36,174 bases of DNA from Minwuia sp. (GTDB lineage Bacteria > Pseudomonadota > Alphaproteobacteria > Minwuiales > Minwuiaceae), in assembly GCA_029213165.1 (NCBI GenBank), contig JARGNO010000040.1, positions 1-36,174 on the forward strand, written 5' to 3'. Under the pieces are notes generated by a model. It saw only the letters and a program-made list of their open reading frames with translations. It ran no database searches and was not told the origin of the DNA. The first letter of the stretch is position 1. Every line of letters starts with the position of its first letter. The position numbers and the translations under genes were made by a program. Of this stretch, positions 1 through 36,174 are shown piece after piece.

Positions 1-191
1 GGCCCGGACCGCACGAACTGCGCCGTCAGCAGCAGCAATCCCTGGTCGATGACGAGACTGGTCTGACCGGTCGCATCGAAGACAGCCTGGAAACCGGACT
101 GATCCTCGCCATCGCCAATGGTGCCGACTGGCGGGAGGTCGCGCGTCACAGTTGGCACCTGCTCGTGATACGAGTTGCCCTCATCCCTCAC
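1..191 (-). CDS. Possible partial hypothetical protein (runs off left edge)
   Basis: A minus-strand frame is open from a GTG at 191 (weak AGGA about six bases upstream) or an in-frame ATG at 242, and runs off the left edge. Its codons are rich in G/C at third positions and the translation ends with a hydrophobic stretch, LVIDQGLLLLTAQF. I recognise no family. A plus-strand frame over the same bases is also open (3-524), so the coding strand is not settled. Function unknown. Confidence 0.3.
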   Translation of the reverse strand, partial: MRDEGNSYHEQVPTVTRDLPPVGTIGDGEDQSGFQAVFDATGQTSLVIDQGLLLLTAQFVRSG

Positions 192-242
192 TCCGTTTCC
201 TGTCGACCGTCGACACAACACTGGGCTGCAGCGGACCGACAT

Positions 243-555
243 AGATCCGAAACCTGCCCGACCCCCCGGGACACGTTTCGGAGATTAGAACATTTCTACG
301 CTCATTTGGCCTGGTCGCGTAGCAAAAAAGTCCGTATCCACAGATGCATAGGGTGGATCCAACCCGTTCACTGTTCCCTGTGGCCATCCTGCATCGCTGT
401 CACAAATGCATCGCATCAGTCCGGCCGACAATGGATGATCCACTTTGGCGTGACGGTGTTAACAAACAATTCACGGCAAATCCCCGCGAATGGCGCGAAT
501 TGCAGGTTGTGCGCGCCGGTTTGATCAACATATCTCGCCAGAGTTGTCTTGTGTT
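243..555. other. About 300 bases with no recognisable gene
   Basis: This stretch is less GC-rich than its surroundings. Short open frames occur on both strands, but none has a family resemblance, a good ribosome site or convincing codon use. A single GTATCCACA (334-342) resembles a DnaA box but stands alone. It may hold the promoter of the leftward edge gene and the 3' end of the TfoX-protein transcript, but I cannot assign either. Confidence 0.4.
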
Positions 556-924
556 TCAGGGCTTTCGCTTGCGCCTGGAGGGTGGTTTTGCCGCATCTGA
601 ACGGAAGGCAGCATCGATCGCCCCGCGTGCCCAGGCGACCGCTTCAGTCTGGTCATCATAGACTGCCTCCGGAAGCGCGAAGTAGCTCAGGACCCCCCGC
701 GTGCCCTTTGCGGTATCGTAGGTGAACGGGGCACAATCCGCGGCTTCATAGTCCGGTCGGTTGATGTCATCGACCTTCATGTAGATGGTTTCATTGATGA
801 TCAGCGCGAACATCAGCCCCTGGTGAAACAGGCCGGCACCGCCGAACATGCGTCTGAAAGCTACAGCGCCGACGGGTTCGAAGAGCTCGACGGCAAATTC
901 CCGGTACTCGGAGCTGACAGCCAT
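556..924 (-). CDS. TfoX N-terminal domain protein
   Basis: The 122-residue protein matches the stand-alone TfoX_N family, related to the N-terminal half of the competence regulator TfoX/Sxy. The diagnostic segment is FRRMFGGAGLF at about residues 23-33, followed by FALIINETIYMKVDD, the usual strand pattern of the domain. The C-terminal TfoX half is absent and is replaced by a basic tail (RRKRKP). Many proteobacteria carry such short proteins, and their role is not established, so competence cannot be assumed. The ATG at 924 lies inside the end of the upstream lipoprotein gene, a 64-base out-of-frame overlap, so the two are probably co-transcribed leftwards. A GGGGTGGAAG stretch before the ATG can serve as ribosome site. 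Confidence 0.8.
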   Translation of the reverse strand: MAVSSEYREFAVELFEPVGAVAFRRMFGGAGLFHQGLMFALIINETIYMKVDDINRPDYEAADCAPFTYDTAKGTRGVLSYFALPEAVYDDQTEAVAWARGAIDAAFRSDAAKPPSRRKRKP

Positions 925-1622
925 GATCTTCCACCCCTTTCACCCGTCAGATCGGCAAGATATATGGCACCGGTCCCGGCGCTCAAATCGAAACGGAAAC
1001 TGAACGGCTCGTTGTCCTGATCAGTACCACTGCCGCGTACGACCATTGAGGGCGGGGCAGCAAAGCGACCGATGGAGAATCGCCCATCCTGGCAAGACAG
1101 GCGAAAGGTCCCAAAGGCAGGGCCAGTCTGGTCGAGAGCCATGATGCAGCCAGCGAGCGCGCCAGTATCCGGAAAGGAGAAACGGCCAAGTCGCGCCTGC
1201 AACACGGTTTCGCGGAATGCTTCCTCGCCGGTCCGGAAGCTGAATGACCAGTCTCCACTGAAAGGCATCATCGCCCCGTGGCGCCAGCGGCGGGACAAGG
1301 CTGGTCCATTCCAGACGACACGGCTGTCGATCATGAAAATCCCGCAATCGAAACTGCCGGACTTGTTGCATGAAGCGATGGATTCGATGCCGGTACTCTC
1401 AAAGCAATTGCCGCCACCGCTGGAGCAGTATCTCGCACTGAGGTTGCGACCTTGCCTGTCGATTGCAAATTCGAGGTGCTGCAGGCGTTCGACATAGTAA
1501 TACTTCTCGATCACTTCTGTGACGCGCTTGTCCAGAACAAGCTGACCGGATCCATATCGCTGTTCTGTTGTCTTGCATCCGATCAGCAATGAGCCTGCAA
1601 GCAGGATCAACAGGTAGCGCAT
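861..1622 (-). CDS. Hypothetical lipoprotein
   Basis: I do not recognise this family. The N-terminus MRYLLILLAGSLLIGC is a textbook lipoprotein signal: a hydrophobic core ending in a lipobox with Cys at residue 16, so the mature protein should be lipid-anchored in the envelope. The remaining roughly 235 residues contain several cysteines (CSSGGGNC, CNKSGSFDCG), possibly disulphides, and look beta-rich. The ATG at 1622 follows a GGAAAAGCTC stretch. An in-frame ATG at 1655 is possible and would add eleven residues before the signal peptide. The 3' end overlaps the TfoX gene by 64 bases, and the last 30 residues are low-complexity (Ser/Pro/Asn), so the natural C-terminus may be shorter in relatives. 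Confidence 0.65.
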   Translation of the reverse strand: MRYLLILLAGSLLIGCKTTEQRYGSGQLVLDKRVTEVIEKYYYVERLQHLEFAIDRQGRNLSARYCSSGGGNCFESTGIESIASCNKSGSFDCGIFMIDSRVVWNGPALSRRWRHGAMMPFSGDWSFSFRTGEEAFRETVLQARLGRFSFPDTGALAGCIMALDQTGPAFGTFRLSCQDGRFSIGRFAAPPSMVVRGSGTDQDNEPFSFRFDLSAGTGAIYLADLTGERGGRSWLSAPSTGNLPSSSSNPSAL

Positions 1623-1774
1623 GAGCTTTTCCAGCGATTTCAATTGATTGATCATTCAACCTTAAGATGAATGCGATGGCTGTTGCAATGACCGGCATGG
1701 CGGCTCCGGTCGTTGTGTCTGTCAATGACCTGATGCTAGCTTCCGGCATTGCTGTTGGATTGGGGGGACAAGTC

Positions 1775-2527
1775 ATGGATCTGGGGCTCGAGGGACGGAA
1801 TGTCATTGTAACCGGCGGCAGCCGGGGAATCGGTTTCGGCATGGCGGAGGCCTTCGCGCGGGAGGGGGCGAACGTGGCGATCTGCGGGCGAACAGCATCC
1901 AGCCTGGATCAGGCACAGGAAAGTCTGAGCGCGCATGGCACCCAGATCATCGCACTGCCCTGCGACGTGGGTGACCCGGCCGCGCTGAAAGGGTTCATCG
2001 AGGGCGCGTCGGAGGCCATGGGCGGTCTGAACGTGATGGTCAATAACCCTTCGGGCTTCGGTCGCACCGATGACGAGGAAGGTTGGCAGGCCGGTCTGGA
2101 CATCGACCTGATGGCTCTTGTGCGGGCAGGCTGGACAGCGGTCCCGCTGATCGAGAAATCCGGCGGTGGCAGCCTGATCCACATTTCCTCCATTTCCGGG
2201 CTGATGGCTTCCGGTCGCACGCCGCCCTATGGCGCGGTCAAGGCGGCTGTCATCCAGTACACCAAGACACAGGCGGTGGAACTGGCGTCGAAGAACATCC
2301 GGGTAAACTGCATCGCGCCGGGATCCATCGAGTTTCCCGGTGGTGTCTGGGACATGGCGCGGCAGAACAACCCGACGCTGTACAAGGGCATCCTGGCCAG
2401 CATTCCGCATGGCCGCATGGGCCGCGCGGATGAGGTCGGCAAGCTCGCGGCGTTCCTGGGGTCGGACGCGGCATCCTGGGTGACCGGCCAGACCATTGCC
2501 GCGGACGGTGGCCAGATGCTCAGTTGA
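1775..2527 (+). CDS. SDR family NAD(P)-dependent oxidoreductase
   Basis: A 250-residue classical short-chain dehydrogenase/reductase. The cofactor-binding motif TGGSRGIG is at residues 13-20. The catalytic Tyr152 and Lys156 (YGAVK) follow a serine-rich HISSISG strand. The C-terminal VTGQTIAADGG is the standard FabG-like ending. The usual NNAG element reads NNPSG (90-94), a variant seen in some 3-oxoacyl-ACP-reductase-like SDRs. The ATG at 1775 was chosen because the fold begins directly after it and a GGGGGG stretch lies eight to thirteen bases upstream. An in-frame ATG at 1667 would add 36 residues unlike any SDR. Substrate cannot be deduced, and the gene stands alone between convergent or divergent neighbours. 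Confidence 0.88.
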   Translation: MDLGLEGRNVIVTGGSRGIGFGMAEAFAREGANVAICGRTASSLDQAQESLSAHGTQIIALPCDVGDPAALKGFIEGASEAMGGLNVMVNNPSGFGRTDDEEGWQAGLDIDLMALVRAGWTAVPLIEKSGGGSLIHISSISGLMASGRTPPYGAVKAAVIQYTKTQAVELASKNIRVNCIAPGSIEFPGGVWDMARQNNPTLYKGILASIPHGRMGRADEVGKLAAFLGSDAASWVTGQTIAADGGQMLS

Positions 2528-2549
2528 GCAGTCTAGCGCGGGGGCCGGC

Positions 2550-3266
2550 TCAGGGCTTCTTCCGACGGGTTCGCCGCGCCGCCAGATTGAGCACTTCCAC
2601 CAGTACCGAGAAGACGATGGCGGCATAGATGTAACCGCGCTCGATATGGAAGTGCAGGCCATCGGCGATCAGGGCTGTTCCGATCAGCAGCAGGAAACTG
2701 AGTGCCAGCATCTTGGTTGTCGGATGGGTGCGGATGAACCGTGAGACCGGTTCGGCGGCGAACAGCATGACAGCCATTGCCAGCACCACCGCAGTCACCA
2801 TGACGGGCAGGTTCTGGGTCATGCCGATGGCGGTAATGACGGAGTCCAGTGAGAAGACCAGATCAAGCGCCACGATCTGGGCGATGGCGAAGGCGAAGCT
2901 GGTGGACGCCTTCGATGTTCCTTCCTCGTGCTCACCTTCGACAGCCGCATGTATTTCAAAGGTGCCCTTGCCGATCAGGAATAGCCCGCCGCCGAGCAGG
3001 ATCATGTCGCGCCAACTGACCGCGTGCTCCCCGATGCTGAAGACGGGTGCGACCAGCCCGGCGATCCAGACGACCACCGAGAGCAGCGCGATGCGCATCC
3101 CCAAGGCCAGGCCCAGGCCGATCCGACGGGCCGCAGGCTGCCGTTCCGGTGGCAGCTTCTCGGTGACGATCGACAGGAAGACCAGATTGTCGATCCCCAG
3201 CACGATCTCCAGCGCTGTCAGTGTCGCGAGGGATGCCCAGATATTCGGATCGCTCAGCCATTCCAT
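2550..3266 (-). CDS. TerC family integral membrane protein
   Basis: The 238-residue polytopic membrane protein has the TerC signature: ALEIVLGIDNLVFLSI at residues 19-34, with the paired LDLVFSLDSVITAIGM motif in the middle. Acidic residues (Asp26 and the Asp of FSLDS) sit within membrane segments. About seven hydrophobic helices are visible, with a charged loop (EGEHEEGTSK) between them and a basic C-terminus (RRTRRKKP). TerC-family proteins (e.g. Alx) are linked to metal, especially manganese, export at the membrane. The exact ion here is not shown. The gene follows the MBL-fold hydrolase by 23 bases on the same strand and has no clear ribosome site of its own, so it is probably translated from that transcript. 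Confidence 0.88.
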   Translation of the reverse strand: MEWLSDPNIWASLATLTALEIVLGIDNLVFLSIVTEKLPPERQPAARRIGLGLALGMRIALLSVVVWIAGLVAPVFSIGEHAVSWRDMILLGGGLFLIGKGTFEIHAAVEGEHEEGTSKASTSFAFAIAQIVALDLVFSLDSVITAIGMTQNLPVMVTAVVLAMAVMLFAAEPVSRFIRTHPTTKMLALSFLLLIGTALIADGLHFHIERGYIYAAIVFSVLVEVLNLAARRTRRKKP

Positions 3267-3289
3267 GTCGGTTCAGCCCGTGCAGGCGC

Positions 3290-3934
3290 TCAGATTTCCA
3301 CGAAATCGGCGCAATAGGGGTTCGACATGCGCTCGTTGCCGAAGGTGGAGGTATCGCCATGGCCCGGCACGAAGGTGACATCATCACCCAGCGGCCAGAG
3401 CTTCTCCCGGATCGAGGTGATGAGCTGGTGATGGTTCCCCTTCGGGAAATCGGTGCGGCCCACGGACCCCCGGAACAGCACGTCACCGACAATCGCGACC
3501 TTTGACGCCGCATTGTAGAAGATGACGTGACCTGGTGTGTGGCCCGGGCAGTGCCGTACCTCCAGCGTCATGCCGCCGACGGTGACGGTATCGCCGTCGT
3601 CCAGCCAGCGGTCCGGTGTGAAGGCGCGTGCGCCGGCAAAGCCGAAGCGGCTGCCCTGTTCATCCAGCTTGTCGATCCAGAAGGTCTCCTCCTTCTGCGG
3701 GCCCTCTATCGGCAGGCCGAGTTGTTCGGCGATGTCGGCGACCGCGCCGGCGTGATCGATATGCCCGTGTGTGACCAGGATCTTCTCCAGCTTCACGCCG
3801 TGTTCCTTGGCCACTTCCAGCAGATGCTCCTTGTCGCCCCCCGGATCGGTGAGCGCGCCGACCATGGTCTCCGGGTCCCAGATGACGCAGGCGTTCTGGC
3901 GGAACGGTGTGACGGGAACGATGGCGACTTTCAT
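3290..3934 (-). CDS. MBL-fold metallohydrolase (GloB/YcbL-like)
   Basis: A 214-residue metallo-beta-lactamase-fold hydrolase of the glyoxalase II-like YcbL group. The metal site THGHIDHAG (His56, His58, Asp60, His61) is intact. It is followed by HCPGHTPGH, the GDVLFRGSVGRTD segment typical of glyoxalase II-like hydrolases, and the final FVPGHGDTS. These are all seven expected metal ligands. Family members hydrolyse thioesters such as S-lactoylglutathione, but YcbL-type proteins lack the long substrate-binding C-terminal domain of true GloB, as here, so the substrate is uncertain. An AGGAG site stands nine bases before the ATG. It is first in a two-gene leftward unit with terC. Confidence 0.85.
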   Translation of the reverse strand: MKVAIVPVTPFRQNACVIWDPETMVGALTDPGGDKEHLLEVAKEHGVKLEKILVTHGHIDHAGAVADIAEQLGLPIEGPQKEETFWIDKLDEQGSRFGFAGARAFTPDRWLDDGDTVTVGGMTLEVRHCPGHTPGHVIFYNAASKVAIVGDVLFRGSVGRTDFPKGNHHQLITSIREKLWPLGDDVTFVPGHGDTSTFGNERMSNPYCADFVEI

Positions 3935-4087
3935 CTGGCAAACTCCTGAACAGTCAGTCGCCCAGAGATAGGGCCTGATGCGGTGCAGGTGAACCCTCTA
4001 TCGCCTGAACCGCCCATGCGCCGACCGGGCTTCTGTCTTCGGCGGCGGTCCCTATGGTGTCGGGAATGACGGCTCCGGGGAGGATAC

Positions 4088-4501
4088 ATGCGCAAGAACG
4101 AGATCAAGGGTGCACCGCTGCTGAGCGAGCACATGCCCGTTTCGGTGATCGAGCGCGGTGACGGGTACTATGTCATCGAGACCACGTTCACCGACTATCA
4201 CCTCAACGCCGCCGGGTCGGTGCATGGCGGCATCATCGCCGCCTTCCTGGATTGCGGTATCGCGGGTGGTGGCGCATCCAGCCGCAACCGGGGTGTCGGC
4301 ATGTACGGGGTGACCATCACGATGAACGTCAATTTCGTGCGCGCCGCGCAAGCCGGGGATGCGCGGGTGACGGCGCGGGTCATCGGCGGCGGTGCCAGCA
4401 CCAAGTTCGTCGAGGCGGAACTGGCCGACGGTGGCGACGGGCCGGTCGCGACCGCCTCCGCGACCGTGAAGGTGATCGAGATGCCAACCCTGGACAGATA
4501 A
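4088..4501 (+). CDS. PaaI family thioesterase (hotdog fold)
   Basis: A 137-residue hotdog-fold thioesterase. The conserved HGGIIAAFLDCGIAGG (His46-Gly-Gly with Asp55 on the central helix) is the PaaI/YbgC-like acyl-CoA hydrolase active site. The family cleaves acyl- or phenylacyl-CoA thioesters in the cytosol. The ATG at 4088 follows a GGGGAGGATAC ribosome site. It is 44 bases before pqqB on the same strand, so the two may share a transcript, but no functional link is evident. The natural acyl-CoA substrate cannot be told from sequence. Confidence 0.85.
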   Translation: MRKNEIKGAPLLSEHMPVSVIERGDGYYVIETTFTDYHLNAAGSVHGGIIAAFLDCGIAGGGASSRNRGVGMYGVTITMNVNFVRAAQAGDARVTARVIGGGASTKFVEAELADGGDGPVATASATVKVIEMPTLDR

Positions 4502-4545
4502 CGCTATTGTCTGCCGGAGAACGTTTCTGGAATCGGGGGAACGAA

Positions 4546-5472
4546 ATGGAAGTTCTGGTGCTGGGTGCCGCCGCAGGGGGCGGATTTCCCCAATGGAACT
4601 GCAATTGCGTCAACTGCCGCGCCTTCTGGGACGGTGATCCGGCACTGCAGGCGCAGACCCAGTCCTCCATCGCCGTGTCGGCGGATGGCGCGCGGTTCGT
4701 GCTGTTCAATGCATCTCCTGACCTGCGCCAGCAGATCGAACGCAACCCGGCCCTGCATCCGAAGAGCGGCCTGCGCGACAGCCCGATTCGCGCTGCGGTG
4801 CTGACCAATGGCGATGTTGATCACACGGCGGGGCTGCTCAACCTGCGGGAAAGCCAGCCGCTGGCGCTCTATGCCACGCAGCGCATCCAGGACGTTCTGG
4901 CCGCCAACACGATCTTCAACGTGCTGAACCCGAAGTTTGTCGAAAGGCGGCCCTTCACCCTGAACCAGCCCGTTGACCTGACCGAACAGGACGGGACGCC
5001 GCTTGGTCTGTCGCTGACCGTCTTTCCTGTTCCCGGCAAGGTGGCGCTGTGGCTGGAGGATGGCTCGGCCGACAACAACTTCGGCACGGTGGACGAGGAT
5101 ACGGTCGGCGTGGAGATCACGGACGGTCAGGGACGGAAGCTGTTCTACATTCCCGGCTGTGCGCGCATGACCGATGAACTGGCTGAACGGCTGAACGGCG
5201 CTGCCATGGTGTTCTTCGATGGCACCCTTTGGACCGACGACGAGATGATGGTGCAGTCAGTGGGCATCAAGACCGGGCAGCGGATGGGGCACATGTCGAT
5301 CAGCGGACCGGATGGAACACTGGCCGCCTTCGATGGGCTGGAGGTCGGACGCAAGGTCTTCATCCATCTGAACAATACCAACCCCGTGCTGCGCCGGGAC
5401 GCGGCCGAACGGGCGGAGGTGGAGGCCCGTGGCTGGACGGTGGCGGAGGATGGCATGAGGTTGAGCCTGTGA
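4546..5472 (+). CDS. pqqB: Pyrroloquinoline quinone biosynthesis protein PqqB
   Basis: The 308-residue protein matches PqqB in length and sequence. It opens MEVLVLGAAAGGGFPQWNC, followed by NCVNCRAFW, and carries NGDVDHTAGLLNLRE, the PqqB version of the metallo-beta-lactamase metal motif. PqqB hydroxylates the Glu-Tyr-derived intermediate during PQQ synthesis in the cytosol. Start ATG 4546 follows GGGGGA. The usual partners pqqA, C, D and E are not in the window. The stop overlaps the GTG of zapE (GTGA), so the two are translationally coupled. A PQQ-dependent dehydrogenase is encoded at 17604-19307, a likely user of the cofactor. Confidence 0.93.
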   Translation: MEVLVLGAAAGGGFPQWNCNCVNCRAFWDGDPALQAQTQSSIAVSADGARFVLFNASPDLRQQIERNPALHPKSGLRDSPIRAAVLTNGDVDHTAGLLNLRESQPLALYATQRIQDVLAANTIFNVLNPKFVERRPFTLNQPVDLTEQDGTPLGLSLTVFPVPGKVALWLEDGSADNNFGTVDEDTVGVEITDGQGRKLFYIPGCARMTDELAERLNGAAMVFFDGTLWTDDEMMVQSVGIKTGQRMGHMSISGPDGTLAAFDGLEVGRKVFIHLNNTNPVLRRDAAERAEVEARGWTVAEDGMRLSL

Positions 5473-6623
5473 GCGCGGTCGAACTGGACAGCGCCGGCCC
5501 GATCCACAGCTACCGCAAGCTCGTCAAGGCGGGCGAGCTGAACCACGACCCGGTGCAGGAACTCTCGGCGGAGAAGCTGCAGTCGCTGCATCACCGCCTG
5601 CAGGGTTATGATCCGGGCAAGGAGAAGAGCGTCCGCCGCCTGTTCCAGTTCGGAGCGCGCAAGAAGGTCGGGGAAGTGCCCTCCGGCCTCTACATCTATG
5701 GCGGCGTCGGGCGCGGCAAGTCGATGATCATGGACCTGTTCTTTGACACGGCGCCTGTGGCGCGAAAGCGGCGCATCCATTTCCACCGCTTCATGCTGGA
5801 AGTGCATGCTGATGCCCACCGGTTCCGCCAGACCGCGAAGGATGCGCGCGATGGCGACGACCCGATCCCACCCATCGCGGACCGGGTGGCGGCGGAGGCG
5901 ACACTGCTCTGCTTTGACGAGTTTCAGGTCTCCGATGTGGCCGACGCGATGATCCTGGGGCGGCTGTTCACCGCGCTGTTCGAACGCGGCGTGGTGGTGG
6001 TGGCGACATCGAACCGGGCACCGATCGATCTCTACAAGGACGGGCTGAACCGCCAGCTTTTCCTGCCGTTCATCGAGTTGCTGCAACAGAAGCTCGACGT
6101 GCTGCATCTCGACAGTCCCACCGACTACCGCATGGACCGGCTGAACCAGATGCCGGTCTATGTCTCGCCGCTGGGGCCGGAAGCCGATGCGGCGCTGGAG
6201 AAGGACTTCGCCGCCCTGACCGAAGGCGAGGAAGCGGAAGCCGACCGCCTGACCACGCAGGGTCGAACCCTGGAAATACCCCGTGCGGCCAAGGGCGTCG
6301 CCTTCATGAGTTTCGCCAGCCTTTGCGAGCGCCCGCTGGGGGCCGCCGATTATCTGGCACTGGCGGAGCGGTATCACACCCTGATCCTGGCCGATGTGCC
6401 GAAGATGACGCGGGAAAAGCGCAACGAGGCGAAACGCTTCGTCACGCTGATCGACGCGCTCTACGAGAACCGCACCAAGCTGATCTGCGCCGCTGACGCG
6501 TCACCGGATGATCTCTATCCGTCCGGCGACGGCGCCTTTGAATTCCACCGCACCGCCAGCCGACTGCACGAGATGCAGTCCGCCGAGTATCTGGCGGAAC
6601 CGCACGTGCTGCGCGGCGGCTGA
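5469..6623 (+). CDS. zapE: Cell division protein ZapE (AFG1-like ATPase)
   Basis: A 384-residue AAA-type ATPase of the AFG1/ZapE family. Walker A is GGVGRGKS (residues 78-85) and Walker B LLCFDEF (146-152), followed by the family's VSDVADAMILGRLF. The C-terminal segments VAFMSFASLCERPLGAADYLAL and FVTLIDALYEN are also characteristic. In E. coli ZapE acts with FtsZ at the division ring, and the mitochondrial relative Afg1 helps respiratory-chain assembly. Which role applies here is not shown. The GTG start at 5469 overlaps the pqqB stop, and homology begins immediately (IHSYRKLVKAGEL). Coupling to pqqB rather than to sucABCD/mdh-type genes is unusual. Confidence 0.9.
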   Translation: MSAVELDSAGPIHSYRKLVKAGELNHDPVQELSAEKLQSLHHRLQGYDPGKEKSVRRLFQFGARKKVGEVPSGLYIYGGVGRGKSMIMDLFFDTAPVARKRRIHFHRFMLEVHADAHRFRQTAKDARDGDDPIPPIADRVAAEATLLCFDEFQVSDVADAMILGRLFTALFERGVVVVATSNRAPIDLYKDGLNRQLFLPFIELLQQKLDVLHLDSPTDYRMDRLNQMPVYVSPLGPEADAALEKDFAALTEGEEAEADRLTTQGRTLEIPRAAKGVAFMSFASLCERPLGAADYLALAERYHTLILADVPKMTREKRNEAKRFVTLIDALYENRTKLICAADASPDDLYPSGDGAFEFHRTASRLHEMQSAEYLAEPHVLRGG

Positions 6624-6631
6624 AGTCAGTT

Positions 6632-7405
6632 TCAGGTGGAACCATCGCCCCGCTTGGCCTTGAAGCGGCGCATGCCCTTCAGCCAGCGGTCAACGTCCAG
6701 CACCTTGCGCTTCATGTACTCCCGCACCTCCTCGTGCGGCAGGATCAGGAATTCTTCCTTGTCCATGGTGCGGATGACGCAATCGGCCAGTTCCTCCGGC
6801 TCCATCATGCCATCGACGGAGGCGACGGTGACCTGCCGCCCGGACGTCATGGCGGTGCGCACCGCTTGCGGTGCCAGCACGGATACCCGGACACCGCGGT
6901 CGCCATAGTTGATCGACAGCCACTCGGCGAAGGCGACGGCACCGTGCTTTGTCACCGAATAGGTGGAGGAGTTGACGTGGGTCAGCAATCCCGCCGCCGA
7001 TGCGGTATTGACCAGATAGCCACCCCCACGGACCGCCATCTTCTCCGCGACCGCACGTGCCGCATAGACATGCGCCATGACGTGGATGTCCCAGTTCTGC
7101 TGCCAGTCCTGATCAGACGCATCCAGCCCGCCCATGCGCGCAATACCGGCGTTCGAGACAAAGACGTCGATGTGGCCATAGGCCTTCTCTGCCGCCGCGA
7201 CGAGGGCCTGGATCTCCGACTCCTTCGCGACATTGGTGACAACGGCAAGTCCGCCGACTGAATCCGCGACCTGCTTCAGGGCTTCTTCCTGCAGGTCGGC
7301 GACGACAATGCCCTTTGCGCCTTCCGCATGGAACCGCTCCGCCAGCGCCTTGCCAATTCCGGATGCGCCACCTGTGATGACGCAGATCTTCCCCTCGACA
7401 CGCAT
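6632..7405 (-). CDS. SDR family oxidoreductase
   Basis: A 257-residue classical SDR. TGGASGIG (11-18) binds the cofactor, Asp37 (VVADLQ) suggests NAD preference, NAG is at 85-87, Ser136 and the YSVTK pair Tyr149/Lys153 complete the catalytic set. The C-terminal part departs from FabG and ends with a basic tail, as in the KDSR/DltE-like branch. ATG 7405 was chosen because a GGGGAGAGAGC ribosome site stands just before it and the Rossmann fold starts there. Upstream in-frame extension to 7624 would be non-homologous. Divergent from the binding-protein gene at 7531 across 125 bases. Substrate unknown. Confidence 0.85.
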   Translation of the reverse strand: MRVEGKICVITGGASGIGKALAERFHAEGAKGIVVADLQEEALKQVADSVGGLAVVTNVAKESEIQALVAAAEKAYGHIDVFVSNAGIARMGGLDASDQDWQQNWDIHVMAHVYAARAVAEKMAVRGGGYLVNTASAAGLLTHVNSSTYSVTKHGAVAFAEWLSINYGDRGVRVSVLAPQAVRTAMTSGRQVTVASVDGMMEPEELADCVIRTMDKEEFLILPHEEVREYMKRKVLDVDRWLKGMRRFKAKRGDGST

Positions 7406-7440
7406 GATGCTCTCTCCCCTTGGTTTGTGCGCCAAATCTA

Positions 7441-7501
7441 GCCGCTGAAAGCGGCGGTTGTCGCGGCATTCGTTCAATGCTTCCATGCGTGTCCGAACGA
7501 A
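7441..7501. promoter_or_regulatory. Divergent intergenic region with two inverted repeats
   Basis: Between the leftward SDR and the rightward choX-like gene lie a perfect GCCGCT-gaa-AGCGGC palindrome (7441-7455) and a 7-base inverted repeat TTCGTTC (7469-7475) / GAACGAA (7495-7501). Either could be an operator for the two divergent genes or a leader structure. No promoter hexamers are convincing. Confidence 0.35.
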
Positions 7502-7530
7502 CCATCTGGAAAACAGGACGGGAGAGCGCA

Positions 7531-8505
7531 ATGGGACACCAAGGCAAGCTGCGGCAACATCTGAGGAGCCTCGCCGGTATCGGGCTGGCAGCGGGCATGG
7601 CGACCCTTGTGGCCGGAAACGCAATTGCCGCCGATCCCGCCGCCTGCAAGACGGTTCGCTTTTCCGATGTTGGCTGGACGGACATCACGGCGACGACAGC
7701 CGCGACATCGGTGGTGCTCTCCGCGCTGGGGTACGAGCCTGACGTGAAGGTATTGTCTGTGCCTGTCACCTATACCTCGCTGAAGAATGGCGACATCGAC
7801 ATCTTCCTGGGCAACTGGATGCCGACGATGGAGGCCGATATCGCCCCCTATCGCGAAGACGGCAGCGTCGAGACCGTGGGCGTCAACCTGGAAGGGGCGA
7901 AATACACCCTGGCCGTGACCCAGGCGGCTTATGACGCGGGGCTGAAGAGCTTCGCCGACATCGCGAAGTTCAGGGACAGGCTCGACGGCAAGATCTACGG
8001 CATCGAACCGGGCAATGATGGCAACCGGCTGATCCTGGACATGATCGAGAAGGACGCCTTCGGCCTGAAGGGCTTCGAGGTTGTCGAGTCGTCGGAGCAG
8101 GGGATGCTGGCGCAGGTCAGCCGCGCCGCCCGCCGCGGTGAGGATGTGGTGTTTCTGGGCTGGGAGCCGCATCCGATGAATGCCAATCACAAGATGGCCT
8201 ATCTGTCAGGTGGCGATGACTGGTTTGGCCCGGATTTCGGGGGTGCCACGGTCTATACCAACGTGCGTGCGGGCTATACGGCGGAATGCCCGAATGTCGG
8301 CAAGCTGTTGGGCAACCTGAAGTTCAGCCTGGCCATGGAGAACGAGATCATGGGGGCGATCCTGAATGATGACGAGGAACCGCAGAAGGCCGCGACAGCC
8401 TGGCTAAAGGCGCATCCGGCAGTTCTGGGCAAATGGCTGGAAGGCGTCACCACGATGGGTGGTGGCGACGGGATGGCCGCCGTGAAGGGCGAACTGGGTC
8501 TTTGA
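7531..8505 (+). CDS. Glycine betaine/choline-type ABC transporter substrate-binding protein
   Basis: The 324-residue secreted protein belongs to the OpuAC/ProX family and most resembles the choline-binding ChoX. A twin-basic N-terminus and hydrophobic stretch end in AIA-AD (about residue 33), a Sec-type signal. The mature part contains DVGWTDITATTA near the start, NGDIDIFLGNWMPTM, and FLGWEPHPMN, where aromatic residues of this family cage the quaternary ammonium group. ATG 7531 follows GGAGAGCGCA. No ATPase or permease gene (choV, choW) accompanies it, so it either serves a transporter encoded elsewhere or is a stand-alone binding protein. Ligand choice between choline, betaine and carnitine is uncertain. 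Confidence 0.85.
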   Translation: MGHQGKLRQHLRSLAGIGLAAGMATLVAGNAIAADPAACKTVRFSDVGWTDITATTAATSVVLSALGYEPDVKVLSVPVTYTSLKNGDIDIFLGNWMPTMEADIAPYREDGSVETVGVNLEGAKYTLAVTQAAYDAGLKSFADIAKFRDRLDGKIYGIEPGNDGNRLILDMIEKDAFGLKGFEVVESSEQGMLAQVSRAARRGEDVVFLGWEPHPMNANHKMAYLSGGDDWFGPDFGGATVYTNVRAGYTAECPNVGKLLGNLKFSLAMENEIMGAILNDDEEPQKAATAWLKAHPAVLGKWLEGVTTMGGGDGMAAVKGELGL

Positions 8506-8529
8506 TTTCTGCTGATGACGGCGCGCGGG

Positions 8530-8563
8530 GTCGGGACCACCGGCACCGCGTGCCGCATCCGAC
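8530..8563 (+). terminator. Stem-loop between choX-like gene and GST
   Basis: CGGCAC-cgc-GTGCCG (8541-8555) is nested inside GTCGG (8530-8534) / CCGAC (8559-8563). No T-run follows, so it is a candidate pause or mRNA-stability element rather than a clear intrinsic terminator. Confidence 0.35.
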
Positions 8564-8588
8564 TGCTGATCCTGGGGAGGATAGAACA

Positions 8589-9218
8589 TTGCATTTCTAC
8601 GATTGCGGTACTGCACCGAGCCCGCGCCGCGCGCGCATCTTCATCGCGGAGAAGGGGCTGGATATTCCGACAACGGAGATTTCCCTAGCCAAGGGCGAAC
8701 AGCTCGGCGCGGACTTCCTGAAGGTCAATCCGCGGGCGACGGTTCCCGCGCTGGAAACCGATGACGGCGTCACCCTGACCGAGAACCTGGCGATTGCCAC
8801 TTATCTGGAAGAAGTCGGTGACGGCCCGAAACTGATGGGAACCACACCCGCTGCGAAGGCGGAGATCCTGCAATGGGCCGCCATCGGAGAGAGCCAGGGG
8901 GGCGCAGCCGTGGCTGAAGCCCTGCGCAACGGCAATCCGCACATGAAGGGCCGCGCCCTGCCTGGCCCTGACAACTACGATCAGATTCCGGCGCTTGCCG
9001 AGCGCGGCGTCAAGCGCGCCGGGCGGTTTCTGGAGATGCTGGAAGAGCGCCTGACGGGGCGTGACTGGATGGTCGGGTACAGCTTTTCCTACGCCGACAT
9101 CACCACATTCGTCTTCGTCGACTTCGCCCGGATCATCAAGGTCCGCGTCGATGAATCGAAACCCGCCCTGAACGCCTGGTACACGAAGATGAAGGCCCGT
9201 CCGAGCGCTTTGCTCTGA
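8589..9218 (+). CDS. Glutathione S-transferase family protein
   Basis: The 209-residue protein has a thioredoxin-like N-terminal domain starting HFYDCGTAPSPRRARIFIAEKGL, with NPRATVPALE (the cis-Pro loop) and LTENLAIATYLEE (the glutathione gamma-glutamyl site). An all-helical C-terminal domain follows, with the YSFSYADITTFVFVDFA helix. This is a cytosolic GST of unassigned class. Start is a TTG at 8589 with GGGGAGG eight bases upstream. No in-frame ATG or GTG stands near the expected N-terminus. It may share a transcript with the binding-protein gene 83 bases upstream, separated by a stem-loop. Substrate unknown. Confidence 0.85.
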   Translation: MHFYDCGTAPSPRRARIFIAEKGLDIPTTEISLAKGEQLGADFLKVNPRATVPALETDDGVTLTENLAIATYLEEVGDGPKLMGTTPAAKAEILQWAAIGESQGGAAVAEALRNGNPHMKGRALPGPDNYDQIPALAERGVKRAGRFLEMLEERLTGRDWMVGYSFSYADITTFVFVDFARIIKVRVDESKPALNAWYTKMKARPSALL

Positions 9219-9239
9219 GACCATGTGTCTGCATGACTA

Positions 9240-9284
9240 CCCCAATGGGGTTGAATATTGCCCCAATGGGGTATATTTCATGTG
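9240..9284 (+). promoter_or_regulatory. Toxin-antitoxin promoter with duplicated operator
   Basis: CCCCAATGGGG, near-palindromic, occurs at 9240-9250 and 9261-9271, 21 bases start to start or two helical turns. Between them TTGAAT (9251-9256) could be a -35 box, and TATATT (9272-9277) a -10 box with a 15-base spacer. The arrangement fits autoregulation by the downstream XRE antitoxin. Transcription would start almost at the toxin start codon. Confidence 0.55.
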
Positions 9285-9626
9285 ATGCAAACCATTGTTG
9301 AAACACCGACCTTCGTCAGGCAGGCGAGGAGCTTGTTCGATGATGTTGAACGGCACGCCATTCTCGATCTGATCGCGGCGAATCCCGAAGCGGGTGCGAT
9401 GATCGAGGGCACAGGGGGTGTCCGCAAGGTGCGTGTTCCGGCTCGAGGTGGCGGCAAGTCTGGCGGAGCACGGGTGATCTATTATTTCTACAATGATGCG
9501 CATCCGATATTCGCGCTGCTGGTCTATGGCAAGGGTTCGAAGACGAACCTGTCTGCCGACGAAAAGAAGGCTGTGGCCGGATTTGTCCGGAAGCTGAAAG
9601 CGGTTCTCGGGAGGGCGAAAGCATGA
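9285..9626 (+). CDS. Type II toxin, RelE/HigB-like
   Basis: A 113-residue RelE/ParE-superfamily toxin of the type usually paired with NadS-like antitoxins. Diagnostic segments are VETPTFVRQARSLF at the start, NPEAGAMIEGTGGVRKVR, the Gly/Lys-rich GGGKSGGARVIYYFY strand, and the C-terminal VYGKGSKTNLSADEK. Such proteins are ribosome-dependent or free mRNA interferases, and basic residues in the central strand are expected to contact RNA. No Shine-Dalgarno precedes ATG 9285, GTG 9282 or TTG 9258. The -10 box at 9272-9277 makes a leaderless start at 9282/9285 the best choice. It overlaps the antitoxin gene by ATGA, with the toxin gene first, as in higBA. Confidence 0.85.
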   Translation: MQTIVETPTFVRQARSLFDDVERHAILDLIAANPEAGAMIEGTGGVRKVRVPARGGGKSGGARVIYYFYNDAHPIFALLVYGKGSKTNLSADEKKAVAGFVRKLKAVLGRAKA

Positions 9627-9913
9627 CGAAGGTTGGCGATGAGTTGCTGGCATCTCTGGGCGAGGCTTTGGCCTACGCCAGCGGTGAACCTGTTGATGCT
9701 CGCGTGACACGCATCGACGGTCCGGAGGTTGATGCCCGGTCCATTCGCAAGGCTCTTGGTCTGACACAGCAGAAGATGGCGCTCTTGCTCGGGACCAGCG
9801 TCTCCGGCTATCGGAAATGGGAGCAGGGCGAACGGCAGCCAGGTGGTGCCGCGCGGACATTGCTGAGGGTCATGGAAAAGGAGCCGGAGGCTGTCGCACG
9901 GGCGCTCATGTAG
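9623..9913 (+). CDS. Antitoxin, XRE-family HTH (NadS/HigA-like)
   Basis: The 96-residue protein carries an N-terminal linker and a helix-turn-helix from about residue 38: IRKALGLTQQKMALLLGTSVSGYRKWEQG, then the family's RQPGGAARTLLRVMEKEPEAV. This is the NadS/YiaG-like antitoxin type that binds its toxin and represses the shared promoter. The ATG overlaps the toxin stop (9623-9626), giving coupled synthesis. The duplicated CCCCAATGGGG upstream of the toxin is the obvious candidate binding site. Confidence 0.87.
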   Translation: MTKVGDELLASLGEALAYASGEPVDARVTRIDGPEVDARSIRKALGLTQQKMALLLGTSVSGYRKWEQGERQPGGAARTLLRVMEKEPEAVARALM

Positions 9914-9946
9914 AAAGTGACGGGCATGAATCTGCTGTTCGCGTCC

Positions 9947-10927
9947 CTACTTCAGCCGCCGCAGCATCTTCTGGAGCAGTTTCGGGCCAACTTCCGGTCG
10001 GCTCCAGGGGCAGACGGCGATGCAGATGCCGCAGCCGTAGGTCTGGTTGAAGTAGGGGACGCAGCGGTCGAAATCGACGTACCATTTCTCGACCCCCCGT
10101 ACGGTCTGCTTCACGTCGGTGATGGCGTCGGGCGGGCAGGCGCGACTGCAGACCTGGCAGCTTTCGCAGAAGCCATCGGCACCGAATGTGTCCGGCGTGT
10201 CGGGGACCAGCGGCATGTCGGTCAACACGGCTGCGAGGCGGAAGGATGAGCCGAAGCGGCGGTTGATGATCGACCCGTGCTTGCCCAGTTCGCCCAGACC
10301 TGCGGCAATTGCTGCCGGAACCATCACCAGCGGCCCACCCACCGGGCCGCCATGCGGCATGGCCTGGAAGCCGCGTTCCCTGATCCAGTCGGCGACAGCA
10401 CGTGCGACCCGTGTGCCGCGATTGTACTGTCGCATCACCTCCACGACTGACGGTGGCTCCGGCGCGGTGGCCAGTTCGGCGTGGTCCATCCGGACCAGCA
10501 CGATGATGACGTTGGGCAGATCGGCCTTGTGCCCTTCGTAGATCCACTCCGGCCGCATCCGGGCGATGCCGATGTCGTCAGCCTCGGCGGTCAGGGCAAA
10601 TGCCTTCACCGCGGTGGTGAAAACGGTGGCGTCGCCCCTTGCCGCCTGGGCAGCGACAGGCACGCGTTCCTCGTTGCCCCGCCCCCCGAGCCCGTGGCGC
10701 ATCTCCATGATTTCGGGCACGTCGCGGCGGGTCTTCTCCAGCATCCAGTTCTGCAACTTGCCATGCGCCAGTGTGCGCGGATCCTGCCAGTAGATGGGGG
10801 AGGGCGCGCGCACCTCCGCTTCACCCAGACCGTTGATCGTATTGCCGGAGATATCGGGAAACAGCGAAAGCTGCTCCGGGTCGATGGCGGCGTCCAGCAC
10901 CCGCCCGTCGAAGGCGTGGCCGGTCAT
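9947..10927 (-). CDS. Reductive-dehalogenase-like / QueG-superfamily [4Fe-4S] protein
   Basis: A 326-residue protein with two [4Fe-4S] motifs near the C-terminus: C254-x2-C257-x2-C260-x3-C264-P and C289-x9-C299-x2-C302-x3-C306-P. The region before them (AGLGELGKHGSIINRRFG, LTDMPLVPD, then FCESCQVC) and after (KWYVDFDRC, CGICIAVCPW) follows the RdhA reductive dehalogenase pattern more closely than epoxyqueuosine reductase QueG. Both belong to one cobamide-dependent superfamily. There is no Tat signal, so it should be cytosolic, unlike respiratory RdhA, and no RdhB anchor is nearby. Substrate and corrinoid use are unproven. The ATG at 10927 overlaps the aminotransferase stop (ATGA), so the genes were once coupled. 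The upstream frameshift now puts both in one open frame. Confidence 0.75.
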   Translation of the reverse strand: MTGHAFDGRVLDAAIDPEQLSLFPDISGNTINGLGEAEVRAPSPIYWQDPRTLAHGKLQNWMLEKTRRDVPEIMEMRHGLGGRGNEERVPVAAQAARGDATVFTTAVKAFALTAEADDIGIARMRPEWIYEGHKADLPNVIIVLVRMDHAELATAPEPPSVVEVMRQYNRGTRVARAVADWIRERGFQAMPHGGPVGGPLVMVPAAIAAGLGELGKHGSIINRRFGSSFRLAAVLTDMPLVPDTPDTFGADGFCESCQVCSRACPPDAITDVKQTVRGVEKWYVDFDRCVPYFNQTYGCGICIAVCPWSRPEVGPKLLQKMLRRLK

Positions 10928-12031
10928 TGCAGCCAGTCCTTCAGCCGCTCCGCCGCCTCGGCCATGTCCTCTGTGGTTCCGGCGAAGGAAAAGCGCACAT
11001 ACTGGTGCCCGCGCGGCGGATCGAAATCGATCCCCGGTGTGGCAGCGATCCCGGTCTCCGCCAGCATCCGCTTGCAGAACGCGACCGTAGAACGCACCAT
11101 CCGCCGGAGCGAGGTCATCCAGACCGGCCTTGGGCAGTTCACGCAGCAACAGGTCCCGGTTCCGGCGATACCTGGCCATGTTCTCCTCCACCTCATCGCG
11201 GCAGTCGAAAGCGGCGATGGCGGCGTGTTGCGACAGGGCAGGGGGCGATATGAAATGGTTCTGTGCCAGACATTCGACGGACCGGTGCAGGTCTTCAGGC
11301 ACGACCATCCACCCGAGGCGCCAGCCGGTCATGGAGAAGTATTTCGAGAAGCTGTTGATGATGATGACCCGGTCACTCAGCGCCGCCGCAGTCACAGCAG
11401 GTCCATGATAGGTGATGCCGTGATAGATCTCGTCCACGATCAGTCGCATGTCGCGCTGATCGCAATAGCTGACCAGGCTGCGGAGCGATTCGGTATCCAG
11501 CATGGTGCCGGTCGGATTGGCCGGGGTGGCCACCAGCAAGGCATCCAGCGGTCCCTCCACCTGGTCGAGCAGTTCCGGCGTTGGCTGGAAACGTGTTTCC
11601 GGTCCGGTGGGCACGCCAACCGCTTCGATATCCAGTGAGGTCAGGATGTTGCGATAGGCCGGATAGCCCGGTTCGGCCAGGGCAATCCGGTCGCCCGCGT
11701 CCATGGCGGCGAGGAAGGACAGCAGGAAGGCACCCGACGATCCGGTGGTTACGGCAATCCGCTCCGCCGGGATCCGCACCCCGTAGTAGTCCCGGTAATG
11801 GCGCGCGATACGGGCACGCAGTTCCGGAACGCCCAACGCATCCGTATAGCCAAGGCGCTGTCCCTCTGCCGCCGCGACCGCCGCTCTCAGAACGCCGGAC
11901 GGTGCCGGGGTGGACGGTTGCCCGACCTCCAGATGCAGCACGGGCTTGCCTTCCGCCTCGCGCTGTGCCGCCGCCTTCATGACTTCCATGACGTAGAATG
12001 GCGGGACCGCACCGCGTTTGGACACTTTCAT
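10924..12031 (-). pseudogene. PLP-dependent aminotransferase, frameshifted near the C-terminus
   Basis: A fold-type I aminotransferase begins at ATG 12031 (AAGGAAAAG upstream). Residues 1-315 read normally, including NPTGTMLD, DEIYHGI and the PLP lysine in SFSKYFSMTGWRLGW. After GAFY (314-315) the frame is lost. The expected C-terminus (AFCKRMLAETGIAATPGID to LKDWLQ) continues in another frame from 11082 and stops at 10924. GCGTTCTaC and GCGTTCTgC flank just four bases (11083-11086). Relatives have about thirteen residues between these motifs, so roughly 35 bases seem deleted between short repeats. As read, translation runs on in frame into the next gene. It is a real pseudogene or an assembly error. 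Probably an amino-acid aminotransferase of aspartate-aminotransferase type. Confidence 0.8.
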
Positions 12032-12093
12032 GCCATCTTTTCCTTCAATATCATCGGTGACCCGACAAACCTGTCCCGAGGAGTACCGCAAAG

Positions 12094-13494
12094 GTGCGAC
12101 GCCTGAACTGCCTGCTGTCGCTGACACGCGGCCACGGCCTGCGCGGAAAGATCGCCAGCATCTGTTCGGCGCTGGTCCTGATGCTGCTGTTCACCCTGCC
12201 GACCCATGCCCAGAACCGCTCCCTCAATCTGGTGCGGGACGCAGAAATAGAACATATCCTTGCACTCTACGCCAAGCCGTTGTTCCAGGCTGCAAATCTG
12301 GATCCACGGGTGGCGCGAACCTATCTGGTCAACGATCCGTCGCTGAACGCCTTCGTGGCCGGGGGACAGCGGATTTTCGTCTTCACGGGACTGATCCTGA
12401 AGACTGAGCTGCCGCGCCAGCTTGTCGGTGTCCTGGCGCATGAAACGGGTCATATCCGGGGCGGTCACCTGTCCCGCACGGCAGAGGCGCTGGCCAATGC
12501 CCAGACCCTGTCGATCATCGCGGCGCTGCTGGGCGGCATTGCTGCGGCGGCTTCGGGCAACGGGCGCGCAGCGGGCGGGCTGATAGCGGGCGGATCGACA
12601 GCCGGAACCGGGCTGTTTCTCGCCTATTCCCGCAATCAGGAATCCGCCGCCGACCAGGCGGCTGTCGAACTGATGGAGCGGGCAGGCTGGTCGCCAAGGG
12701 GCATCGTGGAGTTCCTGCGGGTGCTGGACCAGCAGGATTTCCTGGTCGGCGAGCGTGGCGGCAACAGCTACCTGCGCACCCACCCGGTGAGTTTCGAGCG
12801 TATCGAGGCGCTGGAGAACCGGGTCTCGAAATCCGCCCTGGTAGACCAGCAGGACCCACCGGACCTGGTGCGTGCGCATCAGTTGATGCGGGCCAAGCTC
12901 GACGGTTTCGTGCGGGAACCACGGGACGTCATGCGTGACTACCCGGTCGAGGATACTTCCGACGTTGCGCGCTATGCCCGTTCGGTTGCATTCATGCGAT
13001 TGGCCCGAACGGATGAGGCCCTGGCAGAGATCGATGCGCTGATCACGGCCTATCCGGACAATGCCTATTTCGTGGAACTGCGCGGACAGATCCTGCTGGA
13101 GGGCGGGCGGGTGGCCGAATCCCTTCCACCCCTGCGGCAGGCGCAGGCGCGCATCCAGCACGCCTCCGTCTCCACGATGCTGGCGCAGGCGTTGATCGCT
13201 TCGAACACACCGACCACGGATGCAGAAGCGCAGGCAATGCTGGAAGAGGTTGTCCGGTTCGAGAATGACAATGCCCAGGCCTGGAGCCAGCTTGCCATCG
13301 TCTACGGTCGCAGCGGCAATCGCGGCATGTCCCTGCTGGCTGGTGCCGAACAGTACTTCCATACGGGACAGCTCGGTTTTGCGGAGGAACAGGTTGTTCG
13401 CGCCCTCGGCCTGCTGCCCAAGGGATCGCCGGACTATTACAGGGCGCTGGACATCCAGAATGCCATTGCCACGATCAAGCGGCGCGCGCGCTGA
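12094..13494 (+). CDS. M48 family metalloprotease with TPR tail (BepA-like)
   Basis: A 466-residue periplasmic protease of the BepA/YfgC type. A signal peptide (hydrophobic ICSALVLMLLFTLPTHA, cleavage near residue 39) is followed by the M48 domain. Zinc ligands are H116 and H120 of HETGH, with Glu117 as catalytic base and Glu183 in NQESAADQAA. The C-terminal half is helical with tetratricopeptide-like repeats, as in BepA, which chaperones or degrades outer-membrane proteins such as LptD. The start is GTG 12094 with GAGGAG about ten bases upstream. It is divergent from the aminotransferase pseudogene by 62 bases. A DsbA-like gene follows 104 bases downstream, which fits a shared role in envelope protein folding. 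Confidence 0.9.
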   Translation: MRRLNCLLSLTRGHGLRGKIASICSALVLMLLFTLPTHAQNRSLNLVRDAEIEHILALYAKPLFQAANLDPRVARTYLVNDPSLNAFVAGGQRIFVFTGLILKTELPRQLVGVLAHETGHIRGGHLSRTAEALANAQTLSIIAALLGGIAAAASGNGRAAGGLIAGGSTAGTGLFLAYSRNQESAADQAAVELMERAGWSPRGIVEFLRVLDQQDFLVGERGGNSYLRTHPVSFERIEALENRVSKSALVDQQDPPDLVRAHQLMRAKLDGFVREPRDVMRDYPVEDTSDVARYARSVAFMRLARTDEALAEIDALITAYPDNAYFVELRGQILLEGGRVAESLPPLRQAQARIQHASVSTMLAQALIASNTPTTDAEAQAMLEEVVRFENDNAQAWSQLAIVYGRSGNRGMSLLAGAEQYFHTGQLGFAEEQVVRALGLLPKGSPDYYRALDIQNAIATIKRRAR

Positions 13495-13598
13495 GGGTCG
13501 CCGGCACTTCTTTCACACGGATGTGGCTTGCGGTCCCGCAGCCACGCAGGCAGAAGGGTTCTCATGAAACGCTGCCCAAACAATCGGGAGTCTGTCCT

Positions 13599-14333
13599 TT
13601 GATCAGAACCATGCTCGCCCTTGCCCTCGCGCTGCTGTTCACATTGCCGGTGCAAGCCGAAGAGCCGAAGACGGACGACGCAGCGAAGATCGAACAGGTG
13701 GTCCGTGACTACCTGATGCGGCATCCGGAGGTGATCGTGGAGGCGTTGCAGGAAATGCAGCGCCGGGAGGAAGTGGCGGAACGCGAGCGCACCAGCGCCA
13801 TGATCGCCGCCCACATGACCCAGCTGGATGACCCGAGCGGTCGTTTCGTGGCCGGCAACCCGGATGGTGACGTGACGGTGGTGGAGTTCTTCGACTACCG
13901 CTGTGGCTACTGCAAGCGCGCCTTCCCGTCGCTGATGGAAGCCATTCACAGGGACGGCAATGTGCGGCTGGTGTTCAAGGAGTTCCCGATCCTGGGTGAG
14001 GATTCCGTGCTGGCCGCCCGTGGCGCGCTGGCTGCCGCGAAACAGGACCGCTATTACGACATGCATGTTGCCCTGATGCAGGAACGCGGCAGCTACACAG
14101 AGGACAGGGTCCTGGCCGTCGCGCGCGACCTGGGGCTGGATATCGAGACCCTGAAGGCCGACATGACAAGCCCGGAAGTCGACGCCGCGATCAGCCGGAA
14201 CTACACCCTGGCTCGCACGCTGAACATCACCGGCACGCCCGGCTTCATCATTGGCGATCAGGTCATCCCCGGCGCAATCAGCACGGAGCAGATGCTGTCG
14301 ATGATCGCGAAGGCCCGCGACGCCAGGGGCTGA
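13599..14333 (+). CDS. DsbA family thiol:disulphide oxidoreductase
   Basis: A 244-residue secreted thioredoxin-fold protein. The signal peptide (MLALALALLFTLPVQA) ends near residue 20. An N-terminal helical region (residues 25-75, EQVVRDYLMRHPEVIVEAL) is typical of the ScsC/Com1-like trimeric or dimeric DsbA group. The active site is C102-G-Y-C105 in FFDYRCGYCKRAFPS, and the cis-proline loop is TGTPGFIIGD. It should oxidise or isomerise disulphides in the periplasm. A TTG at 13599 with GGGAG eight bases upstream is preferred. ATG 13611 would have its ribosome site 20 bases away and shorten the n-region by four residues. It lies downstream of the M48 protease gene on the same strand. Confidence 0.9.
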   Translation: MIRTMLALALALLFTLPVQAEEPKTDDAAKIEQVVRDYLMRHPEVIVEALQEMQRREEVAERERTSAMIAAHMTQLDDPSGRFVAGNPDGDVTVVEFFDYRCGYCKRAFPSLMEAIHRDGNVRLVFKEFPILGEDSVLAARGALAAAKQDRYYDMHVALMQERGSYTEDRVLAVARDLGLDIETLKADMTSPEVDAAISRNYTLARTLNITGTPGFIIGDQVIPGAISTEQMLSMIAKARDARG

Positions 14334-14349
14334 TCGCCAGCGGGACTGA

Positions 14350-14988
14350 CTATGCCGCGTCGGGCTGCTTCATCGGATGGGCGTCGGCAAAGGCGGGCAG
14401 TTCGTTGCAGGCTGCATCAATGCGGACGAGGGTCGGGTAGGCGCTGAGGTCGAGGTCGAAGCGCCGGGCGAAGAATATCTGCGGCACCAGACAGGTATCA
14501 GCGATACTCGGTGTTTCCCCATGGCAGAACGTACCCGTCTGCTTTTCCTGCGAAAGCCTGGCCTCCAGCGCGGCAAGCCCGTCATGGACCCAATGGGCGA
14601 TCCAGGCGGCACGGGCTGTCTTGCCGCCACCAACGTCATGCTCGACATGGTTCAGAACCCGCAGGTTGCCGAGGGGGTGAATGTCAGCCGAGATGGCCAG
14701 CGCAATGCCCAGCACCCTTGCGCGTCCCGCCGCGTCGGCCGGAACCATCGGTGGCTCCGGATGCAGTGCATCCAGGTAATCGATGATCGCCAGCGACTGG
14801 AAGATGCGGTTGCCATCATGCTCCAGCACCGGGACCAGACCGGAGGGGCTGATGTTGCGAAAGGCTTCGGCGCGTTGCTCCCCCGTGAACAGGTTGACGA
14901 AGATCCGTTCGGCCTCCGCGCCTTTCAGGTTCATCACGATGCGCACCCGATAGGCTGCGGACGAGCGGAAATAGTCGTAGAATTTCAT
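14350..14988 (-). CDS. maiA: Maleylacetoacetate isomerase / zeta-class GST
   Basis: The 212-residue protein has the zeta-class signature: YFRSSAAYRVRI at residues 6-17 (SSAxxRVRI active-site motif), NPSGLVP-like SPSGLVPVLEHDG, and QSLAIIDYLD. Maleylacetoacetate isomerase uses glutathione to isomerise maleylacetoacetate in tyrosine or homogentisate breakdown. No other gene of that pathway is nearby. Instead the ATG overlaps the stop of the dihaem cytochrome gene (14985-14988), making it the last gene of the PQQ-dehydrogenase cluster. A role as a general zeta GST acting on oxidation products of that system is possible but inferred. The extended C-terminal helical domain is complete. Confidence 0.82.
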   Translation of the reverse strand: MKFYDYFRSSAAYRVRIVMNLKGAEAERIFVNLFTGEQRAEAFRNISPSGLVPVLEHDGNRIFQSLAIIDYLDALHPEPPMVPADAAGRARVLGIALAISADIHPLGNLRVLNHVEHDVGGGKTARAAWIAHWVHDGLAALEARLSQEKQTGTFCHGETPSIADTCLVPQIFFARRFDLDLSAYPTLVRIDAACNELPAFADAHPMKQPDAA

Positions 14989-16229
14989 TGGTCTGCCCCC
15001 TTTTCGGCACCTTCCGCAGCGCTGGCGTAGAGTGACGCCTGCTCATCTGCCTGCAGGCGTGGCAGGTCACGCCTGATGGCTTCCTTCAGCGCCGCGAGCT
15101 GTTCGCGTGCGCCCGGATAGTCCCGATCGAGGCCCGTCCGCACCAGCCGCGCCAGCGCCCTTGCCCAGTCCCGTATCAGCGCCCTCGCTTCCACCGCCTC
15201 CACGTCGAAGCGGCGATGGATGTGGCCGATCTCCATCGCCACCATGTCGCCGATCCGGTCGGCCCTCTTCCCGTCCTCATCCAGCAATTGCTGGTTCACG
15301 AGATCCAGAAACCCGTCGAGCCGCCGAAGATCGCCGGTCAGGGTTTCCGGGTCGAAGCGCCGTGTCACGGTGCCGATCCGCTCCGCCTCCCGGATTGCCG
15401 CCGACAGAATGCTGTCGGGCAGGCCCAGATTGTCATGGGCCTGAACCGCATCCCTCACCGTTGCCGCAGACCCGTCGTGCAGGTAGGGCGCGCTTTCGGC
15501 GAGGCCCAGCAGGGTCGGGGCCTGCACCAGCCGGCCGGTTCCGATGTCATGCACCTGCGGGTCAGGCATGGTTGCGCCGTCGCCGTGACACGACAGGCAG
15601 TTCGCGCGATAGGCCTTGCCGGTCTGCGCCGCGCGGTCCCGGTCAGTGAAGCCGAACTCCATCTGCCAGGCCACCAGTGCATCCATCAGCCAGTCCTCCA
15701 GCGGTGGTCCGCCGAACTCCCGCGTGATGACATTGTGGCTGAAGGCACGAAGCGTGGGGAAGCGCCCGTCATGGCCATAGGGCGCAGTCCAGCGTACGCC
15801 GCGCAGACTGGGGATATTGACCGGGTTGTCGATGCCGTCATCCTCACGGAAATGAAATTCCCGGTGGGTGAGGTCGATGTTGCCCGGCTGGTCCGACGCA
15901 CCGGGGATCATGAAGGCCGTATTGGCGGCACCATTCGTGTGGCAGGCGTCGCACGACAGGCCGCGCCGGGCCGCATCGCGCCCCAGGGTCAGCGGGCTGC
16001 GGAACACAAGCTCCCCCAGACGCGCCAGATGGCCGGGCGTGCCGCCGCGCTGCTCGGTGATGACTGCCCTGGCCGGATATTCGGAGAGCGTCGCTTCGAT
16101 CCGCGATCCGGGCGGCAGCCATTTCAGCGGATCTTCCTGTGAAGCCGCAATCTGGCTGGTCAACAGGACGCAAAGGCCGACAATCAGACCTGACAGCAGA
16201 TACAGGGGCCGTGGCAGTGGCCGGGACAT
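14985..16229 (-). CDS. Dihaem cytochrome c, peroxidase/MauG-like
   Basis: A 414-residue periplasmic c-type cytochrome with an N-terminal signal or anchor (LYLLSGLIVGLCVLLTSQIAAS). Two haem motifs are C93-D-A-C-H97 and C211-L-S-C-H215. Flanking segments follow the cytochrome c peroxidase/MauG family: RGLSCDACH, NIPSLRGVRWTAPYGHDGRFPTL, and later APTLLGLAESAPYLHDG. It could be a peroxidase, a MauG-type maturase or an electron carrier to the dehydrogenase. The C-terminal 130 residues are predicted helical and unusual in length. It starts three bases after the XoxJ-like gene (AGGA site) and overlaps maiA by four bases, so it is firmly within the xox-type operon. Confidence 0.85.
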   Translation of the reverse strand: MSRPLPRPLYLLSGLIVGLCVLLTSQIAASQEDPLKWLPPGSRIEATLSEYPARAVITEQRGGTPGHLARLGELVFRSPLTLGRDAARRGLSCDACHTNGAANTAFMIPGASDQPGNIDLTHREFHFREDDGIDNPVNIPSLRGVRWTAPYGHDGRFPTLRAFSHNVITREFGGPPLEDWLMDALVAWQMEFGFTDRDRAAQTGKAYRANCLSCHGDGATMPDPQVHDIGTGRLVQAPTLLGLAESAPYLHDGSAATVRDAVQAHDNLGLPDSILSAAIREAERIGTVTRRFDPETLTGDLRRLDGFLDLVNQQLLDEDGKRADRIGDMVAMEIGHIHRRFDVEAVEARALIRDWARALARLVRTGLDRDYPGAREQLAALKEAIRRDLPRLQADEQASLYASAAEGAEKGADQ

Positions 16230-16232
16230 GGA

Positions 16233-17174
16233 TTATCCTGCGTTGAGCATTCCGGGGGTCAGACGCTCCAGAACCCATGGGGCTGCCGGGGGGATGCGCG
16301 TCATCTGCCAGCGTTCGGCCAGCGCATCCAGCGTACCATCTGCCTCCATCGCGTCCAGAATCACGTTCACCTGTTCACGCAGGGTGCCATGTCGCTCCAG
16401 CACCGCCATACCCATGTTGACGCCGAAGGGGTGCACATAGCCGCTCCAGCGCAGGGGAGTCTCCGGGTTGCGCCGCTTGAAGTTGTCGAACTTGTGCAAT
16501 TCGATCAGTACCGCATCGAATTCACCCTCCGCCGTGCGTGGCAGCAGGTCCTTCGTCTCCGAAACATTCGAGATGTCGTCCACCAGCACGCCACCGGCAT
16601 TGCGGAACAGCAGCACGCTGGCCATCGTCCCGACTTCGGCTCCCAGTTTCAGCCCCTTCAGGTCCGCCAGTCGGGTGATGGCACGATCCCTTGCCGCCTG
16701 GCCGACAATGACGCCATAGCCGGCGCGGTAGTATGGCTGCGTTGCGCTGAGTACCCCGAGCCGCACCAGCCGGCCGCGTTCGGCGCGGTTCATGCCTTCG
16801 TATTCCGGGACTGCGCCCTTGTCGGTTTCCGGTTTGCCGAGCGTGGAGCCGAGCAGGGGATAGCCAGCGATAAGGTCGCAGAGCCCGTCGCTGAGCAGGG
16901 CATTGGCCTCCCACACCGGCACGGCTTCCTCGTCATTCTCGGATTCGAACCACTGGATCTTCAGGGGGCGCCCCATGCGTTTCGCGATCTCCTCCGCGAC
17001 ACCGTGGTCGAAGCCCCCCTTGCGGGGGCCGAAGCTGAACGACAGCGGCGGGGAATCCTCCTCCAGGCAGATCGTCAGGGGGGTCGGCTGTGCCTGTGCG
17101 CCGGCGGTCAGCAGCAGCGCGGTTGCAGCGGCGGTGACAAGTCCGGTCAGGCGGCCACGGAGCGGAAGGCGCAT
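16233..17174 (-). CDS. xoxJ: XoxJ-like quinoprotein-associated periplasmic binding protein
   Basis: A 313-residue secreted protein of the family-3 solute-binding fold. The signal peptide (LVTAAATALLLTAGAQAQ) is followed by LTICLEEDSPPLSF and GFDHGVAEEIAKRMGRPLKIQWFE, features of the quinoprotein dehydrogenase-associated binding proteins MxaJ/XoxJ. XoxJ is thought to bind and help activate the partly folded XoxF apoenzyme rather than feed a transporter, and no permease is present here. The ATG at 17174 is the one overlapping the cytochrome stop (ATGA). An in-frame ATG at 17207 lies inside that gene and adds eleven residues before the signal peptide. Position directly after the cytochrome in the dehydrogenase operon supports the assignment. 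Confidence 0.85.
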   Translation of the reverse strand: MRLPLRGRLTGLVTAAATALLLTAGAQAQPTPLTICLEEDSPPLSFSFGPRKGGFDHGVAEEIAKRMGRPLKIQWFESENDEEAVPVWEANALLSDGLCDLIAGYPLLGSTLGKPETDKGAVPEYEGMNRAERGRLVRLGVLSATQPYYRAGYGVIVGQAARDRAITRLADLKGLKLGAEVGTMASVLLFRNAGGVLVDDISNVSETKDLLPRTAEGEFDAVLIELHKFDNFKRRNPETPLRWSGYVHPFGVNMGMAVLERHGTLREQVNVILDAMEADGTLDALAERWQMTRIPPAAPWVLERLTPGMLNAG

Positions 17175-17506
17175 CACAGCCTGCCCCGGGTCTTGGTATA
17201 GGCCCACAGGTGGTCGATTTCCTCCGCCGTCAGGATATCACCCCAGGCGGGCATCTCGTTGCGACCCTTCTTGCCGTCCTTCACCGATTTGACGAAGCGT
17301 GCGCGGGCGCCGAGGGGGAACTTGCGCAGGTCGAAGGCGCGGGCGCCGGAATTGACCATGTTGGGGCCATGGCAGATGACGCAATAGGTATTGTAGAGCT
17401 CCTTGCCGGTCTCCGCCGAGCCTGCGGCCTGAGCTGACACGGTCAGGGTCATGGTCGCGAGCATCGTGGCACCGATGCCGAATGTCTTGATCCATCGAGC
17501 ACGCAT
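17174..17506 (-). CDS. Small monohaem cytochrome c (XoxG-like electron acceptor)
   Basis: A 110-residue secreted cytochrome c. A signal peptide ends at about residue 28 (VSAQAAG), and a single haem site C42-V-I-C-H46 is followed by a probable Met ligand in RNEMPAWGD and the C-terminal LTAEEIDHLWAYTKTRG helix typical of class I cytochromes. It is the obvious electron acceptor for the PQQ dehydrogenase upstream, analogous to XoxG/MxaG (cytochrome cL). It is much shorter than the usual cL of about 170-200 residues, so calling it XoxG by sequence would be too strong. GGAG stands eleven bases before the ATG. It lies 97 bases after the dehydrogenase stop, past a strong hairpin. Confidence 0.85.
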   Translation of the reverse strand: MRARWIKTFGIGATMLATMTLTVSAQAAGSAETGKELYNTYCVICHGPNMVNSGARAFDLRKFPLGARARFVKSVKDGKKGRNEMPAWGDILTAEEIDHLWAYTKTRGRL

Positions 17507-17554
17507 TGTCCGATTTCTCCAGTAGGTTCGTACTTGCAGGCCAGAGAAGCGGAA

Positions 17555-17581
17555 GGGGCCGCCCGTTGCGCGGGCGACCCC
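17555..17581 (-). terminator. Hairpin between xoxF-like and cytochrome genes
   Basis: An 11-base stem (17555-17565 with 17571-17581, one mismatch) closes a five-base loop, giving a very stable GC hairpin just after the dehydrogenase stop. No T-run follows on the transcribed strand. It could be partial termination or 3'-end protection that makes more dehydrogenase than cytochrome message. Confidence 0.5.
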
Positions 17582-17603
17582 CTCAGACGTCCACGGGGGA
17601 CGA

Positions 17604-19307
17604 TTACTTCAGCAGCGCGAAGGTCCAGAAGGAACCACCCGGCTGCACCTTGGTCAGTTCTTCAACGACTTCCGGGGCGTTCACGCCACCCAGCAGCGGG
17701 AAGTAGTTCCGGTAGGCACCGCCGATACCCGACGCGACGGTGACATACTGCACACCATCGATCGTATAGGTAACCGGCTGGCCGATGATCCCGGAGCCCG
17801 TCTGGAACTGCCACAGCTTGTTGCCGTTGTCGGCGTCGAAGGCCATGAACTCGCCGGTCTGTGCACCGGTGAAGACCAGGCCACCGCCGGTCGCCATCGT
17901 ACCGCTCCAGTTGGCGACGTTGAAGCCGACTTCCCACTTGGCCTTGCCCGTCAGCGGGTCAATGCCCCGCAGATAGGAGTGCTTCTCGCCCTCCTTGACG
18001 TAGAACAGTGCCTTGGAAAGGTCGATGCCGACGTAGAACGTGCCCTTGACCAGCTTCGGTTCGATGGGCTTGTAGCCCATGCCGATCTCCAGCGTGTTCG
18101 AATACACCAGGCCGGTCTTCGGGCTGTAGGATGCCGGGAACCAGTTCTTGCCGCCGAAAGCACCCGGCCAGACGACGATTTCCTCGCCCGCCCGCATCTT
18201 CTTGGTGATCTCCGAATCGATCGGGCGACCGGACTTCATGTCGATCCCGTCGGCCCAGTTCAGATGCTTGACGTACTGGTTGGCACGCAGCAGTTCGCCA
18301 TTGGTGCGATCCAGGACATACATGAAGCCGTTGCGGGCGACATGGATCATGACCTTCCGGTTCTTCCCGTCGATCATCATGTCGGTGAGGATGTTCTCGC
18401 CCACCTCATCATAGTCATAGGGATCATTCGGCGAATACTGGTAGTGCCAGACGATCTCACCTGTTTCCGGGCGCATGGCCAGGGTGGATGTGATGTACAG
18501 GTTGTCGCCCTTGCGGAACTCGGCGTTCCAGGGACCGCCATTGCCCGTGCCCCAGTAGACCAGGTTGAGTTCCGGATCGTAGGAACCTGTGATCCAGGTC
18601 GGCGCGCCACCATGCTTCCAGGTATCGCCCGGCCAGGTCTCGTTGCCCTTTTCGCCCGGCCCGGGGATCACGTACTTCCGCCACAGGTGGCGACCGGTTG
18701 CCGGATCCCACCCGTCGATGAAGCCACGGGTGCCATACTCGCCACCGGACACGCCGGTGATCACGGCAGCCGGGGTCACCAGCGGTGCCAGGGTCATGGA
18801 ATAGCCGTCATCGATGGAGGCCGCGGCGGAGCGCCACATTTCCTCACCGGTTTCCATGCTGATCGCGATGACATTGCCGTCCAGCGTCACGCGGAACAGG
18901 CGGCCATCCAGCACGGCGGCGCCACGATTGACAATGCCGCAGCAGACGATGCGTGGCGTCTCGGGCGGATACTCGATCTTGTTGACCCAGATATTCTTGC
19001 CGGTCTTCACATCAACGGCGTGGGTCGCGTCATGGGTGGTGACGTACATGACGCCATTGTGGACAATCGGCTGTGCCTCCTGCCCCCGGTTGTCACCCAG
19101 GCTGTAATTCCAGACCGGAACCAGACGCCCGACGTTCTTTGCATTGATCTGCTCCAGCGGGCTGTAACGGGTCTGGCCCCAGCCCATGCCCAGCGTCAGC
19201 ACATCATCAGTCGTTGCAGCGTCATTCTTGAGATCGTCAATGGTCTGCGCCCCGGCGATTACCGGCATGCCAGCAATCACCGCCGCACAAAGTACGCGTT
19301 TCAACAT
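17604..19307 (-). CDS. PQQ-dependent alcohol dehydrogenase, XoxF-like (lanthanide type)
   Basis: A 567-residue periplasmic quinoprotein of the methanol/ethanol dehydrogenase family. A signal peptide ends near residue 20 (AGA-QT). Tryptophan-docking propeller repeats fill the chain. Vicinal C122-C123 forms the active-site disulphide ring. Metal ligands are Glu190 (SGGEYG) and Asn256 (GTGNGG). Catalytic Asp298 is followed by Asp300 (DPYDYDE), and an Asp two residues after the catalytic Asp is the mark of lanthanide-dependent enzymes (XoxF, ExaF/PedH). Substrate, methanol or a longer alcohol, is not decided, and the sequence DEVGENIL differs from classic XoxF DGVNENIL. ATG 19307 has GGAGG eight bases upstream, while ATG 19313 abuts it. 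First gene of the operon running to maiA. Confidence 0.93.
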   Translation of the reverse strand: MLKRVLCAAVIAGMPVIAGAQTIDDLKNDAATTDDVLTLGMGWGQTRYSPLEQINAKNVGRLVPVWNYSLGDNRGQEAQPIVHNGVMYVTTHDATHAVDVKTGKNIWVNKIEYPPETPRIVCCGIVNRGAAVLDGRLFRVTLDGNVIAISMETGEEMWRSAAASIDDGYSMTLAPLVTPAAVITGVSGGEYGTRGFIDGWDPATGRHLWRKYVIPGPGEKGNETWPGDTWKHGGAPTWITGSYDPELNLVYWGTGNGGPWNAEFRKGDNLYITSTLAMRPETGEIVWHYQYSPNDPYDYDEVGENILTDMMIDGKNRKVMIHVARNGFMYVLDRTNGELLRANQYVKHLNWADGIDMKSGRPIDSEITKKMRAGEEIVVWPGAFGGKNWFPASYSPKTGLVYSNTLEIGMGYKPIEPKLVKGTFYVGIDLSKALFYVKEGEKHSYLRGIDPLTGKAKWEVGFNVANWSGTMATGGGLVFTGAQTGEFMAFDADNGNKLWQFQTGSGIIGQPVTYTIDGVQYVTVASGIGGAYRNYFPLLGGVNAPEVVEELTKVQPGGSFWTFALLK

Positions 19308-19428
19308 GGTCATCTCCTCCCAGGCGGCGATTCTTTTTGCATTGCGTGCCGCTCTTTGAATGCTTCAAGTGTCCAACAGCCGTGAAACATTTGCAACAAT
19401 GTCGGTGACGTAGGGGGAGGATTGATGC

Positions 19429-20184
19429 GTGGCACGGCGATTTCTGATGATTTTCTGTACTCTTGTGGTGCCTTTTGCCTGGAATGCTGCTGCGCAGGAG
19501 AAACAGCCGGTTGATCTGGAACTGCTGTTGGCACTCGACGTTTCACACAGCGTGACGGTGGAGGAACATGCCTCGCAGATCACCGGTCTGGCGGCAGCCT
19601 TCCGCAATGCCCGCCTGATCTCGGCCATCCGCAACCTGCCGACCGGGCGGGCGGCTGTCGCTGTCATGTTCTGGGCCGGGCCGGAGAATCAGATCATGGC
19701 CGTGCCGTGGACCCTGATCACGGACCAAAAGAGTGCCCACGCCTTTGCCAGCCGCGTCGCGGCAGAGACCGAGCCACCCTGGGAGGGGCTGAGTTTCACT
19801 GCCATCGGTACGGCACTGCTGCGGGGCGCTGACGAGATCGACAGCAACCGCTTCGACGGGCGCAGGCGGATCATCGACCTGTCGGGTGATGACCCCTCCA
19901 ATCAGGGCGTGAAGGCGGCGGAGGCGCGGGACCTGGTGGTGCTGCGCGGCATTGTCATCAATGGGCTGCCGATCCTGCAGGACCGCAAGGAACATGAGGA
20001 TCGCGAGGAACTGGTGCGCTATTTCGAGACGGATGTGGCGGGTGGCAATGGTGCCTTTGTCCTGCCTACGCTGGGTTTCAACGATTTTCCCCGGGCGATG
20101 CTGGCGAAACTGATCACGGAGGTCTCCGGTCGGACACCGCCCACCGGGTCCTTGCGCCAGCTCGCCGGCACAATCCCGGACTGA
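19429..20184 (+). CDS. DUF1194 protein, periplasmic von Willebrand A-like domain
   Basis: A 251-residue secreted protein of the DUF1194 family. After a signal peptide (FLMIFCTLVVPFAWNAAAQ) comes VDLELLLALDVSHSV, with an intact D-x-S-x-S metal-ion adhesion site (Asp37, Ser39, Ser41), then RRIIDLSGDDPSNQG and FETDVAGGNGAFVL, as expected for a vWA fold. No function is known for the family. The GTG start at 19429 follows GGGGGAGG, and the nearby ATG 19425 is in a dead frame. It is divergent from the PQQ dehydrogenase across about 120 bases. Classical methanol-dehydrogenase clusters carry vWA proteins (MxaC, MxaL) linked to metal insertion, so a related role here is a reasonable inference. Confidence 0.85.
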   Translation: MARRFLMIFCTLVVPFAWNAAAQEKQPVDLELLLALDVSHSVTVEEHASQITGLAAAFRNARLISAIRNLPTGRAAVAVMFWAGPENQIMAVPWTLITDQKSAHAFASRVAAETEPPWEGLSFTAIGTALLRGADEIDSNRFDGRRRIIDLSGDDPSNQGVKAAEARDLVVLRGIVINGLPILQDRKEHEDREELVRYFETDVAGGNGAFVLPTLGFNDFPRAMLAKLITEVSGRTPPTGSLRQLAGTIPD

Positions 20185-20209
20185 CGGAGCCCGGCAACCT
20201 TGCCGTCAG
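20181..20209. terminator. Inverted repeat between convergent genes
   Basis: CTGACGG (20181-20187) pairs with CCGTCAG (20203-20209). An alternative inner stem CGGCAA-cc-TTGCCG lies at 20192-20205. It spans the stop codons of both the DUF1194 and DUF1272 genes and could end transcription in either direction, although no T-run is present. Confidence 0.5.
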
Positions 20210-20520
20210 CGCTGGTCCGGAGGCAGGTGCCGGATGCGTTCCACATGGGCGGCGATGTCGGCCCTGTCGAACGCCACGTGCCTGCGACGGGTGCTGCCGG
20301 GATTGTTGTCCAGACCCAGTTTCAGGTCCGCACGCCACGCCCGCTGCGGCCTGATCGGGCGTGGCACGAAGCCGCCGCCGCAGGTGGGGCAGACGTTGTG
20401 CAGCACCGTTTCAACACATTCAGCACAATAGGTGCACTCATAGGAGCAGATGCGGGCGTCAGGGGACCGAGGCGGCAGATCCCGGTCACAGAGTCCACAG
20501 TTCGGGCGCAGTTCCAGCAT
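20206..20520 (-). CDS. DUF1272 zinc-ribbon protein
   Basis: The 104-residue protein starts MLELRPNCGLCDRDLPP, the hallmark of DUF1272. Eight cysteines in the first 47 residues (8, 11, 25, 29, 32, 35, 44, 47) form C-x2-C pairs, including ICSYECTYCAEC and VCPTCGG, which should bind two zinc ions. The C-terminal half is basic and unconserved. Function is unknown. A GGAGG ribosome site lies close before ATG 20520. An in-frame ATG at 20574 would add 18 residues upstream of the conserved start. It is divergent from the GlxA-type regulator. Confidence 0.85.
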   Translation of the reverse strand: MLELRPNCGLCDRDLPPRSPDARICSYECTYCAECVETVLHNVCPTCGGGFVPRPIRPQRAWRADLKLGLDNNPGSTRRRHVAFDRADIAAHVERIRHLPPDQR

Positions 20521-20588
20521 GGTGTTTCCTCCTTCTCGCCCGACTGTCGGGCTTCCGTGTTTGCTTGTTCGCACGGTCGCGATCTGGC

Positions 20589-21638
20589 ATGAATGTCAAT
20601 ATGCCCACGAATTCAGCCAATATCACCGACACTGGCATGGGACCTGTCGCTGTACGGCATGTCGTGATGGTGCTTTTCCCTGCCACCAAGTTGCTGGACG
20701 TGACAGGGCCGTTGCAGGTGTTCCACGACGCCAAGGCGGCGGACGGATCGGATGCCTATCGGGTTTCACTGGTTTCCGAACACGGTGGCCCGGTCACGAC
20801 GGACACCGGTGTCAGACTGGAAACCCGCAGCTTTTCCGGGATGGCGGATGCGGCAATCGACATCCTGCTGGTTTCCGGGGGCAGCAGTGCGCTTGTCGCT
20901 GCAGGGTCTTCCGGACTGCAGGCCTGGCTGAAGGAGGTCATACCGCATGTCGCCCGATATGGATCCGTCTGCCTGGGGGCCTTCATACTGGCGCGCGGCG
21001 GGCATCTGGATGGGCGACGGGCGGTGACCCACTGGGCATGGTGCGAGCAATTGGCTGCCCAGTATCCGCAGGTTTCCGTCGAGCCTGATGCGATCTACAC
21101 CGTTGATGGCGCTGTCTGGACCTCCGCAGGCGTCAGCGCCGGCATCGACATGGCGCTGGGCATGGTCGAACGGGACCTCGGTCGGGTGGAGGCCCTGCGT
21201 CTGGCGCGTTCGCTGGTCCTCTACCTGAAGCGCCCAGGCGGACAGAGCCAGTTCAGCGCCAGTCTGGAACGCCAGACCGGCAGCGCGACAGGACGTTTCG
21301 ACAGGCTGGATGCCTGGATACGGGCCCATGTCACAGCCGACCTGTCTGTCAGCAGGCTGGCGGCGCAGGTGGCGATGAGCGAACGGACCTTCGCCCGCAG
21401 CTATCGTGCCGCCACCGGCATCAGCCCGGCCCGCGCGGTCGAGATGATGCGGGTGGATCTGGCCTGCGAAATGCTGGGTGGGGAGCAGCAGGGCCGTGAC
21501 AGGCCATCCATCAAGCAGGTCGCTGCAGACACCGGGTTCGGGACCGAAGAGCGGATGCGCCGGGCATTTCAGCGCCAGAAAGGCATCGCGCCTTCCGCCT
21601 GGCAGGCCCATTTCGGCGAAAGGTGGAGTGGTGACTGA
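20589..21638 (+). CDS. GlxA-family AraC-type transcriptional regulator
   Basis: A 349-residue regulator with two parts. Residues 20-190 form a DJ-1/PfpI (class I amidotransferase-like) domain, with VMVLFPATKLLDVTGPLQVF at the start and the nucleophile-elbow Cys128 in SVCLGAF. Residues 240-345 form an AraC double helix-turn-helix: LSVSRLAAQVAMSERTFARSY and IKQVAADTGFGTEERMRRAF. GlxA-like regulators often control catabolism of quaternary amines or amino acids after sensing a small ligand in the N-terminal domain. The inducer here is unknown. No ribosome site marks the start. ATG 20589 is the first reasonable codon, with 20601 and 20637 possible. It is not adjacent to an obvious target. Confidence 0.87.
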   Translation: MNVNMPTNSANITDTGMGPVAVRHVVMVLFPATKLLDVTGPLQVFHDAKAADGSDAYRVSLVSEHGGPVTTDTGVRLETRSFSGMADAAIDILLVSGGSSALVAAGSSGLQAWLKEVIPHVARYGSVCLGAFILARGGHLDGRRAVTHWAWCEQLAAQYPQVSVEPDAIYTVDGAVWTSAGVSAGIDMALGMVERDLGRVEALRLARSLVLYLKRPGGQSQFSASLERQTGSATGRFDRLDAWIRAHVTADLSVSRLAAQVAMSERTFARSYRAATGISPARAVEMMRVDLACEMLGGEQQGRDRPSIKQVAADTGFGTEERMRRAFQRQKGIAPSAWQAHFGERWSGD

Positions 21639-21656
21639 AGCATGGTTCCGGGCGCG

Positions 21657-21992
21657 TCAGCCAGTCGCCGCGTCGTCATCACTGGTCCGGTCAGCCCAGC
21701 GGTTTGCCCATTGGTCCAACTCCGCCAGCCGCTTCCCCAGGTCCTCGCCATCTTGGGTGCGCAGATAGCCATCGGGGCCGTGGTCGATCAGGCCGAGTTC
21801 ACGCAGGGCCTTCAGCCGGGTGTTCAGTACCGTCGGTGACGCGCCGTCGCAGGCATCACGCAACGCCCGGAAGGTCAGCGGCCCCTGCCTCAGCTCCCAC
21901 AGGATGCGCAGGCTCCAGCGCTTACCCAGAATATCGAACAGCACCATGATCGGGCGACCGGTGGTCGATCCCCGCACGGGTCCAAAGCTCAC
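21657..21992 (-). CDS. HxlR family transcriptional regulator
   Basis: A 111-residue MarR/HxlR-type winged helix protein. The HxlR pattern is clear: ILGKRWSLRILWELRQGPLTFRAL, then ASPTVLNTRLKALRELGLI and a short wing. Members sense aldehydes, quinones or redox stress, though the conserved sensor Cys near the N-terminus is missing here (the only Cys is in DACDGAS). The GTG start at 21992 has AAGGAGG six bases upstream. It is divergent from a carboxymuconolactone-decarboxylase-like gene, with an inverted repeat in the 36-base gap, so it probably regulates that neighbour and itself. Confidence 0.87.
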   Translation of the reverse strand: MSFGPVRGSTTGRPIMVLFDILGKRWSLRILWELRQGPLTFRALRDACDGASPTVLNTRLKALRELGLIDHGPDGYLRTQDGEDLGKRLAELDQWANRWADRTSDDDAATG

Positions 21993-22002
21993 CGCATCCT
22001 CC

Positions 22003-22038
22003 TTGACGCTACATAAATAGTAGCTAACATGTCGCTAC
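22003..22038. promoter_or_regulatory. Operator-like repeats in the hxlR / CMD gap
   Basis: GCTAC-ataaata-GTAGC (22008-22024) is a perfect inverted repeat, and GACGCTAC (22005-22012) recurs as GTCGCTAC (22031-22038). TTGACG (22003-22008) resembles a -35 box and TAAATA (22014-22019) a -10 box. The layout suits HxlR dimer binding that controls both divergent genes. Confidence 0.45.
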
Positions 22039-22622
22039 ACATTCTGTATCAGACATGGAGCACCAACGCCCTGACCGGCATTCTCGCCCCCGTTGAACCG
22101 CCCTTCGATGCAGAAGCCGCTGCCCTGCTGGAAAGGTATCCGCGCGTGCAGGGGCATCTGCTCAGCCTGTTCCGGACCTTCGCCAACAGCACGCGGTTCC
22201 TGCGCAAGGGGGTGCCCAACCTGCTGGACCGTGAAAGTCCGCTGCCGCTGAGAGAAAGGGAGATCGTCATCCTGCGCACCACCGCCCACTGGCGCTGCGC
22301 GTATGAATGGGGTGTGCATGTCGCCGTGTTTGCGGAGGCTGCCGGGTTCACGACGGAACAGGTCGAAGCCACGGTGAATGAAACCCCGCAGGCCCCATGC
22401 TGGGCCGGGCGGGAGAGCACGCTGCTGTCGGTCGTCGACAGCCTGTCGGCAACAGGCAATCTGCCTGACGCCACCCTGCAGGCATTCCGGGAAGGCTGGT
22501 CCGTCGCGCAGCAACTGGAGGTCATCGCGCTCTGCGGCACCTATCACACCATCAGCCAGGTCGCCAATGTCGCGCGACTGCCGCCGGAGAGGTTCGCCGC
22601 ACGATTTCCCGCGACCGACTGA
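22029..22622 (+). CDS. Carboxymuconolactone decarboxylase-like (AhpD-fold) protein
   Basis: A 197-residue all-helical AhpD-fold protein. The key segment LREREIVILRTTAHWRCAYEWGVHVAVFAEAAG holds Cys90 and His97, the spacing seen in CMD proteins with a single cysteine rather than the AhpD Cys-x2-Cys pair. True gamma-carboxymuconolactone decarboxylase is shorter (about 130 residues), so this is a paralogue of unknown reaction, perhaps a peroxide or quinone defence enzyme. ATG 22029 has no ribosome site and lies inside a repeat bound presumably by the HxlR regulator. A leaderless or downstream start is possible. Its stop codon directly abuts that of ETF-QO (TGATCA). Confidence 0.8.
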   Translation: MSLHILYQTWSTNALTGILAPVEPPFDAEAAALLERYPRVQGHLLSLFRTFANSTRFLRKGVPNLLDRESPLPLREREIVILRTTAHWRCAYEWGVHVAVFAEAAGFTTEQVEATVNETPQAPCWAGRESTLLSVVDSLSATGNLPDATLQAFREGWSVAQQLEVIALCGTYHTISQVANVARLPPERFAARFPATD

Positions 22623-24284
22623 TCACATGTTCGGATAGTTGGGGCCGCCGCCACCCTCCGGGGTGACCCAGTTGATGTTCTGCGTCACGTCCTTGATATC
22701 GCACGTCTTGCAGTGGACGCAGTTCTGGGCGTTGATCTGCAGGCGCGGGTTCGAGCCGTCATCGTCGCGCATGATCTCGTAGACGCCCGCAGGGCAGAAC
22801 CGCTGCTCCGGCGCGTCATAGAGGGCGAGATTGTGCTGCACGGGAACGCTGTCATCCTTCAGCGTCAGATGAATGGGCTGGTCTTCCTCGTGGTTCGTGC
22901 TGGACAGGAACACCGATGACAGCTTGTCGAAGGAAACCTCACCATCCGGTTTCGGATAGTCGATGGGCTTCGCCTGATCCTTCTTCACAAGCGATTCATT
23001 GTCCTTGTGGCCATGCTTGAACGTCCAGGGGACATTGCCTCGGAACAGCATCTGCTCGATGCCCGTGTAGAGCGTGCCGCCGATCAGGCCCCACTTGGCG
23101 AAGGCCGGGCGCACGTTGCGCGCCTGATGCAGTTCCTTGTGCACCCAACTGTCCTTGTAGGCGTCCGGATAGGCGCTCAGCACCTTCTCGGCCTCGCCCT
23201 CCTCACCCGCAGCCATCAGCGCGTCGTAGGCTGCATCAGCGGCCATCATGCCGGTCTTGATCGCATTGTGGCTGCCCTTGATCTTGGGCACGTTCATGAA
23301 GCCCGCCGCACAGCCGATCAGCGCCCCGCCGGGGAATGCCAGATCGGGCACACATTGCAGACCGCCTTCGTTCAGGGCACGCGCGCCATAGGAAATGCGC
23401 TTGCCGCCTTCGAAGAAGGGACGGATGTCGGGATGGTTCTTGTAACGCTGGAACTCGTCGAAAGGCGACAGGTACGGATTCTTGTAATCCAGCCCGATGA
23501 CATAGCCGACGGCGACCTGATTGCCCTCCAGATGATACAGGAAGGAACCACCATAGGTGCCCCGGTCCAGCGGCCAGCCCGCCGTATGGATCACCAGGCC
23601 CTCCTGATGCATTTCCGGGCGGATCTCCCAGAGTTCCTTGATGCCGATGCCATAGGTCTGCGGCTCGCAGCTTTCCTGCAGGTTGAACCGCTCCATCAGC
23701 GTCTTGGTCAGGGAACCGCGGCAGCCCTCGGCGAAGAAGGTGTACTTGGCGTGCAATTCGATTCCGGGTGTGTAGCTGTCCTTCTGCTCCCCGCTGCGGG
23801 AGACGCCCATGTCGCCGGTGGCGACACCCTTCACGGAACCATCCTCGTGATACAGCACCTCGGCGGCGGCGAAGCCTGGGTAGATCTCGACACCCAGCGC
23901 CTCGGCCTGCTCACCCAGCCAGCGGCAGACATTGCCCAGGCTGACGATGTAGTTGCCATGGTTCTGCATCGGCGGCGGCAGCAGCTTCGCAGGCACGGAG
24001 ATGTGGCTCGGCTCCGTCAGCATCCAGAATTTCTCGCCTGTCACCGGCACGTTCAACGGCGCGCCGCGTTCCTTCCAGTCGGGGAACAACTCGTTCATGG
24101 CGCGCGGGTCCATCACCGCACCGGAGAGAATGTGGGCACCGATCTCGGAACCCTTCTCCAGCACGCAGACATTCACCTCCGTACCAGCCTTCTCCGCGAG
24201 TTGCTTCAGCCGGATTGCCGACGACAGGCCGGACGGACCACCGCCGACGACCACAACGTCGTACTCCATATACTCGCGTTCCAT
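22623..24284 (-). CDS. Electron transfer flavoprotein-ubiquinone oxidoreductase
   Basis: The 553-residue protein is a complete ETF-QO. The FAD-binding [16 protein letters not shown] starts at about residue 10. Family blocks include [34 protein letters not shown] and the membrane-associated [23 protein letters not shown]. The C-terminal ferredoxin-like site combines FCPAGVYE with [11 protein letters not shown] to hold one [4Fe-4S] cluster. It passes electrons from reduced ETF, and so from acyl-CoA and amine dehydrogenases, to ubiquinone at the inner membrane. ATG 24284 follows AAGGGGAGTCTC. Upstream ATG 24359 adds 25 non-homologous residues. No etfAB genes are in the window. Confidence 0.95.
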
Positions 24285-24429
24285 TGAGAGACTCCCCTTG
24301 CACCTGTGCCGGACGCCGCCGACCCCGAACGACCCGTGACCGCGGACCCTGTTCGCCATACGCCAGCCCGCGCATCACGGATCAGCCTAGCCTTGAACAC
24401 AACAAATTCAAGCGACGGTCAATCCGGGG

Positions 24430-24441
24430 TATATTCAATGA
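24430..24441 (+). promoter_or_regulatory. -10 box of a probable leaderless transcript (UDG)
   Basis: TATATT (24430-24435) lies six bases before ATG 24442, preceded by GGGG exactly as in the toxin promoter at 9268-9277. No Shine-Dalgarno is present. The -35 candidate TTCAAG (24407-24412, 17-base spacer) is poor. Confidence 0.4.
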
Positions 24442-25326
24442 ATGACCGATACGACAAGTCAGTTCCACGCCGATCTGGCGGCGCTCGCCTTTCTGGTGGA
24501 TGCCGGACTGGACGTCGTGATCGATGCGGAGCCTGTGAATCGGCTGAAACCGCCACCTCAGCCGACCGCTGCGCCTGCCAGGCTGTCGCCAGCGGGCACC
24601 GTCTCAGCCCCCCCCGCCTCCGCTGCGCGTGAGCCACTGCCAGCATCCCGGCCAGTTGCCGCGCGACCGGAATCGCCTGAGGTCATATCGGAGCGGCAGG
24701 CGGCGATCACCGCAGGGCAACTGGCGGCCCAATGCATGGATCTGGAAGCCCTGCGCGCCGCGCTCGACGGGTTTCAGGGGCTGGCGATCCGCGAAACGGC
24801 GACGCAGCTTGTCTTCGCCGATGGCAATCCGCAGGCCGACATCATGCTGATCGGGGAAGCGCCGGGCCGTGACGAGGACCGGCTGGGCCGTCCCTTCGTC
24901 GGGGAATCGGGAAAGCTGCTGGACCGGATGCTGGCGGCCATCGGTCTGGACCGGCAATCGGTCTACATCACCAACACCGTGCTCTGGCGCCCACCGGGCA
25001 ACCGCAAGCCAACCCCGGCAGAGGTAACCGCGATGCTGCCGTTCCTGGTGCGCCACATCGAACTGGTGGCACCGAAGGCAATTCTGATGGTCGGGGGCTC
25101 CGCCCTCAGCGCCCTGTTCGACTTCGATGCACGGATCACGCGGGAGAGGGGGCGCTGGCGCGACTATCCTTCGGCAAACGGCCCCATCCCGGCGCTGCCC
25201 ATGTTCCACCCGGCCTATCTGCTGCGCCAGCCGCAGCTGAAGCGTCAGGCCTGGCAGGACCTGCTGAATTTCCGGGAAAGGCTGGATGCACTGGGTATCC
25301 CGACCAGGAAGCCGGACGATACCTGA
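24442..25326 (+). CDS. Uracil-DNA glycosylase family protein (family 4-like, no Fe-S ligands)
   Basis: A 294-residue protein. Residues 1-95 are a Pro/Ala-rich, poorly conserved extension. The glycosylase domain follows with LIGEAPGRDEDRLGRPFVG (motif A, residues 136-154), ITNTVLWRPPGNR and FHPAYLLRQP (motif B, 255-264), all typical of family 4 UDG, which removes uracil from deaminated DNA. Family 4 enzymes use four cysteines for a [4Fe-4S] cluster. This protein has just one cysteine in total (Cys98), and the positions expected to hold others read GLAI, VLW and AML. Catalysis may survive because motifs A and B are intact. It is adjacent and convergent to a GNAT gene. Confidence 0.85.
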   Translation: MTDTTSQFHADLAALAFLVDAGLDVVIDAEPVNRLKPPPQPTAAPARLSPAGTVSAPPASAAREPLPASRPVAARPESPEVISERQAAITAGQLAAQCMDLEALRAALDGFQGLAIRETATQLVFADGNPQADIMLIGEAPGRDEDRLGRPFVGESGKLLDRMLAAIGLDRQSVYITNTVLWRPPGNRKPTPAEVTAMLPFLVRHIELVAPKAILMVGGSALSALFDFDARITRERGRWRDYPSANGPIPALPMFHPAYLLRQPQLKRQAWQDLLNFRERLDALGIPTRKPDDT

Positions 25327-25328
25327 CC

Positions 25329-25823
25329 TCAGGCGAGGACCTTCTGCGCCGTGCGGACCTCTCCGGAGGCGGCGGCACCGGCAGGGGTGAGGGGGCGGAT
25401 CTGCACCCGCTCCGGGTTCTCGTCGGCGATGAACAGGCTCTGTGCCGAAGCCGGATAGAACCCGTACTGCCGGTACAGCGCCGCATCACCGACCAGTACC
25501 ACCAGATCGATACCGGCATCGGCCACCAGATCCATGCTCTGGTTCACCAGAGCGCGGGCCGCGCCGCGCCCCCGCCAGGCAGGCAGCACTGCAACGGGGC
25601 CGAGCAGGCGCGCGGTCACGCCTTCGATGCGGCACGGCCAGTACTGGATGCCCCCGATCATGCCCTCGTCGGCATGGGCCGCCAGGCCGAAGCGGTCGCA
25701 TGGCGGCACGCTATCGCGGAACCGATAGGCGATCTTGGAGGTCCGGCCAGGGCCGAAGCAGATATCGAGGATGGCGGGAAACAGGGACGCACTTTCTGCG
25801 TCCATATGGGAAATCCGGAACAT
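25329..25823 (-). CDS. GNAT family N-acetyltransferase (YhbS-like)
   Basis: A 164-residue acetyltransferase. The acetyl-CoA loop VLPAWRGRGAARALVN follows the LLGPVAV strand, and VVLVGDAALYRQYGFYPA is the characteristic C-terminal part of the YhbS group. The acceptor substrate is unknown. ATG 25823 (MFRISHMDAES) fits family length. An upstream in-frame ATG at 25865 adds fourteen residues, and neither has a strong ribosome site. It ends two bases from the convergent UDG gene, within a short CCTGA-cc-TCAGG palindrome. Confidence 0.85.
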   Translation of the reverse strand: MFRISHMDAESASLFPAILDICFGPGRTSKIAYRFRDSVPPCDRFGLAAHADEGMIGGIQYWPCRIEGVTARLLGPVAVLPAWRGRGAARALVNQSMDLVADAGIDLVVLVGDAALYRQYGFYPASAQSLFIADENPERVQIRPLTPAGAAASGEVRTAQKVLA

Positions 25824-26106
25824 TGTTGAGGCGACTTCGATCTGGTGACTGCACAAGGCGGGCAAGCTGCTGAACCACGCATCAGGTGCCCACCCGATAC
25901 GTCAGCCGCCGCGTCGTCGCTGTTCCATGAACCTGCTCATGCCATTTTCTTTAGCGCCAGTTTGATCCTGAAGACAGAAAAAACTGCACCCGGCAGAACG
26001 TCCGTCCGGCGCGGCATCGGCTTGCCCTTCTGCCTGACTGGCCGCATTGTCGTTCCCGCAATCGCACATGGGGAAATCCCGGACACGGCATTCCGGGCCG
26101 GTCCGG

Positions 26107-26126
26107 AAGGGGAGGATCCAGCCATT
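26107..26126 (+). promoter_or_regulatory. Ribosome site that points to an ATT start
   Basis: AAGGGGAGGA (26107-26116) is one of the strongest Shine-Dalgarno sequences in the window. Eight bases after its GGAGG core the in-frame codon is ATT (26124), followed by CCGTTACGAATTGTCGGC and then ATG 26145, which is 28 bases from the site. Confidence 0.5.
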
Positions 26127-26144
26127 CCGTTACGAATTGTCGGC

Positions 26145-27215
26145 ATGATCGGCGTGGCACCGCCAGCCACGGATGCAACGGTGCACATCATCACCGGCGG
26201 CATCTCTGCAGACTTCCTCAAGACCTTCGCCCAGGCGCATGAGGCGGCGGACTATGACCTGGTGCTGGTGGGCTATACCTCGCAGTCGGCGGAGGGGTTT
26301 CAGGTTGCATCCTTCGCGGCGGCGCATACGGAACGGCTCGGCTATCTGATCGCGCATCGGCCCGGCTTCATCGAACCGACGCTGGCGGCGCGCAAGATCG
26401 CCACCTTCGACAATCTGCATCAGGGCCGGATCGCGGTGCACATCATCGCGGGCGTCAGTGATGCCGAGCAGCGCATGGACGGCGACTTCCAGCCGAAGGA
26501 GATCCGCTATCGCCGCGCCGCCGAATACCTCTCGGTCATGCGCCGGGTCTGGACCGAACCCGGACCCTTCGACCACAAGGGCGAGTTCTACGCGTTCGAG
26601 GGGGTGCGGAGCGATGTGCAGCCCCTCCAGTCCCCCTATCCGCCGCTGTTCTTCGGTGGATCCTCGGAAGGGGCGCTGGCAATGGGCGCCGAGCATTGCG
26701 ATGTATTCGCGATCTTCGGCGAGCCGCTGGCGGACACGGCGGATCGCATCGCGGATTTCCGGCAGCGGGCTGCGGCGTTCGGTCGGGTGCCGCAGTTCAA
26801 CATGTCCATCCGCCCGATCCTGGGGGCGACCGAGGCTGAGGCCTGGCAGAAGGCGGACGCCATTCTGGCGCAGGTGAAGGCCGAACTGGGTCATCACACG
26901 GGCCGCGCCGCCACCGATGAATCGGGCCGCCGCATCCTGCAGGCTGCCGCGCGCGGCGATGTCCATGATGCGCGACTGTGGACCGCGCTGGCCAAGGCCT
27001 ATGGCGCGCAGGGCAATACCACCTGTCTGGTCGGCACGGCAGAACAGGTCGCGGAGGCGCTGCTGGACTACTACCGTCTGGGGATTGGCGGTTTCCTGCT
27101 GCGCGGCTTCGATCCGCTGGGCGATGTGGCGGAATATGGTCGCGAGCTCATCCCGCGCCTTCGTGCCGGTGCAAAGGAGATCGATGCGGCCGCAATGACA
27201 AGATCAGACGGTTGA
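26145..27215 (+). CDS. LLM class flavin-dependent monooxygenase (SsuD-like)
   Basis: A luciferase-like, FMNH2-dependent monooxygenase of about 356-363 residues, related to alkanesulfonate monooxygenase SsuD. Features: VHIITGGISADFLKTFAQAHEAADYDLVLVGY at the start, LIAHRPGFIEPTLAARKIATFDNL, GRIAVHIIAGVSDAEQ, RYRRAAEYLSVMRRVWTE, and PPLFFGGSSEGAL. It probably oxidises a sulphonate or similar small compound using reduced flavin from a partner reductase, which is not nearby. ATG 26145 is the conventional start, but a perfect ribosome site favours an ATT at 26124 that would restore the RIVG of the first beta strand. In-frame sequence upstream to 25845 is non-homologous. Confidence 0.87.
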   Translation: MIGVAPPATDATVHIITGGISADFLKTFAQAHEAADYDLVLVGYTSQSAEGFQVASFAAAHTERLGYLIAHRPGFIEPTLAARKIATFDNLHQGRIAVHIIAGVSDAEQRMDGDFQPKEIRYRRAAEYLSVMRRVWTEPGPFDHKGEFYAFEGVRSDVQPLQSPYPPLFFGGSSEGALAMGAEHCDVFAIFGEPLADTADRIADFRQRAAAFGRVPQFNMSIRPILGATEAEAWQKADAILAQVKAELGHHTGRAATDESGRRILQAAARGDVHDARLWTALAKAYGAQGNTTCLVGTAEQVAEALLDYYRLGIGGFLLRGFDPLGDVAEYGRELIPRLRAGAKEIDAAAMTRSDG

Positions 27216-27358
27216 CCGGATGATCATGAGTGCGCTCGCTGCCCAAGAAATTGAGAAACGGTTCATGCTCTGGTGAAGAGGAGCCATGCACGAACGATAC
27301 TGGTCGGTAACCCTGCGACAAGATAGGCTTCAGGGTCTGTATTGTTGTGAGGTTCGTT

Positions 27359-28522
27359 TTGTCCGACATGCGCAAGGAACTCTCCACCGCTGATGCCATG
27401 GGTCAGGAAGTTGATGCCGCGAGCGCAGATGGCGGTCTGGTTGCCACTCAACCGGCGCGGCCCCGGAGGCGGCTGATGCGCCGTTTCGTGCTGCTGTTCG
27501 TGATTCCGGTGCTGGTCATTGCCGGTGTGGGCTTCGGCTATGCCATCGGTGGTCGCTACATCACGACGGAAAACGCCTACGTCAAGGCAGCCAAGTTCGC
27601 TGTTTCCAGCGATCTGGATGGCCGCGTTTCGGCCGTTCATGTGGCTGAGAACCAGCGTGTTCGCGCAGGCGATGTGCTGGTCGAACTCGACAGCCGTTCC
27701 CATGAGATCCGGTTGGCGGAGACAGAGGCCGATCTGGCCCGTGCCCGCAGCCAGGTCGCGCGGCTGAAGGTCGATTACCGCGCCTCGCTTGCCGAACTGG
27801 AAGAGACCCGCGCCCGCATCAGCCATCTGGAGAGCCAGACCGAACGCTATCGCAGCCTGTCGAAGCGTGGCATTGCGGCTTCGGCACAATATGAGGAAGC
27901 CGCCGCTGACCTGTCCGCTGCCAAGCGCCGGGTTGCGACGCAGCAGGAACGGGTCAAGGAAGCACTGATCTCGATTGGTGGAGACGTCAATCGCCCGGTG
28001 GAGAAGCATCCGCTGTATCTGATAGCGGCAGCGGCACGCGATCAGGCGCTGCTCTGGCTCAATTACACCCGCATCATCGCCCCCGCCGAAGGCATCGTCA
28101 CGGCGATCCATCTGGAGCCGGGGGAGTTCGTCGAGAAGGGTGAGCCTATCTTTGCCCTGGTCGATGACCGGGAGACCTGGGTCGAGGCCAATCTGAAGGA
28201 CACCCAGCTCACGCCTGTGCATGAGGGTCTGAAGGCGGAGATCGAGGTTGATGCCTATCCCGGCGTGACCTGGCAGGCGACCGTGCAGGGCATTGCCCCC
28301 GCGACGGGTGCCGAGTTCTCGATACTGCCGCCCCAGAACGCGACGGGCAACTGGGTCAAGGTCGTCCAGCGTGTGCCGGTGCGCCTGCGCCTGCTGCCAA
28401 ACCAGGACCGCCCGCCGCTGCGTGCCGGCATGACGGCGCATATCTCCATTGATACGGGGCGGGAGCGCAAGCTGCTCACCGAAGCCCGTGCCGCCATGGG
28501 GATCCCGCGTACAGATCGCTGA
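27359..28522 (+). CDS. HlyD/EmrA family membrane fusion protein
   Basis: A 387-residue periplasmic adaptor. One transmembrane anchor (residues 43-64, VLLFVIPVLVIAGVGFGYAI) is followed by TENAYVKAAKFAVSSDLDGRV, the biotinyl-lipoyl half, a long coiled-coil hairpin (about residues 115-200, with LARARSQVARLK and HLESQTERY), the second lipoyl half (IIAPAEGIVTAIHLEPGEFV) and the beta-barrel. EmrA-type adaptors link an inner-membrane MFS pump (EmrB) to TolC to export drugs. No pump gene is present on either side, so this one works with a partner elsewhere. TTG 27359 with GAGG six bases upstream is the likely start. GTG 27347 or ATG 27368 are alternatives. Confidence 0.87.
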   Translation: MSDMRKELSTADAMGQEVDAASADGGLVATQPARPRRRLMRRFVLLFVIPVLVIAGVGFGYAIGGRYITTENAYVKAAKFAVSSDLDGRVSAVHVAENQRVRAGDVLVELDSRSHEIRLAETEADLARARSQVARLKVDYRASLAELEETRARISHLESQTERYRSLSKRGIAASAQYEEAAADLSAAKRRVATQQERVKEALISIGGDVNRPVEKHPLYLIAAAARDQALLWLNYTRIIAPAEGIVTAIHLEPGEFVEKGEPIFALVDDRETWVEANLKDTQLTPVHEGLKAEIEVDAYPGVTWQATVQGIAPATGAEFSILPPQNATGNWVKVVQRVPVRLRLLPNQDRPPLRAGMTAHISIDTGRERKLLTEARAAMGIPRTDR

Positions 28523-28594
28523 TCTGCCGGACACCCTGGCGCTGACCGGCCCGGAACGGCGCGTGGATTGACCTCACCCGACCGGCGAAGGCGA

Positions 28595-28619
28595 CACCGT
28601 CAACTTCGCGCCAACGGTG
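28595..28619. terminator. Weak inverted repeat between convergent genes
   Basis: CACCGT (28595-28600) pairs with ACGGTG (28614-28619) across a 13-base loop in the 150-base gap between the convergent EmrA-like and CmcJ-like genes. There is no T-run. I see nothing else in this gap. Confidence 0.25.
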
Positions 28620-28672
28620 CCGTACCCTGTCCAGTACCCTTGCGTCCGGTCGCGAGATTTCGGGCGACCACA

Positions 28673-29539
28673 TCAGTCGAAAAACACGAAGGCCCGGACC
28701 TCGATGCTCTGCCGCGCCGGAGCGTCAGCAGGCGTGTCCGGGTGTGCGAAGGCGGTATGCGGGGTGAAGCGGGCGCGTCCGTCCGTGGCTGAATCGTAAC
28801 TCTTCAGCAACAGCGCTTCGTCGCGGGTCATTTCCGGGAACCAGACCCAGCGATGCGCCGGGTCGTGGGCGAATTCATAGATCTCGCCGACCCGGTCCTC
28901 GAACACCAGATCCGTGGCGATCAGGTGCTCGGGCCGCAGGCTGTCTGCTTCCGCCACCGCGAGGGGGGAAGACAGAACCGGACCGGTGATCGGCCGCCAG
29001 ACATTGATCTCCGCCACACGCCGCGACAGCAGGTCCTCGGCCTCGTCGCCCATCAGATCGCGCACCCGCGCCGGTCCCGACTTCTCCGTGTAATCGACAT
29101 GGGCGCGATGCACCGGCAGTCGGGTCGGATTCGTCTGGTCCGTGCCGCCGCCCGTGACGCGGACGGTATGGTCGAAGATCCGGACACGGCTCGCGCCGGT
29201 TTCCGCCTTCAGCAAGGCCTCCAGTTGCGGGTAGTAGTCGCGTTCCACCTGGGCCGGGTCATGGAAGTCGATGGCGGTCGCGGGCATTACACGAAAGGCG
29301 AAGCCCGCGCGGTCGAGGTCGAAATGCGCGGCTTCCGGGCGACCATCGCGAATGGTGACGGTGACCGGCTGATCGGGGTGGGTGCGCCGGGTCTCGGCAT
29401 TCGTGCCCTGCGGCGGGATGAAGGCCTTGTGGCGCTGCCCGTCCGTCACCGTGTAGACGATGTCGGCACGCACTGCGGGAACCGGTGCCATCGATTCCGC
29501 TTCTATGTGGCGTGGTGCGTATGCTGTTGCCGTGGCCAT
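28673..29539 (-). CDS. CmcJ/NvfI family oxidoreductase
   Basis: The 288-residue protein matches the CmcJ/NvfI family. Hallmarks are VHRAHVDYTEKSG with a His147-x-Asp149 pair, EINVWRPITGPVLSSPLAVAEADSL, WVWFPEMTRDEALLLKSYDS, and ARFTPHTAFAHPDTPADAPARQSIEVRAFVFFD, with His261 and Arg282. This gives the His-x-Asp...His iron triad and an Arg as in Fe(II)/2-oxoglutarate oxygenases. CmcJ takes part in cephamycin 7-alpha-methoxylation, and NvfI is a fungal endoperoxide-forming enzyme. Here no biosynthetic cluster surrounds it, so the substrate is unknown. GGAGGAAATC precedes ATG 29539. Confidence 0.85.
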   Translation of the reverse strand: MATATAYAPRHIEAESMAPVPAVRADIVYTVTDGQRHKAFIPPQGTNAETRRTHPDQPVTVTIRDGRPEAAHFDLDRAGFAFRVMPATAIDFHDPAQVERDYYPQLEALLKAETGASRVRIFDHTVRVTGGGTDQTNPTRLPVHRAHVDYTEKSGPARVRDLMGDEAEDLLSRRVAEINVWRPITGPVLSSPLAVAEADSLRPEHLIATDLVFEDRVGEIYEFAHDPAHRWVWFPEMTRDEALLLKSYDSATDGRARFTPHTAFAHPDTPADAPARQSIEVRAFVFFD

Positions 29540-29632
29540 GATTTCCTCCGCTGGTTTCGTTGCTGCTTCCTATCTGGCGCGCGCACCTGTGGCCCGAAAG
29601 CGAAAATCTCTCCGTCTCGGCACAGTTTTGTT

Positions 29633-29665
29633 TTGTCGGGCGTTCAGGATGACTATAACGCCCTC
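29633..29665 (+). promoter_or_regulatory. Promoter of pyrF operon (probable leaderless start)
   Basis: TTGTCG (29633-29638), 15-base spacer, TATAAC (29654-29659), then six bases to ATG 29666. A start site seven bases after the -10 box would coincide with the A of the ATG, and there is no Shine-Dalgarno sequence. Confidence 0.5.
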
Positions 29666-30388
29666 ATGTCTGATCCAGTCTCCAGCAACCCGATCTTCGT
29701 GGCGATCGATACCGACGACGTGGCGACGGCGCGCGACCTTGCCGCGACGCTTGCCGGTGCGGTGGGCGGCATCAAGCTGGGCAAGCAGTTCTTCATGGCG
29801 AACGGCCCTCAGGGTGTCCACGATGTATTGCCCCAGGCCATCCGGGAACGGTTGCCCCTGTTCATTGATCTGAAGCTGCATGACATCCCCAATACGGTCG
29901 CCGGTGCGGTCACTTCGCTGGCGCGCAGTCTCGCGCCTGCATTCATGACCCTGCATGCCTCCGGAGGTGCCGCGATGGTGGCCGCGGCGCGGGAAGCGGC
30001 GGAGGGCTTTGGTGCCAGCCGCCCGAAACTGCTGGCGGTGACGGTACTGACCAGCATGAGTGACGCCAACCTTGCCGATACCGGCGTGGCCGGTGGGGCT
30101 GAGGCACAGGTGGTGCGGCTGGGCAGGCTGGCCATGGCGAATGGTGCCGACGGACTGGTCTGCAGCCCCAGGGAGATTGCGCCACTGCGCGCCGCGCTGG
30201 GCGGGGAGCCGCTGCTGGTAACCCCGGGAATCCGTCCCGCCGGTGCTGCGCTGGGTGACCAGAAGCGGGTCATGACCCCGGCGGAGGCGATGCAGGCCGG
30301 CGCCAGCCGCATGGTGATCGGTCGCCCGATCACGGGTGCAGACGATCCGGCTGCCGCCGCGCGGGCCATCCTGGAAGAGATCGGTTGA
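29666..30388 (+). CDS. pyrF: Orotidine 5'-phosphate decarboxylase
   Basis: The 240-residue TIM-barrel enzyme converts OMP to UMP, the last step of pyrimidine synthesis. FVAIDT opens the barrel, the catalytic set Asp68-x-Lys70-x2-Asp73 lies in FIDLKLHDIPNT, and PGIRPAG with MVIGRPITGADDP forms the phosphate-binding end. All key residues are present. ATG 29666 has no ribosome site but lies six bases after a TATAAC box. The stop overlaps the trpF ATG (TGATG). It heads the pyrF-trpF-trpB-trpA-accD-folC run. Confidence 0.96.
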   Translation: MSDPVSSNPIFVAIDTDDVATARDLAATLAGAVGGIKLGKQFFMANGPQGVHDVLPQAIRERLPLFIDLKLHDIPNTVAGAVTSLARSLAPAFMTLHASGGAAMVAAAREAAEGFGASRPKLLAVTVLTSMSDANLADTGVAGGAEAQVVRLGRLAMANGADGLVCSPREIAPLRAALGGEPLLVTPGIRPAGAALGDQKRVMTPAEAMQAGASRMVIGRPITGADDPAAAARAILEEIG

Positions 30389-31044
30389 TGGCCGTGCGGA
30401 CAAAGATCTGTGGCCTGAACGACAGTGCCTCCCTGCGGGCGGCGCTTGGCGGTGGCGCAGATGCCATCGGACTGGTGTTCTATGCCCCGTCCCCCCGTGC
30501 CGTGACCCCGGAACAGGCTGCTGCATTGCTGGCGGAGGCAGGCGCGGAGGTGGTCACGGTGCAGAAGGTCGGGCTGTTCGTCGATCCCGATGATGCGCTG
30601 CTGGACGCCGTGCTCGCCCGGGTCCCGCTGGACCTGGTGCAGTTGCACGGGTCGGAAACGCCGGAGCGGGTGGCGGAAATCGGCCGCCTTACCGGCCTGC
30701 CGACCATGAAGGCCTTCAAGATTCGTGATGCGGAGGATTTCGGCGCTGTCGGGGATTACGACAGCGCCGCGTCATGGCTGCTGTTCGATGCCAAGGCGCC
30801 GGATGATGCAAGGCATGCCCTGCCGGGTGGCAACGGGCTGACATTCGACTGGCGGCTGCTGGCAGGGCGCGACTGGCGGCATCCATGGATGCTGTCCGGC
30901 GGGCTGGACGCGACGAATGTGGCGGAGGCAATCCGTATCAGCGGCGCAGCATGGGTGGATGTTTCATCCGGTGTCGAGCGCGCCCCCGGCCACAAGGATC
31001 CCGCACGGATCACGGCCTTCCTGCAGGCCGTCCACGCGGTGTGA
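30388..31044 (+). CDS. trpF: Phosphoribosylanthranilate isomerase
   Basis: The 218-residue TIM-barrel enzyme catalyses the third step from anthranilate in tryptophan synthesis. KICGLND near the N-terminus holds the catalytic Cys, [12 protein letters not shown] and DLVQLHGSE are diagnostic, and [17 protein letters not shown] holds the catalytic Asp and phosphate site. ATG 30388 shares its A with the pyrF TGA, giving translational coupling. It is followed after 46 bases by trpB. Confidence 0.96.
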
Positions 31045-31054
31045 CAGACCTTTT

Positions 31055-31070
31055 CCCGGCGATGGCCGGG
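31055..31070 (+). other. Short hairpin between trpF and trpB
   Basis: CCCGGC-gatg-GCCGGG (31055-31070) forms a six-base stem 20 bases before trpB, preceded by TTTT on the 5' side rather than followed by it. It may tune translation or stability; it is not a trp attenuator, since no Trp-rich leader peptide is seen. Confidence 0.3.
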
Positions 31071-31090
31071 TATCAGAAAGATGCAATCCA

Positions 31091-32311
31091 ATGACTGTGA
31101 ACAACAATCCCAACAGCTTTCGCAATGGCCCGGACGGGACCGGGCATTTCGGTGATTACGGCGGACGCTACGTCGCCGAGACCCTGATGCCGCTGATCCT
31201 GGAACTGGATGAGGCCTATGAGGCGGCCAAGGCGGACCCGACCTTCCAGGAGGAACTGGATTACTATCTGCGAGACTATGTCGGACGCCCAAGCCCGATG
31301 TATTACGCGGAGCGCCTGACGGAGCATTTCGGCGGCGCGAAGATCTACTTCAAGCGTGACGAGCTGAATCACACCGGCGCACACAAGATCAACAACTGCA
31401 TGGGCCAGATCCTGCTGGCACGGCGCATGGGCAAGCCGCGCATCATCGCCGAGACCGGTGCCGGACAGCATGGCGTGGCCACCGCGACCGTCGCGGCCCG
31501 TTTCGGCCTGCCCTGCCATGTCTACATGGGCTCGGTGGACGTGGAACGGCAGTCGCCCAACGTGTTCCGGATGAAGCTGCTGGGGGCGGAAGTCGTCCCC
31601 GTCACCTCCGGTTCCTCCACCCTGAAGGACGCGATGAACGAGGCGCTGCGGGACTGGGTGACCAATGTCTCCGACACCTTCTACATCATCGGCACGGTTG
31701 CCGGGCCGCACCCCTATCCGGCGATGGTGCGTGATTTCCAGTCCGTCATCGGCAACGAGGCCAGGGAACAGATGATGGAGAAGGAAGGGCGTCTGCCCGA
31801 CCAGATCGTCGCCTGCATCGGCGGCGGATCGAACGCCATGGGTCTGTTCCATCCGTTTCTCGACGATCCCGAGGTTCAGATCGTCGGTGTCGAAGCGGCA
31901 GGGCATGGCGTGGACACGGACAAGCACGCCGCATCCCTGACCGGGGGGCGCCCTGGCGTCCTGCACGGCAACAAGACCTATCTGCTGCAGACGGACGATG
32001 GCCAGATCGAGGAGGCGCATTCGATCTCCGCCGGTCTCGACTATCCTGGCATCGGGCCGGAACATGCATGGCTGAAGGATACCGGGCGGGTCGAATATGT
32101 CTCTGCCACGGATCAGGAGGCGCTGGAGATGTTCCAGCTCTGCTCGAAGCTGGAAGGCATCATCCCGGCGTTGGAGCCGTCACATGCGCTGGCCCATGTC
32201 GCCCGTGTTGCGCCGACACTGCCGAAGGACCACATCATCCTGATGAACATGTGTGGACGGGGTGACAAGGATGTCTTCACGGTCGCCGACGCCCTGGGGG
32301 TGAAGCTGTGA
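31091..32311 (+). CDS. trpB: Tryptophan synthase beta chain
   Basis: The 406-residue PLP enzyme condenses indole with serine. Diagnostic segments are [16 protein letters not shown], the PLP lysine Lys99 in [24 protein letters not shown], the phosphate-binding [10 protein letters not shown], and GILHGN-like [13 protein letters not shown]. Length and motifs are standard for TrpB1, which works in an alpha2-beta2 complex with TrpA. Its stop overlaps the trpA GTG (GTGA). ATG 31091 was chosen by family length. The ribosome site is weak. Confidence 0.97.
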
Positions 32312-33117
32312 GCGCGCGTATCACACGTCGCTTTGCGGCGCTGAAGGCGCAGGGCCGGTCCGGTCTGGTCACCTTCGTGATGGGTGGAGATCCGGATTTC
32401 GAGACTTCCGCACGTATCCTGGAGGCCCTGCCGGGTGCCGGGGCCGATGTGATCGAGATCGGCATGCCCTTCACGGACCCGATGGCGGACGGTCCCGCGA
32501 TCCAGGTGGCTGGCCTGCGGGCGCTGGCCAATGGCCAGACCCTGAAACGGACGCTGGAACTGGTGACCCGGTTCCGCAAGACCGATGCGGATACGCCGAT
32601 CGTGCTGATGGGCTATTTCAACCCGGTGCTGAACCACGGTATTGCCGCGTTTGCGGTGGATGCCGCCGCTGCCGGGGTTGACGGCCTTATCATCGTTGAC
32701 CTGCCGCCGGAGGAAGATGCCGAGCTGCTGTCTGCCGCTGCGGCGCAGGACATTTCGCTGATCAGGCTGGCGACGCCCACGACCGACGACAAGCGGCTGC
32801 CGACAGTCCTGCGGAATACCTCCGGCTTTGTCTATTATGTCTCCGTTGCCGGAATAACCGGTGCAGGCCATATGGATACCGGTGCGGTCTCGGCAGCGGT
32901 CGAACGGCTGAAACGGCATACCGATCTGCCGGTCGCGGTCGGTTTCGGCATCAAGACGCCCGAACAGGCGGCGGCCGTGGCCCGGTGCGCCGATGCCGCC
33001 GTGGTGGGGACGGCCATCGTCGAACAGGTGGGGCGGGCCGGGGATGACCGTGATGCGGCAGTTGCCAATGTGGTCGAACTGGTGACAGCCCTTGCCGATG
33101 GTGTACGTTCTGCATGA
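32308..33117 (+). CDS. trpA: Tryptophan synthase alpha chain
   Basis: The 269-residue TIM-barrel subunit cleaves indole-3-glycerol phosphate to indole. Catalytic Glu50 lies in [16 protein letters not shown] with Asp61, the Met replacing the commoner Val or Ile of this motif. [13 protein letters not shown] and [12 protein letters not shown] are the phosphate-binding loops. GTG 32308 overlaps the trpB stop. An accD gene follows 79 bases downstream, the order typical of alphaproteobacteria. Confidence 0.96.
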
Positions 33118-33196
33118 TGGACAGCTGTCGTGGACATGGATCGAACGGAGGTATCCCCTTGAGCAACAATGGTCCCCATCGGGAGTGCGTTGACGC

Positions 33197-34168
33197 ATGA
33201 GCTGGCTGACCAACCGTGTCCTGCCCAAGATTGGTCTGGGCCGCCGCAAGGATGGCCCGGACAATCTCTGGGAGAAATGCCGCGCCTGCGGGCAGATGGT
33301 GTTCCATCGCGACTTGGAGCAGAGTTTCCGGGTCTGCCCGCATTGCGACCACCACATGCGCCTCACGGCATCGCAGCGGTTGGGGCTGCTGTTCGATGAT
33401 GCTGAGTTCGAGCGTCTGAAGACGCCGCAACCGCCAATGGATCCGCTGAAGTTCAAGGACTCCCGGCGCTATCCCGACCAGATCAAGGACGCGCGCAGTG
33501 CGGCGGAAGCCGACTTCGCGGTGGAGGCGGGTCTGGGCCGCATCGGTGGTCAGCCAACCGTGGTTGCGGCGCAGAATTTCTTCTTCATGGGCGGCTCCGT
33601 TTCCCCCGGTGAAGGGGAGGCGATTGTCGCGGCGGCGGAGCGGGCGGTGCAGGAAGACGCGGCGCTGATCGTCTGTGCCGCATCCGGTGGAATGCGGATG
33701 CAGGAGGGGATCCTGTCCCTGATGCAGATGCCCCGCACCACGGTGGCGATCCAGCGGCTGAAGGAAAAGGGTCTGCCCTATATCAGTGTGCTGACCGACC
33801 CGACCACGGGCGGCACGACCGCGTCCTTCGCGATGATCGGCGACGTGGCGATTGCCGAACCGGGGGCGCTGATCGGATTCGCTGGCCCACGGGTCATCGA
33901 GCAGACGATTCGGGAGCAGTTGCCGGATGGTTTCCAGCGTGCCGAATACCTGCTGGAACATGGCATGGTGGACATGGTCGTGCATCGCCATGAACTGGCA
34001 GAGACCCTTGCGCGCATCCTTTCGCTGATGCGGGAGCCGATGGTCGCGCCGCCTGTCTCATTGCCCCCGCCGGAGGCGGTGGCCAAACCCGACCCGGTGG
34101 ATGAGCCAGTGGCCGACGCCGACGAAGTGGGTGAAGACACCGGGGAGGCGCCTGAAAAGGCATTGTGA
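33197..34168 (+). CDS. accD: Acetyl-CoA carboxylase carboxyltransferase subunit beta
   Basis: The 323-residue subunit transfers the carboxyl group from biotin to acetyl-CoA to make malonyl-CoA. The N-terminal zinc ribbon uses Cys28, Cys31, Cys47 and Cys50 (KCRACG...RVCPHCDHH). The crotonase-like core has [12 protein letters not shown] and [18 protein letters not shown]. The last 45 residues are a Pro/Asp/Glu-rich tail, probably disordered. ATG 33197 has GGGAG eleven bases upstream. The end overlaps the folC GTG by four bases, an accD-folC pairing widespread in bacteria. Confidence 0.96.
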
Positions 34169-35448
34169 GAACACCGCTCACCGACGCTGCGCTGGAACGG
34201 ATCACGCGTCTGGGTGCCCGACGGATCGAGTTCGACCTGGAACGTCTGCCGATACTTCTCGAACGCCTGGGTGCGCCGCACCGGCGATTGCCGCCCATCG
34301 TCCATGTCACTGGTACGAACGGCAAGGGATCGGTGGTCGCCTGCCTGAATGCGATGCTGTCGCAGCAGGGCGTGAAGGTTCAGCGTTTCATCTCACCCTA
34401 TCTTTCCCGCCCGACGGAACAGGTTCTGCTGGCTGATGGAGAGATCAGCGATCAGGCATATGCCCAGGCACTGACGCAGGTCGCCGACGTCAACGATGGC
34501 GCGCCGCTGCCGGTCTTCGAGGCCATGACGGCAGCGGCCTTCCTGTGCTTTGCGAATTCACCGGCTGACGTGCTGCTGCTGGAATGCGGCATGGGGGGGC
34601 GGCTGGATTCGACCAATGTCGTGCCGGAGGTCTGTGTCAGCGTCGTCACTCCGGTAGATCTGGACCATCAGGCCTTTCTCGGACCCGATACGGCCAGTAT
34701 CGCGCGGGAGAAGGCGGGTATATTCCGGGCCGGTGTGCCTGTCGTTGCCAATCCCCAGGACGCGGATGCGGTGGCGGTCGTACAGGGTGCAGCGGAGGCT
34801 CTCGGCTGCCCCCTGCACCTGGCAGGGCGGGACTGGTCCATCGACAGTGCAACCGGTGCCTATGAGGGGATACGGCGTCTGTCTTTGCCGCCACCTGGGC
34901 TGCACGGTGATCACCAGTGGCGGAACGCGGCCCTGGCGGTTGCGGTGATGGAAGTCCTGTCCGAGCGAGCGGGTGTCGTCAGACCACCGGATGCCGGGAC
35001 GGTGGCGGCCCTTTCCGGTGTTCGCCTGCCGGCGCGTTTCCATCAGGTCCGGCATCCTGACATTGCTCGCCAGATATGGGTGGATGGCGGTCACAATGTC
35101 CATGCCGCAACAGCCGCCGCGGCGGCGCTTGCCGCCCTGCCTTCCCTGCCACTGACCCTGGTTGTCGGCATTCTGGACAATCGGCCGGTGGCACCATTCC
35201 TCAGCGCCTTCGCTCACCTCAATCCGGTGGTCACAGGCGTGCCCATCCTGCATCAGCCGCCCTATGCTGTCGGTACACCGTCCTCACCCAACCGGATCGC
35301 GGCAATCGCGCGTGAGATCGGGCTGGCAGGACAGCATGCACCAAGCTGGCAGCAGGCCCTTGAACTGATCAACCCGCGCCGGCGGGTCCTGATCACGGGA
35401 TCGTTGTACCTGGTTGGTGAGGTGTTGCAGACAATGCCGCCTTGCTGA
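34165..35448 (+). CDS. folC: Folylpolyglutamate synthase / dihydrofolate synthase
   Basis: The 427-residue Mur-ligase-fold enzyme adds glutamate to dihydropteroate and folates. The ATP-binding P-loop [10 protein letters not shown] covers residues 48-57, [12 protein letters not shown] is the Omega-loop region, [16 protein letters not shown] and [12 protein letters not shown] bind metal and substrate, and [10 protein letters not shown] marks the C-terminal domain. GTG 34165 overlaps the accD stop (GTGA). Last gene of the tightly coupled pyrF-to-folC run. Confidence 0.95.
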
Positions 35449-35486
35449 ACTACCGTGCCAGCACAGACAGGAACAAGGACAATCCG

Positions 35487-36110
35487 ATGCTGACCGTTCA
35501 TCACCTGAACAATTCCCGTTCCCAGCGCATTCTCTGGCTGATGGAGGAACTGGGCCTTGACTACGAACTGAAGAAGTACCAGCGCAACGCCGAAACCAAC
35601 CTGGCTCCGCCGGAGCTGATCGCGGTGCATCCGCTGGGCAAGTCGCCCGTGCTGACGGAGGGTGATCACACGATCATCGAATCCGGCGCCATCATCGACT
35701 ACGTGATCCGTCGCCACGGCGGCGGCAAGCTGCAGCCGGACCCGGCAACGGCCGATTACGACAGCTATGTCCAGTGGCTGCAATACGCGGAAGGCTCCGC
35801 CATGCTGCCGCTGATGCTGTTCATGTATGTCGGTCGCCTGGGGGAGGCTGGTGCGCCGCTGCATCCGCGTATCGAGAGCGAGATCGCCAATCATGTCGGC
35901 TACATCAACCGTCACCTCGAAGGGCGTGAATTCCTGATTGGCGACAGCCTGACCGGCGCCGACATCAACCTCAGCTTCGTCGGTGAGATCCTCGGTCCCT
36001 TCGGCAAGCGCGGAACCTTCCCCAATGTGGACCGCTGGATCGCCGACCTGCACAAGCGCCCGGCCTGGCAGACCGCACTGGAGAAGGGTGGCGCCTACGC
36101 CTTCGCCTGA
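35487..36110 (+). CDS. Glutathione S-transferase family protein
   Basis: A 207-residue cytosolic GST. The N-terminal thioredoxin fold reads VHHLNNSRSQRILWLMEELGLDYEL, followed by HPLGKSPVLTEGD and IIESGAIIDYVIRR (glutathione-binding). The C-terminal helical domain contains EFLIGDSLTGADINLSF. The active-site segment NNSRSQR is the beta-like/Gst2 type found in fungi and proteobacteria. ATG 35487 with AAGGAC upstream was preferred to the in-frame ATG at 35442, which lies within the folC end. It may be co-transcribed with folC 38 bases upstream. Substrate unknown. Confidence 0.88.
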   Translation: MLTVHHLNNSRSQRILWLMEELGLDYELKKYQRNAETNLAPPELIAVHPLGKSPVLTEGDHTIIESGAIIDYVIRRHGGGKLQPDPATADYDSYVQWLQYAEGSAMLPLMLFMYVGRLGEAGAPLHPRIESEIANHVGYINRHLEGREFLIGDSLTGADINLSFVGEILGPFGKRGTFPNVDRWIADLHKRPAWQTALEKGGAYAFA

Positions 36111-36137
36111 AGGTCGCCACCACCCCACCCCTCCGGT

Positions 36138-36174
36138 GTCGTGCCCGGGCTTGACCCGGGTACCCAGGAGTGTC
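36138..36174. repeat. Intergenic palindromic repeat (truncated by window edge)
   Basis: GTGCCCGGG-cttga-CCCGGGTAC (36141-36163) forms a nine-base stem, flanked by GTGTC on both sides (36136-36140 and 36170-36174). The motif resembles the dispersed CCCGGGCTTGACCCGGG repeats seen between genes in many alphaproteobacteria. It also sits where a terminator for the GST gene would be. Only one copy is in this window. Confidence 0.55.

Follow-up and report, generated by a model that had tools for sequence, protein, structure and literature searches.

The window analysed here, a stretch of 36,174 nucleotides of Minwuia sp., carries a PQQ dehydrogenase with a lanthanide signature in an operon that also encodes a two-haem protein, and this raises the question of what kind of dehydrogenase it is and whether the two-haem protein serves it. 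The explanation that we consider likely is that the locus is a periplasmic alcohol-oxidation module built on a dehydrogenase of the ExaF/PedH kind, to which the dihaem protein was added as a captured neighbour and not as a maturase of the dehydrogenase.

The genes, called by codon-usage scoring, lie on the minus strand in the order dehydrogenase, 110-residue cytochrome, XoxJ-like protein, dihaem protein and maiA (Table 1). This order is kept in further species of the genus, so the block is not a product of chance, and its five genes are presumably co-transcribed. The cytochrome and XoxJ-like genes overlap in TGATG at 17174, the dihaem gene follows after a gap of three bases, and it overlaps maiA in ATGA, an arrangement that a preliminary description of this DNA had located correctly, together with the 110-residue monohaem cytochrome; maiA, which lies inside the span of 14350-19307 covered by that description, was absent from it. 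The gap of 97 bases between the dehydrogenase and cytochrome genes contains a GC-rich hairpin, kept in all four genomes compared, which is a possible attenuator or mRNA stabiliser; the fold of the whole gap is weak (z −2.1). There is no T-run 3' of the hairpin. The first ATG of the dehydrogenase gene is at 19313; the ATG at 19307 is better spaced from a GGAGG and is the likelier start.

Table 1 Features of the dehydrogenase operon, and the pqqB gene of the same window
Feature	Position	Strand	Evidence
PQQ-dependent alcohol dehydrogenase, lanthanide-type	17604..19307	-	TIGR03075, 633 bits; aligned metal and disulfide residues; tree; AU test; start context
12-bp GC-rich hairpin	17554..17582	-	Fold and alignment of four species
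110-aa secreted monohaem c-type cytochrome (CVICH)	17174..17506	-	PF13442, E 7e-14
XoxJ/MxaJ-like periplasmic binding protein, ATG 17174	16233..17174	-	PF00497; TIGR03871, E 2e-7 (below cut-off); PDB 6onp (XoxJ), E 6e-5
Two-haem secreted protein, distant MauG/CCP/MbnH superfamily, 414 aa	14985..16229	-	CDACH and CLSCH; 17-homologue alignment; AF2; Foldseek
Zeta-class glutathione transferase / maleylacetoacetate isomerase (maiA)	14350..14988	-	TIGR01262, 257 bits (cut-off 171)
pqqB	4546..5472	+	TIGR02108, 406 bits

To place the dehydrogenase, which matches the methanol/ethanol family of PQQ enzymes, we aligned it to solved enzymes. The metal ligands Glu192, Asn258 and Asp300 are present and agree with PedH/XoxF, and the vicinal disulfide Cys124-Cys125, Arg327 and Trp240 also align with these enzymes. 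Asp302, the lanthanide-specific extra Asp two residues past the catalytic Asp, aligns with that of XoxF2/XoxF5, and its position is occupied by Ser or Ala in ExaA and MxaF. The Asp-Tyr-Asp motif comprises residues 300-302 when counted from ATG 19313 and 298-300 from ATG 19307, and the lanthanide signature Asp298-Tyr-Asp300 of the preliminary description is exact for the latter start. From this site, the enzyme is probably rare-earth-dependent. Its identity is 34-40% to the reference enzymes, which by their PDB entries we take to be PedH, ExaA, ADH-IIB, XoxF2, XoxF of M. buryatense, XoxF of M. extorquens and MxaF.

In a tree of 55 sequences, the dehydrogenase falls inside a clade of its own with 14 members (100% SH-aLRT), all of which carry DYD. 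This clade joins ExaA/PedH, apart from XoxF/MxaF, at 95% SH-aLRT, a placement taken from one quick tree with few reference sequences. In AU tests, whose groups were picked after the tree had been seen, forcing the clade together with XoxF/MxaF was rejected (p-AU 0.005), as was forcing it together with the PedH-like sequences alone, without ExaA. The name "xox operon" given earlier to the locus is thus not upheld, and the tree and the AU test speak against a XoxF identity of the enzyme; its separate clade, placed next to ExaA/PedH, makes it kin of the ExaF/PedH group more than a member. Several families of Alphaproteobacteria, as well as a further class of the phylum, contain relatives with 51-60% identity. 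In its own genome the dehydrogenase is the sole match of its search at E 0.001, a limit that a remoter PQQ enzyme could escape. Genome G016 has, on a single contig (L095), two different PQQ dehydrogenases with WDYD and FDYD signatures, separated by about 10 kb.

The dehydrogenase, the small cytochrome and the XoxJ-like protein form a triad that is also found outside the genus. All three genes follow one another directly downstream in this order in four genomes (G524, G691, G715 and G733), and the triad is likewise complete in G402, which belongs to another class, and in G065, where it is followed by four genes resembling pqqB, pqqC, pqqD and pqqE, recognised by eye. Several of the triad genomes, of 6-8 Mb, come from one other family. 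Parts of the set were seen in G608 (dehydrogenase and cytochrome), G361 (dehydrogenase and XoxJ-like gene) and G027 (dehydrogenase alone), and in the last two the small cytochrome may have escaped a cruder gene calling. All counterparts of the cytochrome found in relatives measure 106-128 aa; the protein had been thought unusually small, but this size is characteristic of the clade. The window protein is 36-45% identical to the cytochromes adjoining related dehydrogenases outside the genus, matches profiles of the c6/CcoP type, and is presumed to be the electron acceptor of the dehydrogenase. The XoxJ-like protein, reported correctly from the first, is encoded next to related dehydrogenases in other lineages as well; it scores 20-31 bits against TIGR03870/TIGR03871, with cut-offs of 212-258, and is thus XoxJ-like only, and not a member of the curated XoxJ/MoxJ families.

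The same accessories, a partner cytochrome and a binding protein, are carried by the exaF and ped clusters (PMC12997753, PMC7391723), and the triad is a set of the known exaF-exaG-exaJ kind. With the systems ExaF/PedH, ExaG/PedF and ExaJ/PedG it shares the DYD/DFD signature, a periplasmic PQQ enzyme, and the co-encoded c-type cytochrome and MxaJ-like binding protein. In contrast to these systems, the window enzyme is about 40% identical to PedH and lies in a separate clade, Tyr or Phe replaces Trp before the catalytic Asp, the cytochrome is small, and the dihaem gene and maiA are added in this genus. The xoxFGJ operon has the same gene order, metal motif and XoxJ-like third gene, whereas the enzyme studied here, at 36-40% identity, is outside the XoxF clade, its cytochrome is c6/CcoP-like, and the match of the third gene to XoxJ is weak.

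The pqq set of the host is split. The pqqB gene is 9 kb from the operon; pqqE was found above cut-off on another contig of the same genome, where two neighbouring genes resemble pqqD and pqqC by eye. PQQ can thus probably be made by the host. In all seven congeners, too, pqqE is above cut-off. Fae is absent from the seven congeners searched and a GSH-dependent formaldehyde dehydrogenase is present, which favours an ethanol-type or broader alcohol substrate over methylotrophy, although methanol may be oxidised, given the latter enzyme. Metal, substrate and electron path of the dehydrogenase are here deduced from sequence.

The fourth gene of the block does encode, as first described, a two-haem protein of the CCP/MauG superfamily that is outside the textbook set. 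It has two CXXCH motifs, CDACH and CLSCH, and matches PF03150 with 26.8 bits (cut-off 25.6, E 9e-6), as do all 17 homologues at E up to 0.01; a PF03150 scan of its own genome gave no match although the protein alone passes the Pfam cut-off, which marks a limit of the scan and not an absence. In the AF2 model (pLDDT 78), residues 55-285 are near bacterial dihaem cytochrome c peroxidases (CCPs) by both Foldseek (E 1e-4 to 1iqc) and VIA-align, and residues 294-403 form a C-terminal four-helix bundle. The top VIA-align matches are generic four-helix bundles on the latter segment, and were left out of the reading of function. Profiles of the family reach CCP, MauG, MbnH and hydrazine synthase gamma, a superfamily with which the protein shares the two CXXCH motifs and the CCP-like fold of residues 55-285. 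It departs from this superfamily in staying below every NCBIfam cut-off (for the MauG model TIGR03791, 19.8 bits against 443.9), in its additional helix bundle, and in that some of its homologues have a single CXXCH. Both haem sites are invariant across the 17 aligned homologues, and no Trp is invariant in the same alignment; bacterial CCPs use a Trp between the haems.

Within the genus, the dihaem gene is present in all seven sampled congeners and the XoxJ-like gene in five. The block of triad, dihaem gene and maiA occurs in 5/7 species, four of which show the dehydrogenase, while the contig of the fifth begins inside the cytochrome gene. The dehydrogenases on contigs L003-L005, from Minwuia and relatives, are 94-96% identical, and the genus was assigned by these contigs; some of them belong to the same genomes as the sampled congeners and are not counted twice in the five of seven. 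The block is kept in G082 although its flank differs. In all five species having the block, maiA, the zeta-class glutathione transferase gene, is its last gene. In two congeners (G368 and G386) the dihaem gene is flanked by genes for a B12-dependent ribonucleotide reductase and for an MsbA-like transporter, and the M48-dsbA flank known from the window has no triad in these genomes. In both of them (contigs L088/L102 and L124) a PQQ dehydrogenase-like protein is encoded at a distance of about 9-10 kb from the dihaem gene, and that of G368 has a C-terminal CXXCH and a WDYT motif. We infer that the dihaem gene was relocated to, and captured by, the triad operon in this genus. The two congeners could equally well have lost the triad, and the dihaem family would be independent in either case.

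This independence is seen outside the genus. A dihaem homologue was detected in 28 of 385 genomes of the class, which leaves 24 for neighbour counts after subtraction of four from the genus of the window. The gene adjoins tldD in 15 of these 24 genomes, in most of them with gshA, rsmE, ubiA and coxBA/ctaB nearby (in example loci, NCBIfam models confirmed TldD and gshA). No PQQ dehydrogenase matched by our search was near it in any of the 24, within about 10 kb on each side where the contig allowed. A class-wide association between the dihaem family and PQQ dehydrogenases was dropped, since their co-occurrence is at chance level (Fisher p 0.37 when the genus is included and 0.81 when it is left out). 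The nearest relative outside the genus, in G290 of the same family, has the N-terminal part only and also lies at a tldD locus. Contigs with a family member at this locus include L077, L078, L079, L085, L087, L158 and L159, and several of these members have a single CXXCH. The sample covers a fraction of the class, and the counts are bounded by search sensitivity, contig ends and the quick tree. Judged from these data, the dihaem proteins appear to be an old, widespread alphaproteobacterial family that is independent of PQQ dehydrogenases elsewhere. Searching the literature for a combination of xoxJ and CCP, or of CCP, tldD and gshA, gave no result. Loss of synteny, named earlier as a sign of an accidental neighbour, is observed outside the genus, whereas within it five of seven species keep the block. 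The suggested role of the dihaem protein as a maturase of the dehydrogenase or a diverter of its electrons found no support, given a family that is independent (p 0.81), mostly at the tldD locus, and kept without the triad.

In the captured-neighbour explanation, the dehydrogenase would bind PQQ and, through its Asp-Tyr-Asp site, a lanthanide, and would oxidise an alcohol, C2 or larger being likelier than methanol as growth substrate. Electrons would pass to the adjoining small c-type cytochrome, and the XoxJ-like protein would assist activation or assembly of the enzyme. The core of these three genes recurs in unrelated lineages. The dihaem protein, with its CCP-like haem domain and four-helix bundle, would have joined the operon of the triad and maiA in part of the genus, and most likely retains the periplasmic job of its ancestors, related to haem, redox or peroxide, instead of maturing the dehydrogenase. 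A CCP-like periplasmic redox job is our best guess.

A point against a mere neighbour is the block itself, which, with its overlapping genes in several species and even at a differing flank, could reflect a functional link gained in the genus. The dihaem protein may then have been recruited as a true partner, reducing peroxide with electrons of the small cytochrome, or protecting the dehydrogenase, PQQ or haem from peroxide. The tight operon in several species, the CCP-like fold and the invariance of both haem sites in the 17 aligned homologues agree with this, but the family is independent of PQQ dehydrogenases elsewhere, two congeners retain the gene and lack the triad, and the family alignment has no invariant Trp, so that we regard such recruitment as unlikely. 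Somewhat more doubtful is its role as a dedicated partner of the dehydrogenase in this genus, in which electrons of the small cytochrome would serve for peroxide removal, or for tuning or repairing the enzyme; this would be a two-branched electron path, of which we found no description in the literature for any PQQ dehydrogenase. That the dihaem protein acts as a MauG-like maturase, modifying either the dehydrogenase or the XoxJ-like protein, is hardly credible: the family profile does match MauG and MbnH, but the window protein is far under the cut-offs of both, and in other lineages related dehydrogenases whose active site is the same have no dihaem neighbour. PQQ dehydrogenases, moreover, use PQQ as cofactor, and a protein-bound quinone is not needed. 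As for the dehydrogenase, a diverged XoxF in an operon serving methylotrophy would fit the DYD motif, the XoxJ-like protein, the xoxFGJ-like gene order and the GSH-formaldehyde dehydrogenase, yet the tree and AU test, the small c6/CcoP-like cytochrome and the lack of Fae in the congeners searched speak against it and make it very improbable.

These results point to a compact clade of lanthanide-signature alcohol dehydrogenases with its own very small cytochrome, present in at least two proteobacterial classes, for which our searches identified no characterised member. They also uncover an alphaproteobacterial family of CCP-like proteins with a recurrent tldD/gshA/coxBA neighbourhood, and caution that partnership in an operon of a single genus is a poor guide to function.
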